A DNA stretch of 64,000 nt from Geoalkalibacter sp. (GTDB taxonomy: Bacteria; Desulfobacterota; Desulfuromonadia; Desulfuromonadales; Geoalkalibacteraceae). The notes beneath the pieces were generated by a model. The model had not been told where the DNA came from. It was given only the letters and a program-made list of their open reading frames with translations, and did no database searches. This document shows, piece by piece, positions 1 to 64,000 of this stretch (its first letter is position 1; every line of letters starts with the position of its first letter). The translations under genes and the position numbers were made by a program. The stretch lies in contig NZ_JAUWAV010000016.1 of the NCBI RefSeq assembly GCF_030605225.1, forward strand, positions 1-64,000. Direction: 5' to 3'.

Positions 1-51
1 TCGGGTGTCTGCATGAGGTCCCTCGCTTGACCAGAATCTAAAACGGGGACC

Positions 52-3000
52 ATGTATCTCATGTTTTGCATGACTCCTCCACTCGGGAGGGGGGTCAATT
101 CCTGGTGTCGTCAGGGGGTCAGTTTACCGTGTCGCCTGACACTCGCCCTCAACAAGCGTTCGGCCTGGTCGCAGCAGGCCAATCTCGCCCTCAACAAGCC
201 GGTAACCTTTCATACAGATGGTGGATGTTCAACCGCACCTGGCGATGTGGTCGATGGCGACTCGAATACGGTCTGCTACAGCTTTCAGGGCGGTTCTTAT
301 ACGGAAATATCGTTCACGATTGATCTGGCTTTTGCCGTGAGTCTTGAACGTTATCGCTTCTTGCCGCGGCAATTGACGACATACAGGATCGAGACCTCCA
401 TGGATAACCTCGAGTGGATCGAACGTTTATCAGGAGCAATTGCTTATAGTGAAACAAATGCCCTGGTAATTGATAACCCCACTCCCCACCGCGCAAGATA
501 CATCCGCTTTACGGGCAGCAACGACCAAACCGCCTTTGCCGGTCTGGCTGATTTCGAGGCCTTTGGTTCCGTGATTGGAGCCATCGAGTTGCCGAGAACC
601 GGCCAGTCCAGATGTTACGACGTCGCTGGTGTTGAAATCAGCTGCGCGGGCACGGGGCAGGATGGCGAGATTCAGGCGGGGGTCGCCTGGCCGGAGCCGC
701 GGTTTACCGACAACGGTGATGGCACCCTGACCGACAACCTGACCGGGCTGATCTGGCTGAAAAATGCCAACTGCTATGATCGGGTGACGTGGGACGATGC
801 ACTTTCCAACGCGGACAGCCTCGCAGATGGTGTTTGCGGACTGTCTGACAGCAGCCTGTTTGGCGATTGGCGCCTGCCTAATGTCATTGAGTTGGAAAGC
901 CTGGTTCACTTTGACTATCATTCTCAGCTCTCAGATCCGAATATTTACACATCAAACGCCCGTTGGCTCAACAACCAGGGGTTCACAGCGACACAAAATT
1001 CAGGCTACTGGACCTCCACGACCGCTCCGAATCATGCGGATAGGGCCTATTATGTCTACATGGATTTCGGCTATACCCATTTCGATGGGAAAAACGAATC
1101 CGCATATTTCATGGCCGTTCGCGGCAGCTCTGACGGCCCGGCCGCGTTGTGGCGGACTGGGCAGACAATTGACAGGGCCGATGGCGACGACGGGGATCTT
1201 CAGAAGGGTGTGCCTTGGCCGTCGCCAAGGTTTGTCGACAATAACGACGGTACAGTGACGGATCAGCTCACGGGACTGATCTGGCTCAAGAACGCCAACT
1301 GCGCCGGCAGCCCAAGAGGCTGGGACGCGGCCCTGAGCGATGTGGCCCAACTCAATGCCGCGGGCACCATGAATGCACGGGCTTGTGGGGACACCAGCAA
1401 TGGCGGCAGCCACCAGAGCGACTGGCGCCTGCCCAACATCAAGGAACTGCGCAGCCTCAACGATTTCTCCGCCTATAACCCGGCAGTGGCTGCGGGCCAT
1501 CCGTTCACGAACCTCTTGACCGACCATTATCACTTGTCGTCATCCCACGCCTCGCGCGACACAGCTTTTGCCTGGGTAGTCGCCATGGTCGACGGCTATA
1601 CCAACCGGATGCCCAAAGATGAAGGTTTCGGTACCTATTACGTCTGGCCCGTGCGCGGCGGCATACGCTCAGCGGAGGGCCCTCATCCCTTTGCCGGTGG
1701 CGATGGTTCTGCCGACGATCCCTACCAGATCGCCACGGTGGAACAATTCGACGCCGTGCGAGATTACCTCGACAAGCACTTCGTCCTGACCGCGGATATC
1801 GACCTGACGGACGAATGGGAGCCCATCGGCACGTATGTGGGTTGGGAGGACCCGGCCAACCAGCCGTTCACCGGCAGTCTCAACGGTGCCGGTTTTGCCA
1901 TCAACGGCCTGTTCATTGATCAACCGAATCGGCAGGACGTCGGCTTGTTTGGTCTCACCGCCGACGCCACCATCGAAAACCTCAACCTTGTCGATGTCGA
2001 TATCACCGGCCGTACTGCGGGCGCCTTGGTCGGCTGGGCGTTTGCGACTAGGGTGAAAAACGTGACGACCTCCGGTGAGGTCAAGGCGTTGACCCGTGCC
2101 GGAGGTCTCATGGGCGAGGTGTTTGAAGACTCGTTCGTCGCCGACTCGAGTTCTTCGTGCACCGTCAGCACGACCAACGGCACCAATGCCGGAGGGCTGA
2201 TCGGGCAGATGCGGGGGACAACCCTCATCAGATCTCACGCGACCGGCAATGTCTCAACCGGATCTCAGGATCTGGCCGGGGGGCTGGTCGGTGAGGCGAC
2301 GTCCGGCTCCTTCATCGACATGTGCTATGCCGCGGGCAATGTGAGCGGGACAAGTGAGATTGGTGGGTTGGTCGGCTATCTGCGGGATTCGCGGATTGAA
2401 AAATCTCATGCGACAGGCAGGGTTGACGGAGGAACGACTGAACGGATCGGCGGCTTGGTCGGCCACCTATTTTCCAACGCACGGGTTGAAAACTCCTATG
2501 CCGGCGGCGAGGTCATCGGTGGCAGCAAAGTCGGCGGTCTCGTTGGTGAGATTGACGAGACCTCATCCGTCATCAATTCTTATGCCGTGGGAAGGGTGAT
2601 TGGAACCTCCAATGTCGGCGGGTTGGTCGGCCATGCGTCCGGGGCGACCATCAGCAATTCCTACTACGACCGCAACACCAGCGGCCAAAGCGACACCGGC
2701 AAGGGCGAGCCGAAAACCACGGCGGTGTTGCAGCAGCTCGACACCTTCAGCGCCACCTGGAATATCGTCGGGGATTCCAATATCGAACGCGGCTATCCGT
2801 TTCTGGCCTGGCAAGGTCAGATCAATTACTTCGGCAATCCCGCCTGGGTCATCGGCACGAAAGTAGTTAACCCCGATCCGGTTGACCCCATCCAGATCGA
2901 GCAAGGTTATGACGAGAGCCCACAAGTGGATGCATCCCACCGGGTGATTCGCCGCGACCCTGAAACCGGAGAGGTGCTTTCCATCACCAGCGCGGTCAGC

Positions 3001-3498
3001 AGGTTGCCCGGTTCCACGACTCTGGTCAGCCGCGAGGATCCGGACAACCCCGTGGTCATGACCACAGCCGGGCTAGAGACGGAGGGTTACACCCTCACCA
3101 TCCAGGTCGAAGCCCACGGCGACGGCAGCGCCATCCACCGGGTGATTCTCAGCGGCGAGGGCATTCCAGATGAAATCATCAGCGAAGCCCGCATCGCTCT
3201 TCCCGGCGCCTTCACTCTTATTGCAGAGGATGGCCTTGTCACCAGCTGGATCGAGCTGCCCCAACGCGACGGTCGGCGCTGGCGCGCGGTGGTGCAAACC
3301 AACCCCCAAGGCGAAAGCCGCAGCTGGTATGAGAGCTACAACGAAGACAGCGAGAATTGGCAGCCGGAAGCCTACACCTTGGCGAACGAAGAGCAGGCCT
3401 TTGAGCCGGGTAATCGCATCGAGGTCAGTGAGAACGAAGAGTTCGGCGAGGTCGAGATCCGCGTTGAAACCACGCTTACCCAGCCGTTGCATTTTTAG
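52..3498 (+). CDS. Large multidomain surface/secreted-type protein: F5/8-type C, two DUF1566, GLUG repeats
   Basis: The open frame encodes 1148 residues. A discoidin-like F5/8 type C region (about 44-172) begins at NLALNKPVTF. Two DUF1566 (Lcl C-terminal-like) modules follow at about 180-360 and 365-555, each with an NGDGT/NDGT-x-TD-LTGLIWLKNANC signature. A run of GLUG-type repeats (GGLVG motifs) spans about 575-890, then an acidic tail with no membrane anchor. Such proteins are normally exported and may bind carbohydrate or other surfaces, but no signal peptide is visible. The first roughly 40 codons look non-coding: they lie in a tandem 24-nt repeat and carry a duplicated 16-bp stretch. 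The SAWSQQA segment just before NLALNK could be the remnant of a signal peptide. The 5' end is therefore probably rearranged, and the true start is unknown. The lipoprotein gene follows after 14 bp. The domain calls are firm; the start and the biological role are not. Confidence 0.7.
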   Translation: MYLMFCMTPPLGRGVNSWCRQGVSLPCRLTLALNKRSAWSQQANLALNKPVTFHTDGGCSTAPGDVVDGDSNTVCYSFQGGSYTEISFTIDLAFAVSLERYRFLPRQLTTYRIETSMDNLEWIERLSGAIAYSETNALVIDNPTPHRARYIRFTGSNDQTAFAGLADFEAFGSVIGAIELPRTGQSRCYDVAGVEISCAGTGQDGEIQAGVAWPEPRFTDNGDGTLTDNLTGLIWLKNANCYDRVTWDDALSNADSLADGVCGLSDSSLFGDWRLPNVIELESLVHFDYHSQLSDPNIYTSNARWLNNQGFTATQNSGYWTSTTAPNHADRAYYVYMDFGYTHFDGKNESAYFMAVRGSSDGPAALWRTGQTIDRADGDDGDLQKGVPWPSPRFVDNNDGTVTDQLTGLIWLKNANCAGSPRGWDAALSDVAQLNAAGTMNARACGDTSNGGSHQSDWRLPNIKELRSLNDFSAYNPAVAAGHPFTNLLTDHYHLSSSHASRDTAFAWVVAMVDGYTNRMPKDEGFGTYYVWPVRGGIRSAEGPHPFAGGDGSADDPYQIATVEQFDAVRDYLDKHFVLTADIDLTDEWEPIGTYVGWEDPANQPFTGSLNGAGFAINGLFIDQPNRQDVGLFGLTADATIENLNLVDVDITGRTAGALVGWAFATRVKNVTTSGEVKALTRAGGLMGEVFEDSFVADSSSSCTVSTTNGTNAGGLIGQMRGTTLIRSHATGNVSTGSQDLAGGLVGEATSGSFIDMCYAAGNVSGTSEIGGLVGYLRDSRIEKSHATGRVDGGTTERIGGLVGHLFSNARVENSYAGGEVIGGSKVGGLVGEIDETSSVINSYAVGRVIGTSNVGGLVGHASGATISNSYYDRNTSGQSDTGKGEPKTTAVLQQLDTFSATWNIVGDSNIERGYPFLAWQGQINYFGNPAWVIGTKVVNPDPVDPIQIEQGYDESPQVDASHRVIRRDPETGEVLSITSAVSRLPGSTTLVSREDPDNPVVMTTAGLETEGYTLTIQVEAHGDGSAIHRVILSGEGIPDEIISEARIALPGAFTLIAEDGLVTSWIELPQRDGRRWRAVVQTNPQGESRSWYESYNEDSENWQPEAYTLANEEQAFEPGNRIEVSENEEFGEVEIRVETTLTQPLHF
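90..199 (+). repeat. Tandem 24-nt repeat and 16-bp direct repeat at the 5' end of the surface-protein gene
   Basis: Two units starting GGGGGTCA and ending GTGTCG lie at 90-110 and 114-134. The 16-bp sequence CTCGCCCTCAACAAGC occurs at 142-157 and again at 184-199, exactly 42 nt (14 codons) apart. The second copy encodes the start of the F5/8 domain. The arrangement suggests a recombination or small duplication that replaced the original 5' end of the gene. Confidence 0.7.
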
Positions 3499-3512
3499 CA
3501 AGGAGCGCCGCA

Positions 3513-3791
3513 ATGAAGACACGCAAGTGGATGCAGTTCTTGATCATCGTGCTGCTGGCCGTGGTTGTCGCAGCCTGTGGCAGCAGCAGTTACAAGGGCG
3601 AGGCTTCTGATGAAGATGTCATCGCCATGGAGCTGGGCGTGGAGTACCAGGTGTTTGCGGGAGACCGTATCGAGCCCCTGGAGGCAGAAGAAGATGCGCG
3701 CATCTCGGTTCGCCATGTGGTTGGTGAAGGGGGAGATGAGAAGTATGTCACCCTGCTGACCGGCAGTGCCGAGCTGATACGGGGGACATAG
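3513..3791 (+). CDS. Small lipoprotein, function unknown
   Basis: The product has 92 residues. Its N-terminus is basic, followed by a hydrophobic stretch and a lipobox ending VVAAC-GSSS, so it should be a signal peptidase II substrate lipidated at about Cys22. The mature part is acidic and lacks recognisable domains. An AGGAG ribosome-binding site sits 8 nt before the ATG. The gene follows the large surface protein by 14 bp and is probably cotranscribed with it, which suggests a shared envelope role. A strong hairpin closes the unit downstream. Confidence 0.75.
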   Translation: MKTRKWMQFLIIVLLAVVVAACGSSSYKGEASDEDVIAMELGVEYQVFAGDRIEPLEAEEDARISVRHVVGEGGDEKYVTLLTGSAELIRGT

Positions 3792-3821
3792 GAAGAGAAA
3801 ACCAAATAAGATCAGGCTTGG

Positions 3822-3852
3822 GACAGGCTGGTTTTCAAAAAACCAGCCTGTC
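3822..3852. terminator. Bidirectional hairpin terminator
   Basis: A perfect 14-bp inverted repeat (GACAGGCTGGTTTT and its complement) with a 3-nt loop lies between the stops of the convergent lipoprotein and response-regulator genes. The A/T run is built into the stem top, so it can serve both strands. Confidence 0.75.
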
Positions 3853-3876
3853 TCATTTCGGGAACGGATCCTTCCC

Positions 3877-4542
3877 TTACCCCTCGAACTTGTACCCCAC
3901 CCCATAGACCGAGTGAATGAGTTCCTCGTCGGGAGCGACGGCGGCGATTTTCTTGCGCAGCTTCTTGATGTGGCTGTCGATGGTGCGATCGCCGACGGTG
4001 CGCTGGTCGGGATAAATGCGGTCCATGAGCTGGGTGCGCGAGTAGATGCGTCCGGGATGGGCGGCAAGAAATTGCAGCAGCTTGAATTCCACCGCCGTCA
4101 GGTCGAGATCCTGGCCGTGCAGGGTCGCCTTGTAGCGCCCTTCGTCGAGAAGCAGTCCGGCTTCCTGGGCGGAGGGCCCGCTGGCGCGGCGCAGCACTAC
4201 CTTGACGCGCGCCACCACCTCGCGCGGGCTGAAGGGCTTGCAGATATAGTCGTCGGCGCCGAGTTCGAGGCCGAGCAGGCGGTCGATTTCCTCGACGCGC
4301 GCGGTGACCATGAGGATGGGCACGGCGGAGAAGGCGCGGATGTCCTTGCAGATGTCCAATCCGTCGCGGCCGGGCAGCATGAGATCGAGGAGGATCACCC
4401 GCGGCTCGTGCTCGCGCACCCAGGGTACGACCTCCAGGCCGTTGTCGAGGATGGAGACGACAAAGCCGGCCTGTTGCAGATAGTCGCGCAACAATCCGGA
4501 GAGTTTGGGCTCGTCTTCGACGATGAGGATGTGGTCGTTCAT
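3877..4542 (-). CDS. OmpR-family response regulator, BaeR-like
   Basis: The product has 221 residues. The receiver domain (1-115) carries the acidic pair Glu9-Asp10, the phospho-acceptor Asp53 in LLDLMLPG, and a KPF motif. A winged-helix Trans_reg_C DNA-binding domain follows and ends in SVYGVGYKFEG. The GADDYICKPFSPREVVARVK segment resembles BaeR-type regulators. The ATG overlaps the kinase stop by 4 nt (ATGA), so the pair is translationally coupled and should form one phosphorelay. The Spy/CpxP-like gene on the other side of the divergent promoter is a plausible target, by analogy with the BaeSR-spy link in enterobacteria. The family call is firm; the stimulus is inferred. Confidence 0.88.
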   Translation of the reverse strand: MNDHILIVEDEPKLSGLLRDYLQQAGFVVSILDNGLEVVPWVREHEPRVILLDLMLPGRDGLDICKDIRAFSAVPILMVTARVEEIDRLLGLELGADDYICKPFSPREVVARVKVVLRRASGPSAQEAGLLLDEGRYKATLHGQDLDLTAVEFKLLQFLAAHPGRIYSRTQLMDRIYPDQRTVGDRTIDSHIKKLRKKIAAVAPDEELIHSVYGVGYKFEG

Positions 4543-5990
4543 GGCTGATCTCCCGCCAGGGGCAGTTTGACGCGAATCCAGAGTCCGCCCAGGGGCGAGA
4601 GCCTGGCCTCGATGGTACCTTCGTGGGCTTCGACGATGTTGCGGCAGATGGCCAGGCCCAGGCCCGCACCGCCGGTGGCGCGCCGACGTGAGCCCTCGAC
4701 CCGGTAGAGGCGCTCGAAAAGGCGCTCCAGTTCGCTCTCGGGCACGCCGGGAGCGCTGTCGTGGAGATGGATGAAGGCATATTTTTCGTCAGCGTCCAGA
4801 CTCAATTCCAGACGACCGCCGCTATCGGTGTATTTGAGGGCGTTGTCGAGCAGGTTGCAGAACAGTTGATGCAGTCGCTCGGGATCGGCAAAGACGAATA
4901 AGGGTTTGGCGTCGGTCGGATCGACCTTGACGGCGATGTTCTTGTCGGCGAAGGCGCTTTGGTAGAGTTCCAGACTATCGTCCAGGGCCTCGCCGAGATC
5001 CAGGCGGATCTTGCGGTAGCTCAGGGCGCCCAGGTCGGAGAGGGCAAGCTGATAGAGATCGTCCACCAGACGATTGAGGTGCAGGGCTTCGGCGTGCAGG
5101 GAATGCAAGGCCTCGGCGCTGGTGGGGCGGATGCCGTCCTGCAGCGCTTCGATTTCCCCGCGCAGCACCGCCAGGGGAGTGCGCAGCTCGTGGGAGATGT
5201 CGGCGATCCATTGGCGGCGCGCCTGCTCGTTTTTCTCCAGGGTCAGGGCTAAGGAATTGAAGTCACGCGCCAGTTGCCCGAGCTCGTCATCGCCCGTGAC
5301 GGGCACGCGGGTGTCGTAGGCGCCGGCGCTCAGGCGGTGGGTCGCGGCGGCCAGTGTCTTGACGGGGCGCACCAGCCGCTTGGCCAGAGGCAGGGCGATG
5401 AGGGCCGAGATCAGCAGGGTGGCTCCGGCGACCAGGGCCAGGGCGAATTTCTGCTGGCGGACGAACTGCAACTGGTAGGTGTCGAAGGCGCTCTGGCGCG
5501 GCGCCAGGCCAAGATAGCCGATGGCGACGCCCTGGTGGCGCAGGGTGCGCAGGGGGATGTCGGTGCTTGGCATCTCGCGCGGAGTGACCAGGGGACGGCG
5601 CGCGGCGTCGAGCAGCAGGATACGGCGCTCAAAGGGCTGAGAGCGCGGGCTGCGGCCCGACGCCGGATCCTCTTTGTCGCGCCGGGACTCCGCGCGCGCC
5701 TCTTCCTTCTTGGGCGGTTCCGGCAGGCGTGCGCCGCCCTGGGTGTTGCGCACCCGCGCGCGCAGCCAGGCGACGGGTTCGGTTCCGAGAAAATCCCACC
5801 CGCCCCGCTCGGCGTAGGCCTGTTCGAGCTCGCCGGCCAAGGTCGCCAGGCGCTCCTGGTCGAGGGTGTTGACGTAGCGCAGAAAGCCGCGGTTGATGCT
5901 CCACTGCATGATCAGCCACATGCACAGCACCACCGCCGCCGTGGCGGCGAGCATGGCCAGAAACAGCCGGTATTTGATGCCGATTCTCAT
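4539..5990 (-). CDS. Membrane sensor histidine kinase, BaeS-like
   Basis: The product has 483 residues. One transmembrane helix lies near residues 10-30 and a second near 183-203, bracketing a periplasmic sensor region with a charged, Lys/Glu/Arg-rich insert around 92-115. A HAMP domain follows (about 204-255), then HisKA with His267 in DISHELRTPL, and an HATPase domain with GGAGLGLAICRN as the G box. It phosphorylates the overlapping downstream regulator. An AAGGA ribosome-binding site precedes the ATG. It reads away from two small envelope genes across a 181-bp divergent region, consistent with an envelope-stress module. Confidence 0.88.
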   Translation of the reverse strand: MRIGIKYRLFLAMLAATAAVVLCMWLIMQWSINRGFLRYVNTLDQERLATLAGELEQAYAERGGWDFLGTEPVAWLRARVRNTQGGARLPEPPKKEEARAESRRDKEDPASGRSPRSQPFERRILLLDAARRPLVTPREMPSTDIPLRTLRHQGVAIGYLGLAPRQSAFDTYQLQFVRQQKFALALVAGATLLISALIALPLAKRLVRPVKTLAAATHRLSAGAYDTRVPVTGDDELGQLARDFNSLALTLEKNEQARRQWIADISHELRTPLAVLRGEIEALQDGIRPTSAEALHSLHAEALHLNRLVDDLYQLALSDLGALSYRKIRLDLGEALDDSLELYQSAFADKNIAVKVDPTDAKPLFVFADPERLHQLFCNLLDNALKYTDSGGRLELSLDADEKYAFIHLHDSAPGVPESELERLFERLYRVEGSRRRATGGAGLGLAICRNIVEAHEGTIEARLSPLGGLWIRVKLPLAGDQP

Positions 5991-6171
5991 CGGGAGTCCT
6001 TCGCGTCGAGCTGTTCACCTGTTCTTTTCCTACCATAATTTCGCCAGGGAAAACACGGGCGGTTCGTGACCCCTCGCGCATTTCCTCAATTCTTCCCTAT
6101 TTGCGCCACAGTCGTGCGTTATTCCTTGAGCCATAAAGGATGAACATCAACCTGTCACACAGGAGGTCGCC

Positions 6172-6660
6172 ATGAAAAAGATGGTCGAAATGAATCAGGG
6201 ATTCGCCAGGATGTTGCCGGTCGCGATGCTCGCTTTGGCCTTGACGCTCTCGGGCGTCGGCCCGGCCTGGGCTGATCGCGGTGGTGATCGCGGCCGTCAC
6301 GAGGGGCGCTACGAGGAGCGCCATCGCGGCAAGCCGGACCATCGCTTCGAGCATCGCCACAAGGAGAAGGTCAAGGTTGTGCGCGAGCTGCCGCGCGGCC
6401 ACCGCAAGGTGGTGGTCAACAAAACGACCTATTACGTGCATGACCATCGGTATTACAGCCGTGCGCCGGGCGGTTACGTGCTGGTGCGCCCGCCGGTGGG
6501 CCTGGTGGTTGCCAGCCTGCCCCTGGGATCGGTCAACATCAGTATCGGCGGCCTGTTCTATTCGCGCTATGACGATGTGTATTACCGCCCCGTGCCGCGC
6601 GGCTATCAGGTGGTGGCCGCACCCTATTATCCGCAGTACGCGCATCCGGGCCAATGGTGA
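6172..6660 (+). CDS. Exported DUF6515-like protein, histidine/arginine-rich
   Basis: The product has 162 residues. A long signal peptide runs to about residue 35 (GPAWA-DRGG). A strongly basic, His/Arg-rich segment follows, then a Tyr-rich C-terminal half with PPVGLVVASLP and repeated YY pairs, which matches the DUF6515 pattern. No catalytic motif is visible. An AGGAGG ribosome-binding site is placed ideally. It heads a two-gene unit with the Spy/CpxP-like gene and lies divergent from the BaeSR-like pair. Periplasmic or outer-membrane location is inferred; function is unknown. Confidence 0.7.
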   Translation: MKKMVEMNQGFARMLPVAMLALALTLSGVGPAWADRGGDRGRHEGRYEERHRGKPDHRFEHRHKEKVKVVRELPRGHRKVVVNKTTYYVHDHRYYSRAPGGYVLVRPPVGLVVASLPLGSVNISIGGLFYSRYDDVYYRPVPRGYQVVAAPYYPQYAHPGQW

Positions 6661-6723
6661 GAGCGCCGCGCGGTTTCCATGAAAACCAGGGGCCAGGGCC
6701 CCGCAACCAAGGAGAAATCCATC

Positions 6724-7206
6724 ATGAAAAAATCACTTCTTCTCATTGCCATGCTGACCACCGCGCTTACGGCCGGTCACGCCTTCCAGGCCGCTCAGGT
6801 CGAAGCTTCCCCGGGCAAGGATCGCTCCAAGCTGGAGCGGGGTGAGGGCCGCGACGACAAGGGCGGGCGCCATGGTGAGCGCATGGCAAGGGAGTTGGGG
6901 CTGAGCGCCGAGCAGCAGGAGCAGATCCGCGCCATTGTCGAGGAACACCGCGCCAAGGCCGAGCCCCTGCGCCAGAGTCTTGAACAAAATCGCGGCCAGA
7001 TGCGTGAGGCGGTCAAGGCGCAAAACTTCGACGAAGCCGCCGTGCGCGGCCTGGTCGCAGACCAGATGCCGGTCAAGAGCGAATTGATGGTGGAGCGGGC
7101 ACGCATGAAAAACCAGATCCACAACCTGCTCACCCCCGAGCAGCAGGCGCTGGCCGAAGCGCGCATGCAGGAGCGCGGCGGCCGGTACGGCAAGAAAGGC
7201 TGGTAA
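6724..7206 (+). CDS. Spy/CpxP-like periplasmic protein (LTxxQ family)
   Basis: The product has 160 residues. The signal peptide ends near residues 20-28. The mature part is helical and charged, with the family motifs LGLSAEQQEQI and LLTPEQQAL, a typical pair in Spy/CpxP/zinc-resistance proteins. Known members are periplasmic chaperones or inhibitors of envelope-stress kinases. The MKKSLL start at 6724 was chosen because AAGGAGAAA lies just upstream and the signal peptide begins there; an in-frame ATG at 6679 lacks both. Its position beside a BaeSR-like system suggests that the system controls it. A hairpin follows the gene. Confidence 0.82.
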   Translation: MKKSLLLIAMLTTALTAGHAFQAAQVEASPGKDRSKLERGEGRDDKGGRHGERMARELGLSAEQQEQIRAIVEEHRAKAEPLRQSLEQNRGQMREAVKAQNFDEAAVRGLVADQMPVKSELMVERARMKNQIHNLLTPEQQALAEARMQERGGRYGKKGW

Positions 7207-7226
7207 ATCGCGAGGTATTCAGGGAG

Positions 7227-7258
7227 TCAGGCCCCTCGTCCGCAGGCGAGGGGCCTGA
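7227..7258 (+). terminator. Hairpin after the Spy/CpxP-like gene
   Basis: Twelve-bp arms (TCAGGCCCCTCG and its complement) enclose an 8-nt loop 20 nt past the stop. No clean T-run follows, so termination may be partial or Rho-aided. Confidence 0.55.
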
Positions 7259-7362
7259 TGCGTTGGGTTTCGCCGTGCTCCGCCCAGCCAATTTTGTTCT
7301 GTCAATCTCTTTGACTTTTTTGCTTTTGGCGCAAGGAAAGGGCGCGTGCTAAGCTTTTCGCT

Positions 7363-7914
7363 ATGAATGAGCGAACTTTCGAAAAACTCAAGGCAATCCC
7401 CGCAGGCTGGCAGCGCCGCCTGTATTTCATGGGGGTACTCGGCGAAGCCCTGGCACCAGAAGGGGTGCGACCGGTCATCGTCGGCGGCAACGCGGTGGAA
7501 TTTTACACCCTGGGCGGCTACGCCACGGCCGATATCGATCTGGTGGTCGTGGAGCGCGAGGCGGTGGATCGCTGTCTGTGTGCCTTCGGTTTTGGCCGCG
7601 AGGGCCGCCACTGGTACAGCGAGGAACTGGATCTGGCGGTGGAGATTCCCGGATCGGTGCTGGCGGGTGACCCGGCGCGGGTGACGGAAGTCGAAATCGA
7701 CGGGCGCTTGGTTTATCTCATCGGCCTGGAGGATCTCGTCATCGACCGGCTCAACGCTCTGGTGCATTGGCGCTCGGCGCGCGACGGCGAATGGGCCGAA
7801 CAGATGCTGGCCCTGCATTTTGCCGAGGTGGATTTTGATTATCTGCGCCGTCGCGCCGAAACGGAAAAGGTCGGTAACGCGCTGGAAGAGATGCTGAAGA
7901 GACTTGGGAAATGA
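7363..7914 (+). CDS. Nucleotidyltransferase-fold protein (DUF6036/AbiEii-like), putative
   Basis: The product has 183 residues. The N-terminal half has a nucleotidyltransferase-like pattern: VIVGGNAVEFYTLGGYATADIDLVV supplies the GG-x-A and the D-x-D-type acidic pair near residues 40-65. Later acidic residues (SEELDLAVEI) could complete a metal site. Related proteins are often annotated as DUF6036 or AbiEii-type transferases, some of them toxin or antitoxin components. The stop overlaps the next start by 4 nt, so the pair is coupled. The ribosome-binding site is weak. The substrate is unknown and a toxin-antitoxin role is only a possibility. Confidence 0.6.
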   Translation: MNERTFEKLKAIPAGWQRRLYFMGVLGEALAPEGVRPVIVGGNAVEFYTLGGYATADIDLVVVEREAVDRCLCAFGFGREGRHWYSEELDLAVEIPGSVLAGDPARVTEVEIDGRLVYLIGLEDLVIDRLNALVHWRSARDGEWAEQMLALHFAEVDFDYLRRRAETEKVGNALEEMLKRLGK

Positions 7915-8129
7915 AGCGGATCATTCTGGAAGACTACCTCCGCGATAATCGCGCGCCCTTTGCCCGCGCGCGGCTCTCGCGTGACGCTGGCCGCCGGGCC
8001 ATGACCCGACCGCGTTCGGCCGAGGAGCGCGAGCTTCTGCTGCGGCTTGACCGTGCCCGCCTGCGGCGCTGGCTGCGCGAAGGTCGGCTGGAAATTCTCG
8101 GTCCGCGTAAATTCCGACTGAATTTCTGA
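7911..8129 (+). CDS. Small basic protein coupled to the nucleotidyltransferase-like gene
   Basis: The product has 72 residues, rich in arginine, with no signal peptide or membrane segment. The middle (EERELLLRLDRARLRRWLREGRL) looks like amphipathic helices, perhaps a small nucleic-acid or protein-binding unit. It begins inside the stop of the preceding gene (ATGA overlap), so it should be made with it in a fixed ratio. No family was recognised. Confidence 0.55.
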   Translation: MKRIILEDYLRDNRAPFARARLSRDAGRRAMTRPRSAEERELLLRLDRARLRRWLREGRLEILGPRKFRLNF

Positions 8130-8137
8130 TTTTTCTC

Positions 8138-9616
8138 CTACAATTCCTCCTCCAGCCTCTTGCACAACGTCTTGAGCACCTTGATGCGCGCGTGGCGCTT
8201 GTCGTTGGCCTCGACCAGGGTCCAGGGCGCGATGTCGCTGGAGGTGCGGTCCACCAGGTCGCACACCGCCTGTTCGTAATCCTCCCATTTTTCCCGGTTG
8301 CGCCAATCCTCGTCGGTGATCTTGAAGCGCTTGAAGCCGGTTTTTTGCCGGGCCTCGAAGCGGCGCAGCTGCTCGTCCTTGTCGATGGCCAGGAAAAACT
8401 TATGCACCAGGGCGCCGCCGCGCACCAACTGCTCCTCGAAGTCGTTGATCTCGCCGTAGGCGCGCAGCCAGTCGGCCTCGGTGCAATAGCCCTCGACCCG
8501 CTCGACCAGCACCCGCCCATACCAGGAGCGATCGAAGATCACCACGCGGCCCAGGCGCGGCAGATGGCGCCAGAACCGCCACAGGTAGGGCTGAGCGCGT
8601 TCCTCGTCGCTGGGTGCGGCGATGGGCACGATGCGGTACTGGCGGGCGTCGAGGGCGGCGGTGACGCGCCGGATGGCGCCGCCCTTACCGGCGGCGTCGA
8701 AGCCCTCGAAAACCAGGATCAGCGCGCGCTTGGCGAAGGCCTTCTTGCGCAGCAGCAGGTTGAGGCGGCCCTGGTATTTTTCCAGATCCTTCTCGTAATC
8801 CTTTTTGTTGATGCGCACGGACAGGTCGAGGCTGTGCAGCAGGGTCAGGCCGTTGGTGACGGGCAGGGCGGGCGGCGCGGGGCGGCGGGAGTGCTGCGGC
8901 GGGTCGGCCGCCAGGCGTTGTCGGAGGCCGGCGAGCAGCGCCTGGCCGACGCTGAGGTGACGGTAGCGCGCATCGGCGCCCTCGACCACCAGCCAGGGCG
9001 CATCGGCGGTGCTGGTCTGGCGCAGGGCATGTTCGGCGGCGCGGCGCACGGCGTCGTAATGCTCGTGCTGGCGCCAGTCCTCGGGGGTGACGCGCCAGCG
9101 CGTGGCTTTTTTGCTTTCCAGAGCTTGAAAACGCTCCAACTGCGCCTGCTTGGACAGGTGCAGCCAGACCTTGAGGATCAGCGCGCCTTCGTCGGCCAGC
9201 ATGCGCTCGAAGCGCAGAATGCGATCCATGGCCTGATCGAGCTCGGCATGGCCGCCCTGTCCGTAGCCGCGCGCGAGAATCGGCAAGGCGTACCAGCCGC
9301 CGAGAAAGATGCCGATCTTGCCTTTGGGCGGCAGACGCCGCCAGTAGCGCCACATGGGCGGGCGCTCGCGCTCCTCGTCGCTGGGCGGGCCCAGGGCGTG
9401 GGTTTCGATGAAGCGCGGATCCATCCATTCGTTGAGAATGTTGAGCGTTTCACCCTTGCCTGCGCCTTCCATCCCGCCCAAGACCAGGATCAGGGGAAAG
9501 CGGCGCGTCTCGCCGAGCTCCATCTGGGCGTCGAGCAGCGCCTCGCGCAGGGCCGGCACCTGGGCGTCGTAGTCGTCCTTGCTCAGGCGATGGCCGAGTT
9601 CGGCGGATTGGAACAT
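8138..9616 (-). CDS. Polyphosphate:AMP phosphotransferase (two-domain PPK2)
   Basis: The product has 492 residues, the length expected of the tandem-PPK2 polyphosphate:AMP phosphotransferase, which makes ADP from AMP and polyphosphate in the cytoplasm. Domain 1 has a Walker A GGMEGAGKGE (47-56) but an altered Walker B (GIFLGGWY). Domain 2 has the full set: FEGFDAAGKGG and IFDRSWYGRV. The C-terminal domain is therefore the likely active one and the N-terminal one structural, as described for this class. A GGGAG ribosome-binding site precedes the ATG. It reads convergent with the nucleotidyltransferase pair and appears to be transcribed alone. Confidence 0.9.
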   Translation of the reverse strand: MFQSAELGHRLSKDDYDAQVPALREALLDAQMELGETRRFPLILVLGGMEGAGKGETLNILNEWMDPRFIETHALGPPSDEERERPPMWRYWRRLPPKGKIGIFLGGWYALPILARGYGQGGHAELDQAMDRILRFERMLADEGALILKVWLHLSKQAQLERFQALESKKATRWRVTPEDWRQHEHYDAVRRAAEHALRQTSTADAPWLVVEGADARYRHLSVGQALLAGLRQRLAADPPQHSRRPAPPALPVTNGLTLLHSLDLSVRINKKDYEKDLEKYQGRLNLLLRKKAFAKRALILVFEGFDAAGKGGAIRRVTAALDARQYRIVPIAAPSDEERAQPYLWRFWRHLPRLGRVVIFDRSWYGRVLVERVEGYCTEADWLRAYGEINDFEEQLVRGGALVHKFFLAIDKDEQLRRFEARQKTGFKRFKITDEDWRNREKWEDYEQAVCDLVDRTSSDIAPWTLVEANDKRHARIKVLKTLCKRLEEEL

Positions 9617-9708
9617 GATGCATCTCCCGCGTCCGAGAACTTAAAACCGAGGTCTTAAAACCATAGCACGCGGATCACATCTGAAAAGGCGAAATCAAGG
9701 AGGGTAGA

Positions 9709-9818
9709 ACCCTGGGGACGCAGATCAAATCGGAAAAGGCGGGATCAAGGCGGATAAGGCGTTGGGTTCAAAATCGGCCTTGATCCCGAAAAATCCGGTA
9801 AATCGGCGTCCCCAGGGT
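9709..9818. repeat. Compound intergenic palindrome, GGGGACGC family
   Basis: Outer arms ACCCTGGGGACGC (9709-9721) and its exact complement (9806-9818) enclose inner arms GGGATCAAGGC (9741-9751) and GCCTTGATCCC (9777-9787). Short repeats of the form GAAAAGGCG-ATCAAGG at 9683-9700 and 9733-9750 add a tandem element. It sits between the phosphotransferase start and the barrel-protein stop and shares its core with the element at 52927-53008. Confidence 0.75.
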
Positions 9819-9824
9819 CTTTTG

Positions 9825-10475
9825 TCAGCGAAACGTCAGGCGCAGGCCGAGCAGCAGGGCGTGGTTGTCGTATTCCCAGTCGACGCTGGTCTGATCGTCG
9901 AGGCGAAAGGTGGCGTCCAGGGTGCCGAAGTAACGGTAGCCCAGATCGAGGGTGAGCAGTTGGTTGAGCTCGTAGCCGACCCCGAGGCCGGCCTGATAGG
10001 CGAACACGCCGTCGCTGTCGTCTCCCCAGGGCGCGCCGGCCAGCCGCGCGCTGTTGAGGGACACCCGCGCGTAGCCCAGGCCCAGACCGACGTAGGGCAC
10101 CCAGGGGCGCGCACCGTAGAACTCGGCGAAGCTGTTGGCCATGAAGCTCAGCACGCTGATGTCGCCGTCGGCGGCAAGGCGGCCGTCGCTGAACTTGGCA
10201 TCCTTGAGATCATTTTGGCGATGGGCGACTTCCAGTTCCAGTCGTCCCTGACCGATGGCGGGATAACGGGTGCCGATGTCGTAACCCAGGGCCGCGCCGA
10301 AGGCGGTGCCGGCATCGAAATCGACGTGGGCCGTTCCCCGGGCATCGCGCACCTTGGCTTCGTCGAGCAGGGTGCCCCCGCCCCAGACTCCGAGATAAAA
10401 ACCTTCCCCGGCGGCGAACAGGGGCAGAGGGCAGAGACAAAGCAGAAGCAGCGTGGTGAGAACTCTGGTGCGCAT
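9825..10475 (-). CDS. Outer-membrane beta-barrel protein, OmpA/OmpW-like fold
   Basis: The product has 216 residues with a signal peptide ending LFAAG. The mature part alternates hydrophobic and polar residues with many aromatics: GFYLGVWGGG at the start, VPYVGLGLGYARV in the middle, and a terminal strand LLLGLRLTF-R, close to the usual C-terminal aromatic signal. This fits an 8-stranded barrel of the porin/outer-membrane-protein superfamily. The gene follows the Ig-repeat lipoprotein by 37 bp and is probably in its transcript. The ligand or role is unknown. Confidence 0.75.
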   Translation of the reverse strand: MRTRVLTTLLLLCLCPLPLFAAGEGFYLGVWGGGTLLDEAKVRDARGTAHVDFDAGTAFGAALGYDIGTRYPAIGQGRLELEVAHRQNDLKDAKFSDGRLAADGDISVLSFMANSFAEFYGARPWVPYVGLGLGYARVSLNSARLAGAPWGDDSDGVFAYQAGLGVGYELNQLLTLDLGYRYFGTLDATFRLDDQTSVDWEYDNHALLLGLRLTFR

Positions 10476-10512
10476 GGCGGCTCGATCCTTTCCGATAGCG
10501 GGTATTTAAAGC

Positions 10513-12231
10513 CTAATCAACGATGAGCGTCGTGGTGATTTCGGTGTCTCCGAATTGGGCGCGGATGGTCGTCGTGCCGCGGCTCAGCAGGGTGGCGCGG
10601 CCGCGTTTTCCAGCACTGTTGCGGAAGGAGACGATCTCCTCGTTGCTGCTCGACCAGTCGACATCCTCGGTGATGACCCGGGAAATGCCGCCGACAAAGA
10701 CGCCCGTGGCGCTGAAGTCCAGGCTGGTGCCGACGCCGCGCCTGGCCGCGGCGGGACTGATGGCGAGATTCGCCAGGGCGGGATTGATGACGCTGATTGG
10801 GATGCTGACCTCCACCCCGCGGAACACGGCGCGGATGCTGGTGTTTCCGACGGCCAGGGCCTTGACGCGGCCTGTGCGCGGGCCGCTGGTCTCAACGGTG
10901 GCGATGGCCTGGTTGGCGCTGCTCCAGGCGACATCGCGGGTCAGGTTTTGACTGAAAGCATCGAAGAATGTGCCGTTTGCCGTCAGGGCCAGGGAGGTGC
11001 CGACCGGCAGGTCGGGGGGAGCGGCAGGTGTGATGCCGATCCCTTGCAGTAAGAGGTTGCCGACGACGAGGCTGGTGCTGACCTCGGGCAGGTTCTCGAG
11101 GGTGGCGCGGACCTGAGTGATGCCCTGGGCCTTGGCGGTGAGCAGGCCGTTTTGTCCGGAGAGATTACTGATGTCGGCAACAGCCGTGGAGGACGAAGCC
11201 CAGGTGACCAGTTCGGTCACATCGCGCTGCGTGCCGTTGGCCAGGGTGGCGCGCGCGCTGAAGGGCAGGCTGGTGTCGAGAGCCAGGGTCGCATTGACGG
11301 GTGAAAGGCTCAAGGCGCTGGGGGTTGCGCCGATGATCGTGAGGCTGGTGGAGGCGTTAATGCCGTTCAGGTCGGCTGAGATGCGGGTCACCCCGGGCAG
11401 CAGCGCGCGGACCTCGCCCTTCCTGCCGACGCCGTTGTCGACCCGCGCCAAGGTGGTGTTGCCGGTGCTCCAGACGACGTCCGCAGTGACATCTTGGGTG
11501 GTGCCGTTGGAGAACGTACCCTCGGCGCGAAAGGGGAACAGGGTCAGATTGGCGAGCGTCGCATTGCGCGGACTGATTTGCAGGCCTTGCAGCGCGGCGG
11601 CGGTGACGGTGGCGGTGACGGCGGCGCTCAGCCCGCCGAAGCTCGCGGTGATCGTGCTTGTGCCGGGGCTCAGGCCGCGCAGCAGGCCCTTGTCGGCCGC
11701 GCCGTCGCCGACCGTGGCGATGCTTGGCGCCGCCGAACTCCAGGCGGCGTCGAAGGTCAGATCCTGGCTGCTCGCGTCGGAGAATGTTCCCATGGCGTTG
11801 AGTTGCAGCTCCCGTCCCTGAGCGATGCTCGGTGCCGTGGGAGTGAGGGCGATTGCTGCTACGAGGGCATCGCTCACCTCGATCTGAAAGGTCGCCTCAA
11901 CGTCGTCGAGGGCCGCGCGGATGGTCGCCGTTCCCGGGGCGACGCCGGTGACCCGGCCTTGGGTCGGGGCGCTGTTGCTGACCGTCGCGACCTGAGGATC
12001 CAGGGATTCCCAGAAGACCTCGGTGCTGATGTCGCGGGTGAACAGGCCGGAGAAATTGCCGAGGGCGGACAGGGGGGTCGAGGTGCCCTGGGCGATGCGC
12101 GCAAGGGGCGCGGAAATCTCCAGGGCGGTGAGGGGCGTGAAGGTGTTGGGCCGGGACGGATCGTCACTGGCGCCGCAGCCGGAGAGCGTCGCGACCGCGA
12201 GCAGCAACGCTACGCCGATGAAAAGCCTCAT
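10513..12231 (-). CDS. Lipoprotein with six bacterial Ig-like (BIG2) repeats
   Basis: The product has 572 residues. The lipobox is LSGC at about residue 19, so it should be lipid-anchored. Six repeats of about 85-90 residues follow, each with an ISP-like start, a GTF-DG-QD(V/L)T core, a W-SS-VA-V stretch and a closing GTT-IRA-F strand, typical of BIG2 folds in surface and adhesion proteins. The start at 12231 was chosen because GGGAGG lies just upstream and the signal peptide begins there; the open frame continues upstream without either. Repeats differ enough in sequence to be old rather than recently duplicated. The barrel gene lies downstream. Confidence 0.82.
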   Translation of the reverse strand: MRLFIGVALLLAVATLSGCGASDDPSRPNTFTPLTALEISAPLARIAQGTSTPLSALGNFSGLFTRDISTEVFWESLDPQVATVSNSAPTQGRVTGVAPGTATIRAALDDVEATFQIEVSDALVAAIALTPTAPSIAQGRELQLNAMGTFSDASSQDLTFDAAWSSAAPSIATVGDGAADKGLLRGLSPGTSTITASFGGLSAAVTATVTAAALQGLQISPRNATLANLTLFPFRAEGTFSNGTTQDVTADVVWSTGNTTLARVDNGVGRKGEVRALLPGVTRISADLNGINASTSLTIIGATPSALSLSPVNATLALDTSLPFSARATLANGTQRDVTELVTWASSSTAVADISNLSGQNGLLTAKAQGITQVRATLENLPEVSTSLVVGNLLLQGIGITPAAPPDLPVGTSLALTANGTFFDAFSQNLTRDVAWSSANQAIATVETSGPRTGRVKALAVGNTSIRAVFRGVEVSIPISVINPALANLAISPAAARRGVGTSLDFSATGVFVGGISRVITEDVDWSSSNEEIVSFRNSAGKRGRATLLSRGTTTIRAQFGDTEITTTLIVD

Positions 12232-12328
12232 GGGGAACCTCCCTGCCAAGCAAGAATGGAGAGCCGCGGAGCCCGAGAGTTGGTCATATCCTGATTCCCG
12301 GCGGCTGTCAATTGCCGCGTAAAACAGC

Positions 12329-12356
12329 GGGCCGCCGCTCCGGGGAGCGGCGGCCC
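12329..12356 (-). terminator. Hairpin terminator for the chemoreceptor gene
   Basis: Arms of 13 bp, all G/C except one A-T pair (GGAGCGGCGGCCC side), are followed on the minus strand by GCTGTTTTACG. It lies 28 bp past the chemoreceptor stop. Confidence 0.65.
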
Positions 12357-12383
12357 GAGGTGGCGCGGGCGAAGGACAAGCCT

Positions 12384-14279
12384 TCAATAGCGGCCGAATT
12401 CCTCGTCGTCCAGGGCGATAAAGGACTGCTCGGCCTTGGCCGATCGGACCCTTGGCGCGGCGCCGCCCCAATGTTCATCCGCTGGAGGGACCGGGGGCGC
12501 GGCGAGGGCGGGTGGCGCTGCGCCGTTTCGGCTTTCGCCGCTCAGGCAAAAGCGCGCCAGCATGCGGTGCAGATGGGCGGCCTGGCCGGAGAGTTCCTCG
12601 GAGGCGGCGGCGCTTTCCTCGGCGGTGGCCGTGTTCTGCTGGGTGACCTGGTCGATCTGGCTGATGCCGATGTTGATCTGGCCGATGCCTTCGGCCTGCT
12701 CGTTGCTGGCCGTGGCGATTTCGGCGGTCAGATCGGCGATCTTGCCGATGCCGCTGACGATCTCGCTCAGGGACTGGGCGGTGCGCTCGGCGATGCGCGC
12801 GCCGTTTCTCGCCTTGTCCAGAGAACCCTCGATAAGTTCGGCGGTTTCCCGCGCCGCCTTGGCCGAGCGTGCCGCGAGGTTACGCACCTCCTCGGCCACC
12901 ACCGCGAAGCCCTTGCCGTGCTGTCCAGCGCGCGCCGCCTCGACGGCGGCGTTCAAGGCGAGCAGATTGGTCTGAAAGGCGATCTCGTCGATGACGCGGA
13001 TGATCTTCGAGATGTTCTGTCCCGAGGCGTTGATGTCCCCCATGGCCGCCACCATTTCCTGCATCTGACGGCTGCCGTGCGCGGCGCTCTGCTGCATTTC
13101 CTCGGTGAGGCCGCGCGCCAGGCCTGCGCTGTCGGCGTTGCTCTTGGTCTGGGCGGTGACCTGGTGCAGGGAGGCGCTGATCTGCTCCAAGGAGGCGGCC
13201 TGTTCCGTCGCCCCCTGGGAGAGGGTCTGGCTCGAATCGGCCACTTCCGCCGAGCGCAGCTTGATTTTCTCGCCCACCTCACGGATCTCCGCCATGAGCT
13301 GGTTGAGGCTGGCGTTGGCCTGGGCCAGGGGGGCGCGGATGAGGCCGCGGGCGATGAAGGTGAAATCCCCCGCCGCCAACTTCTGAAAGGCGGTGAGCAC
13401 CTCATGCTTGAGATTGTCGGCAAAAGCATCCAGGGCGCGGGCCAAAACGCCGATTTCATCGCCGCGCCGCAGGTTGAGCCGCCGATCCAGGTCGCCCTTT
13501 TCCAGCCCGGCCAGCATGTCCACGGTCTGGCGCAGGGGGCGCACCAGGGCGCGGGTCATGAACAGGGTGAAGAGCAGGGCGTAGGCCCCCAGTCCCAGCA
13601 GGACCGCGCCGCCGCCCAGCAGCATGGCCGAGGCCATGGCGGCATCGGCTTCGTCGAGGGATTGGATGACCTCGAAGGCGCCGTGGATCTCGCCCGTCTT
13701 CCAGCCCTCCATGGGCGCGCCGGTGGGGTCCAGACCCCGGTCGTTACCCCAGTACTGCCGGGAAAGCGCCGGATCGCCGTGGCAGTTCATGCAGGTTTCC
13801 GAGAGCACCACCGGGCGAAAGAAGCGCACCGCGTTCTGCTGCGCATCGATTTCATGATACTCCTTGGCCCCCTGGGCAAAAGCCTGCAGGGCGCGCGCTT
13901 CGAGGGCGTCGGGCTGGTTCTGGGGATTGCGCGGCTGGAACTTGGGCGTGCGGAAGCGATAGTCGCCCTCCTCGGCCTTGAGCATGGCGGCGCGCCAGGC
14001 CGAGACCACCGGCACCGCCGCCAGTACCTTGTCATGCTCGCCGGCCTCGGCCCACAAGCGCAGCATCTCGCGGCTGAACAGGCCCATGCGCCATTTTTGT
14101 TCCATTTCTTCCCGGGCCGACTCCGCCGTCAGGCAGATGGCGCGTGCCTTGGCGACGAAGCCTTCCAGGGTGGCCGCTCGCGTCTTCTGGTAATGCAGGA
14201 CGAACAGGGTCGCGACGAGCAGGGCGGGCAGGACAATGCCGATGGTGAGAACCTTGGCGCGCAGGGAGAGGTTGGTCAT
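12384..14279 (-). CDS. Methyl-accepting chemotaxis protein with c-type haem DUF3365 sensor domain
   Basis: The product has 631 residues. An N-terminal membrane helix (about 10-30) leads into a periplasmic DUF3365/Tll0287-like domain (about 35-225). That domain holds a covalent haem motif CMNCH at 163-167, so it should carry one c-type haem. A second helix lies near 228-250, then a HAMP domain (about 252-310). The cytoplasmic hairpin contains the conserved receptor tip [20 protein letters not shown]. Haem-containing receptors of this kind are known from Geobacter and probably sense redox state or a gaseous ligand. GGAG precedes the start. The 228-bp divergent region upstream is AT-rich. Confidence 0.9.
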
Positions 14280-14507
14280 GGCATGCTCCGACAGGGTTTG
14301 GTGAAATATAATAAAAAATTACTAACAATTTTAAGGTGAAAATTCAAGCTTTTTTTTGCCGATGAGGTCCGCCACGTCGCGTCGGCGCCGGGGAAAAGAA
14401 GTCGATTTCCCCGGATTTTCATGTTGATTTCACCGCGCAAAGAAAATAGCATGAGATTTTCTCCGGAGCCGCCGCCCTGATCCGCCGCGTCGCGCGGGTA
14501 CCGGCCT

Positions 14508-16382
14508 TTGCTGACCTCTGCCCCGGTTGCCGCCTCCGGCGCCTGCTTCGAGCCCGTGAAGCCTTCTCTTTCTCCTCTCTGCAAGATTTTCTCCGGTTGG
14601 CTGCGGCGCGCCAGCGCCGCCTGGCAGAGCCGGTTCCGCATCAGCGAAAACACCTTCATGCTGGTCATGGCGGTGGTCATCGGCCTGCTGTCGGGTTTGT
14701 GCAACTACGCCTTTCGCCGCACCATCGAGTTCTTCGAGTGGGCGGTCATGGAGCAGGGCCTGGATCTGCTCGGCGTGTCCTTCGACGAGTGGTCCTGGGG
14801 TCGGCTGCTGGTGTTCGTCTTTCCCGTCATCGGCGGGCTGCTGATGATTCCCTTCGGCATTTTTTTCGCCAAGGATCTGCGTTACGGCTTTTCGCGCTTT
14901 TTGGAGCACGTCAATCTGCGCGGCGCGAAGATTCCCCTGCGCACCATCTTCACCCGCGGCGCGGCTTCGGCCATCACCATCGGCACCGGCGGCTCGGCCG
15001 GGCAGGAGGGCCCCATCGCCCAGATCGGCGGCGCGGTGGGCAGCCAGTTCGGCCAGGCGTTTCGCGTCAGCGGCGACCGCCTCAAGGTGCTGGTGGCCTG
15101 CGGCGTCTCGGGCGGGGTGGCGGCGACCTTCAACGCGCCCATCGCCGGGGTGTTCTTCGCCGCCGAGATCGTGCTGCTCGCCTCTTTTGAAATATCGAGC
15201 TTCACCGCCATCGTCGTGGCGAGCGGCATGAGCACCGTGGTGTCGCGCGCCCTGCTCGGCAACATTCCGGCCTTCGCCGTGCCGCCCTATACGCTGAACA
15301 GCCATTGGGAGCTGGTGTTCTACGTGGTGCTGGGCACCATCATCGGCGTGTTGGCGGCCTCTTTCATCGATCTGCACATGCGCGTCAAGGACGCCTTCGC
15401 CGGCCTGCGCCTGCACCGCCTGGTCAAGCCGGTGCTCGGCGGCCTGCTGGTGGGCCTGATCGGCATCCTTTTCCCCCAGGTGTTCGGCAACGGCTATCTG
15501 TTCATGGAGCGGGTGCTGCACGGCGAGGGCCTCTGGTATCTGCTCGCCGCCCTGGTGCTGGTCAAGGCCCTGGCCACCTCCATCACCCTGGGTTCGGGGC
15601 TGCCCGGCGGGCTCTTCGCCCCCTCCCTCTACATCGGCGCGGTGACGGGCGGGGCCTTCGGCAAGCTGCTGCAGGTGTTTTTTCCGGCCCTCAACATCTC
15701 CCCCGGGGCCTTTGCCCTGGTGGGCATGGGCGCGTTTCTCTCGGCGGCGACCCACGCGCCCATGACCGCCATCTTCCTGCTCTTCGAGATGACCGCGTCC
15801 TATGAGGTCATCATCCCCATCATGCTCTCCTGTGTGATCGGCACCGCCATCGCCCGGCATTTCCAGAAGGACAGCCTCGATACGGTGGAGCTGTCGCGCG
15901 CGGGCATCGACCTGGAGGCGGGCAAGGAGCGCAACATCATGAAATCCCTGCGGGTCGGCGAGGTCATGATGCGCGACCCCGAGGTGCTGCCGGAAAACAT
16001 GACCTTGGGCCAGTTCGCCGAGTTCATCGCCCATACCCGGCACACCAACTTTCCCCTGGTCGATCAGCAGGGACAGCTCACCGGCATCATTTCCGTGCAG
16101 GATTTTCTCGGCGTGGTGTTCGAGAAGGATCTCATGGACCTGGTGGTGGTCAAGGAGCTGGCGACTCTTGATGTGATCACCGTCACCGAAAATGACGACC
16201 TCGACCGCGCCATGCGCAAGATCGGCCACCGCAACATCGAACAGCTGCCGGTGGTCGATCGCGAGGGCAGTCGGCGCTTGGTGGGGATCATCTCGCGCCG
16301 CGACATGGTCTCGGCCTACAATCGCGCCCTCATGACGCGCAGCCTCGGCGAGGAGGGTGAAATGTGGAGCAAGGAAAAATGA
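14508..16382 (+). CDS. ClC-family chloride channel/transporter with C-terminal CBS pair
   Basis: The product has about 624 residues if the TTG at 14508 is the start; no good ribosome-binding site was found there and the first 45 residues are uncertain. The membrane domain has GGSAGQEGP (161-169), with Glu167 at the position of the gating glutamate, and GSGLPGGLFAPSL in the second half. Two CBS domains follow (about 490-610: VGEVMMRDPEVLPENM and DVITVTENDDL), which usually bind adenine nucleotides and control gating. It could exchange chloride for protons or act as a channel. The helicase start overlaps its stop by 4 nt. Confidence 0.88.
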   Translation: MLTSAPVAASGACFEPVKPSLSPLCKIFSGWLRRASAAWQSRFRISENTFMLVMAVVIGLLSGLCNYAFRRTIEFFEWAVMEQGLDLLGVSFDEWSWGRLLVFVFPVIGGLLMIPFGIFFAKDLRYGFSRFLEHVNLRGAKIPLRTIFTRGAASAITIGTGGSAGQEGPIAQIGGAVGSQFGQAFRVSGDRLKVLVACGVSGGVAATFNAPIAGVFFAAEIVLLASFEISSFTAIVVASGMSTVVSRALLGNIPAFAVPPYTLNSHWELVFYVVLGTIIGVLAASFIDLHMRVKDAFAGLRLHRLVKPVLGGLLVGLIGILFPQVFGNGYLFMERVLHGEGLWYLLAALVLVKALATSITLGSGLPGGLFAPSLYIGAVTGGAFGKLLQVFFPALNISPGAFALVGMGAFLSAATHAPMTAIFLLFEMTASYEVIIPIMLSCVIGTAIARHFQKDSLDTVELSRAGIDLEAGKERNIMKSLRVGEVMMRDPEVLPENMTLGQFAEFIAHTRHTNFPLVDQQGQLTGIISVQDFLGVVFEKDLMDLVVVKELATLDVITVTENDDLDRAMRKIGHRNIEQLPVVDREGSRRLVGIISRRDMVSAYNRALMTRSLGEEGEMWSKEK

Positions 16383-18619
16383 CGAGCAAGACCTCTTCCG
16401 TCGATCTGTTCGCCGGGCTCAATCCCATGCAACGAGAAGCGGTGCGGCACGGCGAGGGGCCGTTGCTGATTCTCGCCGGCGCGGGTTCGGGCAAGACGCG
16501 CACCCTCACCCAGCGCGTCGCCTGGCTGATTCTGGAGCAGGGCCTGGCGCCCTGGCAGGTGCTGGCCGTGACCTTCACCAACAAGGCCGCCGGGGAAATG
16601 CGCAAGCGCATCGAGCAACTGCTCGGCGGCGGCGAGCTGCCCTGGGTGTCGACCTTTCATTCCCTGTGCGTGCGCATTCTGCGCCGTGAGATCGCGGCGC
16701 TGGGCTACACCGCCGACTTCACCATCTACGACGATCAGGACCAGGAGCGCCTGCTGCGCGAGGTGCTGCGCGCCCTGGACATCAGCGAAAAATCCTGCAA
16801 GCCGCGCGCGGCGGCCGCGGCCATCGACGGCTGGAAAAATCGCGGCCTGCTGCCCGAGGACGTGGATCGTGACGATGCCTGGGGCGCCCAAATGGCGGGG
16901 ATTTACGCAGCTTACCAGAAGCGCCTGCGCCAGGCCAACGCTCTGGATTTCGGCGACCTGATCCTGCTTTGCGTGCGTCTGCTGCAAGAGGACCAGGCGG
17001 TGCTGCAGCGCTGGCAGGGACGGTTTCGCCATGTGCTGGTGGATGAATTCCAGGACACCAACGCCGTGCAGTATCAGCTCACGCGCCTGTTGGCCGGGGG
17101 CACCCGCAATCTGTGCGTGGTGGGCGACGATGATCAGTCCATCTACCGCTGGCGCGGCGCGGAGGTCGGCAACATTCTCGGTTTCGAGCGTGACTATCCC
17201 GATGCGGCGGTGATCCGCCTGGAGCAGAATTACCGCTCAACGCGCACCATCCTTGCCGCGGCCGGCGAAGTGGTGGCGCGCAATCGCGGGCGCAAGGGCA
17301 AGACCCTGTGGACGGAGAATCCCCAGGGCGAGGCCATCGAGCTCGAAGCGCTGCCCGATGATCGCGAGGAGGCGCGCTTTATCGCCGGAGAGATCGCGCG
17401 GCTGCGGCGCGCCGGGCGCCACCTGCGCGATCTGGCGGTGTTCTATCGCACCAACGCCCAGTCGCGGCCCCTGGAGGAGGCTCTCGTCGAAGCGCGCATC
17501 CCCTATGTGATGGTGGGCGGCATCAAGTTCTTCTCGCGCATGGAGATCAAGGATGTTCTCGCTTACCTGCGCGTGCTGGTCAATCCGGCGGACGGCATCT
17601 CGGCGCGGCGCATCGTCAACGTGCCGGCGCGCGGCATCGGCAATGCCACCATCGCCCGCATCGCCGAATTCGAGGAACAGGCGGGAGGCTTTCTGCCCGC
17701 CTGCCGCCTGGCTCTGGCGCAGGGCGCCCTGGGCGGCGCGGCCGCACGGCGCGTCGGCGACTTCGTCGCGCTGATGGAGAGTTTTCGCGCCAAGCTCGCT
17801 CAGCTGCCCTATCCCGAACTGACCAGCGAACTCATCGAGGCCAGCGGCTACGGCCCGGCCCTGCGCGAGGAAGGCACGGAGGAGGCGCGCGAGCGCCTGC
17901 GCAACCTCGAGCAGCTGCTCGCCGGCATGGAGGAGCATCGCTCCGCTGAGAGCACCCTGCAGGATTATCTCGAACAGGTCGCCCTGGTCACCGATCTCGA
18001 CAGCTACGACGGCAGCCTCGATCGCGTGACACTCATGACCCTGCACGCCGCCAAGGGCCTGGAATTTCCCGTGGTGTTCATGACCGGGATGGAGGAGGGC
18101 CTGTTTCCCCACAGCCGCGCCGGCAACGGTGGCGAGGAGCTTGAGGAGGAGCGGCGTCTGTGCTACGTCGGCATGACGCGCGCCATGGAAAAGCTCTACC
18201 TGACCCATGCCCTGCGCCGCCGCGTGTACGGCGACTATCAGTTCAATCCGCCCAGCCCCTTTCTCGCCGAGATCCCGCCGGGTTTTCTGGCCCGCCCCGA
18301 ACCGGGCGCCCCGGCTCTGGCCAAGACCGCCGGCCACAATCTGGCCTCGGTGTTCGAGCGGTTGTCGGGGGGGGCTCTGCCGAGTGACGCAAGAGAACCT
18401 TCGCCCGAACCGGCGGAGGAGTTCGTCGAGCCGGTGCGGATGGTGGCCGAGGCGGAAGAGGGTCTGCGCATCGGCGCCCGCGTGCGCCACCTCAAGTTCG
18501 GCGTGGGCATCGTGCGGCGGCTGGAGGGCTGCGGCGACAACCAGAAGATCACGGTCTATTTCAATACCGCCGGACCGAAAAAGCTGCTGCTCAAATTCGC
18601 CGGGCTGGAACCGGCCTGA
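16379..18619 (+). CDS. uvrD: ATP-dependent DNA helicase, UvrD/PcrA type
   Basis: The product has 746 residues. Superfamily 1 motifs appear in order: Q-type motif NPMQREAV, Walker A AGAGSGKT (33-40), TFTNKAAGEM, Walker B VDEFQDTNAVQY, GDDDQSIYRWRGA, LEQNYRST, VTLMTLHAAKGLEFPVVF and VGMTRAMEKLYL. A C-terminal SH3-like segment (GARVRHLKFGVGIVRRLEG) ends the protein. It unwinds DNA in repair and replication-conflict resolution. The ATG at 16379 overlaps the ClC stop and has GCAAGGA just before it; a GTG 15 nt upstream with AGGAGG is an alternative. PcrA and UvrD cannot be told apart here. Confidence 0.93.
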   Translation: MTSKTSSVDLFAGLNPMQREAVRHGEGPLLILAGAGSGKTRTLTQRVAWLILEQGLAPWQVLAVTFTNKAAGEMRKRIEQLLGGGELPWVSTFHSLCVRILRREIAALGYTADFTIYDDQDQERLLREVLRALDISEKSCKPRAAAAAIDGWKNRGLLPEDVDRDDAWGAQMAGIYAAYQKRLRQANALDFGDLILLCVRLLQEDQAVLQRWQGRFRHVLVDEFQDTNAVQYQLTRLLAGGTRNLCVVGDDDQSIYRWRGAEVGNILGFERDYPDAAVIRLEQNYRSTRTILAAAGEVVARNRGRKGKTLWTENPQGEAIELEALPDDREEARFIAGEIARLRRAGRHLRDLAVFYRTNAQSRPLEEALVEARIPYVMVGGIKFFSRMEIKDVLAYLRVLVNPADGISARRIVNVPARGIGNATIARIAEFEEQAGGFLPACRLALAQGALGGAAARRVGDFVALMESFRAKLAQLPYPELTSELIEASGYGPALREEGTEEARERLRNLEQLLAGMEEHRSAESTLQDYLEQVALVTDLDSYDGSLDRVTLMTLHAAKGLEFPVVFMTGMEEGLFPHSRAGNGGEELEEERRLCYVGMTRAMEKLYLTHALRRRVYGDYQFNPPSPFLAEIPPGFLARPEPGAPALAKTAGHNLASVFERLSGGALPSDAREPSPEPAEEFVEPVRMVAEAEEGLRIGARVRHLKFGVGIVRRLEGCGDNQKITVYFNTAGPKKLLLKFAGLEPA

Positions 18620-18636
18620 AACTGACGCGCGATTCT

Positions 18637-18665
18637 TTGCTTTGCGCCTGGGGGCGCGGTAATGT
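18637..18665 (+). promoter_or_regulatory. Sigma70-type promoter for the binding-protein/kinase/DUF4139 unit
   Basis: TTGCTT and TAATGT are separated by 17 bp. The predicted start near 18672 leaves a 5' leader of about 70 nt before the ATG at 18741, and argues against an earlier start at 18678. Confidence 0.55.
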
Positions 18666-18740
18666 AAACTTGCGCTAATGTCGCAGGCTTTCCCCCTGCT
18701 GTCCCAGGGCTGCCGCCCGCCCGCGAAAGGAAGGTCGAGG

Positions 18741-19616
18741 ATGAGTCCTCCGGAAAAACCTGTCCGCCGCGTCCTCAGCGCTCTTTGGAAGCCGGCGCTG
18801 CTGCTCCTGGTTCTGGCCCTGCCGTTGCGCGGCTGGGCCCTCACCTATGCCCCCCTGCCCATGTACAATCCCGACAAGGTGGTGGCCGAAACACGCCCTT
18901 TGCTCGATTATCTGAGCCGCGAGTCGCGGCGCGACATCCGTATTCAGTATCTGGAGAGCAACGCCGAGGTGGTGCGCGCCTTTGTCGAGGACCGCATCGA
19001 TCTGGCCGAGGTCGGCCCGCTGCCCTATCTCGCCCTGCGCGAGGCGGCGCCCCATGCGCGCGCCCTGCTGTTCTTCCTGGAGGAAGGCGGCAGCGAGGCC
19101 TATACCTGCGCCCTGGTCGCTCCCTTTGACGGAGCGTCTTCCGTGGCGCAGCTCGCCGAGCATCTTCCGCTGTCCCTCGCCGTTCCCCAGCGCCTGAGCA
19201 CCTGCGGTCCGCCGGCCGCGGCCTGGATGCTGCATGCCGCCGGTCTCGACGCGCGCGCGGCGGCTTTCAGCGTCCTCGGCCATCACGAAGCGGTGGCCCT
19301 GGCGGTGGCCCGCGCCGAGTTTCCCGCCGGCACCATGAAGACCCTGGTCGCCCGCCGCTATCATCACCTGGGCGTGCGGGTGCTCGCGGAAACTCCGCCC
19401 CTGCCGGTATTCGCCCTCGTGGTCAATACCCGCACCCTGCCGCAAGACCTCATTCACGCCTTGCAGGAAGCCCTGTTGCGGGCGCCTGCCGAGGAGCGCG
19501 CCCGCTGGGTTCTCGGCCGTCACGGCTTCGCCCCCGTCTCCGCGTCATCCTACGAACCCCTGGAGGGAATGCTGAAGGTTCTTGAGTCCAAGGCGACGGA
19601 TTTTCTTTCGCCATGA
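18741..19616 (+). CDS. PhnD-like periplasmic phosphate/phosphonate-type binding protein, orphan
   Basis: The product has 291 residues. The signal peptide runs through LRGWA, near residue 33. The mature part follows the PhnD/SBP_bac pattern: [14 protein letters not shown] at the start, a [18 protein letters not shown] segment as the first lobe signature, and a late [17 protein letters not shown] strand. GGAAGG lies before the chosen ATG. There are no permease or ATPase genes. Instead the stop overlaps the start of a hybrid histidine kinase by 4 nt. A sensory role, delivering ligand to the kinase periplasmic domain, is the most likely reading but is inferred. The ligand is unknown. Confidence 0.78.
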
Positions 19617-21856
19617 GCAAACGCGCGAACCTGCTCATTTTCGCCCTGGCGCTGCTGCTGATCGGGTGCGTGGTTGCCGGATCGCTGTGGCTGCGCTCGC
19701 GGGAGCAGGTCGCGGCCTACCTGTCCGAGCGCGCCGCCATTCAAGAGGTGGCCTGGCGGGCCACCATCCAGACCTTCCAGCAGGGCATCGACATTTATCT
19801 GCAGGAATACATCCTCCGTCCCGAGGTATTGAAGCTGCTCGAGCGCGCCGCCGATCCGCTTCAGCGCGACGAGGCGCGCACCCTGCTCTATCGCGCCCTC
19901 TACCCGGCGGATCAGATGTTGCGCGGCAAGGGCCTGCGCCAGCTGCATTTCCACCTGCCCGACGGCACCAGCCTGCTGCGCTTTCACGCCCCCGACCAGC
20001 ATGGCGACGCGCTCTTTCCCGTGCGCTACTCGGTCCGCGCGGCCAATACGGAACTGCGCAGCCTGAGCGGCTTTGAAATCGGCCGCTACATGACCGCCTT
20101 TCGCCTGGTGCGGCCGGTCTTTTCCGCCGCCGGACATCATCTCGGCAGCGTCGAGCTGGGCCTGCCCTTCGAGATTTTGCGTCGCGGAGTGGCGGATCTC
20201 AAAGCGGGCCGCGAATTCACCCTGGTGCTCAATCGCGCCAAGGTGCGCAACCTTCTCGCGGAAAACCTCTCCTTGTATGCCCCCTGGGCCGGCGACGAGG
20301 CGGCTTGGATGATCGAGGATCCCGCGCGGGAGTTGCCCAACGCGCCGCCGCCGCTTTCGGCTGAGGCGCGAGAGCTGGAGCGGCGTATCGCCAGGCGCGC
20401 CGATATTCGCGCGGCGCTGCGCGCCGGAGAGGGCGGCGCGTTTCGTCTGGACCTCGGCGCCAAGATCCATGTCGCCGTGTTCACGCCGGTGCGCGACATG
20501 CAGGGCGAACTGGCCGGCTATCTCGCTTCCTACGGCCCGGCGCCCCAACTGGGCCGGCTGGAAGGTAATTTCTGGGCCAATCTGGCCATCGCCGGCCTGC
20601 TGACGGCGGCCCTGGGTTTTGCCGGATACCGCTTGCTGGAAGGTCGGGAAAAACTGCGCCTGGCCCTGCGGGAAAGCCGGCGCATGGCCGCCGAGGCGCA
20701 GGCCGCCAATGAAGCCAAAAGCCTGTTTCTCGCCAACATGAGTCACGAAATCCGCACGCCCATGAACGGCATTTTCGGGATGTCCGGCTTGCTGCTCGAC
20801 ACCCGGCTCGACGCCGAGCAGAGACAGTATGCCCTCATCGTGCGCAACAGCTGCGAGGCCCTGCTCGACATTCTCAACGACATTCTGGATTTCTCCAAGA
20901 TCGAGGCCGGGCGCCTCGACGTGCAGGCCGTGGCCTTTGACCCGCGCGTCCTGGTGCGGGGCGTGGCGGATCTGCTGGCGCAGGGAGCAAGGGACAAGGG
21001 ATTGGCCTTTGACTGCCGCATCGCCGCCGAGGTGCCCGGAACGCTGCGCGGCGATCCCGGCCGCCTGCGCCAGATTCTGCTCAATCTGGGCGGCAACGCC
21101 GTCAAATTCACCGCCCAGGGCGAAGTGGCCGTGGAGGTGGATTTGGTCGCGCGCGACGCGGAGCAGGCACGGCTGCGCCTTGCGGTGCGCGACACGGGCA
21201 TCGGCATCGCGGCCGAACAAATGGACAGGTTGTTTCTCCCCTTCGGTCAGTTGGATGCCTCGCACACCCGGGCCTTTGGCGGCACCGGCCTGGGGCTGGC
21301 CATCACCCGGCGGCTGGTGGAGATGATGGGCGGCGAGATCGGCGTGGAGAGCGCGCCCGGCGAAGGCTCGCGTTTCTGGGTGGTCCTGCCCCTGGAAATC
21401 GTCGCCGAAGAATTGGACGCGCCCGCCGTTGCGCCCGCTGTATCGCGCACGCCGCCGGCCGAGCGCGGCGCGGCGCGCATCCTGCTGGCCGAGGACAACC
21501 CCGTGAACCGCCTGCTCGCCCTGCGCCTGCTGGAAAAGCACGGTTTTCATGCCGAGGTGGCGCAAGACGGCCAGCAGGCCTTGGCGGCCCTGGACGCGCA
21601 GCCCTACGATCTGGTGCTCATGGATATCCAGATGCCGGAAATGGACGGCTTCGAGGTGGTGCAAAGCGTGCGCGCGGGACGGCGCGGCGCTCCCAATCGC
21701 CAAACCCCCATCATCGCCATGACCGCCCACGCCATGAAGGGCGACGAGGAGCGCTGTCTGGCGGCGGGCATGGACGATTACCTGGCCAAGCCCATTCGCG
21801 CCGAGGAATTGCTGGAGAAGATCGACCGCTGGCTGGGGACGTCAAACCAGGGATAA
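19613..21856 (+). CDS. Hybrid histidine kinase with large periplasmic sensor and receiver domain
   Basis: The product has 747 residues. Membrane helices at about 7-27 and 321-341 flank a periplasmic region of about 290 residues that resembles a double Cache fold. HisKA follows with His378 in [13 protein letters not shown], then HATPase with [13 protein letters not shown], then a receiver domain (about 620-740) with phospho-acceptor Asp671 in [13 protein letters not shown]. No output domain is present, so phosphate must pass to a separate regulator not found nearby. It is translationally coupled to the upstream PhnD-like protein, and the DUF4139 gene follows after 15 bp, making a three-gene unit. 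Confidence 0.88.
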
Positions 21857-21871
21857 ATCAGGGAGGCAGGC

Positions 21872-23311
21872 ATGAAGCGAGAGGTTGTGGCGGCGCTGGC
21901 CGCCGCGCAGTTGTTTCTCGTGCCCGCGGCGCTGTCCGCGGCGGAGATCGTCACCACGCTGGAGGATCAGACGGAGATCGCCCTGACCATTTACAACGAC
22001 GATCTGGCTCTGGTCAAGGATCGTCGCCAGGTGCGCCTGCCCGGCGGCGAAAGCCGGCTCGCGGTGCGCGAGGTCAGCGCCCGCATGCGTCCTGAAACGG
22101 CGCTGCTGCGCCATCTCGATACAGGCGGCGCGCCGCGCGTCCTGGAGCAGAATTTTGATTTCGACCTGCTCAGTCCGCACAGTCTGCTGCAAAAATACGT
22201 GGGACGCACGGTCGAGTTAGTGCGTACCCATCCGCAGTCGGGCGAGGAAAGCCGCGAAGAAGCCCTTCTGCTTGCCTACAACGACGGGGTGCCGGTCTTG
22301 CGCCTCGGCGAGCGTATCGAAACCGGGGTCCCGGGGCGCCTGGTGTTTCCCGAGGTGCCCGCCGATCTGCGCGAGCGGCCGACCCTGGTCATTTCCCTGG
22401 GCAATCCCACGGCGGGCGGCCGCGATCTGGAACTCAGCTACCTGACCGGCGGCCTGTCCTGGCGCGCCGATTACGTGGCCGAGCTCAGCGCCAAGGACGA
22501 CCGGTTGGATCTTTCGGGATGGGTGACCCTGATCAACGAAAGCGGCACCTCCTATCGCGACGCCCGCCTGCAACTGGTGGCCGGTGATGTGCACCGGGTG
22601 CGGGATGAACCCCGTTTCACCCCGGAGCTCATGGCGCGCGCGGCCCTGGCGGCCCCGGTCGCGGATATGGCCGCGGAGAGCCTTTTCGACTACCATCTCT
22701 ACAGCCTCGCGCGGCCCACCACCCTCGCCGATCGCCAGACCAAGCAGGTGGCCCTGCTTGGGGCCGCCGGGGTGAAGGTGCGCAAGGAGTATCGGCTGCG
22801 CGGCGCCGATTACTACTATGCCGGGCGCCATGGCGAGATCGGCGCGCGCCTGCCCGTGGGGGTGTTCCTCGAATTCGACAACCGCGAACAGGACGGCCTG
22901 GGCTTGCCTTTGCCCAAGGGGATTTTGCGCGTCTACAAGAAGGACAGCGGCGGCAATGCCCAGTTCATCGGCGAGGACCGCATCGAGCACACCCCGAAAA
23001 ACGAGCGGGTGGCTCTCAGGCTGGGCCAGGCCTTTGATGTCACGGCGTCTCGGACACAGACGGATTTTCGCCGTATCGCCGGCGGCGAGGGCGAGCCGGC
23101 GGTGATCGAGACGGCCTATGCCGTGCGCTTGAAAAACGGGGGACGAGAGGCCGTGCGGGTGCGGGTCGAGGAGCCCGTGCCGGGGGACTGGCGGATTCTT
23201 CAGGAAAGCCTGCCCCATCGCAAGGAGGCGGCCAATCTGGCGGTGTGGGAAGTCGAGGTGCCGGCGCAGGGCGAGACCCTGCTCGAATATCGGGCGCTGG
23301 TGCGTTTCTGA
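21872..23311 (+). CDS. Exported DUF4139-domain protein
   Basis: The product has 479 residues with a signal peptide ending ALSAAE. The body contains the DUF4139 region (YLTGGLSWRADYVAELS, then the long beta-rich stretch to EVPAQGETLLEYRALVRF). The family has no established biochemical function. GGGAGG lies 8 nt before the ATG. It is the last gene of the unit with the PhnD-like protein and the hybrid kinase and ends in a strong hairpin. It may act in the cell envelope, possibly in the same response, but nothing in the sequence proves this. Confidence 0.82.
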   Translation: MKREVVAALAAAQLFLVPAALSAAEIVTTLEDQTEIALTIYNDDLALVKDRRQVRLPGGESRLAVREVSARMRPETALLRHLDTGGAPRVLEQNFDFDLLSPHSLLQKYVGRTVELVRTHPQSGEESREEALLLAYNDGVPVLRLGERIETGVPGRLVFPEVPADLRERPTLVISLGNPTAGGRDLELSYLTGGLSWRADYVAELSAKDDRLDLSGWVTLINESGTSYRDARLQLVAGDVHRVRDEPRFTPELMARAALAAPVADMAAESLFDYHLYSLARPTTLADRQTKQVALLGAAGVKVRKEYRLRGADYYYAGRHGEIGARLPVGVFLEFDNREQDGLGLPLPKGILRVYKKDSGGNAQFIGEDRIEHTPKNERVALRLGQAFDVTASRTQTDFRRIAGGEGEPAVIETAYAVRLKNGGREAVRVRVEEPVPGDWRILQESLPHRKEAANLAVWEVEVPAQGETLLEYRALVRF

Positions 23312-23314
23312 GGC

Positions 23315-23360
23315 AAGCAAAAAACCCCGTCGCCTTGTTGGGCCGACGGGGTTTTTGCTT
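23315..23360. terminator. Bidirectional terminator, now the insertion site of the group II intron
   Basis: AAAACCCCGTCG and CGACGGGGTTTT arms flank an 11-nt loop, with an A-run on the left and a TTTTT run on the right, so it can end transcription from either side. It follows the DUF4139 stop directly and ends 2 bp before the intron. Confidence 0.88.
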
Positions 23361-23362
23361 AT

Positions 23363-25203
23363 GTGCGCCCAGCATGGGCGCACTCTTGTGGGTGCAAGTC
23401 CCATCGTAAGCTGATCACGGCGAACGAAGTGAAGCGCAACTGCACGAGGGCGACCGAGTGTGGGGAGGAAGCGTGGAGCGAAGCTGCGAGCCGATGGACA
23501 AGAACCGGATAGAAGGCGCTGCCGAGCAGGGCGAGCGGGCATAAAACCGCGAAGCTCTCGTGATCAAGGCGAAGCGGCGTAAATTCGGCGGTTGTGCAGC
23601 GAAGGAGTGCGTTCTTACCTGGGGAGATCTCGCCTTGTGCCTGAAAGGGCGACGGAATGGGTCCGGAGCGAGAAGTCAGCAGAGGTCGTAGTAGTCGCCG
23701 GGACGGGGCGAAGGACCGAACGAGAAGGAGAGCCGACGGCCATGTCGCTCGCACGCGTCAGGCACCAGATGCCCGGTATAACGGGGCGGACCGAGGGAAG
23801 GGCAGGTGAAGCCGCGCCCGAACCGGTTCGTGGTGAAACGCGGTCGGCGCGACATGGAGACGGGAGCTCGGGGCGCGAGGATCTGTTGCGGCAGGTTCTG
23901 GCGCGAGAGAACATGGCTCGGGCGTGGAAGCGCGTCAAAGCCAACGGCGGCAGTGCCGGGGTGGACGGATTATCGGTCGCCGCAACGGCGGAGCACCTCA
24001 AGACTCAATGGCCAACGATTCGGGAAGCGATTCTGAACGGGCAATACCGGCCGAAGCCGGTCAGGCGCGTGCGGATTCCCAAGCCCGGTGGCGGCGAGCG
24101 GGAATTGGGGATACCGACGGTGACGGATCGACTGATCCAGCAAGCCCTACTGCAAATTCTGCAAGAGAAGATCGACCCGACGTTCTCCGATCACAGCTAC
24201 GGGTTTCGCCCCGGACGCCGGGCGCACGATGCGGTGCGCATGGCGCGGCGCCACGTGCAGGACGGGTATCGCGTGGTGGTGGATGTGGATTTGGAGAAAT
24301 TCTTCGACCGGGTCCATCACGACATCCTGATGGAACGGCTGTCAAGGCGGATCGAGGACAAAGCCGTGCTACGGCTGATCCGAGGTTACCTTGCGGCCGG
24401 GGTGATGGATGGTGGTGTGGTCATGGAACGGCACGAGGGGACGCCGCAAGGCGGCCCGTTGTCGCCGCTCTTGGCCAATGTACTGCTCGACGAGGTGGAT
24501 CGGGAGTTGGAACGGCGCGGCCATCGCTTTGTTCGCTACGCCGATGACTGCAACGTGTATGTGCGCAGCCGTCGTGCGGGCGAACGGGTGCTGGCCGGTC
24601 TGCGCCGACTCTACACCCGGCTCCATCTGAAGGTCAACGAAGCCAAGAGCGCGGTGGCGCCGGCGTCCGGCCGCAAATTTCTGGGATACAGCTTCTGGTA
24701 TGGTCCCGGCGGTCAGGTCCGGTACCGCGTTGCAAAGAAGGCACTGGAGACCTTCAAACAGCGCATCCGGCAAATCACGCGCCGCTCCTGCGGACGGAGT
24801 CTGGCGGAAGTGGCGGAACGCTTGCGGAGCTACCTGCCCGGCTGGAAGCGCTACTTCCAACTGGCGCAGACGCCAAAGGTGTTCCGGGAACTCGACGAGT
24901 GGATACGGCACCGGTTGCGGGCATTGCAGCTCAAGCACTGGCGGCGGGGAAAGACGATGTACCGGGAGCTGTTGGCATTGGGGGCGTCAGAGATGGACGC
25001 CCTAAGGGTTGCGAGGAACAGTCGCCGATGGTGGCATAATAGCCGTCTGGCACTGAACCGCGCCATGCCGATTGCCCACTTCGACCGGATCGGCGTTCCC
25101 CGGCTCTCATAACCTCAACTTCTCGAACCGCCCGGTGCGGACCCGCATGCCGGGTGGTGTGGGAGGGGAGCGGTCAGAGAACCTGACCGCCCCCTATCCC
25201 GAT
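23363..25203 (+). mobile_element. Group II intron with intron-encoded protein
   Basis: The 5' end is GTGCGCC, matching the GTGYG consensus. A structured stretch of about 380 nt precedes the reverse transcriptase. A domain V-like hairpin lies at 25127-25158 (stem ACCGCCCGG/CCGGGTGGT, inner GCG/CGC). A domain VI-like stem follows (GCGGTCA at 25170-25176 with TGACCGC at 25184-25190), and the 3' end is about CCCGAT at 25203. Joining the exons at 23362/25204 restores a TAA stop for the convergent response regulator, which supports the boundaries. Insertion just after a terminator hairpin and the lack of an endonuclease domain both fit group IIC targeting. The boundaries are by inspection and could shift by a few bases. 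Confidence 0.85.
23742..25112 (+). CDS. ltrA: Group II intron reverse transcriptase/maturase
   Basis: The product has 456 residues. Reverse transcriptase blocks include GGSAGVDG, RPKPVRRVRIPKPGGGERELGIP, DPTFSDHSYGFRPGR, VDVDLEKFFDRVHHD, GTPQGGPLSPLLANV and the catalytic YADD. The maturase (GIIM, domain X) region follows (SLAEVAERLRSYLPGWKRYF). There is no HNH endonuclease domain, so it probably depends on nicks at replication forks or on structured targets. The ATG at 23742 is preceded by GAAGGAGAG; the frame is open from 23592 but the earlier part overlaps structured intron RNA. All visible catalytic residues are intact, so the element may be active. Confidence 0.92.
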   Translation: MSLARVRHQMPGITGRTEGRAGEAAPEPVRGETRSARHGDGSSGREDLLRQVLARENMARAWKRVKANGGSAGVDGLSVAATAEHLKTQWPTIREAILNGQYRPKPVRRVRIPKPGGGERELGIPTVTDRLIQQALLQILQEKIDPTFSDHSYGFRPGRRAHDAVRMARRHVQDGYRVVVDVDLEKFFDRVHHDILMERLSRRIEDKAVLRLIRGYLAAGVMDGGVVMERHEGTPQGGPLSPLLANVLLDEVDRELERRGHRFVRYADDCNVYVRSRRAGERVLAGLRRLYTRLHLKVNEAKSAVAPASGRKFLGYSFWYGPGGQVRYRVAKKALETFKQRIRQITRRSCGRSLAEVAERLRSYLPGWKRYFQLAQTPKVFRELDEWIRHRLRALQLKHWRRGKTMYRELLALGASEMDALRVARNSRRWWHNSRLALNRAMPIAHFDRIGVPRLS

Positions 25204-25946
25204 CTTTGGCTGGATTTGAACCGTTTGAGCCAGGCCTGGAATTCCTGCTCCTCGTTTTCCAGCTCGAAGGCGTTGATCAGCCCGCGGCGCAGGCCGCTGG
25301 CCACGGCGCGGTTGCGCAGGTTGAAGGCGTCGCCGAATTTTTCACTGTGAAACTGTTCCTGGTCGATGCCCAGTTTGGTGTAGAGGGAATTGAGGCGGCT
25401 CTGCACGCCGCGCCGCGACAGGTAGCGGCGCTGGGCGATGAGATTGTCGGTGAGACCCAGGGAGATGTCGAGGAGCGCCTCGTACTCGATGTCCGACAAC
25501 GAGGTCTGGCTGTGGCCGGTGCGCCCCTGGACCTTGCGCACCTCGGGGTCGATCCAGCACTGTTCGTCGATAAGCACCGTGCGGATGGCCGCCGCGATGC
25601 GGTCGCGGGGATTGGACTTGAGCACGTAGCCGTACACCGTCTCCGGCGGCACGATGCGCAGCAGCGCGCGCACGTACATCTCGTCCTTGTACTGACTCCA
25701 GAACACGATGCGCGCCAGGGGACGCTTGTCCCACAGGGCGCGGGCGAAGTCGATGCCGTTCATCTCGGGCATCTGAATGTCGCTGATGACCAGCGGGCGC
25801 TCCACCTGGGCGGCCATTTTCAGGGCGGCCAGGCCGTTGTCGGCGCGCTCGATCTCGCCGGTGAAGTCTTCCTCGCGCAGCAGGCGCTCGAGAAATTCAA
25901 AATCCTTGGGGTTGTCCTCGGCGATGAGAAACTTATAGGTCTCCAT
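25194..25946 (-). CDS. Response regulator with LuxR/NarL-like helix-turn-helix
   Basis: The product has 250 residues. The receiver domain has Glu10-Asp11, phospho-acceptor Asp56 in VISDIQMPEMNG, and a conserved Lys in VYGYVLKSN. The C-terminal part (LSDIEYEALLDISLGLTDNLIAQRRYLSRRGVQSRLNSLYTKLG) resembles a divergent GerE-type HTH. The gene overlaps the upstream kinase by 14 nt. Its last two codons and TAG stop lie inside the 3' end of the group II intron; before insertion it would have ended ...SSQR followed by TAA. Its terminator is now 1.8 kb away, beyond the intron. The start at 25946 is the METYKF methionine, which begins the receiver fold. Confidence 0.85.
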   Translation of the reverse strand: METYKFLIAEDNPKDFEFLERLLREEDFTGEIERADNGLAALKMAAQVERPLVISDIQMPEMNGIDFARALWDKRPLARIVFWSQYKDEMYVRALLRIVPPETVYGYVLKSNPRDRIAAAIRTVLIDEQCWIDPEVRKVQGRTGHSQTSLSDIEYEALLDISLGLTDNLIAQRRYLSRRGVQSRLNSLYTKLGIDQEQFHSEKFGDAFNLRNRAVASGLRRGLINAFELENEEQEFQAWLKRFKSSQRSG

Positions 25947-27345
25947 GGCTTGCCTTGTCTGTGTCGCGCTCCGGGCGCAGGTTGCCGTTGAGGGGGAGGT
26001 TGAGTTCAAAACGGGTGCCGCTGGTGAAGCGCGACGGCCCCCACTGCACGCGGGCACCGATCGCCCGGGCGCGCTCGCGAATGTTGTTGAGGCCTCGCCC
26101 GCCGCCCTGCACGCCAGGCTGGGGTCTGAACCCGTTGCCGTTGTCCTCGACGACCAGCACCAGCGCCTCGTCGCGCCGGTCGAGGGTCACTTCGTAGCGG
26201 CTGGCCTGGGCGTGCTTGATGACGTTGTGCACCGCTTCCAGGGTGATGCGGTAGAGCGAAAGCAGGCACAGGCGTGAGAGGCCCAGACCTTCCACCTGCG
26301 GCGATACATACAGATGGTACTCGGGAAGCTGCTCTTTGTCGAGGTGGCGCTCGAAGTGCGATTGCAGGGCGGCGCCGAAGCCGAGGATCTCCAGGGTCTG
26401 GGGATGGAGATTTTCCATGACGTCGCGCAGATTGGCGATGGCGCGCCGCAGGTCCTCCTCGACCTTTCCGATGTCCGCGGCGCAATTCTGCTCATGAGGC
26501 AGGCTCTGGAGGGCGCGCAGGATGTTGGAGAGATCGGAGAGAGACTGATCATGCAGGTCCATGGCGATGCGGCGGCGTTCCTCCTCGGCGCCCTCGAGCA
26601 GTTTCTCGGTGCTGACCACGCGGATCAGCCGCTCGGTCATCTGATTGATGGAGACCGCCAACTCGTCGAGTTCGTCCTGCACCTCCTTGGGCGCGGGCGG
26701 CGCGGTGAGGTCGCCGCGGGCGATGCGCCCGGCGCTGTCGGAGAGGGTCTTGATGCGGCGCAGCAGGCGGCGGGCGAAGAACAGGGAGAGCAGGGTGCCC
26801 AGGGGAATGGCGGTGCCCATGCCGATGATGGTGACCAGGGCGGTGCGCGCCACCAGCTCATCGATGTTCTGCAGGTTGACGTCGCGCAGCTGCTCGCGGC
26901 GCTGCTGGGAGGTTTCGGCCAGCGACACCAGCTGCGGGCGCAGCAGCCCCAGGGCGCTGAGAAAGCGCGCGCCGTCGTAGCCGCGCTTGGAATCAAGATC
27001 CTCGACGGTCTGCTTGAGCAGGGCGCGGGTGCTGTCCGGCAGGATCATGAGTTCGAGAATCCGCGCCACCGCGCCGGAGAGATGATCGTGGAGCTCGGCG
27101 AGGGTTTCCAACTCGACGATATCGATCTGGCCGCGCCGGTTGATATGCAGGATCATGCCCTGCAGGCGCTGGGCGGCGAGATCGGCTTCCGCCAGGGCGA
27201 CGAAGGTCAGGGTCACCTTGCGCGCCTCTTGACGCTTGACCGAGAGATCCCAATAGGTGTACTGCAGGAAGATCACCAGAAGGATCGTCAGGGTCAGAAC
27301 CGTGGCGGGGGCAAGAATGATCTGTTGTTTGAGGGTGAGACGCAT
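25933..27345 (-). CDS. NarL-type (HisKA_3) membrane sensor histidine kinase
   Basis: The product has 470 residues. A helix at about 9-29 and another at about 168-190 bracket a helical periplasmic domain of about 135 residues. HAMP follows (about 190-245), then HisKA_3 with His265 in RRRIAMDLHDQSLSDL, and an HATPase domain with NVIKHAQA and GGGRGLNNIRERA. This is the architecture of kinases that pair with NarL/FixJ regulators, and it overlaps exactly such a regulator downstream. The signal is unknown. Upstream lies a 346-bp non-coding stretch with a candidate small RNA on the opposite strand. Confidence 0.88.
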   Translation of the reverse strand: MRLTLKQQIILAPATVLTLTILLVIFLQYTYWDLSVKRQEARKVTLTFVALAEADLAAQRLQGMILHINRRGQIDIVELETLAELHDHLSGAVARILELMILPDSTRALLKQTVEDLDSKRGYDGARFLSALGLLRPQLVSLAETSQQRREQLRDVNLQNIDELVARTALVTIIGMGTAIPLGTLLSLFFARRLLRRIKTLSDSAGRIARGDLTAPPAPKEVQDELDELAVSINQMTERLIRVVSTEKLLEGAEEERRRIAMDLHDQSLSDLSNILRALQSLPHEQNCAADIGKVEEDLRRAIANLRDVMENLHPQTLEILGFGAALQSHFERHLDKEQLPEYHLYVSPQVEGLGLSRLCLLSLYRITLEAVHNVIKHAQASRYEVTLDRRDEALVLVVEDNGNGFRPQPGVQGGGRGLNNIRERARAIGARVQWGPSRFTSGTRFELNLPLNGNLRPERDTDKASHGDL

Positions 27346-27473
27346 TCGGGCAAAATATCACAGATAGCGAGGAAGAGCACTGTGCATTCGCACAGATGCA
27401 ACTGGGGTCTCGCCCGACATTTTTTGCGAAAATGTCTCTGTGCGCGCTTTTTTTCTCGGGTTATAGTTTGACC

Positions 27474-27595
27474 ATCGACAGCCTGTTGTGGCAGGCGGGT
27501 TGTCAATGGTGACTCCCTCTTCATTGCTTTACTCCCTCTCAAAAGCGCCAAGGGCCGGCGGGATACCTCCCCCGTCGGCCCTTGGCGCTTTTTGT
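27474..27595 (+). ncRNA. Candidate small RNA with C-rich anti-Shine-Dalgarno-like repeats
   Basis: This lies in the only stretch over 300 bp without a gene (27346-27691). A weak -10-like TATAGT is at 27462-27467. Then come a hairpin (GACA at 27477-27480 with TGTC at 27501-27504, and GCCTG with CAGGC inside), an unpaired linker with ACTCCCTCT at 27512-27520 and again at 27531-27539, and a strong Rho-independent terminator at 27541-27593 with ACCTCCCCC in its loop. No open frame uses the region. The terminator has no upstream gene on this strand. The -35 is poor, so the start is a guess; it could instead be the leader of the GTPase gene. Two shorter hairpins at 27380-27395 and 27416-27436 lie upstream. 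Confidence 0.45.
27541..27593 (+). terminator. Strong orphan terminator
   Basis: AAAGCGCCAAGGGCCG pairs with CGGCCCTTGGCGCTTT around a C-rich loop, followed by TTTTTG. It precedes the GTPase gene rather than following a coding gene. Confidence 0.85.
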
Positions 27596-27691
27596 CGGTA
27601 CAAGTCCCAAACGGGGTGGTCAAGGCGGACTTTTTTCAGTAGGATAGGGGACTTGAGCCCAATGTGAACCCGCCCTGCATGAGGACGCCCC

Positions 27692-29506
27692 ATGACCCAG
27701 TTTGCCGCCGCCCCTTCGCACCCCGCCCCGGATTCTTCCCTGCCCGCGCTTTTCGCGCGGGCCCTGCGCTGCCTGGACGAGCTGGGCGGCGACTACGAGG
27801 CCGCGCGCCAGGATCTGGACGCGCTGCGGCAGCGGCTCGACGAGGGGCGTTTTCACCTGGCGGTGATGGGCCAGTTCAAGCGCGGCAAGAGCACCCTGCT
27901 CAACGCTCTGCTGGGCGAGGATCTGCTGCCCACCGACATTCTGCCCGCGACCTCCATTCCCACCTACATTCTCGCCGGCGAGGCCCTGCGGCTGCGTGTC
28001 CACTTCACGGCGGCGCCGCCGCGGGATTTTCTGCCCAGCTCCGGCGCGCCCCTGGCCCAGGTGCTCAACGAGTACGTCAGCGAGCAGGGCAATCCGCACA
28101 ACCGGCGCGGCGTTGAACGGGTGGAGATTTTTCATCCCGCCGCGCTGCTGCGTCAGGGCGTGGTGCTCATCGACACCCCAGGCATCGGTTCGACCCTGCG
28201 CCACAATACCGAAATCACCCATCAGACCTTGCCCAAGTGCGATGCCGCTCTGTTTCTGGTGTCGCCCGATCCGCCCCTGACCGAAACGGAGCTTGATTTT
28301 CTCGGTCGGGTTCACGATCGTCTGCCGCGAGTCTTCTATCTCTTCAACAAGATTGATTTTCTCGACGCCGGGGAATTGCGCGCCTCCCTGGATTTTCTGC
28401 GCGCCAACCTGGAGCGGGCCGATCATGGCGTGGAGCCGCCGCGGATTTTCCCGATTTCCGCGCGCCAGGCCCTCGCCGCCCGTTTGCGGGGCGATGAGGC
28501 GGCTTGGCGCGCCAGCGGCCTGCGGGAGGTGGAGGAAAAGCTCATCGATTTTCTCAGCCGCGAAAAACTGCACGTCCTGCAAGCCGCTCTGCGTCGTCAA
28601 GCGGCGGATGCCGTGGATGTGGCGCTGATGAGGTTGCAACTGACCCTGAGCGCCCTGAAGCTGCCGCAGGAAGATCTTCAGCAGCGCCTGGAGCAGTTCC
28701 GCCGTGCCCTGCCGGATATCGAACGTGAGCAACTGGCGGCTTCCGATGTGCTCGCCGGCGATCTCAAGCGCCTGGTGGCGCGGCTCAACGAGGAGCTGCA
28801 CAAGCTCAGGGACAAGGCCCTGGGCGAGATGGCGCCGCCGGTGGAGGCCTATCTGGAAAGCGTCGAGGATCCCGAGGAGATGGAGCGCCTGGTGCGTTCG
28901 ACCCTGGAGCGGGCCATTCCGCGCTTTTTCAGTCCGGCCATGCTCAACCTCTCCCAGTTGATTCGCGAGGAAGCCACGCGGATTCTGACCCTGCATCAGC
29001 GTCGCTGCAACGCCCTCATCGAGCAGGTGCGGCGCACCGCCGCCGATATCTTCGATATCCCCTACCAGGCGCCCGCGGGAGAGAGCGCCTACACGGCCTT
29101 CGCCCCGCCTTCCACTTGGAACACCAGTTTTCTCATTTCCGACATGGATCCCCTCGGCCAGCGCCTCGCCCGCAAGCTCATGTCCAAGAAGTTTCGCCGC
29201 AACCGCACGGTCAAGCGCCTGCGCCGCCAATACCCGGCGCTCATCGGGCAGAACATCGAGCAGATCAGTTGGGCCCTGCGGCAAAGCCTCGACGAGAGCT
29301 TCCGCCGCTTTGATCACGAGCTGCGCGAGCAGCTGAAAAAGACCGTGCATGCCGCCCAGGACGCGGTGCGCATCGCCATGAACCGCAAGATGACCCATCT
29401 GCACGAAACCGCCGCCGAGGAAACCCGACTGCGCCGCCATCGCGACGAGCTGCTGGAGATTCACGCGGCGCTGGGGCGCAGCGGTGCTTCGCCCGCCGCA
29501 TCCTAA
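27692..29506 (+). CDS. Dynamin-like GTPase
   Basis: The product has 604 residues. The GTPase domain has G1 GQFKRGKS (60-67), a G2-type Thr/Ser around PATSIPTY, G3 DTPGIGS and G4 NKID. Long helical, charged segments follow (about 290-600), with a short hydrophobic stretch only near 320, as in bacterial dynamin-like proteins. Known members remodel or tether membranes, or act in envelope stress; some are phage-defence proteins. It has GAGG before the ATG and no second dynamin gene beside it. Its stop overlaps the stop of the convergent hydrolase. Confidence 0.82.
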   Translation: MTQFAAAPSHPAPDSSLPALFARALRCLDELGGDYEAARQDLDALRQRLDEGRFHLAVMGQFKRGKSTLLNALLGEDLLPTDILPATSIPTYILAGEALRLRVHFTAAPPRDFLPSSGAPLAQVLNEYVSEQGNPHNRRGVERVEIFHPAALLRQGVVLIDTPGIGSTLRHNTEITHQTLPKCDAALFLVSPDPPLTETELDFLGRVHDRLPRVFYLFNKIDFLDAGELRASLDFLRANLERADHGVEPPRIFPISARQALAARLRGDEAAWRASGLREVEEKLIDFLSREKLHVLQAALRRQAADAVDVALMRLQLTLSALKLPQEDLQQRLEQFRRALPDIEREQLAASDVLAGDLKRLVARLNEELHKLRDKALGEMAPPVEAYLESVEDPEEMERLVRSTLERAIPRFFSPAMLNLSQLIREEATRILTLHQRRCNALIEQVRRTAADIFDIPYQAPAGESAYTAFAPPSTWNTSFLISDMDPLGQRLARKLMSKKFRRNRTVKRLRRQYPALIGQNIEQISWALRQSLDESFRRFDHELREQLKKTVHAAQDAVRIAMNRKMTHLHETAAEETRLRRHRDELLEIHAALGRSGASPAAS

Positions 29507-30519
29507 GGCTGCGCGTCGTTTCGTCCCGCGCCGAAAGCGGAGAATGCCTCCTCGCGCAGGCGCTGGGGCTGATTCTGGTAGCGCGGTGAGTGGTGAAAAA
29601 CCAGCAGTTTGCGTGCGCCGGCGCGTCGTGCCAGCTGCCCGGCGAGGGCGGCGCTGAGGTGATTGCGCTCTTGCGCAAGGCGGCGATCGGCCTCGGCGAA
29701 GGTGGCTTCGATGACCAGCAGGTCGGCGTCGGCGGCAAGCTTCAGGATCGTTTCAGCGTTGGCCGCCGTGGGCGAGGCATCGGTGACGTAAGCGATTTTC
29801 ATCCCCGGTTCGCAGTGCGCGATCTGTTTCGCGAGCTCGCCCAAGCTGCGCCGGACCGGCGCTCCCGCGGTGCGCGGCACGCTGAGCGGGGTGTCCGCGG
29901 GCGCTGCAGCGCGCAGCAGATCCTTGAAGTCGGCCAGCCAGGCCCCCGGTGGATGACCGAGGCGCTCCAGGGCGTCGCGGTGGATGGCCACATGCAGCTT
30001 TTCCTCCAGGACAAAGGCCAGGCAGTCGATGTCGCCATGTTCCAGGGGCGCGGCGTGGACCTGGTAGCGGGAGGTTTCGTGCAGCAGCCCCGCCGGGCAG
30101 GCATGGGGAGGCGCGGGCTCGGCGGCAAAGCCCCGGGCGGCGCGAAAGCGCAGGGCGCGGCCGTGGCCGTCGGGCGCCCATTCGCGCACCTCGATGCTCA
30201 GGGGATAGCCGTGGATCAGATTCCAGGTGTAGCCGGCCAGCCGATGGGCGATGCGTTCGGCAGTCCCGGGCGGGCCGTAGACGAGAAGGGGCTGCGGGCG
30301 GTAAAGAAAGGTGCGCAGCAGATGGTCGAAACCGATCAGATGATCGATGTGGGCGTGGGAGACGAAAACCGCCTGGATTTTAAGCAGATCCCGGGCGGAC
30401 AGGGCGTGCAGATCGCCGCAATCGAACAACAGGGCTTCGCGGCGGTGCGCGACGCGCGCATACAGGGCAGGATCGCCGAAGGGACCGTTGACCAGCCTGA
30501 CGAAAAAAGATGAGCGCAT
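29503..30519 (-). CDS. Metallo-beta-lactamase hydrolase, RNase Z-like
   Basis: The product has 338 residues. The zinc motif SHAHIDH gives His55, His57, Asp59 and His60. Later metal ligands fit VTDAS, EATF and the late FHHSPRY histidine, in the RNase Z/ElaC pattern. RNase Z removes tRNA 3' trailers. However, the N-terminus (FGDPALYARVAHRREALLFDCG) differs from classical RNase Z, so another phosphodiesterase activity is possible. The ATG at 30519 was chosen because the fold begins there. The gene shares 4 nt with the GTPase stop (convergent). Confidence 0.75.
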   Translation of the reverse strand: MRSSFFVRLVNGPFGDPALYARVAHRREALLFDCGDLHALSARDLLKIQAVFVSHAHIDHLIGFDHLLRTFLYRPQPLLVYGPPGTAERIAHRLAGYTWNLIHGYPLSIEVREWAPDGHGRALRFRAARGFAAEPAPPHACPAGLLHETSRYQVHAAPLEHGDIDCLAFVLEEKLHVAIHRDALERLGHPPGAWLADFKDLLRAAAPADTPLSVPRTAGAPVRRSLGELAKQIAHCEPGMKIAYVTDASPTAANAETILKLAADADLLVIEATFAEADRRLAQERNHLSAALAGQLARRAGARKLLVFHHSPRYQNQPQRLREEAFSAFGAGRNDAQP

Positions 30520-30542
30520 GAGCTCTCGCCGTCGCCGACAGG

Positions 30543-30583
30543 AATGCCCGCCGCTCATCCCCAAGGATGGAGCGGCGGGCATT
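30543..30583. terminator. Long GC-rich hairpin between degP-like and RNase Z-like genes
   Basis: Arms of 14 bp (AATGCCCGCCGCTC and complement) extend with ATCC/GGAT around a short loop. No good T-run follows on the minus strand, so it may act as a processing or attenuating hairpin, or a weak terminator for the protease gene. Confidence 0.5.
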
Positions 30584-30594
30584 TTCGCTTTGGC

Positions 30595-31995
30595 TCAGCG
30601 GGCCTTGAGGGTGGTGTAGAACAGCCCGTCGCGGCGCTGCACCAGCAGGCGCAAAACCTGATCCTTCTTCACGGTCTTGAGCACCGCCTGCAAGTCCGCC
30701 GCGGAAGCGACGGCGCGACCGCCGATCTCCACGATCAGATCGCCCGGACGCAGGTTGGCGGCGGCGGCCGGCCCCGTCGGATCGACATCGACGATCAGCG
30801 CGCCCTGCTTGCCCTCCAGGCCGTAGGCCAGGGCCCGCTCGGGGGTGAGGTCGGCGAAGGAGAGACCGAGGCTGCCGGCCTCATCACCGGCGGCGGCGCT
30901 CACCTGGGGTTCCTCCTCGGCCATGCGGCCCACGCGGATGCGCAGGTCGCGGGTCTTGCCGTCGCGCCAGATCTTGATGCGCGAATCGCTGTCGACGGGC
31001 GTGGCCGCGACAAAGCGCGGCAGATCGTTCATCGAGTCGATTTTCTTGCCGTCGAATTCAAGAATGATGTCGCCGCGGCGCAGACCGGCTTTTTCCGCCG
31101 GCGAATCCTTGAGCACGTCGACCACCAGGGCGCCCTTGGTTTCGGTAAGGCCGAAGGAGGTCGCCAGTTCCTGGGTGACGGGCTGGATCTGCACGCCGAG
31201 ATAGCCGCGGGTGACGCGGCCTTCCTCGCGCAGCTGCGGCAGCACGATCTGCGCGGCGTTGATGGGGATGGCAAAGCCGATGCCCTGGCCCTGGGCGACG
31301 ATGGCGGTGTTGATGCCCACCACCTCGCCTTTCATGTTGAACAGCGGGCCGCCCGAGTTGCCGGGGTTGATGCTCGCGTCGGTCTGGATGAAGTCGTCGT
31401 AGGGACCGGCGCCGATGACGCGACCCTTGGCCGAGACGATGCCGACGGTCACGGTCTGGTTGAGCCCGAAGGGATTGCCGATGGCCATGACCCATTCGCC
31501 GATTTTCAGCTCGTCGCTGTTGCCCAGGGGCGCCACCGGCAGCTTCTCGCCGGTGTCGATCTTGAGCAGGGCGAGATCGAGCTTGGCGTCGGTGCCCTTG
31601 ACGCTCGCGTCGAAGGAGCGCCCGTCGGAGAGGCGCACCTTGATTTCGTCGGCGCCGCTGACCACGTGGTCGTTGGTGAGAATGTAGCCGTCGGTGGAAA
31701 TGATGAAGCCCGAGCCCAGGGATTGCTGCAGGCGCGGCTGGGCGTCGGGCATGCCGCGAAAGAAGCGCTCGAAGAATTCGTCAAACAGATCCCCGCCCGG
31801 ACCGGGCGGACCGGGCAGGCGCGGCGAGCGGCGCTGCACGGTTTTCGAGGTGCTGATGTTGACGACGCTCGGCATCATTTCCTGTGCCAGCTGGCTGAAG
31901 TCGGAAGGCGCGGCGTGGACCGGCAGGGGTGGGCCGGCGAGGAGCAGAGCGAGCAAGAGGGGCAGAATCAGGGCGGGTCGCCACAACTTTTGCAT
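30595..31995 (-). CDS. Periplasmic HtrA/DegP-family serine protease
   Basis: The product has 466 residues. The signal peptide ends PVHAA. The trypsin-like domain carries the triad His110 (TNDHVV), Asp140 (KLDLALL) and Ser214 (GNSGGPL). Two PDZ domains follow (about 265-355 and 370-460). It degrades or refolds damaged envelope proteins. AGGAGG precedes the ATG. A perfect 22-bp palindrome lies 26 nt upstream. It follows a two-component pair in the same direction, so it may belong to that regulon; in other bacteria HtrA is often controlled by envelope-stress kinases. Confidence 0.93.
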   Translation of the reverse strand: MQKLWRPALILPLLLALLLAGPPLPVHAAPSDFSQLAQEMMPSVVNISTSKTVQRRSPRLPGPPGPGGDLFDEFFERFFRGMPDAQPRLQQSLGSGFIISTDGYILTNDHVVSGADEIKVRLSDGRSFDASVKGTDAKLDLALLKIDTGEKLPVAPLGNSDELKIGEWVMAIGNPFGLNQTVTVGIVSAKGRVIGAGPYDDFIQTDASINPGNSGGPLFNMKGEVVGINTAIVAQGQGIGFAIPINAAQIVLPQLREEGRVTRGYLGVQIQPVTQELATSFGLTETKGALVVDVLKDSPAEKAGLRRGDIILEFDGKKIDSMNDLPRFVAATPVDSDSRIKIWRDGKTRDLRIRVGRMAEEEPQVSAAAGDEAGSLGLSFADLTPERALAYGLEGKQGALIVDVDPTGPAAAANLRPGDLIVEIGGRAVASAADLQAVLKTVKKDQVLRLLVQRRDGLFYTTLKAR

Positions 31996-32020
31996 GATGG
32001 TCCTCCTGGGGAAAATGCGT

Positions 32021-32042
32021 GCGGTGATTATTTAATCACCGC
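32021..32042. promoter_or_regulatory. Perfect 22-bp palindrome upstream of the protease gene
   Basis: GCGGTGATTA and its exact complement are separated by TT. It lies between the kinase stop and the protease ribosome-binding site. It could be an operator for a dimeric regulator or a small terminator for the kinase transcript. Confidence 0.5.
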
Positions 32043-32086
32043 CGGGGAGGATGTCAATGCAGGGGCGGGCGGATTCGGCGGCGCGA

Positions 32087-33514
32087 TCAGGCGGCGTCGG
32101 CGGCCGAGGCGGCGGCCAGGGGCAGGCGGACCTGGAAGCAGCTGCCTTCCCCCGGGGTCGAGGTGACGCTGATCTGACCCTGGTGGGCCTCGACGATCCA
32201 TTTGACGATGGACAGGCCGAGCCCCGCGCCGCTTTCCAGGGAGCGGCTGCGGTCGATGCGGTAGAAGCGGTCGAAGATGCGCTGGAGATGCTCGGGCGCC
32301 ATGCCCACGCCCGTATCGCGCACCTCGATCACCGCCTGGTTGCCTTCCACCCGCAGCAGCAGATCGACGCGGCCGCCCGTCGGCGTGTACTTGATGCCGT
32401 TGGAGAGCAGGTTGAGAAACATCTGGTGCAGGCGCAGCTCGTCGCCGCGGACCTGGACTTCGAGATTCTCCGGAAGCTTGAGGGAGACGGCGATGCCTTT
32501 ATTTTCCCCGAGAATCTTGCCTTGCAGGGCGAGTTCCTGAAGAAGCAGGTTGAGATTGACCTGCTTGATGGTCATCGGGGTTTGGCCCGCCTCGCTTTTG
32601 GCAAGCAGCAGCAGATCCTCGATGATGCGGCTCATGCGGTCGATCTCTTCCAGGTTGGATTCGAGAATGCCTCGGAATTCCTCGGGGTTTTTCGTCCAGC
32701 GCAGGGCCACCTCGGTTTCGCCGCGCAGCACCGTGAGGGGGGTGCGCAACTCATGGGACGCATCGGCGGCGAACTGACGCAGGCGGTGAAAGGAGCTTTC
32801 GAGCTGTTCCAGCATACGGTTGAAATTTTGCACCAGGCGCCCGATCTCGCTGTGCTGGTCGGCCTCAGGCAGGCGTCGTGAGAGATTTTCGGTGTTGATC
32901 TGCGCCATGGTGCGCGAGATGTTCTCCACCGGGGCGAGCGCGCGATCGGCGAGAAACCAGCCGCCGAAGGCCAGCGCCGCCAGGGGCAGGGGAAAGGAGA
33001 TCAGCAGCAGCAGCCTGAGGCGATCGAGAATGCGCCGGGCCGGCTCCTCGCTGATGCCGACGCGAATCAGGCCCTTGAGTTGGCTGCCTTCGAGCAGGGG
33101 ATAATCGAGAATCCGCAAGGCCGCCTCGCCGGGGGGCGCGAGGCTGTGGAAGCGCCGGGCGCCGGGCTCGGCGAGGATGCGTTGCGGAGTCGCGTCGCTG
33201 TTTTCGGGCAAAAGGCCGGGCGAGGTTTCGCACCAGAGGCCGCCCGCGGCGTCATGCACCCGGGCAAAGGCGCCGCTGCCGCTCAGGGCCAGATCCTGGG
33301 CGAGACCGCGGCAGGCCGCCGCATCGCCTTGCGCGGTCGCGAGCAGCTGCCCCGCCAGGGTTTCGGCGATGACCTGCAGGCGTTCATCGATTTCAGCCTG
33401 CAGGGTGCGCGCCAGGCTCAGGTACCAGAAAAGGCCGGAGGCCCCCAAAATGAGGGCCACCGTGAGGACGTACCAGAGGGTGATGCGGGTGCGGATCGAG
33501 CGAAGAAACTGCAA
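32087..33514 (-). CDS. Sensor histidine kinase, Cus/Cop heavy-metal type
   Basis: The product has 475 residues from a TTG start, with AAGGAATCC upstream; no in-frame ATG sits in a sensible place. Helices at about 11-33 and 166-189 enclose a periplasmic sensor. A HAMP domain follows (about 190-243), then HisKA with His254 in DASHELRTPL, and HATPase with SGAGLGLSIVKW. The order matches CusS/CopS-type kinases. No metal-efflux genes are near, and the periplasmic domain lacks His/Met clusters, so metal sensing is doubtful. It starts 1 nt after its partner regulator and is cotranscribed with it. Confidence 0.85.
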   Translation of the reverse strand: MQFLRSIRTRITLWYVLTVALILGASGLFWYLSLARTLQAEIDERLQVIAETLAGQLLATAQGDAAACRGLAQDLALSGSGAFARVHDAAGGLWCETSPGLLPENSDATPQRILAEPGARRFHSLAPPGEAALRILDYPLLEGSQLKGLIRVGISEEPARRILDRLRLLLLISFPLPLAALAFGGWFLADRALAPVENISRTMAQINTENLSRRLPEADQHSEIGRLVQNFNRMLEQLESSFHRLRQFAADASHELRTPLTVLRGETEVALRWTKNPEEFRGILESNLEEIDRMSRIIEDLLLLAKSEAGQTPMTIKQVNLNLLLQELALQGKILGENKGIAVSLKLPENLEVQVRGDELRLHQMFLNLLSNGIKYTPTGGRVDLLLRVEGNQAVIEVRDTGVGMAPEHLQRIFDRFYRIDRSRSLESGAGLGLSIVKWIVEAHQGQISVTSTPGEGSCFQVRLPLAAASAADAA

Positions 33515-33515
33515 C

Positions 33516-34190
33516 TCAGTCGGATTCCTTGAGAACGTAACCCACGCCGCGCACGGTATGGATGAGCTTCTTGTCGAAATCGCGATCCACCTTCTTGCGC
33601 AGATAGTTGATGTAGACGTCGATGATGTTGGTGAAGGAGTCGAAGGTATAGTCCCACACATGCTCGGCGATCATGGTACGGGTCAGCACCTGGTTGGGAT
33701 TGCGCATCATGTATTCGAGCAGCGCGTATTCCTTCGAGGTCAGATCGATTTCCTTGTCGCTGCGCCAGACTTTGTGGGACACAGGGTCCAGACGCAGATC
33801 GGCGAAATGCAGCTCGGCGCCGCGATCCTGGGTGCCGCGGCGAATCAGGGCGCGCACCCGCGCCAGCAGTTCGGCGAAGGCGAAGGGCTTGGTCAGATAG
33901 TCGTCGGAACCCGAATCGAGGCCCTGCACGATGTCGTCCACCGTGTCCTTGGCCGTCAGACACAGCACCGGCGTCGCCACCTCGCGGCCGCGCAGTTCGC
34001 GGATGACGGTGATGCCGTCCTTCTTGGGCAACATGACGTCCATGAGGATCAGGTCGTAGGGGGTGTGGGTGGCCATGTCCAGCCCTTCGTCGCCTTCATA
34101 GGCGACATCGACGGCATAACCTTCCTCCTCCAGGCCGCGCTTGATGAAGCTGGCCACTTTCTTTTCGTCTTCCACTACCAGAATGCGCAT
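33516..34190 (-). CDS. OmpR-family response regulator, CusR-like
   Basis: The product has 224 residues. The receiver domain has Glu7-Asp8, Asp51 in LILMDVMLPKKDG and a Lys in LTKPFAF. The winged-helix domain ends in HTVRGVGYVLKES. The ATG at 34190 is 8 nt after AAAGGAG; another ATG two codons earlier is too close to that site. The gene follows ppsR by 39 bp and precedes the kinase by 1 nt. A link to the downstream protease is likely but unproven. Confidence 0.87.
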   Translation of the reverse strand: MRILVVEDEKKVASFIKRGLEEEGYAVDVAYEGDEGLDMATHTPYDLILMDVMLPKKDGITVIRELRGREVATPVLCLTAKDTVDDIVQGLDSGSDDYLTKPFAFAELLARVRALIRRGTQDRGAELHFADLRLDPVSHKVWRSDKEIDLTSKEYALLEYMMRNPNQVLTRTMIAEHVWDYTFDSFTNIIDVYINYLRKKVDRDFDKKLIHTVRGVGYVLKESD

Positions 34191-34229
34191 GATCATGGCT
34201 CCTTTGTCTGTTGCAAAAACTGTTTCGAA

Positions 34230-35036
34230 CTATTTCAACTTGAGTTTGACCAGAACCTCGTTGGCGCTTTCCTCCACCGCCTTGCCCGAGACGTCGATGA
34301 TCGCCCAGCGCCGGCGTCGGAAAAACCGGCGCGCGGTGGCGATTTCCTGTTCGATGCTTTCATAGTCGGCGTAGGCGCTGCGCGCGTCCTGGCCGAGGTT
34401 GCGCAGCCGCGAGGCGCGCAGTTCGAGCAGCCGTTGCGGATCGATGAGCAGGGCCGCGATACGCTTCTGATCGATCTCGAACAACTCCTTGGGCGGATCA
34501 ATGCCGGGCACCAGGGGTACGTTGGCCACCTTCCAGCCCTTGTGCGCCAGATAGATGGACAAGGGGGTCTTGCTGGTGCGCGAGACGCCCACCAGCACGA
34601 TGTCGGCCTTATGCAGGTTGCGCAGTTCCTGGCCGTCATCGTGCTTGACGGTGAATTCCACCGCGTCGATGCGGTGGAAATAGCCCTCGTTGACGCCGTG
34701 CAGCAGCCCCGGCATTTCCTTGGGCGACACCCCGAAAAACTCGGAGAGGCGCATGAGCAGCGGCGTGATCAGATCGATGCTCGGCAGCCCCAGGGCATCG
34801 CACTCATCGTGAATCATCTGCGCCAGCTCGCGATTGACGATGGTGTAGACCACCAGGGCCTGTTGCTTGAGAGCGTCATCGAGCGCTTCGTAGACCTGAT
34901 TCTTGTTGCGCACGTTGCTGATCCGCTGCACCCGGGTGGGGTGGTCGCGAAACTGGGTCAGGGCCGCCATGACGGTTTTCTCCGCCGTTTCGCCCGTGGC
35001 GTCGGAGAGCAGAAAAATGTGTTGGATGTCCGCCAT
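34230..35036 (-). CDS. ppsR: PEP synthase regulatory kinase/pyrophosphorylase (DUF299)
   Basis: The product has 268 residues. The family pattern is clear: [17 protein letters not shown] at the start, the P-loop-like [12 protein letters not shown] near residue 150, and [13 protein letters not shown]. Known members phosphorylate and dephosphorylate PEP synthase or pyruvate phosphate dikinase with ADP, setting gluconeogenic flux. The chosen start at MADIQHIF is where the family begins; a longer frame upstream overlaps the likely leader. A near-consensus promoter lies 90-117 bp upstream. The response regulator follows after 39 bp. Confidence 0.92.
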
Positions 35037-35124
35037 GCCCTGCCGTATTCTCTGGGGCGGGTTGCAGAGGAACCGTGTTCGCTGCGCTGCCGCCCTCACG
35101 TCGATGGCTCATTAACTGATCTGA

Positions 35125-35153
35125 ATTAGACTTGAACATTAAGACTTTGTCAA
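35125..35153 (-). promoter_or_regulatory. Sigma70-type promoter for ppsR
   Basis: On the minus strand TTGACA (35153-35148) and TCTAAT (35130-35125) are 17 bp apart. Transcription should begin near 35118, giving a leader of about 80 nt. Confidence 0.75.
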
Positions 35154-35196
35154 GGTTTTTATTGTCTTTTTTCCTGGTCTTTGCTACAGAGGAAGC

Positions 35197-36111
35197 ATGA
35201 ATTCACCCTGGCTGGAACTCCACATCCGCGTGCCCGCCGCCGCCGTCGATCTGGTTTGTCACGAGCTTGCCGAACTGGGATCGAGCGGGGTGCGCGTGCT
35301 GGAACGTCAGCTCGATACCTTCGTCGCCCCTGATCCCGACGCCGAGAGTCCGGAAAGCTATCCCTTACGCGCCTATTTCGCCGCCGCGCAAGGTGCCGCG
35401 GAACTCGGCGCCCGCGTCGACGAGGCGCTCTCCTGGCTGCGCGAGGCCTTTGCGGGCGAGTGGAGCGAAGCGCAAATTCGCGAGGTGTCCGGCGATGACT
35501 GGGCCGAGGACTGGAAACAGCATTTTCCCGTATTCCGGGTCGGCCGGTTGGTCGTGCGGCCGAGTTGGGAGGATGTGCGCCCGCGGCCCGGCGAAGTGCT
35601 GCTCACCCTCGACCCCGGCATGGCCTTCGGTACCGGGACCCACGGCACCACCCGGCTGTGCCTTGAGGTGCTGGAAGAGGCCATGCGGGTTGTGCCCGCG
35701 CCGCGGGTGCTTGATGTGGGCACCGGCTCGGGTATTCTCGCCATTGCCGCCGCCGCCCTGGGGGCGCCGCGCGTGCTGGCCTGCGACATCGATCCCGAGG
35801 CGTGCCGGGTGGCCGAGTCCAACGCCCTGGCCAACGGCCTGGCCGACCGCGTCGAGGTGACCGCGAAGCCGCTGGAAGCCCTGCGGGGCAGCTTCGACAT
35901 CGTGCTCGCCAACATTCTCGCCGAGGAGAACGTGCGGCTGGCCGCCGAATTGACGGCCCGCCTGGCCCCCGGCGGGGTGCTGATTCTCTCGGGCATCCTG
36001 CAGGAAAAGGAGGACCTGGTGCGCGCGGGGTTTGCCGCTTTTGCCCTCGACGGCCCCGAGGTGCGCACCCAGGATGAATGGGTCTGTCTGGCTTACCGGC
36101 GCAGGGTCTGA
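35197..36111 (+). CDS. prmA: Ribosomal protein L11 methyltransferase
   Basis: The product has 304 residues. The N-terminal substrate-recognition part includes GDDWAEDWKQHFPVFRVG. The methyltransferase part has the S-adenosylmethionine loop VLDVGTGSGILAIAAAALGA, then CDIDPEA and DIVLANILAEE, all PrmA hallmarks. It trimethylates L11 amino groups. GAGGAAGC precedes the ATG. The stop touches the rsmE start (TGA-ATG), so the two are coupled, a common pairing in bacteria. Confidence 0.95.
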   Translation: MNSPWLELHIRVPAAAVDLVCHELAELGSSGVRVLERQLDTFVAPDPDAESPESYPLRAYFAAAQGAAELGARVDEALSWLREAFAGEWSEAQIREVSGDDWAEDWKQHFPVFRVGRLVVRPSWEDVRPRPGEVLLTLDPGMAFGTGTHGTTRLCLEVLEEAMRVVPAPRVLDVGTGSGILAIAAAALGAPRVLACDIDPEACRVAESNALANGLADRVEVTAKPLEALRGSFDIVLANILAEENVRLAAELTARLAPGGVLILSGILQEKEDLVRAGFAAFALDGPEVRTQDEWVCLAYRRRV

Positions 36112-36885
36112 ATGCACCGTTTTTTTGTCTCTCCCGCCCAGCTCGCCGAGGATGAAGGGGAACTCTCCGGCGAGCTTCACCATCAATTGACGCGGGTTTT
36201 GCGCCTGGCGGCCGGCGAGGAGATCCTGCTGCTCGACGGCGCGGGCCTCGGCTGTCGCTGCCGCATCGAGACGCTCACCAAAAATGTCATCCGGTTCCGC
36301 GTTTTGGCCCGCGCGCGGGAGGCGGAACCGGCTTTTGCCGTGCGTCTGATTCAGGGCTTGCCCAAGGCCGACAAGATGGACCTGATCTTGCAAAAGGGAA
36401 CGGAGTTGGGCGTTGCGGCCTTCACGCCCCTGGAAGCCGGCCGCAGCGTGCCGCGCCTCGACGAAGCGCGGCGGCTGGCCCGCGGCCGGCGCTGGGAAAA
36501 GGTGGTCCTGGAGGCCGCCCGCCAGTGCCGCCGTTCTTATCTGCCAAGGCTCGCTGCGCCGTGCTGCTTGCCCGAAGCCCTGGTCGGGGATGAGGAGTTG
36601 AGGCTGGTGCTCTGGGAAGAGGAGAGCCGACCGCTGGCGGAGGTGCTGCCCGCCGTCGCGCCGCACGGCGCCGCGGTGCTGGTCGGCCCGGAAGGTGGGC
36701 TGGAGGCGCGCGAGGTGGAAGCGGCGCGTGCCGCCGGTTTTATTCCCGTGGCCTTTGGGCCGCGCATCCTGCGTACCGAAACGGCGGGCTTCGCCGTCAT
36801 CGCGATTTTGCAGTATCTTTACGGAGATCTCGGCCCGGCGGGCAAAGCGGATTTGCCGGCCCCCTCGTCGAAGGAGTCGACATGA
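36112..36885 (+). CDS. rsmE: 16S rRNA (uracil1498-N3)-methyltransferase
   Basis: The product has 257 residues. The PUA-like N-terminus starts MHRFFV and includes HHQLTRVLRL. The SPOUT domain has KADKMDLILQKGTELGV, AARQCRRSYLP, LVGPEGGLEAREV and GPRILRTETA, the knot signature. It modifies U1498 of 16S rRNA. It follows prmA without a gap and its stop overlaps the next start by 4 nt. The tail past LQYLYGDLG is longer than needed and may be unstructured. Confidence 0.94.
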   Translation: MHRFFVSPAQLAEDEGELSGELHHQLTRVLRLAAGEEILLLDGAGLGCRCRIETLTKNVIRFRVLARAREAEPAFAVRLIQGLPKADKMDLILQKGTELGVAAFTPLEAGRSVPRLDEARRLARGRRWEKVVLEAARQCRRSYLPRLAAPCCLPEALVGDEELRLVLWEEESRPLAEVLPAVAPHGAAVLVGPEGGLEAREVEAARAAGFIPVAFGPRILRTETAGFAVIAILQYLYGDLGPAGKADLPAPSSKEST

Positions 36886-38222
36886 AATGTCCCAAGTGCG
36901 GGTTCAACAGTTTCGACTATCTTGAGAGCTGCAAGAAGTGCGGCAACGATCTCAAGGAGTTCAAGGGCCGCTTCAGTCTGCGCAGCCTGTTGTTTCCCCA
37001 TCGCGACAAGGCCCCGCCGCTGGTCGCGGTGAACCGCGTCATGGCCCGGGCGGAAGAGGCCGAGTTCGATTACGGCTTCATGGAACAGCAGGCGCAGGAC
37101 CCGGTCCCTGCGAGCGCTGCCGCGACGGTTGCGGCCGCCGCCGTCGCGCCGGTCGAAGAGGCCTTCGACATCGACTGGAATCAGGACGATGCAGGCGCCT
37201 CCGCGCCCGAGGAAGCATCGGCGCCCCCGGCCGCCGCCGTCTCCATGGTGTCCGGCGACAGCGCTTTCGCCTTGGACACGGACGCCGAGCTGGAGGATCT
37301 GCTGTTCGATGAGGCTTCAAGTCCGGTCGCCGAGGCCGGCGCGCTCGCGGATTCGCCCGCCGAGGACGCCTGGGATGAGGAGGCCCTGGCCGATTTGAGT
37401 GTCGGCGAGGATCTGCCGGCCTTTGAGGGTCTTGAGGAAGGGCTGCCCGCCCTCGCGTCAACGGACGTCGCGCAAATCGAAGAGGTGGAATTGCCCTCCT
37501 TTGATGAGCTGGATTTCGCGGGCGTCGATCTGGACGACGAACCGCCGGTTGGCGACGGGGACGCCGAACCTTCCGCCTGGGGGGATATCGACTTCGCGGA
37601 GCAGGACAAACCATCCACCCGCAAAGCCGAGGCGACCAAGGAGGCGCCCGCCGACCCTTTTGAACAACCGGAGCCTGTTGCCGCCGGGCAGGCTCCGGAA
37701 GACATCGCGGCCACGGCGGATCAGGCGGCTGAGGAAGATGTGACGGAGGGGCAAGCGGCAGTCGCGGCGCCCCTGCCTGCATCCCTGGTGGCGCGCCTGG
37801 GGGCCTTCTGGCTCGATCTGTTTCTGGTCGTCGGCGCTTTTTTGCTCTTTCTGATCATCGGCACCCGTCTGCTGGCGCCGCCCGGCGTCTCGGCGCTGCT
37901 GCCGAGCCTCTATGAGCTGATCCGTCTCTCCCTGCCCTATTACCTGCTGTTCTTTCTCGTCTGCTTCGGTTATTTCACCGCGTTTCACCTGTTTTTCGGC
38001 CAGACGCCGGGCAAGATGCTGTTCGGACTGCGCCTGGAGGGCAGCGCCGGGCGTGAGCTGGCGCCGTCCGAGGCTTTTCTGCACAGCGTCGGCGGCCTGG
38101 CTTGTCTGCTCAGCCTGGGGATCGGGTTTTTTTTGGCCTTGCGGCATCCCGAGGGGCGGGGCTGGAATGACCGGATGGCGGGCACCCGGCTGGTGGCGGT
38201 GCCCGAGGACGAGCAGCCCTGA
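36882..38222 (+). CDS. Zinc-ribbon RDD-family membrane protein with long acidic linker
   Basis: The product has 446 residues. Cys3, Cys6, Cys17 and Cys20 form a short zinc ribbon. Residues 60-290 are low-complexity, rich in Ala, Glu, Asp and Pro, with no predicted fold. An RDD domain with about four hydrophobic segments follows (ARLGAFWLDLFLVVGAF to the end). RDD proteins are poorly understood; some act in ion or drug export. The start overlaps the rsmE stop. Homologous ends with a variable middle are expected. No regulatory role can be assigned. Confidence 0.75.
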   Translation: MKCPKCGFNSFDYLESCKKCGNDLKEFKGRFSLRSLLFPHRDKAPPLVAVNRVMARAEEAEFDYGFMEQQAQDPVPASAAATVAAAAVAPVEEAFDIDWNQDDAGASAPEEASAPPAAAVSMVSGDSAFALDTDAELEDLLFDEASSPVAEAGALADSPAEDAWDEEALADLSVGEDLPAFEGLEEGLPALASTDVAQIEEVELPSFDELDFAGVDLDDEPPVGDGDAEPSAWGDIDFAEQDKPSTRKAEATKEAPADPFEQPEPVAAGQAPEDIAATADQAAEEDVTEGQAAVAAPLPASLVARLGAFWLDLFLVVGAFLLFLIIGTRLLAPPGVSALLPSLYELIRLSLPYYLLFFLVCFGYFTAFHLFFGQTPGKMLFGLRLEGSAGRELAPSEAFLHSVGGLACLLSLGIGFFLALRHPEGRGWNDRMAGTRLVAVPEDEQP

Positions 38223-38228
38223 ATCGGC

Positions 38229-38843
38229 TCAGCCCATGCGCAGTTTGAGAAAGCTTGCCAGATCAGGGCAGCGTAGATAGGGGTTGTGCCGGCATTCATC
38301 CTCGATGGTCGACACCGGTCGCGGGCCGTAGTCGTGACCCGGGTAGACGCGTGTGGCGGGGGGCAGGGCGGCCAAACGCCGCAGGCTTTGATAGAGGGCT
38401 GCCGGATCGCTGCCGGCGAGATCGGCGCGGCCGACGAAGGTGACGAAGAGGGTGTCGCCGGTGATCAGGCTCTCGCCGGTATGCAGGCAGATGGAGCCGG
38501 GGGTGTGGCCGGGGGTGTGAAGGATGGTGACGCTGCCTTCGCCGACCGCCAGCCGCGCGCCTTCCTCAAGGGCGATCTCGGCGCTCGGCACATCCAGGGG
38601 GTGGGCGGCCAGCCGCGCGCCGGTTCTTTGCAGCACCAGGTCGTTGCCGGCGGTATGGTCGCCATGGCCGTGGGTGTTCACCAGCAACTCCAGGCGCAGA
38701 TCGCGCGCCGCGATCTCGGCGAGCAGTTTTTCCGGCGCCAGGGAGGGGTCGACGGCCAGAGCCCGCCGAGTTGCGGGACAGATGAGCAGGTAGGAAAAAT
38801 TGTCCATGCGCCCGGCATGGATCTGCACGATGTCCAGGAGCAT
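38229..38843 (-). CDS. Metallo-beta-lactamase hydrolase, glyoxalase II-like
   Basis: The product has 204 residues. The metal motif THGHGDHTAGN gives His58, His60, Asp62 and His63. LHTPGHTPGS, GDTLF and YPGHDYGP supply the remaining ligands. This matches small hydroxyacylglutathione-hydrolase-like proteins, which hydrolyse thioesters; it could also be a persulfide dioxygenase-type relative. It is convergent with the RDD gene, separated by 6 bp, and follows a 72-residue gene by 5 bp. Confidence 0.85.
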   Translation of the reverse strand: MLLDIVQIHAGRMDNFSYLLICPATRRALAVDPSLAPEKLLAEIAARDLRLELLVNTHGHGDHTAGNDLVLQRTGARLAAHPLDVPSAEIALEEGARLAVGEGSVTILHTPGHTPGSICLHTGESLITGDTLFVTFVGRADLAGSDPAALYQSLRRLAALPPATRVYPGHDYGPRPVSTIEDECRHNPYLRCPDLASFLKLRMG

Positions 38844-38848
38844 GGTGC

Positions 38849-39067
38849 CTACCAGTGCATCCGGGGCGGTTCGCCCTTGCCGATCTTGCGGATTTCCCCG
38901 TCGATGACCTTGAAGATGTCGCCCGTCGCGCGCACGATCCACTCATCGCCTTCTTCCGGCGGCAGGGGAAATTCACGCGAGCCCAGATACTGATCTTCGC
39001 CGTCGATGAACCCCCACCAGTCGAGGGCTCCCGTCTGCCACAACTTGGTTTTCAGGTTGAATGCCAT
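38849..39067 (-). CDS. Small conserved-looking protein, function unknown
   Basis: The product has 72 residues with many aromatic and acidic residues (WWGFIDGEDQYLGSREF, GDEWIVRATGDIFKVIDGEI). No signal peptide, membrane segment or known motif was recognised. The ribosome-binding site is weak. It sits 5 bp before the metallo-hydrolase, so the two are cotranscribed. The balanced composition and the tight junction make a real gene likely. Confidence 0.6.
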   Translation of the reverse strand: MAFNLKTKLWQTGALDWWGFIDGEDQYLGSREFPLPPEEGDEWIVRATGDIFKVIDGEIRKIGKGEPPRMHW

Positions 39068-39150
39068 AAATGTTCACTCTTTCGGTGTTTTTTTTGTCGA
39101 ATATAAAGCAGCCGCCCCGACAGGTCAACGACAAGCGTAAGAATCCCCGC

Positions 39151-39180
39151 TTGCTGGCGACGGCCGGGCTTGGTTATACT
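39151..39180 (+). promoter_or_regulatory. Sigma70-type promoter for dapF
   Basis: TTGCTG and TATACT are separated by 18 bp. The start would fall near 39187, about 53 nt before the dapF ATG. Confidence 0.6.
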
Positions 39181-39239
39181 AAAAAGTCAGCCCGCCGTCG
39201 CGGGCCTATCTTCGCAAGGTGGAAAGGATCGAGGAATTT

Positions 39240-40085
39240 ATGGCTTTGAAATTCGCCAAGATGCATGGCGCCGGCAACGACTATGTCTATGTGAACGCTT
39301 TCGACACCCAGATCGCCGACCCGGCGGCCCTGGCCATCGAACTGAGCAACCGCAATTTTGCCATCGGCTCTGACGGCCTGATCCTGATCTTGCCCTCCGA
39401 CAAGGCCGACGTGCGCATGCGCATGTTCAACGCCGACGGCAGTGAGTCGGAAATGTGCGGCAACGGCATCCGCTGCGTGGCCAAATACGCCTATGATCAC
39501 GGGCTGGTGAAAAAAACCGAGATCACCGCCGAGACCGGCGCGGGCATTCTCACCCTGCAACTCTTTCCCAACACCGCCGGCAAGGTGAGCAAGGTGCGCG
39601 TCAACATGGGCCAGCCGCGCCTCAAACGAGGCGAGATCCCCATGACCGGCCCCGCCGAGGAACAGGTGGTGGGTGCCGAGTTACGGGTTCTCGATCGTAC
39701 TTTCCACATCACCTGCGTCTCCATGGGCAATCCGCACTGCGTGATCTTCGTCGACAACGTCGCTGAGTTTCCCGTGGCCAAGTACGGTCCGGTCATCGAA
39801 AATCACGAACTTTTTCCGCGGCGCACCAACGTTGAGTTCGTCGAGGTGATCTCGCGCGGCGAAGTCAGGCAGCGCACCTGGGAGCGCGGCTCGGGCGAAA
39901 CCCTGGCCTGTGGAACCGGGGCCTCGGCGGTGACCGTGGCCGGCGTGCTCACCGGCCATACCGACCGGCGCATCGTCAACCATCTGCTCGGCGGCGATCT
40001 GGAGATGGAATGGCGCGAGGACGGCCAGGTGTTCATGACCGGCCCCGCCGTCCAGGTCTTCGAAGGCATCTACGACCCGATGTAG
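39240..40085 (+). CDS. dapF: Diaminopimelate epimerase
   Basis: The product has 281 residues. The two catalytic cysteines are Cys73 in EMCGNGIRC and Cys224 in LACGTGASA. The start [12 protein letters not shown] and the GNPHCVIFV strand are typical. It converts LL- to meso-diaminopimelate for lysine and peptidoglycan synthesis. The MALKFAK start has GAGGAA upstream; an ATG-like start 21 nt earlier lacks a site. The stop TAG is provided by an intergenic palindrome (ATGTAGGGGCG), as at hemA. The HAD phosphatase gene follows after 47 bp. Confidence 0.95.
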
Positions 40086-40104
40086 GGGCGCACCGCGTGC
40101 GCCC
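40083..40104. repeat. Intergenic palindrome, TAGGGGCG family, overlapping the dapF stop
   Basis: GGGCGCAC and GTGCGCCC arms flank a 3-nt loop. The left arm includes the dapF TAG. The core is shared with 46325-46370 and 47394-47417. Confidence 0.7.
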
Positions 40105-40132
40105 TTGACCGCGGATCACGACAAGGAGCCCC

Positions 40133-40762
40133 ATGGACGTCAGCATCTTCGATCTCGACAACACCCTCTACGCGCCCGAGCGCGAGCTGTTTTCCCTCAT
40201 CGATCTGCGCATCAACCGCTACATGCGCGAGGTGGTGGGAATTGCCGCGGACGAGGTCGATGGGTTGCGCCGCGCCTACTGGGCGCAATACGGGGTGACC
40301 CTGGGTGGGCTCATGCATCATTACGGCATCGATCCCGAGGATTATCTCGAGTATGTGCATGACGTCGACGTGCGGCAGCGCCTGTTTCCCGATCCCGCCT
40401 TGCGAAGTGCGCTGGAGGCCCTGGGCGGCGTCAAGGTGGTGTTCACCAACGGTTCGCGCAGCCATGCCGAACGGGTGCTGGCGGCCCTGGGGCTCTCCGA
40501 TCAGTTCAGCGCCATCTTCGACATCCGCATCGCCGACTATCGCCCCAAGCCCTATGTCGATCCCTACCAGGCCGTTCTGCGGCGTCTGGGTGTCGAGGCG
40601 GCACGCTGTGTCATGGTGGAAGACAGCGCGCCCAACCTTGAGACCGCCAAGACCCTGGGGATGAAGACGGTGCTGGTGGGACATTCCGTGCGGGCGCCTT
40701 ACGTGGATGCCTGCGTCGCCCGTGCCGAGCAGGCGGCGCAACTCATCGGCGGCTGGCAATGA
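40133..40762 (+). CDS. HAD-family pyrimidine 5'-nucleotidase-like phosphatase
   Basis: The product has 209 residues. The HAD motifs are FDLDNTLY with the nucleophile Asp, VFTNGSRSH, a KPYVDPY lysine and [12 protein letters not shown]. The length and the LDNTLYAPE start fit the pyrimidine 5'-nucleotidase (SDT1-like) branch, which removes phosphate from UMP/CMP-type substrates; the true substrate is open. GGAG precedes the ATG. Its stop overlaps dtd by 4 nt. Confidence 0.85.
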
Positions 40763-41208
40763 GGGCGGTGGTGCAGCGCGTCGCCGAGGCGCGCGTCGAG
40801 GTGGATGGTCAGGTGGTGGGCGCCATCGGCCGCGGCCTGCTGGTGCTGCTCGGGGTGGGCGAGGGCGACGGGGAGCAGGATCTGGCCTATCTGGCGGAGA
40901 AAACCGCCGGCTTGCGTATTTTTGAGGATGAACAGGGCAAGATGAATCTCTCCGTAGTCGATGTCGGCGGCGCCGTGCTGGTGGTGTCGCAGTTTACCCT
41001 CTACGGGGACTGCCGCAAGGGCCGCCGGCCCAGCTTCACCCCGGCCGCGGCGCCGCGGGAGGCCAATCGTCTCTACGAGGAATTCATCCTGCGCCTGCGG
41101 GCCGCGGGGCTCAAGGTCGCGACCGGCGTGTTTCAGGCGCACATGCGGGTGTCCCTGTGCAACGAAGGGCCTGTCACCTTGCTGCTCGACAGTCGTCGGG
41201 GGTTCTGA
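40759..41208 (+). CDS. dtd: D-aminoacyl-tRNA deacylase
   Basis: The product has 149 residues, the usual length. It starts [17 protein letters not shown] and includes the catalytic SQFTLY and the [11 protein letters not shown] segment (NxGPxT). It frees tRNAs charged with D-amino acids or glycine. It overlaps the phosphatase upstream and the darP start downstream (TGATG), so the three are coupled. Confidence 0.95.
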
Positions 41209-41711
41209 TGGAAGATTTTCGCGAGGCGCCACCCAGTCGCGGCGCCGCCAAGCGCCGCGCGCAGCAGATCGAGGAGCTTGCCTGGCAGGCACTGGAACTC
41301 GCCGAGAGCGAGGTGCGGCGCCTAGGGTGGGACGAAACCCTGCTGGCCGAATTGCGCCTGGCGCGTCAGGCGCGTGCTCACGGCGCGCGGCGGCGTCAGA
41401 CCAAGCATCTGGCGGCGCTCTTGCGGCGCGAGGAGGAGGCCGCCGCCGCCCTGGAGCAACTGCTGGTCGCGCGCCAGGGGCGGCGCCAGGCCCAGGTGGA
41501 GGATTTTCACCAGTTGGAGCGGCTGCGTGACCGGCTGTGCGCCGCCGAAACCCTGGATGAGGCGCTGCACGAGGCTTTGCGGCTGTTTCCGGCCTGCGAC
41601 GCCGAGGGGCTGGCGGCACTTGCCCTGAACTTTCAGCAAAGTGGCGACCGGCGGCCTTACCGCGAAATTTTTCGTGTGTTGCGTGCCGCCGCCGAGCGCG
41701 GTCGAGCCTAG
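41208..41711 (+). CDS. darP: Ribosome-associated protein DarP/YjgA (DUF615)
   Basis: The product has 167 residues, highly charged and helical, with the family pattern RGAAKRRAQQIEELAWQALEL near the start and RRRQTKHLAALLRREE in the middle. In Escherichia coli the homologue acts in late 50S ribosome assembly. The ATG lies in the dtd stop (TGATG), and the frame extends upstream inside dtd without a ribosome-binding site. The grouping with dtd fits a translation-quality theme. Confidence 0.85.
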   Translation: MEDFREAPPSRGAAKRRAQQIEELAWQALELAESEVRRLGWDETLLAELRLARQARAHGARRRQTKHLAALLRREEEAAAALEQLLVARQGRRQAQVEDFHQLERLRDRLCAAETLDEALHEALRLFPACDAEGLAALALNFQQSGDRRPYREIFRVLRAAAERGRA

Positions 41712-41717
41712 ACGGCC

Positions 41718-42290
41718 ATGGGAGAAAAAGCGGACATGACATCAGGGGCGGGTGTTTTTCGGCTTGGGTGCGGGGTGCTTCTGGCGGTCCTCGGCTGGGC
41801 GGTGGGGCTGTGGCCCCCTGCCGCGGAGGCTCAGGTCTATCGCTGCCGCGATCAAAGCGGTATTCTGCTGATGACCGATGATCCGAGCAAGTTTCCACCC
41901 GGTTGTCGGCCGGTGGAGGATCCACTCGAGGGCGCTGGAGCTCTTAGCGTCGCGCCGACCCTGGACGAATCGGAGATGCCGGCGGCCGAAGCAGAGGAGC
42001 TCGCGCGCCGCGAACAGGCGGCGCGGGCCGAGCGCCGGGCGCTGATCGAGACCTGGAAAGGCCGGGCGCAGGAGTTGGCGGGTGCTTATCAGGCGGCCGT
42101 GACGCGGCGCAACCAAGCCTACAACCGCTGGAGCTACAGCAGTCGCGAGGTGGTGCGCCAGAGCTTGGAAGAGATGGCCCAGGCGCGCGCGGGCAAGGAA
42201 AAGCTGCTGGAGGAGATGGCGCAGGTCTTCGTGCCCGCCCATGAGCGCGCCGAAGTCGATGACATTTTGCAGGCCATCCCTTCCTATTAA
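41718..42290 (+). CDS. Exported DUF4124-like protein with coiled-coil
   Basis: The product has 190 residues, or 184 if the ATG at 41736 is used. The signal peptide ends AAEAQ. A DUF4124-type start follows (VYRCRDQSGILLMTDDPSKFP) with a cysteine pair that may form a disulfide. The rest is helical and Glu/Arg-rich, probably coiled. Function is unknown. The gene follows darP by 6 bp and is probably last in the dapF unit or a branch of it. Confidence 0.7.
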   Translation: MGEKADMTSGAGVFRLGCGVLLAVLGWAVGLWPPAAEAQVYRCRDQSGILLMTDDPSKFPPGCRPVEDPLEGAGALSVAPTLDESEMPAAEAEELARREQAARAERRALIETWKGRAQELAGAYQAAVTRRNQAYNRWSYSSREVVRQSLEEMAQARAGKEKLLEEMAQVFVPAHERAEVDDILQAIPSY

Positions 42291-42301
42291 GCAAGCCCGG
42301 C

Positions 42302-42330
42302 AACGAAAAAAAGGCCCCTTGCGGGGCCTT
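42302..42330 (-). terminator. Terminator for trxA
   Basis: AAGGCCCC and GGGGCCTT arms with a 4-nt loop are followed on the minus strand by TTTTTCG (seven T in all), 29 bp past the trxA stop. Confidence 0.88.
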
Positions 42331-42358
42331 GGCTGAACAGCGAGGACGGTCGGCGCTT

Positions 42359-42688
42359 TCAGAGCGCTTTCTTGATCAGCCCTTCCAGCTGATTTTTCGG
42401 CACCGCGCCGACCACCTGATCGACGACCTGGCCGTCCTTGAACAGAATCAGCGTGGGAATGCCGCGCACGCCGTACTGCCCGGGGGTGGCGGGGTTTTCG
42501 TCGACGTTGAGCTTGGCGATCTTGACTCGACCTTCGTATTCGGCGGCCAGACCGTCGACCACCGGACTGATGGCTTTGCACGGGGCGCACCAGGAGGCCC
42601 AGAAATCAACCAGCACCGGCGTGGACGATTTCAGAACCTCGCCCTCAAACGAATCATCCGTCAACTGCACGACCTTGTCACTTGCCAT
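42359..42688 (-). CDS. trxA: Thioredoxin
   Basis: The product has 109 residues, the standard length. The active site is WCAPC (33-37), with Ala in place of the more common Gly, and the cis-proline lies in RGIPTLILF. It reduces protein disulfides in the cytoplasm. AAGGAG lies before the chosen ATG; a longer frame upstream overlaps the promoter. A promoter and a strong terminator bracket it as a single-gene unit. Confidence 0.95.
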   Translation of the reverse strand: MASDKVVQLTDDSFEGEVLKSSTPVLVDFWASWCAPCKAISPVVDGLAAEYEGRVKIAKLNVDENPATPGQYGVRGIPTLILFKDGQVVDQVVGAVPKNQLEGLIKKAL

Positions 42689-42757
42689 ATGGGTCACTCC
42701 TTCACGAAGAAATAGCGGATTGCAGGTGCATGCCGCATCGGCCATCAATTTGGTAAA

Positions 42758-42785
42758 AGCATAGAGCAGGCGCGAAAAAAATCAA
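42758..42785 (-). promoter_or_regulatory. Sigma70-type promoter for trxA
   Basis: On the minus strand TTGATT (42785-42780) and TATGCT (42763-42758) are 16 bp apart. The start would be near 42750, about 60 nt before the ATG. Confidence 0.6.
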
Positions 42786-42827
42786 GGGTTTAAATTTCCT
42801 AACCCGGCTGTGCCCCTGTTGCGCCCC

Positions 42828-42856
42828 TTGACAGTCCGGCATGCCCCTCCTATCAT
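42828..42856 (+). promoter_or_regulatory. Consensus sigma70 promoter for the haem/sirohaem cluster
   Basis: TTGACA and TATCAT lie 17 bp apart, nearly perfect. The start near 42863 gives a 28-nt leader before the SIS-protein ATG at 42891, and rules out a start at 42810. Confidence 0.85.
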
Positions 42857-42890
42857 CCCCGCGGGATTTTCTCTCCGCCACGAGGTATCC

Positions 42891-43469
42891 ATGATCCAGG
42901 AGCGCATCACCCAGTCGTTGCAGGAGCACCAGAGCGTGCTGGAGGACACTCTGGGCCGGCACGGCGAGGATCTCGCGCGGCTCGCTGCCTGCCTCGTCGA
43001 GGTTTTTCACCAGGGCGGCCGGCTGATAGTGCTGGGCAGCGGTCAGTTCGCGGCCGTGGCCGATCTGGTGGCGAGCCTGTTCAATTTTCGCCTGTCCCTG
43101 GAGCGGCCCCTGCTGCCGGTGCTCTCCCTGAGTCAGGATGCCCTGCTGGCCCTGGCCCTGGCGCGCGACGGGCGCTTCGAGCAATATTTTGTCCGTCAGC
43201 TGCGGGTTCTGGGCGGCGGCGGCGATGTGGTGCTCGCGCTCTGCGGCTCTTCCCCCGACCCGGCGGTTGCCGAGGCCCTCGTTCTGGCGCGACAGAACGG
43301 CAGTCGCGTCGCGGTGCTCTTTCAGGGTCGGCAGGAAGATTATGCCGGCGAGACTCCGGATTATTTGCTGAGCGTCGAAAGCGACTCCCCGGCCTGCGCC
43401 CTGGAGGCCTTTTTGTTTTGCGGCCGGACGATCTGTCAACTGGTGGAGGCCGAACTCTTTGGTCTCTGA
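42891..43469 (+). CDS. SIS-domain protein, phosphoheptose isomerase-like
   Basis: The product has 192 residues. The SIS fold is indicated by GGRLIVLGSGQFAAVADLVASLFNF, and by ALCGSSPDPAVAEAL as the second phosphosugar loop. It resembles GmhA, which makes heptose phosphates for lipopolysaccharide, but the usual GmhA histidine and glutamate positions could not be confirmed. It is the first gene behind a strong promoter and sits 19 bp before the sirohaem gene, an odd partner for haem synthesis. Confidence 0.75.
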   Translation: MIQERITQSLQEHQSVLEDTLGRHGEDLARLAACLVEVFHQGGRLIVLGSGQFAAVADLVASLFNFRLSLERPLLPVLSLSQDALLALALARDGRFEQYFVRQLRVLGGGGDVVLALCGSSPDPAVAEALVLARQNGSRVAVLFQGRQEDYAGETPDYLLSVESDSPACALEAFLFCGRTICQLVEAELFGL

Positions 43470-43488
43470 CGCAGGGGGGGTGTGGGGC

Positions 43489-44154
43489 ATGGCGGAATAT
43501 CCTCTGGCCCTGCGGCTCGCGGGGCGTCTGTGCGTGGTCGTCGGCGGCGGCGCGGTGGGGCGGCGCAAGGTTGCCGGCCTTTTGGCCGCCGGGGCGCGGG
43601 TGCGGGTGGTCGATCCGCGGGCCCAAACCCTGGATGCGGGGGTGGAGGTCGAGCTGGTGCCCCGCGCCTGGCGTGCCGAGGATCTGACGGGAGCCTTTCT
43701 GGTGTTTGCCGCCACGGATGACGCGGCACTCAATGCCCGGATCGTCGCGGCGGCACGCTCCGCGGGGGCCCTCGCCCAGGCGGTGGACGATCCGCAAAAC
43801 GGCGATTTTCACCTGCCGGCCGTGCTGCGCCGCGGTGCTCTGACCCTGGCGGTGTTTACCGGCGGCCGCAGTCCCGCCCTGGCGGCGGCGGTGCGTGATC
43901 GCCTGGCGCGGGAGTTCGGCGTCGAGTGGGCGCGGGTGGTGGAGATTGCCGCGGCCCTGCGTCAAAAGCGGTTGACAGGCGCGGAGGCAAACTCCTACAA
44001 TTACAATATTTTGCAGAAATTACTGGCGGGTGGTCTAGTGGAGTTGGCGGCGCGGGGGGAGTTCGCCGCCATCGAGGAACTGCTGGCGCGGGTCACGGGG
44101 GAAAGCATCTGTCTTGAACGCCTGGGAATCGAATTGCCGAAAGGGCTGAAATGA
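43489..44154 (+). CDS. Precorrin-2 dehydrogenase/sirohydrochlorin ferrochelatase (Met8p/CysG N-terminal type)
   Basis: The product has 221 residues. The NAD-binding loop is VVVGGGAVGRRKVAGLLAAGA, followed by ATDDAALNARI and DDPQNGDFHLPAVLRRG, as in CysG-B and Met8p. It oxidises precorrin-2 and may insert iron to give sirohaem. The C-terminal helical tail (QKRLTGAEANSYNYNILQKL) is typical. GGGGGG precedes the ATG. Its stop overlaps the ccsA-like gene by 4 nt. The methyltransferase that supplies precorrin-2 is the fused CobA downstream. Confidence 0.9.
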   Translation: MAEYPLALRLAGRLCVVVGGGAVGRRKVAGLLAAGARVRVVDPRAQTLDAGVEVELVPRAWRAEDLTGAFLVFAATDDAALNARIVAAARSAGALAQAVDDPQNGDFHLPAVLRRGALTLAVFTGGRSPALAAAVRDRLAREFGVEWARVVEIAAALRQKRLTGAEANSYNYNILQKLLAGGLVELAARGEFAAIEELLARVTGESICLERLGIELPKGLK

Positions 44155-44972
44155 GCGCCAACATTCTCCTCTTCAAGTGCGCCCTGCTCATTTATCTGGC
44201 GGCCACCGTCCTTTATCTCGGCGACATCGTTTTTCGCCGCGCGCACTTGGGCAAGGCGGCGCGCTGGGTGCTGATCGGCGGCTTCGTCGTGCACAGCGCG
44301 GTTCTGGTGGGACGCTTCATCGCGGCGGGGCACACGCCGGTGACCAATCTGCATGAATCCCTGTCCTTTTCCGCCTGGACCCTGGTCGGAATCTATCTGC
44401 TCTTCGACGCCCGCTACCGGCTGGCGGTGATCGGCGCCTTCATCACGCCCCTGGCGCTGATTCTCATGTTCTTCGGCGGCGCCACCTTCACCGGCGTCGG
44501 CGAAATCAACCCGATTCTGCGCAGTTGGTGGTTTCCGGTGCATGTGCTGCTGGCCTTTCTCGGCAACGCCATGTTCACCCTGGCCTTCGCCGTGAGCGTG
44601 ATGTACCTGCTGCAGGAGCGCATGCTCAAGAACAAGAAGCTCTCCGGGCTCTTCTATCGCCTGCCGGCCCTGAGCACTCTCGATGAAATCAACTACAAGT
44701 GTCTGACCTTCGGTTTTCCGCTGATGACCATGGGCATCATCACCGGTGCGGTCTGGGCCAATTCGGCCTGGGGCGGCTACTGGCGCTGGGATCCCAAGGA
44801 GACCTGGGCGCTGATCACCTGGTTTCTTTACGCCGCCCTCTTGCACGGACGCCTCACGGCGGGCTGGCGCGGCCGGCGCGCGGCTATTTTTTCCATTATC
44901 GGCTTTCTCTGTCTGCTCTTCAGCTACCTGGGAGTCAACTTCCTGCTCCCCACCGAGCATGATTTCAAATAA
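44151..44972 (+). CDS. Cytochrome c assembly/HemX-type membrane protein (CcsA/CcsB family)
   Basis: The product has 273 residues and about eight transmembrane helices. The tryptophan-rich haem-handling motif is WGGYWRWDPKETWALITW, and a His occurs in TNLHESLSF and in ALLHGRL. This is the haem-delivery fold of system II cytochrome c maturation; when next to hemA it is often called HemX. It overlaps the sirohaem gene and precedes hemA by 42 bp. The position ties haem supply to cytochrome c assembly. Confidence 0.9.
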   Translation: MSANILLFKCALLIYLAATVLYLGDIVFRRAHLGKAARWVLIGGFVVHSAVLVGRFIAAGHTPVTNLHESLSFSAWTLVGIYLLFDARYRLAVIGAFITPLALILMFFGGATFTGVGEINPILRSWWFPVHVLLAFLGNAMFTLAFAVSVMYLLQERMLKNKKLSGLFYRLPALSTLDEINYKCLTFGFPLMTMGIITGAVWANSAWGGYWRWDPKETWALITWFLYAALLHGRLTAGWRGRRAAIFSIIGFLCLLFSYLGVNFLLPTEHDFK

Positions 44973-45014
44973 CCGCCGGGCCGATCAATTTCCTCGGACT
45001 TCTGAGTAGGTCGC

Positions 45015-46328
45015 ATGAATATCCTCGTTGTGGGGCTCAGTCATAAGACCGCCCCCGTTGAAATCCGCGAAAAAGTGGCGTTCGCGCCGACCGCCATGGA
45101 AAAGCCCCTGCGACGGATGCTGGCGCTTCCCGCGGTCACCGAAGGGGTGATCGTGTCCACCTGCAACCGCGTGGAGCTCTACGCCACCAGCCGCGACGTG
45201 GAAGCCGCGACGGCGCAGCTCAAGCGCTTTCTGGCCGAGTATCACGGCCTGGCCGCCGACGTCCTGGCACCGCACCTCTATGACCTGTCCGGGCCTGATG
45301 CCATTCGCCACGTGTTTCGCGTCGCGTCGAGCCTCGATTCCATGGTCATCGGCGAGCCGCAGATCCTCGGCCAGATCAAGACCGCCTACGGCTATGCCTG
45401 CGACTACAAGACCTCCGGAGTGATCCTCAACCGCTTCCTGCACAAGGCCTTCTCCGTGGCCAAGCGGGTGCGCACCGAGACCCAGATCGCCAGCAACGCC
45501 GTATCGGTGTCCTTCGCCGCGGTGGAACTGGCGCGCAAGATCTTCGATACCCTGACGGACAAGACGGTGCTGCTCATCGGCGCGGGCGAGATGTGCGAGT
45601 TGGCCGCGCGCCACTTCGTCACCAACGGCGTCGCCCAGGTGCTGGTCACCAACCGCACCTACGAGCGCGCGGTGAAACTTGCGCAGGAATTCAACGGCAA
45701 GCCGATCCTCTTCGAGAATTTCGCCGACAACCTGCATCGCGTGGACATCGTGCTTGCCTCCACCGGCGCGCCCAACTACGTGCTCCACCAGCGCCAGGTG
45801 GAGGAGGTCATCAAGCAGCGCCGCCACAAGCCCATGTTCTTCATCGACATCGCCGTGCCGCGCGACATCGACCCCAAGATCAACGACATCGACAACTGCT
45901 ATCTCTACGATGTCGACGATTTGCAGGGGGTGGTGCAGTCCAACCTCAAGGAGCGGCAGAAGGAGGCCAAGAAGGCCGAGGCCATCGTCGAGGAGGAAAT
46001 CGGTCAGTTTCACCAGTGGATGAGCGGCCTCGACGTGGTGCCGACCATCGTCGCCCTGCGCAAGCGCTTTGATGAGATCCGCCAGGCCGAGCTGGAGAAA
46101 ACCTTCGCCAATCTCAAGGATCTCAACGGCAAGGAGCGCCAGGCCATCGAAGCCATGGCCCAGGCCATCATCAACAAGGCCCTGCACCAGCCCATCACCG
46201 TGCTGAAAAGCGCGCAGAACAACGCCGCCGGCGACAATTACGTCGAGGCGCTGCGCACTCTGTTCAATCTGCCGGTGGTTGGTGCCGAGAATCCCGCGAC
46301 CGATTCCGCCAAGGCCGATGACATGTAG
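45015..46328 (+). CDS. hemA: Glutamyl-tRNA reductase
   Basis: The product has 437 residues. The catalytic Cys50 lies in [12 protein letters not shown]. It starts with [19 protein letters not shown], and the NADPH-binding loop is [15 protein letters not shown]. It makes glutamate-1-semialdehyde, the first committed step of C5 haem synthesis. AGTAGG precedes the ATG. The stop TAG is inside an intergenic palindrome (ACATGTAGGGGCG), so the last residues may have been set by that element. hemC follows after 65 bp. Confidence 0.96.
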
Positions 46329-46370
46329 GGGCGGCGCATGACCGCCCGGGCGCATGCGGTGCGCCCCTAC
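46325..46370. repeat. Intergenic palindrome, TAGGGGCG family, overlapping the hemA stop
   Basis: GTAGGGGCG (46325-46333) and CGCCCCTAC (46362-46370) arms enclose a GC-rich centre with GGGCGCATGCGGTGC. The hemA stop lies in the left arm. Confidence 0.75.
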
Positions 46371-46393
46371 CCAAACCAGGAGCGAAACAAGCG

Positions 46394-47356
46394 ATGAGCA
46401 AGAAAATTCTGCGGATCGGCACCCGCGCCAGCCAGCTGGCCCTGTGGCAGGCCAACTGGGTCAAGAGCTGTCTTGAGCAGCGCTATCCCGATCTGGAAGT
46501 GACCCTGACCAAGATCAAGACCCAGGGCGACAAGATTCTCGACGTGCCCCTCGCCATGGTCGGCGGCAAGGGCCTGTTCGTCAAGGAAATCGAAGAAGCC
46601 ATGCTGCGCGGCGAGGTGGATGTCGCCGTGCACTCCATGAAGGACGTGCCGACGATCTTTCCCGAGGGGCTCTCCCTGCGCTGCATCACCGAGCGCGAGG
46701 ATCCGCGCGACATTGTCATCCTGCGCCCCGGCGTCGCCGGCTGGCGCGATCTGCCCCAGGGCGCGCGGGTCGGTACCTCGTCCCTGCGGCGCAAGTCGCA
46801 GATGCTGCATGAGCGCCCCGATTTGCGCATGCTCGATATCCGCGGCAACGTGGAGACGCGCATCCGCAAGCTCACCGAGGAGGATCTCGATGCCGTGGTG
46901 CTGGCCGCCGCCGGCATGAAGCGGCTGGGCTTTGCCGGACAGATCAGCGAATATCTGGAACCGTCCGTAATGCTGCCCGCCATCGGCCAAGGAGCCTTGG
47001 GCCTGGAGAGCCGCACGGACGATGCGGAGATCAACGCCCTCATCGATTTCTTCAACCATCCCGCCACCGCCTGGGCGGTCAAGGCCGAGCGCGCCCTGCT
47101 GCGGCACCTTGAGGGCGGCTGTCAGGTGCCCATCGCCGCCTTCGGCACGGTGGAGGGCGATCAGGTGCGGCTCACCGGCCTGGTGGCGAGCTGCGACGGG
47201 CAAAAATTCCTGAAAAAAACCCTCAGCGCGCCCGTCGACCAGGCCGAGCAGCTCGGCGTGTCCCTGGCCCGGGATCTGCTGCTCATGGGCGCCGACCAGA
47301 TTCTCAACGAGGTCTATCAGCACGAAACCTTCAACGCCACCCGCGAAGACGTCTGA
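46394..47356 (+). CDS. hemC: Porphobilinogen deaminase (hydroxymethylbilane synthase)
   Basis: The product has 320 residues. It opens with LRIGTRASQLALWQANWV. Other conserved parts are VHSMKDVPT, GTSSLRRKSQ, DIRGNVETRI and the cofactor cysteine Cys243 in EGGCQVPIAAF, which carries the dipyrromethane. It joins four porphobilinogens. Good ribosome-binding sequence (AGGAGCGAAAC) lies upstream. A perfect 24-bp palindrome lies between it and the next gene. Confidence 0.96.
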   Translation: MSKKILRIGTRASQLALWQANWVKSCLEQRYPDLEVTLTKIKTQGDKILDVPLAMVGGKGLFVKEIEEAMLRGEVDVAVHSMKDVPTIFPEGLSLRCITEREDPRDIVILRPGVAGWRDLPQGARVGTSSLRRKSQMLHERPDLRMLDIRGNVETRIRKLTEEDLDAVVLAAAGMKRLGFAGQISEYLEPSVMLPAIGQGALGLESRTDDAEINALIDFFNHPATAWAVKAERALLRHLEGGCQVPIAAFGTVEGDQVRLTGLVASCDGQKFLKKTLSAPVDQAEQLGVSLARDLLLMGADQILNEVYQHETFNATREDV

Positions 47357-47393
47357 GTTGTTGGGCAATGGACGCAATGGTTGACTGTTCCGT

Positions 47394-47417
47394 AGGGGCG
47401 CGGCATGCCGCGCCCCT
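47394..47417. repeat. Perfect 24-bp palindrome before cobA-hemD
   Basis: AGGGGCGCGGCA is followed directly by its exact complement. It ends 15 nt before the next ATG and belongs to the same family as the elements at dapF and hemA. Confidence 0.8.
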
Positions 47418-47432
47418 GTCCGGTTTTCAGGC

Positions 47433-48977
47433 ATGACGCCAGTCGGCAGGGTCTATCTGGTGGGCGCCGGTCCCGGCGACCCGGGACTGATCACGGTGCG
47501 CGGCCGCGACTGCCTGCGGCGCGCCGAGGTGGTGGTCTACGACTATCTGGCCAATCCGCGCCTGCTGGACGAGGCGCCGCCCGCGGCCGAGCGCATCTAC
47601 GTCGGCAAGACGCGCGGCCTGCATCACCGTCCCCAGGAAGAGATCAACCGGCTGCTCGCCGAGCGGGCCAAGCAAGGCAAGACGGTGGTGCGCCTCAAGG
47701 GTGGGGATCCCTACGTGTTCGGGCGCGGCGGCGAAGAGGCGCTCTACCTGCGCGAACAGGGCATCGCCTTCGAGGTGGTGCCTGGGGTGACGGCGGGCTT
47801 CGCGGCCGCCGCCTACGCGGGCATACCCCTCACCCATCGCGACTATACCACCAGTCTCGGCCTGCTGACGGGACATGAGAACCCCGAAAAAAAGATGTCC
47901 TCCCTCGACTGGGAAAAGCTCGCCACCGGAGTCGGCACCCTGGTGTTCTACATGGGCATGGCCAACCTCGAGTTGATCGCGCGCGAGTTGGTGCGCCACG
48001 GCCGCGCGCCCGAAACTCCGGTGGCCATCGTGCGCTGGGCGACCACCCCGCGCCAGCGCACCCTGTGCGGTACCCTGGCCGACATCGTCGCCAAGGTCGA
48101 GGCCGCGCGCTTCAAGCCGCCGGCGGTGATCATCGTCGGCGAGGTGGTGGCGTTGCGCGCCCATCTCGCCTGGTTCGAGCAGCGCCCCCTGTTCGGCCGG
48201 CGTCTGCTGTCGACGCGCAGCGCCGAGCAGGCCGGGGTGTTTCAGGAGTTGCTGGAAGCCCAGGGCGCCGAGGTGGTCTCGGTGCCGACCATCGCCACCC
48301 TCGCCCCCCTGGATTGGCAGGGGGTGGACGAGGGTATCGCCGCCCTGGCGCGGACTGATTATCTGATTCTCACCTCGGCCAACGCGGTGCGGTTTTTCCT
48401 GGAGCGGCTGCGCGCCCGCGGCCGCGATCTGCGCGCCCTGGCCGGGGTGAAGATCGTCGCCGTGGGCCCCAAGACCGCCGCCGCCCTCGCCGCGCAGGGC
48501 CTCACCGCCGATCTGGTGCCCGAAAACTATCAGGCCGAAGGGGTGGTGAAACTGCTCGGCGGGCTCGGCGTGACGGGCAAGCGCGTGTTCTATCCCCATG
48601 CAGAACTGGCGCGCGATCTCATTCCCCGCGAATTGCGCGCCCTGGGCGCCGAGGTTCAGGATCCGGTGCTCTACCGCACGGTTCTTCCCGAGCGCGGCGG
48701 CGAGGAATTGCGCCGTCTCTTGGAAGATCGTCGTCTGGATGGGGTGATCTTCACCGCCTCATCCACCGTCGAGAATTTCGTCCGCATGCTGGGCGAGGAC
48801 GCCGCCTCATTGCTCTCCGGCGTGGCGGTTGCCTCCATCGGGCCACCCACCACCGCCACCGCGCGCAAGCTCGGCCTGAGGGTCGACATCGAGCCGTCCG
48901 CCTCCACGTTGGAGGATCTGGCCGCCGCCCTCGGCGATTATTTTCGCGACAAGCCCTTGCGCTTCGCGCAGGACTGA
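47433..48977 (+). CDS. cobA/hemD: Fused uroporphyrinogen-III C-methyltransferase/uroporphyrinogen-III synthase
   Basis: The product has 514 residues. Residues 1-245 are the CobA/SUMT part: [18 protein letters not shown], the [18 protein letters not shown] motif, [22 protein letters not shown]. Residues 250-510 are HemD, with [12 protein letters not shown] and the [15 protein letters not shown] and [11 protein letters not shown] segments. The protein closes the uroporphyrinogen-III ring and can methylate it towards precorrin-2, so one protein stands at the haem/sirohaem branch. Only a poor ribosome-binding site (CAGG) is present, and a stable palindrome lies just upstream. Confidence 0.94.
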
Positions 48978-49043
48978 TATGCTCAAAAGGAAGGCCGGCG
49001 AACGGCGACCGGCGACGGATCAGTGACCCAAAAGGAGCCTGCC

Positions 49044-50018
49044 ATGTTTTTTCCCGAATACCGTGCGCGGCGTCTGCGCCGCAACGACAATCTGCGGCGC
49101 ATGGTGCGTGAGACCCAGCTGCGCGTCGAGGATCTGATTTATCCCATGTTCAGCGCCTTCGGCACGGGCATCCGCAAGGAGATCGCCTCCATGCCGGGCA
49201 TCCACCAGCAATCCATCGAGCACATCGTCGCCGAGGCCCAGGAGGTGCGCGAGCTCGGCATCCCGGCGGTGATCCTGTTCGGCATCCCCGAAGCCAAGGA
49301 CGCCGTGGGTCAGGACGCCTACAGCGAATCGGGCATCATTCAGCAAACCATTCGCGCCCTCAAGCAGGCGGTGCCCGAACTCACGGTGATCACCGATGTG
49401 TGCTTGTGCGAATACACCGATCACGGCCACTGCGGCGTCATCAAGGACGGCGATGTGGACAACGACGCCACCTTGCAGCTGCTGGCCGCCGAGGCCCTTT
49501 CCCATGCGCGCGCCGGCGCCGACATCGTGGCGCCCTCGGATATGATGGACGGGCGGGTGGCGGCGATCCGCGAGCTGCTCGACGCCAACGGCTTCAACCA
49601 GATTCCGGTGATGAGCTACGCGGTGAAATACGCCAGCGCCTATTACGGGCCCTTTCGCGACGCCGCCGAGTCGACGCCTCAGTTCGGCGATCGGCGCTCC
49701 TACCAGATGGATCCGGCCAACCGCCGCGAGGCCCTGCGCGAGGCGGCCCTCGATGTGCAGGAATGCGCCGATTTCCTCATGGTCAAGCCGGCCCTGGCCT
49801 ATCTCGACATCCTGCGCGATCTGCGCGAGCGCTTCGATTTGCCCCTGGTGGCCTACAACGTCTCCGGCGAGTATTCCATGATCAAGGCCGCGGCCGCCAA
49901 CGGCTGGATCGATCATGACCGGGTGATGCTGGAAACGCTCCTCGGCATGAAGCGCGCCGGCGCCGATCTGATCATCACCTACCACGCCAAGGAAGCGGCG
50001 CGCTTGCTGAAAGGTTAG
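49044..50018 (+). CDS. hemB: Delta-aminolevulinic acid dehydratase (porphobilinogen synthase)
   Basis: The product has 324 residues. The cysteine zinc site is present: Cys120, Cys122 and Cys130 in [14 protein letters not shown]. The Schiff-base lysines are Lys195 ([17 protein letters not shown]) and Lys248 (LMVKPA). It joins two aminolevulinates to porphobilinogen. AAAAGGAG lies before the MFFPEY start. It ends the cluster and is followed by a palindromic repeat. The order hemA, hemC, cobA-hemD, hemB is common in Desulfuromonadales. Confidence 0.96.
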
Positions 50019-50028
50019 CAAGCTCTGC

Positions 50029-50134
50029 AACCACGAATGCACACGAATGGACACGAATCATGGCCTGGGATTTTTGGTAAACCCCAAGAAAATGATGTCG
50101 TAGTTATTCGTGTTCATTCGTGCCATTCGTGGTT
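50029..50134. repeat. Inverted repeat of the CACGAATG family
   Basis: Left arm 50029-50058 contains three CACGAAT units, and right arm 50106-50134 is its near-exact complement (ATTCGTG units). The 47-nt centre is not palindromic. Its position between hemB and the next gene suggests a dispersed mobile-type element or a stem that slows transcription. Confidence 0.8.
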
Positions 50135-50168
50135 GCCCTTAAAGATGATTTTCAGCGGTGGTTGATTC

Positions 50169-50876
50169 ATGTCCCAGGATTCCGCAAGCGGCGACAAGCT
50201 CACGCGCGGCGAAACCATCACCGCCCTGGTGCATTACTACCGGGCCGAGGTGACGCGCAGCCTCGCCTGGCGCACGCGCCTCGATCGCACCACCAACTGG
50301 GCGGTGGGGACCACGGCGGCCTTTCTCGGCTTTGGTTTTTCCCACCCGGAGATCACTCATGCCTTTTTTCTCTTCGGCATCGCCATCGCCTACATCCTGC
50401 TGTTCGTCGAGGCGCGCCGCTACCGCTTCTACGACGCCTACGAATACCGGGTGCGGCTGCTCAACCAGAATTTCATCTACGGCGTGCTGACCAGCCGCCT
50501 GCGCCTGGAGGAGGGCGCCTACTGGCTGGCCGAGCTGGCTTCGGACCTGCGCTATCCCCAGTACAAGATGGACCGGGTCCATGCCCTGGGGCGGCGCATC
50601 TACTCCAATTACATCTATCTGTTCCTGGTGCTCATCGCCGGCTGGCTGCTCAAGATCAAGCTGCATCCGCTCAGCGCCGACAACTGGGAGCAGTATCTGC
50701 GCCAAGCCGCCCTGGGCGCGATCCCCGGTTGGCTGGTGCTGTCGTTCATCGGCCTGTTTTTCCTGCATCTGCTGGTGTTTCTCGTCATCGGTCGGCGCAA
50801 GCGCGGCGGGCGCGACATCTTTTTCTCGCCCTCCGGAAGCGGGCAGGACACCAAGAGCAGCCTTGAAGAAACCTGA
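50169..50876 (+). CDS. DUF2270 integral membrane protein
   Basis: The product has 235 residues. Two hydrophobic segments lie at about 45-85 and two more at about 150-220. The middle region (FVEARRYRFYDAYEYRVRLLNQNF) is characteristic of DUF2270. No enzymatic motif is visible. No strong ribosome-binding site precedes the ATG, though GGTGG is close. It is followed by the M16 peptidase after 23 bp. Function is unknown. Confidence 0.78.
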   Translation: MSQDSASGDKLTRGETITALVHYYRAEVTRSLAWRTRLDRTTNWAVGTTAAFLGFGFSHPEITHAFFLFGIAIAYILLFVEARRYRFYDAYEYRVRLLNQNFIYGVLTSRLRLEEGAYWLAELASDLRYPQYKMDRVHALGRRIYSNYIYLFLVLIAGWLLKIKLHPLSADNWEQYLRQAALGAIPGWLVLSFIGLFFLHLLVFLVIGRRKRGGRDIFFSPSGSGQDTKSSLEET

Positions 50877-50899
50877 TTCCATCCGCGACGGTTCCCCTC

Positions 50900-52186
50900 A
50901 TGAGTGAATATGAAAAAAGCACCCTGGCCAACGGCCTGCGGGTGCTCAGCGTGCCCATGCCCCACCTGCATTCGGCGGAGATGATGTTCTTCGTCGGCGT
51001 CGGCAGCCGCCACGAGGCGCCCGAAGTGGCCGGGGTGTCCCATTTTCTCGAGCACATGTTGTTTCGCGGCAACCGCGACTATCCCACCGGACCCGACCTG
51101 GAGCGCGCCTTTGAAGCCATCGGCGGCTACGTCAACGCCGCCACCGACATCGAGACCACCTGTTATCATTCGCGCCTGCATCCCGCGCATCTCGACGAGG
51201 CCACGGGGCTGTTCGCGTCCATGCTGCTGCGGCCTTTGCTGCGCGACCTGGAAACCGAGCGGCGGGTGATCCTCGAGGAGGCGCTGGAAGATCTCAACGC
51301 GCGCGGCGAGGAGATCAACCCCGACACCCTCTGCGCCCGGCTGCTCTGGCCCGGCCATCCCCTGGGCCGACCGCCCATCGGCAGCCGCGAAACCATCGAA
51401 GCCATTACCCTGGAGGATCTGCACCGGCATCTGGCCGGTTATTACACGCCGCGCAACCTGGTGGCGGTGGCGGCCGGCCGGGTAGAGCATGAGGCCTTCG
51501 TCGCCGCCGTCGAGCGCCACTTCGGCGTCTGGCGGGGCGGCGAGGCGCCCCGCGCGCCGCGCTTTAGCGAGCCCGCGGCGCCGGGGCCCCAGTCCTTGTG
51601 GGTGCGCGAGAGCGATTCCCAGGTCTCGCTGCAACTGGCGTTTCGCGTGCCGGGACGCGAGCAGGGCAACAGTCTGGCGCTGCGTGTGTTGCGGCGGGTG
51701 CTGTCGGGAGGAGGCAGCGGGCGTCTGATGCTGCGCCTGCGCGAGGAGTTGGGCTTGACCTACGGCGTTGAGGCGCAACTGATGCAAACCGCCGAAACCG
51801 GCTCCTTCGGCGTCGATCTGTCCCTGGTGCCGGACAATCTGGAGCAGGCCGTCGACGAAGTGCTGCGCCTGCTCGAGGATCTGTGCGAGACGCCGGTTCC
51901 CGAGCCCGAGCTGGCGGGCGTGGTGCGCGCCTTTCACTATGAACTCGAATTCAGCCGGGATTTTACCGAGGAGTTGGCGGCGCGCTACGGCTGGGGGGAA
52001 ACCCTGGGCTGCCTGCGCACCCTGGAGCAGGAGCGCCGGGAAATCGCCGCCATCACGCCGGAGGTTCTGCGCGAAACCGCCCGCGGCATCTTTCGCCAGG
52101 AAACTCTGCGCCTGGCGGTGGTCGGCCCCTGGCGCGGCGAGATCAAGCGGCGCGTGAGTCGTCGCTTGAAAGCTTTTCGCGGCTGA
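50900..52186 (+). CDS. M16-family zinc peptidase
   Basis: The product has 428 residues. The inverted zinc motif HFLEH (His48, Glu51, His52) is intact, and the second-site glutamate lies in the FEAIGGYVNAATDIETTCY region downstream. The rest follows the two-lobe M16 pattern (NLVAVAAGRVEHE, then VSLQLAFRVPGRE, GGGSGRLMLRLREELGLTYG). There is no signal peptide, so it acts in the cytoplasm, perhaps on small peptides. The pair of M16 genes seen elsewhere is absent here. Confidence 0.9.
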   Translation: MSEYEKSTLANGLRVLSVPMPHLHSAEMMFFVGVGSRHEAPEVAGVSHFLEHMLFRGNRDYPTGPDLERAFEAIGGYVNAATDIETTCYHSRLHPAHLDEATGLFASMLLRPLLRDLETERRVILEEALEDLNARGEEINPDTLCARLLWPGHPLGRPPIGSRETIEAITLEDLHRHLAGYYTPRNLVAVAAGRVEHEAFVAAVERHFGVWRGGEAPRAPRFSEPAAPGPQSLWVRESDSQVSLQLAFRVPGREQGNSLALRVLRRVLSGGGSGRLMLRLREELGLTYGVEAQLMQTAETGSFGVDLSLVPDNLEQAVDEVLRLLEDLCETPVPEPELAGVVRAFHYELEFSRDFTEELAARYGWGETLGCLRTLEQERREIAAITPEVLRETARGIFRQETLRLAVVGPWRGEIKRRVSRRLKAFRG

Positions 52187-52211
52187 AACCGCGCGACACG
52201 CAGCGTCGGGC

Positions 52212-52451
52212 TCAACCGCCGTGCCCGGCGCTGCTGCCGGGGGGCGCCGCCGCTCCCCTTTTTCTGAGCAGCAGGGCGGCGAGGATGCCGAGCATGAAAC
52301 CGCCCGCGCCGACGATGAAGAGCAGCACCGCCTGGGGCAGGGTGAAAGAAAAGAACAGGATACGCACCTCCACCGGAGCGGCGTTCTGCACGATGACGAC
52401 CACCAGCGCCAGGGCGAGAATCGTCGCCGCCAACAGCTTGAGCTGTTTCAT
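52212..52451 (-). CDS. LapA-family small membrane protein
   Basis: The product has 79 residues with two hydrophobic helices (about 5-22 and 40-62). VVIVQNAAPVEVRILFFSFTLP between them is the LapA (DUF1049) signature. A basic, Pro/Ser-rich tail follows. In Escherichia coli LapA acts with LapB in lipopolysaccharide assembly control; no LapB is adjacent here. It starts 9 bp after the HIT-protein gene and is convergent with the peptidase. Confidence 0.82.
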   Translation of the reverse strand: MKQLKLLAATILALALVVVIVQNAAPVEVRILFFSFTLPQAVLLFIVGAGGFMLGILAALLLRKRGAAAPPGSSAGHGG

Positions 52452-52460
52452 CCCGCCACC

Positions 52461-52898
52461 TCAGTCCCCATCCTGATTCTCCACCATCTCCGTGCCTTCC
52501 CCCAGAACCTCTCCCACCTTGAGCAGCATTGCCGCGAGTTCCGGCGGCGCGTAGGGCCGCGCCGGAAAACGGCCCCAGACCGGCGCCGGCCAGGCGGGAT
52601 CCTGGGTGTAGCGCACGATGTGATGCACATGCAGCTGCGGCACCAGATTGCCCAGGGCGGCGATGTTGATCTTGTCGGCGGCGAACACCTCGGCGAGCCG
52701 CCGCGCGAGAAAGGAGGATTCCTGCAACAGGGCTGCCTGGTCGGCGTCGTCGAGCTCGTAGATTTCCCGAATTCCGGAGCGGCGCGGCACCAGGATGAAC
52801 CAGGGATAGGCGGCGTCGTTCATGAGCAGCAGGCGGCACAGGGGAAAGTCGCCGAGGGCGATGGTGTCGGCTTCGAGCTGGGGATGGAGTTCAAACAT
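52461..52898 (-). CDS. HIT-domain nucleotide-binding hydrolase
   Basis: The product has 145 residues. The histidine triad is QLHVHHIVR, and CRLLLMNDAAYPWFILVPRR upstream is typical of the branch. HIT proteins hydrolyse nucleotide monophosphate derivatives such as AMP-linked dinucleotides. It leads a small two-gene unit with the LapA-like gene. AAGGATT-type sequence precedes the ATG. Confidence 0.85.
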   Translation of the reverse strand: MFELHPQLEADTIALGDFPLCRLLLMNDAAYPWFILVPRRSGIREIYELDDADQAALLQESSFLARRLAEVFAADKINIAALGNLVPQLHVHHIVRYTQDPAWPAPVWGRFPARPYAPPELAAMLLKVGEVLGEGTEMVENQDGD

Positions 52899-52926
52899 GG
52901 TGAAATCCTTTTAATGCCAAGAAAGG

Positions 52927-53008
52927 GGACGCGGATTTTCAGGATGAACGCAGATCCAAGGTCTTCTTTAGGGGAGTTGATCCGATTTGATCCTGAAAAT
53001 CTGCGTCC
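52927..53008. repeat. Inverted repeat of the GGACGC family
   Basis: GGACGCGGATTTTCAGGAT (52927-52945) pairs with the arm at 52990-53008 with one mismatch. The core GGGGACGC-GAT is shared with the compound element at 9709-9818. It fills the gap between the HIT gene and the AAA+ regulator. Confidence 0.8.
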
Positions 53009-53037
53009 AAAGATTTGGGTTGTTTTGGGGAATTCCT

Positions 53038-55857
53038 TCACGAAATGCGAATCGTTTTGTAGAGAAAGTTCTTGAAGCGGAAGAAGGTTTTTTTCTCTTC
53101 GGGATCGGTGCTCTTCGGATCGCAGGCGCGCAGCGCCAGGGCCAGCTTGGGCATGCTGCCGGCGCCTTCGCCGCGGGCGCGTTCGATGACCGCCACCACC
53201 GTCTCGCGGGTCAGACGGCTGCTGGAAAAGGGCTGGTAGAGAGCGTCCCAGAAGTTTGCGGCCCCGCCGCGCAGCTCCTCGTAGATCTCGTCGGCGAGGG
53301 CGTCGGAGAGTTTCTGCGCGCGTTCGCCGGCACTGCTCGGCGGCGCGCCGGGCAGCACCGCGCGGATATCCTCGGCGCTGATCGTCGCGCCGCGCCGGAA
53401 AATCAGGGCGCGCAGCAAAATGCTGCGCAGCTCGCGGATGTTGCCGGTGTAGTGATGGGCGACGAGCACCTCGCGCGCGCCGCGGCTCAGACTCGGCAGG
53501 TCGGCGTCGCTTTCCTCGGGCCTTTTGTAGACGCGAAACAGCTGGCCGAGAAAATGCACCGCCAAATCGGCGATGTCCTCGCGCCGCTCGTTGAGGGAAG
53601 GTACCTCGATGGTCAGCTCCGTGAGGCGGTGGTAGAGATCCTCGCGAAACAGTCCCTGTTCGATGAGGCGCCGCAGGTTCTTGTTGCTCGCCGCCACCAG
53701 CACCACCCGGGCGTAGCGGGTGAGGTTCTCGCCCAGGCGCACGATGCCGCCGTTGTCGAGAAAGCGCAGCAGCTGCACCTGGGTCTTGGGGTCGGCGTCG
53801 CCGATTTCGTCGAGGAACACCACCCCGCCGTGGGCTTCCTCGAGAATGCCCTGACGATCGGCATGGGCGCCGGTGTAGGCCCCGCGCTTGTGGCCGAAGA
53901 GCTCCGAATAGGTCAGGTCGCCGCTGTAGGCGGCGATGTTGGTCTTTTTCAGGGGCAGTTCCATGCCCGGGCGGATCTTTTCCTTGTAGACCTCGTTGAG
54001 CCGGGAATAGATGTTGTTGAACAAAAACTCCTTGCCGCTGCCCGTTTCGCCGGTGATGAAGATGGAGGGCAGGCCGAGGGTCGCCTCCTGGATGCTGCTC
54101 TGGCTCCAGAAGGCGATGCGGTTGGCCAGGGGCGGGGTGATCTTCTGGATGAATTCCACCATCTCCATGGCCTTGGCCGAATTGCCGATGATGTTGCCGA
54201 GCTTGTAGGAGCTGACCTTGGGATCCTTGTAGCCGACATCCGAGCGCAGCCGGTAGACCTCGGTGGTGAGCTTCTCGATGCGGCGCTGATCGGCGATGTG
54301 GCGCGAGATCATGCGCTCGATGATCAACAGGATGCGCCGGTGTTCGTCGGTGAAATGATGGGGTTTGAGGCTATCGAGACAGATGACGGCGATCACCTCG
54401 CCCTCGCAGATCACCGGCACGGCGATTTCGCTGCGGATGGTTTCGGTGATCTCGCGGTAGAAGCCGCCCGCCGCCTTTTCCTCCAGGGTGTCGCCCACCA
54501 CGTGGGGCCGACCGGTGGCGGCGACGTAGCCGGTGAGGCTGCGCTCGCCCGGCGGCAGGTCGAAGGCGCCGATGCGGATGGGCGGGATGTTCTTTTTCAG
54601 CCACTCCTTGCTCTTGGCGCCGATCAGGCGTCCCTCGGCATCCTCGACCACCAGCCACTTGCGATCATCGAGCTGCTCGACCAGGGCGATGCTGCCCGTG
54701 TCGGCGCCGATCAGCTCCGTGGCCTTGGAGAGAACCCGGTTGAGAAAGGGCTGCAGGCCCTCGAAGCGCTCCTGGAGCAGATCGTTGATCTCGGCGAGCA
54801 CCTGGATTTCCATGTGCTGGCCGCCGATTTCCTCGATGGCGCGCTGGGCCATCTCCGCGTGAGCTTCGAGCAGGCCGCGCTCGAAATCGCTGAACTGGTA
54901 TTTCTCGCGGGTGTAGTAATTGACCACGCAGATGATGCGCCGGGTGCGCGGCTCGTAGCGCGGGACCAGATAGAGGGACTTGAGGCCCAGTTCCTCGGTC
55001 AGGTAGCGCTTTTGCAGGGCCTCGGATTCCAGGTCGGGGAAATAGGTCGGCGAGAGCAGCAAATCGTCGGTGATGAGGCCCGCGGCGTTGATGTAGCGCG
55101 ACAGCAGGGATTCGCCCGGCCCCAGGCTCACCAGCTTGTCGTCCTCGTAGAGGCGCTTGGCTTCCTTCTCCTTGGAGTAGGAGGCGAGAATCCGCAGACC
55201 CGGCTCGCCGCGCCCGCCCGCCGGAGCAGGCACCAGCACCGAGGCCAGGGCCAGCTTGTCGATGAGCAGCACCGCCGATTTGACCATGTAGAGGGCGGCT
55301 TCGCGCTTCTTGGCCTGATCGACCAGGCGCGCCAGAACGATCTGCTGGTGGTGCTTGCGCGCCTGGTCGATGAGGGCGATGACCTCGACGAGAAAATTCT
55401 TGAGCTGCTGGCGCTGGGGCAGTTCGGGGATCTGGCCGAGGCGGCCGCTGTCCACGCACAGCACGCCCAGGGAGCGGCCATTGTGGATGAGCGGCGTCAG
55501 ATAGCTCGACACGATGTTGAACTTTTCCGCCAGCTCTCGCGCATAGGGCGTCGAGGAGGCGGCGACATCCTCCAAAATCAGCTCTTCCTGGGTGATGTAC
55601 ACGCGCGAGACGGCGAAGGCCGCGCTGTTGATGGGAAAGGATTTGCGCCGGATCAGGTCGCCGAAGGGGCCGGTGGCGGCGGCGCACACCAGGGCGCCGC
55701 TGGAGAGATCCTCCAGGTAGACGCGGCAGCGCGATTGCTGGGTCAACAGGCTCACCGCCTCCACCAGCACGTGCAGGATGTCTTCGAGGTTTTCCTTGCC
55801 GTAGCCGCGGATCTTGGCGGACAGATTGGCGATGCGCGAGGGTTGCAGGGCGCTCAT
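53038..55857 (-). CDS. Three-GAF, sigma54-type AAA+ transcriptional regulator
   Basis: The product has 939 residues. Three GAF-like domains occupy about 25-165, 175-345 and 355-515. The AAA+ domain has Walker A GETGSGKE (603-610), the sigma54-contact loop as GAYTGA (659-664, Tyr for Phe), Walker B VVFLDEIGD (679-687) and a late RE-type finger. The C-terminal 90 residues lack a clear Fis-type helix-turn-helix, so DNA binding is uncertain. The N-terminal GAFs suggest small-ligand or redox sensing without phosphorylation. GGAG lies 8 nt before the ATG. It follows the hybrid kinase by 89 bp in the same direction. Confidence 0.85.
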   Translation of the reverse strand: MSALQPSRIANLSAKIRGYGKENLEDILHVLVEAVSLLTQQSRCRVYLEDLSSGALVCAAATGPFGDLIRRKSFPINSAAFAVSRVYITQEELILEDVAASSTPYARELAEKFNIVSSYLTPLIHNGRSLGVLCVDSGRLGQIPELPQRQQLKNFLVEVIALIDQARKHHQQIVLARLVDQAKKREAALYMVKSAVLLIDKLALASVLVPAPAGGRGEPGLRILASYSKEKEAKRLYEDDKLVSLGPGESLLSRYINAAGLITDDLLLSPTYFPDLESEALQKRYLTEELGLKSLYLVPRYEPRTRRIICVVNYYTREKYQFSDFERGLLEAHAEMAQRAIEEIGGQHMEIQVLAEINDLLQERFEGLQPFLNRVLSKATELIGADTGSIALVEQLDDRKWLVVEDAEGRLIGAKSKEWLKKNIPPIRIGAFDLPPGERSLTGYVAATGRPHVVGDTLEEKAAGGFYREITETIRSEIAVPVICEGEVIAVICLDSLKPHHFTDEHRRILLIIERMISRHIADQRRIEKLTTEVYRLRSDVGYKDPKVSSYKLGNIIGNSAKAMEMVEFIQKITPPLANRIAFWSQSSIQEATLGLPSIFITGETGSGKEFLFNNIYSRLNEVYKEKIRPGMELPLKKTNIAAYSGDLTYSELFGHKRGAYTGAHADRQGILEEAHGGVVFLDEIGDADPKTQVQLLRFLDNGGIVRLGENLTRYARVVLVAASNKNLRRLIEQGLFREDLYHRLTELTIEVPSLNERREDIADLAVHFLGQLFRVYKRPEESDADLPSLSRGAREVLVAHHYTGNIRELRSILLRALIFRRGATISAEDIRAVLPGAPPSSAGERAQKLSDALADEIYEELRGGAANFWDALYQPFSSSRLTRETVVAVIERARGEGAGSMPKLALALRACDPKSTDPEEKKTFFRFKNFLYKTIRIS

Positions 55858-55946
55858 GCGGGTCTCCGGGGGGGCGGCGCGTTGGGGTGGGACGATTTTA
55901 GGCGCCGCCGCCGCTTTTGTAAAGCGCCGGCGCGCGCCGCCGGTGC

Positions 55947-58900
55947 CTAGGAGGGCGCGGGCTGCATCCGCGCCAGCAGGCGGTCGCAGGTTGCGTAGAG
56001 TTCTGTCGCCTTGATCGGCTTGCTCAGGTAGGCATCCATGCCGGACGCCAGGCAGCGATCCTCGTCGTCCTTGAAGGCATGGGCGGTCAGGGCGATGATG
56101 GGAACTCGCCTTCGGCCGGCTTCGCCGCGGCGGATGGCGGCGGTGGAGCTCAGGCCGTCCATGCGCGGCATCTGCACATCCATCAGGATCAGGTCGAATT
56201 CCCCGGTTTCCCAGGCGGCAAGAGCCTGTTCGCCGTCGTCCACCGTCACCACCCGCCAACCGCGCTTTTCCAGCAGGCGGCGGGTCAGCATCTGATTGAC
56301 GGGGTTGTCTTCCGCCACGAGGATGCTGGCAGGCGCGGCAAGGGTCAGGAGGGGCGGCGGATTTTTCGGCTCCTCCGCCGCGCGGGCGGCCGCGCCGGTT
56401 TCCGCCCGGCGCAGGCGCATGGTGCAGGTGAAGGTGCTGCCGCCGCCCGCGTTGTCGCTGACCTCGATGCCGCCGCCGCAGCTTTCCACGATCTCCTTGA
56501 CGATGGCCAGCCCCAGCCCCGTGCCGCCGAACTGGCGGGTCAGGGTGGTGTCGAGCTGGCTGAAGCTCTGGAACAGCAGGTGCCGGCGGTCGGCGGGAAT
56601 GCCGATGCCGCTGTCGCTGACCTCGCACCGCAACTCGTACCAGGCCTGGTCGTTGGTCGCGGCGAGGCCGACCCGGATCCGGATCTCGCCCTGCTCGGTG
56701 AATTTCACGGCATTGCTCAGCAAGTTGATGAGAACCTGCTGGAGCCGTGCGGAATCGCCGACCACCAGGTCGGGGAGCGCCGTGGTGAAGCTCAGGTGCA
56801 GCTTCAGGTGCTTCTCCGCGGCGCGCCGCGCCAAGACCTTGACTGCCTGCTGCACCGTTTCGCGCAGATCGAAAGGACTTTCCTCGATGACGAGCTTGCC
56901 GGCTTCGATGCGCGAGAAATCGAGAATGTCGTTGATCACCCGCAACAGCGTCCTGGCCGAATTGTCCGCCATCTCCACCAGGTCACGCTGGGTTGGAGTG
57001 AGGGGCGAATCCCCCAACAGCTCAAGAATGCCAAGCACGCCATTCATGGGGGTGCGGATTTCGTGGCTCATGTTGGCGAGAAACTGACTTTTGGCGCGGC
57101 TGGCTTCCTCGGCGGCGGCGCGCGCCCCGGCCAACTCGGCTTCGCGGTCCAGCCGCTCGATTTCACTGACCGCCTTGGCGGCGAGAATCGCCAGGGTTTC
57201 CCGGGCGCGGGCGGGCAGGCGCATGCGGCGGCGCGAGAGCACATTGAGCACGCCCACGGCCTTGCCCCGCGGGTCGACCAGCGGCGTGCCGAGATAGGCC
57301 TCCACGCCCAGGATTTCAAAATATTCATCCTTGGGAAATTGCGCGCGCACCCCCTCGGCATAAAAGCAGAACCCCCGTTGGAACACCTCGGCGCAGGGAG
57401 TGTCGGCGAGGGGGTAGGGCGTGCAGGCTTCCAGTCGGCCATCGAGAAGCGAGGCCAGCGGCACGAGCTGTTCGCCGTGCGCGTCAAGGCGGCCGAGGGT
57501 TGCGCCATCGGCGTCGAGCCAGCGGCACAACTCGCGCAGAATGCGCTCGAAGCACTGGGCGCCGCTGGTTTCCACCGTGCCCTGCACCAGGGCCTGGATC
57601 ACCTGTTCGGCGTTCTTGCGCTCGCTGATGTCGCGGGCCGCCGACAAAATGTAGCCTTGACCGTCGATTTCAAAATGATGGGAGTTGATTTCCACGTCGA
57701 CCGGCGGACCCTCCTTGCGCAGCAGGCGCGCTTCGAAGAGGGCGCGCCGGTCATGCTTCAGGGCATTGAGGATATCGGTCAGGGCTTCGGGATTCTCCCG
57801 ATGAATGGGGTTGAGGTCCGGGGGGGAGAGTTCCTGCAACTCCGCGCGGCTGTAGCCGAGGAGCCGGCAGGCGACATCGTTGACTTCGAGAAACGGCGAG
57901 AGCTCTTCGCCCGCGTTGATGCGGTGCAGAAAAATCGCGTCATTGGTGCTGTTGAACAGTTGCTGGAACCGCTGGCGGCTGGCGTGCAGGGCGCGCTCGC
58001 GCTCGCCGATGGCGGCGCTCATGTCGCGAAAGGCCGTGGCGAGGTCGTTGATTTCGTCGTGCCCCGCTCCGGGCAGCTCGGCCTGATAATCCCCCCGGCT
58101 GATGGCGCGGGCGCTCCGGGCGAGCATGGCCAGGGGCCGAGTCAGGCGTTGGGCGAGGATCCGCGCGGTCAGCAGGGCCAGCAAAATGGCGGCCAGCATC
58201 CCGACGAGAAACAGCCGGGTGACGCCCAGGGCCTGGGCGGAGACCTGATCCAGGGGCTGAGCCGCCAGAATCAGCCAATCGGGCTCCTTGAGTCGGGTCA
58301 GGCTGCCGAGGTATTCACGATTCTGCCAGCGAAAACGAAAGGATCCTTCCTCGCGCCGCAGTCCGGCGGCCACCGGTTCCAGGGTGCTGAGGTTGAGGCG
58401 CTGGCGGGCCAGTTCGCGATCGGAGTGAAAGATGAGGTTGCCCTTGCTGTCGAAAATCGCCGGTTCCATGCCCGGCTCCGCCGTGAGCCCGGTCACGATC
58501 TGGTGCAGGCGGCGCAGGCTGAAATTGCCCACCAGCACGCCATCCCGGCTGGGGATGCTCAGGGTCAGCGCCAGATCCCCGGTCAGCAGGGAATGCAGGG
58601 TTTCCGACCACACGGGCTTGCGGCCGGCCAGGGCCTCGCGCACATCGGCGCGGCGCGAGAGGTCGAGGCCGAGATAGTCTCCCGCCTGTCCGGTCATGGC
58701 GGCGCCCAGGGCGACGCGGGTGACGACGCCCTGGGCGTCGAGCATCAGCAGGGAATCGAAGAGTTGGGAAAACTGCACGATGTTGGCGAGAATACCGTCG
58801 ATGACGGGGCCGTCCTCGGGCGGCAGGCTGTCCAGCACGCGGGCGATCTCTTCGAGCCCGGCGCGGGGCTGGCCGAGAAAGGCGCTCACCTCCGCCGCCA

Positions 58901-59063
58901 AGGCGCGGCTAAAGGAGCGGCTGCGGGCCTCCGCGACCTCCAGGGAGGAGCGCTGCAGGTAGAGCAGACTCAGCAGCCCGACCACCAGGATCGGCACCAC
59001 CGCGATCAGCACCAGGCGCCACAGCAGGGCGCCGCGCAGGGTTTTTTCCTTAGTCGTCAACAC
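55947..59063 (-). CDS. Hybrid histidine kinase: Cache, HAMP, PAS, GAF, HisKA, HATPase, receiver
   Basis: The product has 1038 residues. Helices at about 15-36 and 281-303 enclose a double-Cache-like periplasmic region. HAMP (about 304-358), PAS (about 362-485) and GAF (about 495-640) follow. HisKA has His667 in [12 protein letters not shown], HATPase has [13 protein letters not shown], and the receiver has phospho-acceptor Asp962 in [13 protein letters not shown]. No output domain is present. A GTG start overlaps the upstream periplasmic binding protein by 14 nt, so the two are coupled. The AAA+ regulator downstream has no receiver, so its link is uncertain. Confidence 0.9.
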
Positions 59064-60204
59064 GGCCGTCGACCTGGAACCGTCCGTTGCGGATGGTCAT
59101 GGGGAAATGCGGCCGCACCACATCGCCGTGGCGGTCCAAACGCAGCTCGGTCTGCAGGCCCTGGAACCCGCCGCTCTCCAGCAGAGCCTCCTTGAGGCCG
59201 CTGCGGCCGGGATTTTTTTCCAGGGCGCGAAACAGCACCTGCGCGGCGTCAAAGGCGTGAGCCGCGGCAAAGCCTCCGTCGTATCCGAACCGCTGCTCGA
59301 AGGCGGCGCGGAATCTCCGATAGGCCGGTGAGTCATGGCCTGGGTCAAAGGTGTTGAAAAATCTCAGGCCGTCCACCGCCGCGCCGCCGTATTCGATGAT
59401 ATCGCCGGTGGCCGCCCATTCACCGGTCATCAGCGGCAGGCGTATTCCGAGCTTGGCCAGTTGCTGGGCCAGCATGCCCGTATCCAGGGCATTGGCGATG
59501 ATCAGCAGCGCCTCGGCCTTCTCCCCGGCCTGGCGCGCCAGGTCGAGAAAATTGACCTCCGGCCCGCTGGTGTAGGTCAGGACCTCCGCGATCCGTCCGC
59601 CGCGGGCTTCGAATTCCGAGGCAAAGGACCGATACAGGCTTTCGCCGTAGGCGCGGTTGCCCAGGTCGTAGAGGACGTTGATGCTCGTCAGACCCAGTTC
59701 CCCGGCGGCGTAATCGGCCAGGAGCCTGGCGCCCTGGGCGTTGGTCGAGGCGGTGCGCAGGAAAAAGTCGTCGCGTCCGCTCAGGGCATCGCTGCTCACC
59801 GTCGGGCTGAGCAGAACGGTGCGCCGGGCGTCGGCCAGGGGCTGGACCGCCAAGGCCATGGAACTGGTCATGGGACCGATGACGGCGACGACGCCCTCAT
59901 CCAGAAGCTTTTGCAGGGCGGCGCGGGCCGTAAGTTCGTCCTGGGCGTCGTCGGCGATGCGCAGTTCCAGGAGCCGGCCGTGAATGCCGCCGGCGCGGTT
60001 GCGCTCCTCGACGGCCAGGATCGCCCCGTCGCGCCCGGCTATGCCGAGGTCGGCGACGCGGCCGGTAAGCCCGCCGAGAAAGCCGACGGCGATGGGCTCC
60101 GGTCGCCGGCAGCCCAGCGGCGCCGTCAGGATCAGGATCAGCAGCCACCAGCTCAGGGAGCGCGGTAGCCTGCGTGATGCGCGCAGTCCGATAAAAGCTC
60201 TCAT
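59050..60204 (-). CDS. Orphan branched-chain amino acid-type (LivK-like) binding lipoprotein
   Basis: The product has 384 residues. A lipobox (APLGC) at about residue 32 marks it as a lipoprotein. The fold is periplasmic binding protein type [54 protein letters not shown] and [16 protein letters not shown]. No permease or ATPase genes are near. Its end overlaps a hybrid kinase start by 14 nt. A role as the ligand receptor for that kinase is likely; ligand could be an amino acid or amide. A TTG 21 nt upstream is an alternative start. Confidence 0.82.
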
Positions 60205-60420
60205 GCCGACCAAGGCCTCTGGCAAGAACCGCGCCGCACGGTGCGGGATTGAGCAAGGACCTGAATTTTACGTCTTGTTTGCGCCGGTTCGCAATGAGAT
60301 AAATTCGCGACGAATCGCACCGCGGAAGAAAGCCGCGATTTCTTCTTGATTATTAGCAAAAATAAAATAAAATCAACTTAATCTTTTGGCGTGCAGAATT
60401 CAGGGCAGGGAGCGCTGATC

Positions 60421-62544
60421 ATGGAATCAAAGGTTTGCGAAGAAAGCGAAGGGCAAGCCACCGGCGAAAAGATTCTGCTGGTCGAGGATGCCCAGGGATT
60501 CGCCCGCATCGTCGAGCGGCTTCTGCATCGCGCCGGTTTTGGCGTGGAGCTCAGGGAATCCGGGCGGCAGGCCCTCGATTGGCTGGCCGTCCATGAGCCG
60601 CTGCTGATGCTTATCGACTTCAATCTGCCCGACATGAGCGGTCGCGCCGTCGTCGAGCACCTGCGGGCCGCCGGGCGCGAGGTGCCCTTCATCGTCATCA
60701 CCGGCAACGGTGATGAGCGCGTGGCCGTCGACATGATGAAGCTCGGCGCCCTGGATTACCTGGTCAAGGACGAGTCCTTTCTCGCTCTGCTGCCCGCCGT
60801 GGTGGCCCAGGCCCGCGACCGCGTGGAAACTCGGCGGCGGCTGGCGGCGACGGAGAAAAAGCTCGGCGAGAGCGAGGAACATCTGCGCAAGCTCTCGCGC
60901 GCCATCGAACAGAGTCCGAGCGTGGTCGTGATCACCGATCTCGAAGGGCGCATCGAATATGTCAATCCCGCCTTCTGCGAGGCCACCGGCTATGCCTCCG
61001 AGGAGGTGATCGGGCGCTCGCCCGGGCTACTCCGGTCCAACACCCATCAGGAAGAATTCTATCGGGAGATGTGGGAGGTGATTCGCCAGGGCCAGGAATG
61101 GCGCGGCGAATTTTTCAACTGCCGCAAGAACGGCGAGCACTATTGGGAGCGTGCGGTGATCTCGCCGGTCAAGGACGGCGCGGGGCGCATCACCCATTTC
61201 CTCAAGGTCGCCGAGGACGTGACGGCACGCAAGACCGCCGACGAGCGCATCCACAGCCTCACCTACTACGATTCCCTCACCGGCCTGCCCAACCAGATTC
61301 TGTTTCGCGATCGGCTCGGCCAGGCCATGGCGTGCGCCCAGCGCAGCGGCGAGAAGGTCGCGGTGGCGGTGCTCGACCTCGATCAGTTTCAGCGGATCAA
61401 CAACGCCTTCGCCCATGGCTTCGGCGACAAGGTGCTCAAGGAAACGGCGCGCCGTCTGAGCAACTCGCTGCGCAAGGAGGACAGCGTCGCGCGCTTCTGG
61501 GGCGACAGCTTTCTCCTCGCCCTGCCGCACCTGCACGGCGAGGAGGATGCCGCGCGCGTCGCCCTCAAGCTGCTTGAGGCCCTCAATCCGGTATTTCGCA
61601 TCGATCAGCGCGAAATCTACCTGACGGCAAGCCTCGGCGTGGCGCTTTTTCCCCATGACGGCACCTCCGTCGACGTGCTGCTGAAAAACGCCGAGGCGGC
61701 CCTGGGGCGCAGCAAGGAAATGGGGCCCAACAGCTTTCAGCTCTACAACCCGGGCATGAATCAGCGCGCCACGGAAAATCTCATGCTGCAGGGCGATCTG
61801 CGCCGCGCCCTGGAGCGCAACGAGTTCGTGCTGCACTATCAGCCCCAGTTCGAGGCGGCCACCGGCCGCATGCTCGGCGCCGAGGCCCTGGTGCGCTGGC
61901 AGCATCCGGTGCTGGGTCTGCTCTATCCGGATCGCTTCATCGGCCTGGCCGAGGAAACCAACCTCATCTGCCCCCTGGGCGAGTGGGTGATCCGCGAGGG
62001 CTGTCGCCAGTTGCGCCGCTGGCAGGAGGAGGGGTCCGGCGCGATGCATCTCTGCATCAATCTCTCGCCGCGCCAGTTTCACGCCTCGGATTGCCTGGCC
62101 GCCATCGAGCGCGGTGTGGCGGCCTCCGGCGTCGCGCCCGAGCAACTGACCTTCGAGATCACCGAGAGCCTCATCATGAAGGATGTCGAGGAAGCCGGGC
62201 GGGTGCTGGGCAAAATGAAGGAACGCGGCTATCGGCTGGCCCTCGATGATTTCGGGACCGGCTATTCCTCCCTGAGTTACCTGCAGAAATTTCCCTTCGA
62301 CCTGATCAAGATCGACAAAAGCTTCGTCATGGACTGCGATCTCAATCCGCAGAACGCCACCATCTGCCGCACCATCATCGCCATGACCCGCAGTCTCGGC
62401 CTGCAAGTGCTGGCCGAAGGGGTGGAAAAGCCCGAGCACCAACGCTTTCTGCGCGACAACGGCTGCCATCAGATGCAGGGCTATCTGTTCAGCCGTCCCG
62501 TGCCGCCGGTGGATTTCGCGAAGAAGTGGCTGCCCCATGGCTAA
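60421..62544 (+). CDS. c-di-GMP phosphodiesterase: REC, PAS, degenerate GGDEF, EAL
   Basis: The product has 707 residues. The receiver (about 15-130) has Asp66 in LIDFNLPD. PAS (about 155-270) follows. The GGDEF-family domain has LDLDQFQRINN but the active loop reads WGDSF (360-364) instead of GGDEF, so cyclase activity is unlikely. The EAL domain is complete: GAEALVRW (487-494), FEITES, DDFGTGYSSLSYL, IKIDKSF and AEGVE. It should degrade c-di-GMP when phosphorylated or bound by ligand. GGGAG precedes the ATG. The 216-bp divergent upstream region contains an AT-rich block. Confidence 0.9.
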   Translation: MESKVCEESEGQATGEKILLVEDAQGFARIVERLLHRAGFGVELRESGRQALDWLAVHEPLLMLIDFNLPDMSGRAVVEHLRAAGREVPFIVITGNGDERVAVDMMKLGALDYLVKDESFLALLPAVVAQARDRVETRRRLAATEKKLGESEEHLRKLSRAIEQSPSVVVITDLEGRIEYVNPAFCEATGYASEEVIGRSPGLLRSNTHQEEFYREMWEVIRQGQEWRGEFFNCRKNGEHYWERAVISPVKDGAGRITHFLKVAEDVTARKTADERIHSLTYYDSLTGLPNQILFRDRLGQAMACAQRSGEKVAVAVLDLDQFQRINNAFAHGFGDKVLKETARRLSNSLRKEDSVARFWGDSFLLALPHLHGEEDAARVALKLLEALNPVFRIDQREIYLTASLGVALFPHDGTSVDVLLKNAEAALGRSKEMGPNSFQLYNPGMNQRATENLMLQGDLRRALERNEFVLHYQPQFEAATGRMLGAEALVRWQHPVLGLLYPDRFIGLAEETNLICPLGEWVIREGCRQLRRWQEEGSGAMHLCINLSPRQFHASDCLAAIERGVAASGVAPEQLTFEITESLIMKDVEEAGRVLGKMKERGYRLALDDFGTGYSSLSYLQKFPFDLIKIDKSFVMDCDLNPQNATICRTIIAMTRSLGLQVLAEGVEKPEHQRFLRDNGCHQMQGYLFSRPVPPVDFAKKWLPHG

Positions 62545-62620
62545 CGCGACGCTCATCCTTCCGTAATGGAAAAATCATCAGTCCTTCACCCGCTGCAAAC
62601 AGCATGTCCCTAGGATGTTC

Positions 62621-62662
62621 CTCCGAAAGTGGGTCGCATTGCGATCTGGTCGTTTTTCGGAG
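62621..62662 (+). terminator. Hairpin between the phosphodiesterase and the last gene
   Basis: CTCCGAAA (62621-62628) and TTTCGGAG (62655-62662) pair, with an inner TCGC/GCGA stem at 62634-62644. It may terminate the phosphodiesterase transcript, or shape the leader of the next gene, whose ATG is 8 nt away. Confidence 0.45.
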
Positions 62663-62670
62663 TCCTTTTC

Positions 62671-64000
62671 ATGCCGTCCGCAAGACATCTCTGCCTGATC
62701 AATCCGTCATCCGGCAATGCCGGCACCTTTTGCGCCACGGATGCCCGCATCGATCCGCGGCAGGCCCTGCAGAACATCCTGGAAGCCGGAACGGGTCTTC
62801 CCTTCAGTGTCGGTGATGCCACCGCCGGTAGCGAAAGCGAACTGCAGGTGGCGGTCGGCGGGCGGCGCGATGAAGTCGATCTGCCTCTGGTCATCGCTCA
62901 ATCCAACTATTACGCCAATATCATGCGGCGGGTGCGTTCCGGCGACGCCTCGCCGCAGTTGGTGTCCAGTCTTGAGCGCTTTCTGGCGGATAATGCCGAT
63001 GGCGTCTGGGAAAACAGCTGGGTGCGTTTTCCCAGACGCTGCCTCTCCCCCTTTGCCGCCGAGGTGTTGAGTGCGGACCTGCGCGCGGATAAGAGTCACC
63101 CGCACGGGGAGATGCGGCGCGACATGGAGCGCTTTTTCACGGAGCATCGGGGTGAGACCTGCCTGCGCGTGCCGGTCAGCTACCTGCTTAAACTGGCCCT
63201 GGCCGATGCCCTCAGCAAGCTGCCCGCTCAGTCCGTAACTCTATGGGGCACTGGTCGGGAGTTGCTCGGACATTTTCTCAACGACAACACGTCTCCGGAA
63301 ACCTTCTCGTTTCATATCAGTACGTTGCATCAGCGCAACAATCCCGGCCATCCCGTCGCGCGAGAAACCGCCAAGCGCTACTTGCTGACGCAACTACTCA
63401 CCGCCTACGCCAATGCCCAATTTGAGCTTACCGACAGCGGGCAGCATGCGGCGGTCTATTACGCGCCTCATCCCCCGGTCCGTCAGAAGGAGCTCAACGA
63501 CATCATCTCCGACAGCTTCTATCGAGAGCTGTTCATGAGTCCCTGCCTCTCAGGCTGGGACCAGGGCGAAAAAAAACACGGCTACATGCATCTGTGCCAT
63601 CAGGTGCTCAGCCGCAGTCAACTGACCGCCGTCGCCAAATTGCGCGAAGCCGGCATCATCAGCCACAATCTGGTGGTGCTGCGCGGGGTGTCCAATGTGA
63701 GTCTGGCCAATAACGGCACGCATGTCAGCCTCGGCAGCCGCCTGCTCAGCGGCTGGCAGCGACAGGGACTTCCTGGTTTCGGGCGCGTCGAAGAGAAGGC
63801 GGTGGGAGATCTGGCCATTAAAATCTTCGAGCACTTTCTTCCCCTGTTCGTCGGAACCTACAGCGCAGCACCCTATCGTCTGGGCTTTGCCGATTTCCAT
63901 CCGGAAAAAGCCCTGGGCTTTCTCCCCCACGAACTGCACGAAACCCACCTGCGCAAGCTCTGGCGGCGCTGGCGCAAAAAGGCTTCTCTCAAAGTTTTCG
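62671..64000 (+). CDS. Unrecognised protein, 3' end cut by the window edge
   Basis: At least 443 residues are coded without a stop. It starts MPSARHLCLINPSSGNAG and has no signal peptide or membrane segment. Charged and His-rich stretches occur (YMHLCHQVLSRSQLT, LPHELHETHLRKLWRRWRKK). No known catalytic motif was identified. The AGTCC region before the ATG is a poor ribosome-binding site, but the frame is long, uses codons like its neighbours, and no other start is better. It may be cytoplasmic. Function is unknown; nothing links it to the c-di-GMP protein except position. Confidence 0.65.
   Translation, partial: MPSARHLCLINPSSGNAGTFCATDARIDPRQALQNILEAGTGLPFSVGDATAGSESELQVAVGGRRDEVDLPLVIAQSNYYANIMRRVRSGDASPQLVSSLERFLADNADGVWENSWVRFPRRCLSPFAAEVLSADLRADKSHPHGEMRRDMERFFTEHRGETCLRVPVSYLLKLALADALSKLPAQSVTLWGTGRELLGHFLNDNTSPETFSFHISTLHQRNNPGHPVARETAKRYLLTQLLTAYANAQFELTDSGQHAAVYYAPHPPVRQKELNDIISDSFYRELFMSPCLSGWDQGEKKHGYMHLCHQVLSRSQLTAVAKLREAGIISHNLVVLRGVSNVSLANNGTHVSLGSRLLSGWQRQGLPGFGRVEEKAVGDLAIKIFEHFLPLFVGTYSAAPYRLGFADFHPEKALGFLPHELHETHLRKLWRRWRKKASLKVF

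Follow-up and report, generated by a model that had tools for sequence, protein, structure and literature searches.

A group IIC intron inserted behind a shared terminator exchanges the stop codon of a convergent response regulator gene

The window, a stretch of 64,000 nucleotides from a Geoalkalibacter sp. (contig NZ_JAUWAV010000016.1), holds two convergent genes, a DUF4139/MuiA-like gene on the forward strand and a response regulator gene on the reverse strand, with a bidirectional intrinsic terminator and a complete group IIC intron between them, the intron lying on the regulator's side (Table 1). The perfect palindrome of the terminator, AAGCAAAAA...TTTTTGCTT, stops at 23360 and the intron starts 2 bp later, just past a terminator common to both genes, as had been proposed from the letters of the window.

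Table 1. Features of the locus (coordinates are those of the window; G003 is a genome of the same genus).
Feature	Position	Strand	Evidence
DUF4139/MuiA-like gene; its terminator is the insertion target	21872–23311	+	Pfam PF13598, E 3e-11
Bidirectional intrinsic terminator; palindrome of A-tract, hairpin and T-tract	23315–23360	.	fold z −5.64 (DNA fold); intact in G003
IBS1, GCTTAT	23357–23362	+	4/6 pairs with EBS1, positions −1 to −4; empty site in G003
Complete group IIC intron, 1841 nt	23363–25203	+	Rfam RF02001 and RF01998; boundaries via relatives and empty site
EBS1, ATAAAA, in D1 loop GGGCATAAAACC	23541–23546	+	pairing over 29 sites
Intron-encoded reverse transcriptase/maturase (IEP), 456 aa	23742–25112	+	RVT_1, GIIM, TIGR04416 (E 9e-126)
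Domain V, CGC triad 25129–25131	25126–25160	+	RF00029 alignment; fold z −4.1
Domain VI and 3′ end	25161–25203	+	RF00029 alignment; end CCCCTATCCCGAT in 126/129 junctions
Response regulator gene with intron-given end TCG GGA TAG (Ser-Gly-stop)	25194–25946	−	PF00072, E 1e-15
Partner histidine kinase gene (HAMP, HisKA_3, HATPase), overlapping the regulator start	25936–27345	−	Pfam

The intron opens with GTGCGCC at 23363 (start sequence GTGCGCCCAGCATGGGCGCAC), directly after the 5′ exon ...GCTTAT (23362), and closes with ...CTATCCCGAT (25203), after which the 3′ exon CTTTGG follows from 25204. To place these boundaries in the intron family, 129 distinct 3′ junctions were gathered from genome contigs and whole-genome searches, 126 of which have them in common. 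Rfam models for D1–D4 match inside the intron above their gathering scores (RF02001, the D1 model, 110 bits; RF01998, 43 bits), and RF00029, covering domains V and VI, is slightly short of its own (38.2 bits vs 40). The common boundaries, the fold of the terminator hairpin and the D1 score take the locus beyond chance. The RF00029 alignment sets the CGC triad of domain V, a mark of group IIC, against AGC of the consensus, and points to A 25196 as the likely branch point; the CTA ending in this adenosine (25194–25196) is, in antisense, the TAG given to the regulator. The IEP has an intact YADD motif, gave no HNH match in Pfam, so that an endonuclease domain is absent, and finds its best PDB match in the GsI-IIC reverse transcriptase (6ar1, E 5e-134). 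Conserved ribozyme domains and a reverse transcriptase/maturase are thus both present, and the element is a group II intron, as originally predicted.

The window's own genome (89 contigs) has a single copy of the intron, and a search of 277 genomes of the class found it in full only here and in G002. As the closest IEPs among the matches listed are Betaproteobacterial, with up to 80% identity, this distribution hints at arrival by horizontal transfer. G002 has seven 5′ and seven 3′ intron fragments of about 100–120 bp beside transposase-like sequence. We considered chimeric, template-switched introns for these fragments and rejected them as an assembly artefact, since repeat ends of other elements, of the same length, occur at the same junctions; k-mer assembly with chained contigs is expected to leave repeat ends of equal length at junctions. 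The single contig of this genome (C1, L043–L054) shows many abutting intron and IS-like repeat ends of about 110 bp and has the look of a draft whose contigs were joined end to end. G002 probably holds seven to eight collapsed intron copies, and we used only the exon flanks of its fragments, with no result depending on G002 being one replicon.

Targeting of terminators by IIC introns is established (PMC4424553, PMC3898094, PMC8919778), and the prediction that it operates here agrees with the hairpin before the window intron and with the terminator-type hairpins with T-tract that precede almost every 5′ end recovered from relatives, including all seven in G002 (judged by eye). EBS1 lies in a D1 loop of the form GGGC-NNNNNN-CC, and over 29 sites 157 of 174 EBS1–IBS1 positions pair, compared with 125 after shuffling (p < 5e-5), where shuffling means swapping sites among introns and, with many sites coming from the same genomes, is not fully independent. 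Taken together, the CGC triad, the endonuclease-free IEP nearest to the GsI-IIC enzyme, the terminators at almost every 5′ junction and the pairing above shuffles uphold the assignment to class IIC. The window itself is a weak target site, because EBS1 pairs with only four of the six IBS1 bases and the +1 exon base (25204) is C, not T, the commonest base at this position (78 of 129 junctions). Over their first 290 bases the window and G002 introns differ by four substitutions only, one of them in EBS1 (AUAAAA in the window, AUGAAA in G002), by which one G-U pair at the window's site becomes A-U.

Six genomes of the family, counting the window's, have the regulator or a relative of it. The check proposed beforehand was a comparison with an intron-free allele, and G003 supplies one: the same two convergent genes surround the same hairpin, here unbroken, and the regulator ends in CCAGAGATAA, that is ...CAG AGA TAA, running directly into the terminator TAAAAACCCCGTCGGCCCAACAAGGCGACGGGGTTTTTT. 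This real empty site has exactly the junction originally predicted. The coordinates 23362 and 25204 are the flanking exon bases of the window; rejoined, the window exons read in antisense C CAA AGA TAA, as against the present CAA AGA TCG GGA TAG. The regulator is unbroken in G001, G002, G004 and a partial contig of G005 as well, and ends in (Q/H)R in four uninterrupted relatives and the fragment of a fifth, compared with ...QR-Ser-Gly-stop in the window. The predicted gain of two residues is therefore borne out, the Ser-Gly codons being the complement of the intron 3′ end, and so is the claim that the regulator has been cut off from its terminator, which it adjoins in G003 and from which the intron now parts it. 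On the conserved ...KRFKSSQR tail the two extra residues are probably neutral. In G001 (L023) the same intergenic gap, past the regulator's terminator, carries a different repeated insertion, CGGCGGCATCGCGTGCGGC..., present twice with N between; the gap seems to have been hit by insertions more than once.

Filled and empty sites amount to presence/absence variation of the intron, and the filled allele is carried by one genome only, so that polarity depends on the comparison. One might accordingly argue that the longer C-terminus is native, that relatives lost two codons and that the intron left the gene unchanged. Yet the Ser-Gly-stop codons lie wholly within sequence that 126 of 129 junctions share as the intron 3′ end, and every relative ends in (Q/H)R; we consider this reading, refuted by the empty site, extremely improbable. 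With the intron, its boundaries, the empty allele and the protein change at hand, we conclude with high confidence that a mobile group IIC intron inserted after the shared terminator, replacing the regulator's stop and adding two residues.

The exchange would have run as follows. A group IIC intron would have entered the DNA by retrotransposition, immediately 3′ of the terminator hairpin, with the hairpin itself and a short EBS1–IBS1 pairing as its guides. The T-tract end ..TTAT of the shared terminator contained, on the other strand, the regulator stop A|TAA, the complement of IBS1, ATAAGC, having once included the original TAA; insertion parted this stop from the gene, and the conserved intron 3′ end CTATCCCGAT (antisense ATCGGGATAG) took its place. 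In antisense, the ..TTAT of IBS1 reads A|TAA and the intron 3′ end A|TCGGGATAG, a phase-locked swap: as the first A is common to both, TCG GGA TAG replaces TAA with no change to the last sense codon. Since the intron is antisense to the regulator mRNA, splicing is unable to restore the gene. The swap is a by-product of IIC site choice, and at six of eight sites in this genus IBS1 holds an antisense stop at +1, in the same frame as the intron's TAG at +7. That EBS1 targeting of ..TTAT or ..TCAT forms a built-in, phase-locked stop exchange, in which the antisense IBS1 stop is replaced in-frame by the CTATCCCGAT end, rendering insertion at tight convergent pairs nearly harmless and possibly helping introns to settle there, is a more far-reaching and rather doubtful proposal.

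The radical-SAM gene (PF04055) of G002 ends in ...LLPPAESG* (CCGCGGAATCGGGATAG), and its counterparts in G000 and G003 end in ...LLPPEA* (GAGGCATAA), with a TAA that opens the terminator A-tract; those of G001 and G004 also end in TAA. By these gene ends, the G002 gene is a second swap of the same kind in the genus. We then assigned the orientation of neighbouring genes at the 126 junctions with enough flank, using codon-position GC content and open frame, and found 79 convergent, 39 codirectional and 8 ambiguous. The stop of the convergent neighbours lies at a median of 33 nt from the junction, within 60 nt in 52 cases and within 100 nt in 59, and falls inside the intron in five: the window regulator, the G002 radical-SAM gene, L158 (Peptidase_S41), L103 (aminotransferase) and L171 (CysG). 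Pfam was run on these five donated-stop genes, and the empty-site comparison covers the first two; the stop swap probably occurs at a few sites outside the genus too. Several long open frames entering the intron, whose GC content by codon position was not that of coding sequence, were left out of the count. The 3′ flank of L227 (G291, contig 50) starts with GTGCGCCCAGCA, the intron's own 5′ end, which suggests either a tandem pair of introns or a join made in assembly. For introns of this family it is commonplace to uncouple a convergent gene from the terminator it shares, and uncommon, though recurrent, to supply its stop; with 59 of 79 convergent stops within 100 nt of an intron 3′ end, the consequence for the regulator is less special than the original prediction implied.

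Selection could instead act on the intron end as a cassette that serves convergent genes as a stop or for regulation, the donated stops then being adaptations. In favour, the in-phase TAG at +7 accounts for four of the five donated stops, and the likely branch-point CTA overlaps the TAG read in antisense; against this, the cassette is used at five of 79 convergent sites only, IBS1 phase locking accounts for both cases in the genus without selection for function, and the 3′ end is just as conserved where a convergent gene is not nearby. Such selection is in our view most unlikely. An enrichment of donated stops in one frame (four of five in phase +7 vs one third expected) was set aside as nominal only (~0.05), the sites being too few.

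The nearest intrinsic terminator of the regulator is now 1.84 kb downstream of its stop, past the antisense intron. Within 23363–25203 a simple scan, which does not cover Rho and likewise failed to detect the shared terminator, with its bulged stem, from the minus-strand side, found no minus-strand terminator-like site. From this and the gene geometry, the regulator transcript would now extend antisense into the intron, as proposed, and Rho-dependent termination or processing could end it. Both the displaced terminator and the lack of a detected site in the intron fit a real regulatory effect, in which loss of the terminator, together with antisense transcription, would reduce the output of the regulator or silence the intron, but antisense transcripts in bacteria are often shortened by Rho, and we regard such an effect as conceivable though unlikely. 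We infer that insertion was near-neutral.

For a group IIC intron, the window and G003 make up a clean filled/empty pair of natural origin, and the locus carries a warning for annotation, in that Ser-Gly C-termini of genes facing such introns are intron-derived. Robart and co-workers are said, in reviews, to have described in 2007 group IIC (bacterial class C) introns of the B.h.I1 type after intrinsic terminators. The window intron resembles these in ribozyme type, in its endonuclease-free IEP, in targeting by hairpin and short IBS1 and in its site right after a terminator, and differs in that its terminator is shared and its 3′ junction falls in the stop codon of the convergent gene, so that a coding sequence is altered. 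Terminator-type IIC insertions are said not to break coding sequences (PMC8919778). The window sets a limit to this idea of coding-sparing introns: tight convergent pairs lose the stop and terminator of the neighbour, on the strand beyond the help of splicing. The closest solved relative of the window IEP belongs to the thermostable GsI-IIC intron (reverse transcriptase structures 6ar1 and 7k9y), which differs in host and site. The groEL intron of Azotobacter lies in sense within groEL, in another lineage. In the window, by contrast, the split stop is that of an opposite-strand gene and is not restorable by splicing; the likeness is that of a group II intron at a stop codon, in Azotobacter the termination codon of groEL (PMC4465626). 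Group IIC-attC introns of integrons share with the window intron an IIC ribozyme recognising a DNA stem-loop, but the stem-loop targeted here is a terminator and not an attC site. The window intron is a further case of a known type, with a neat consequence, and not a new system.
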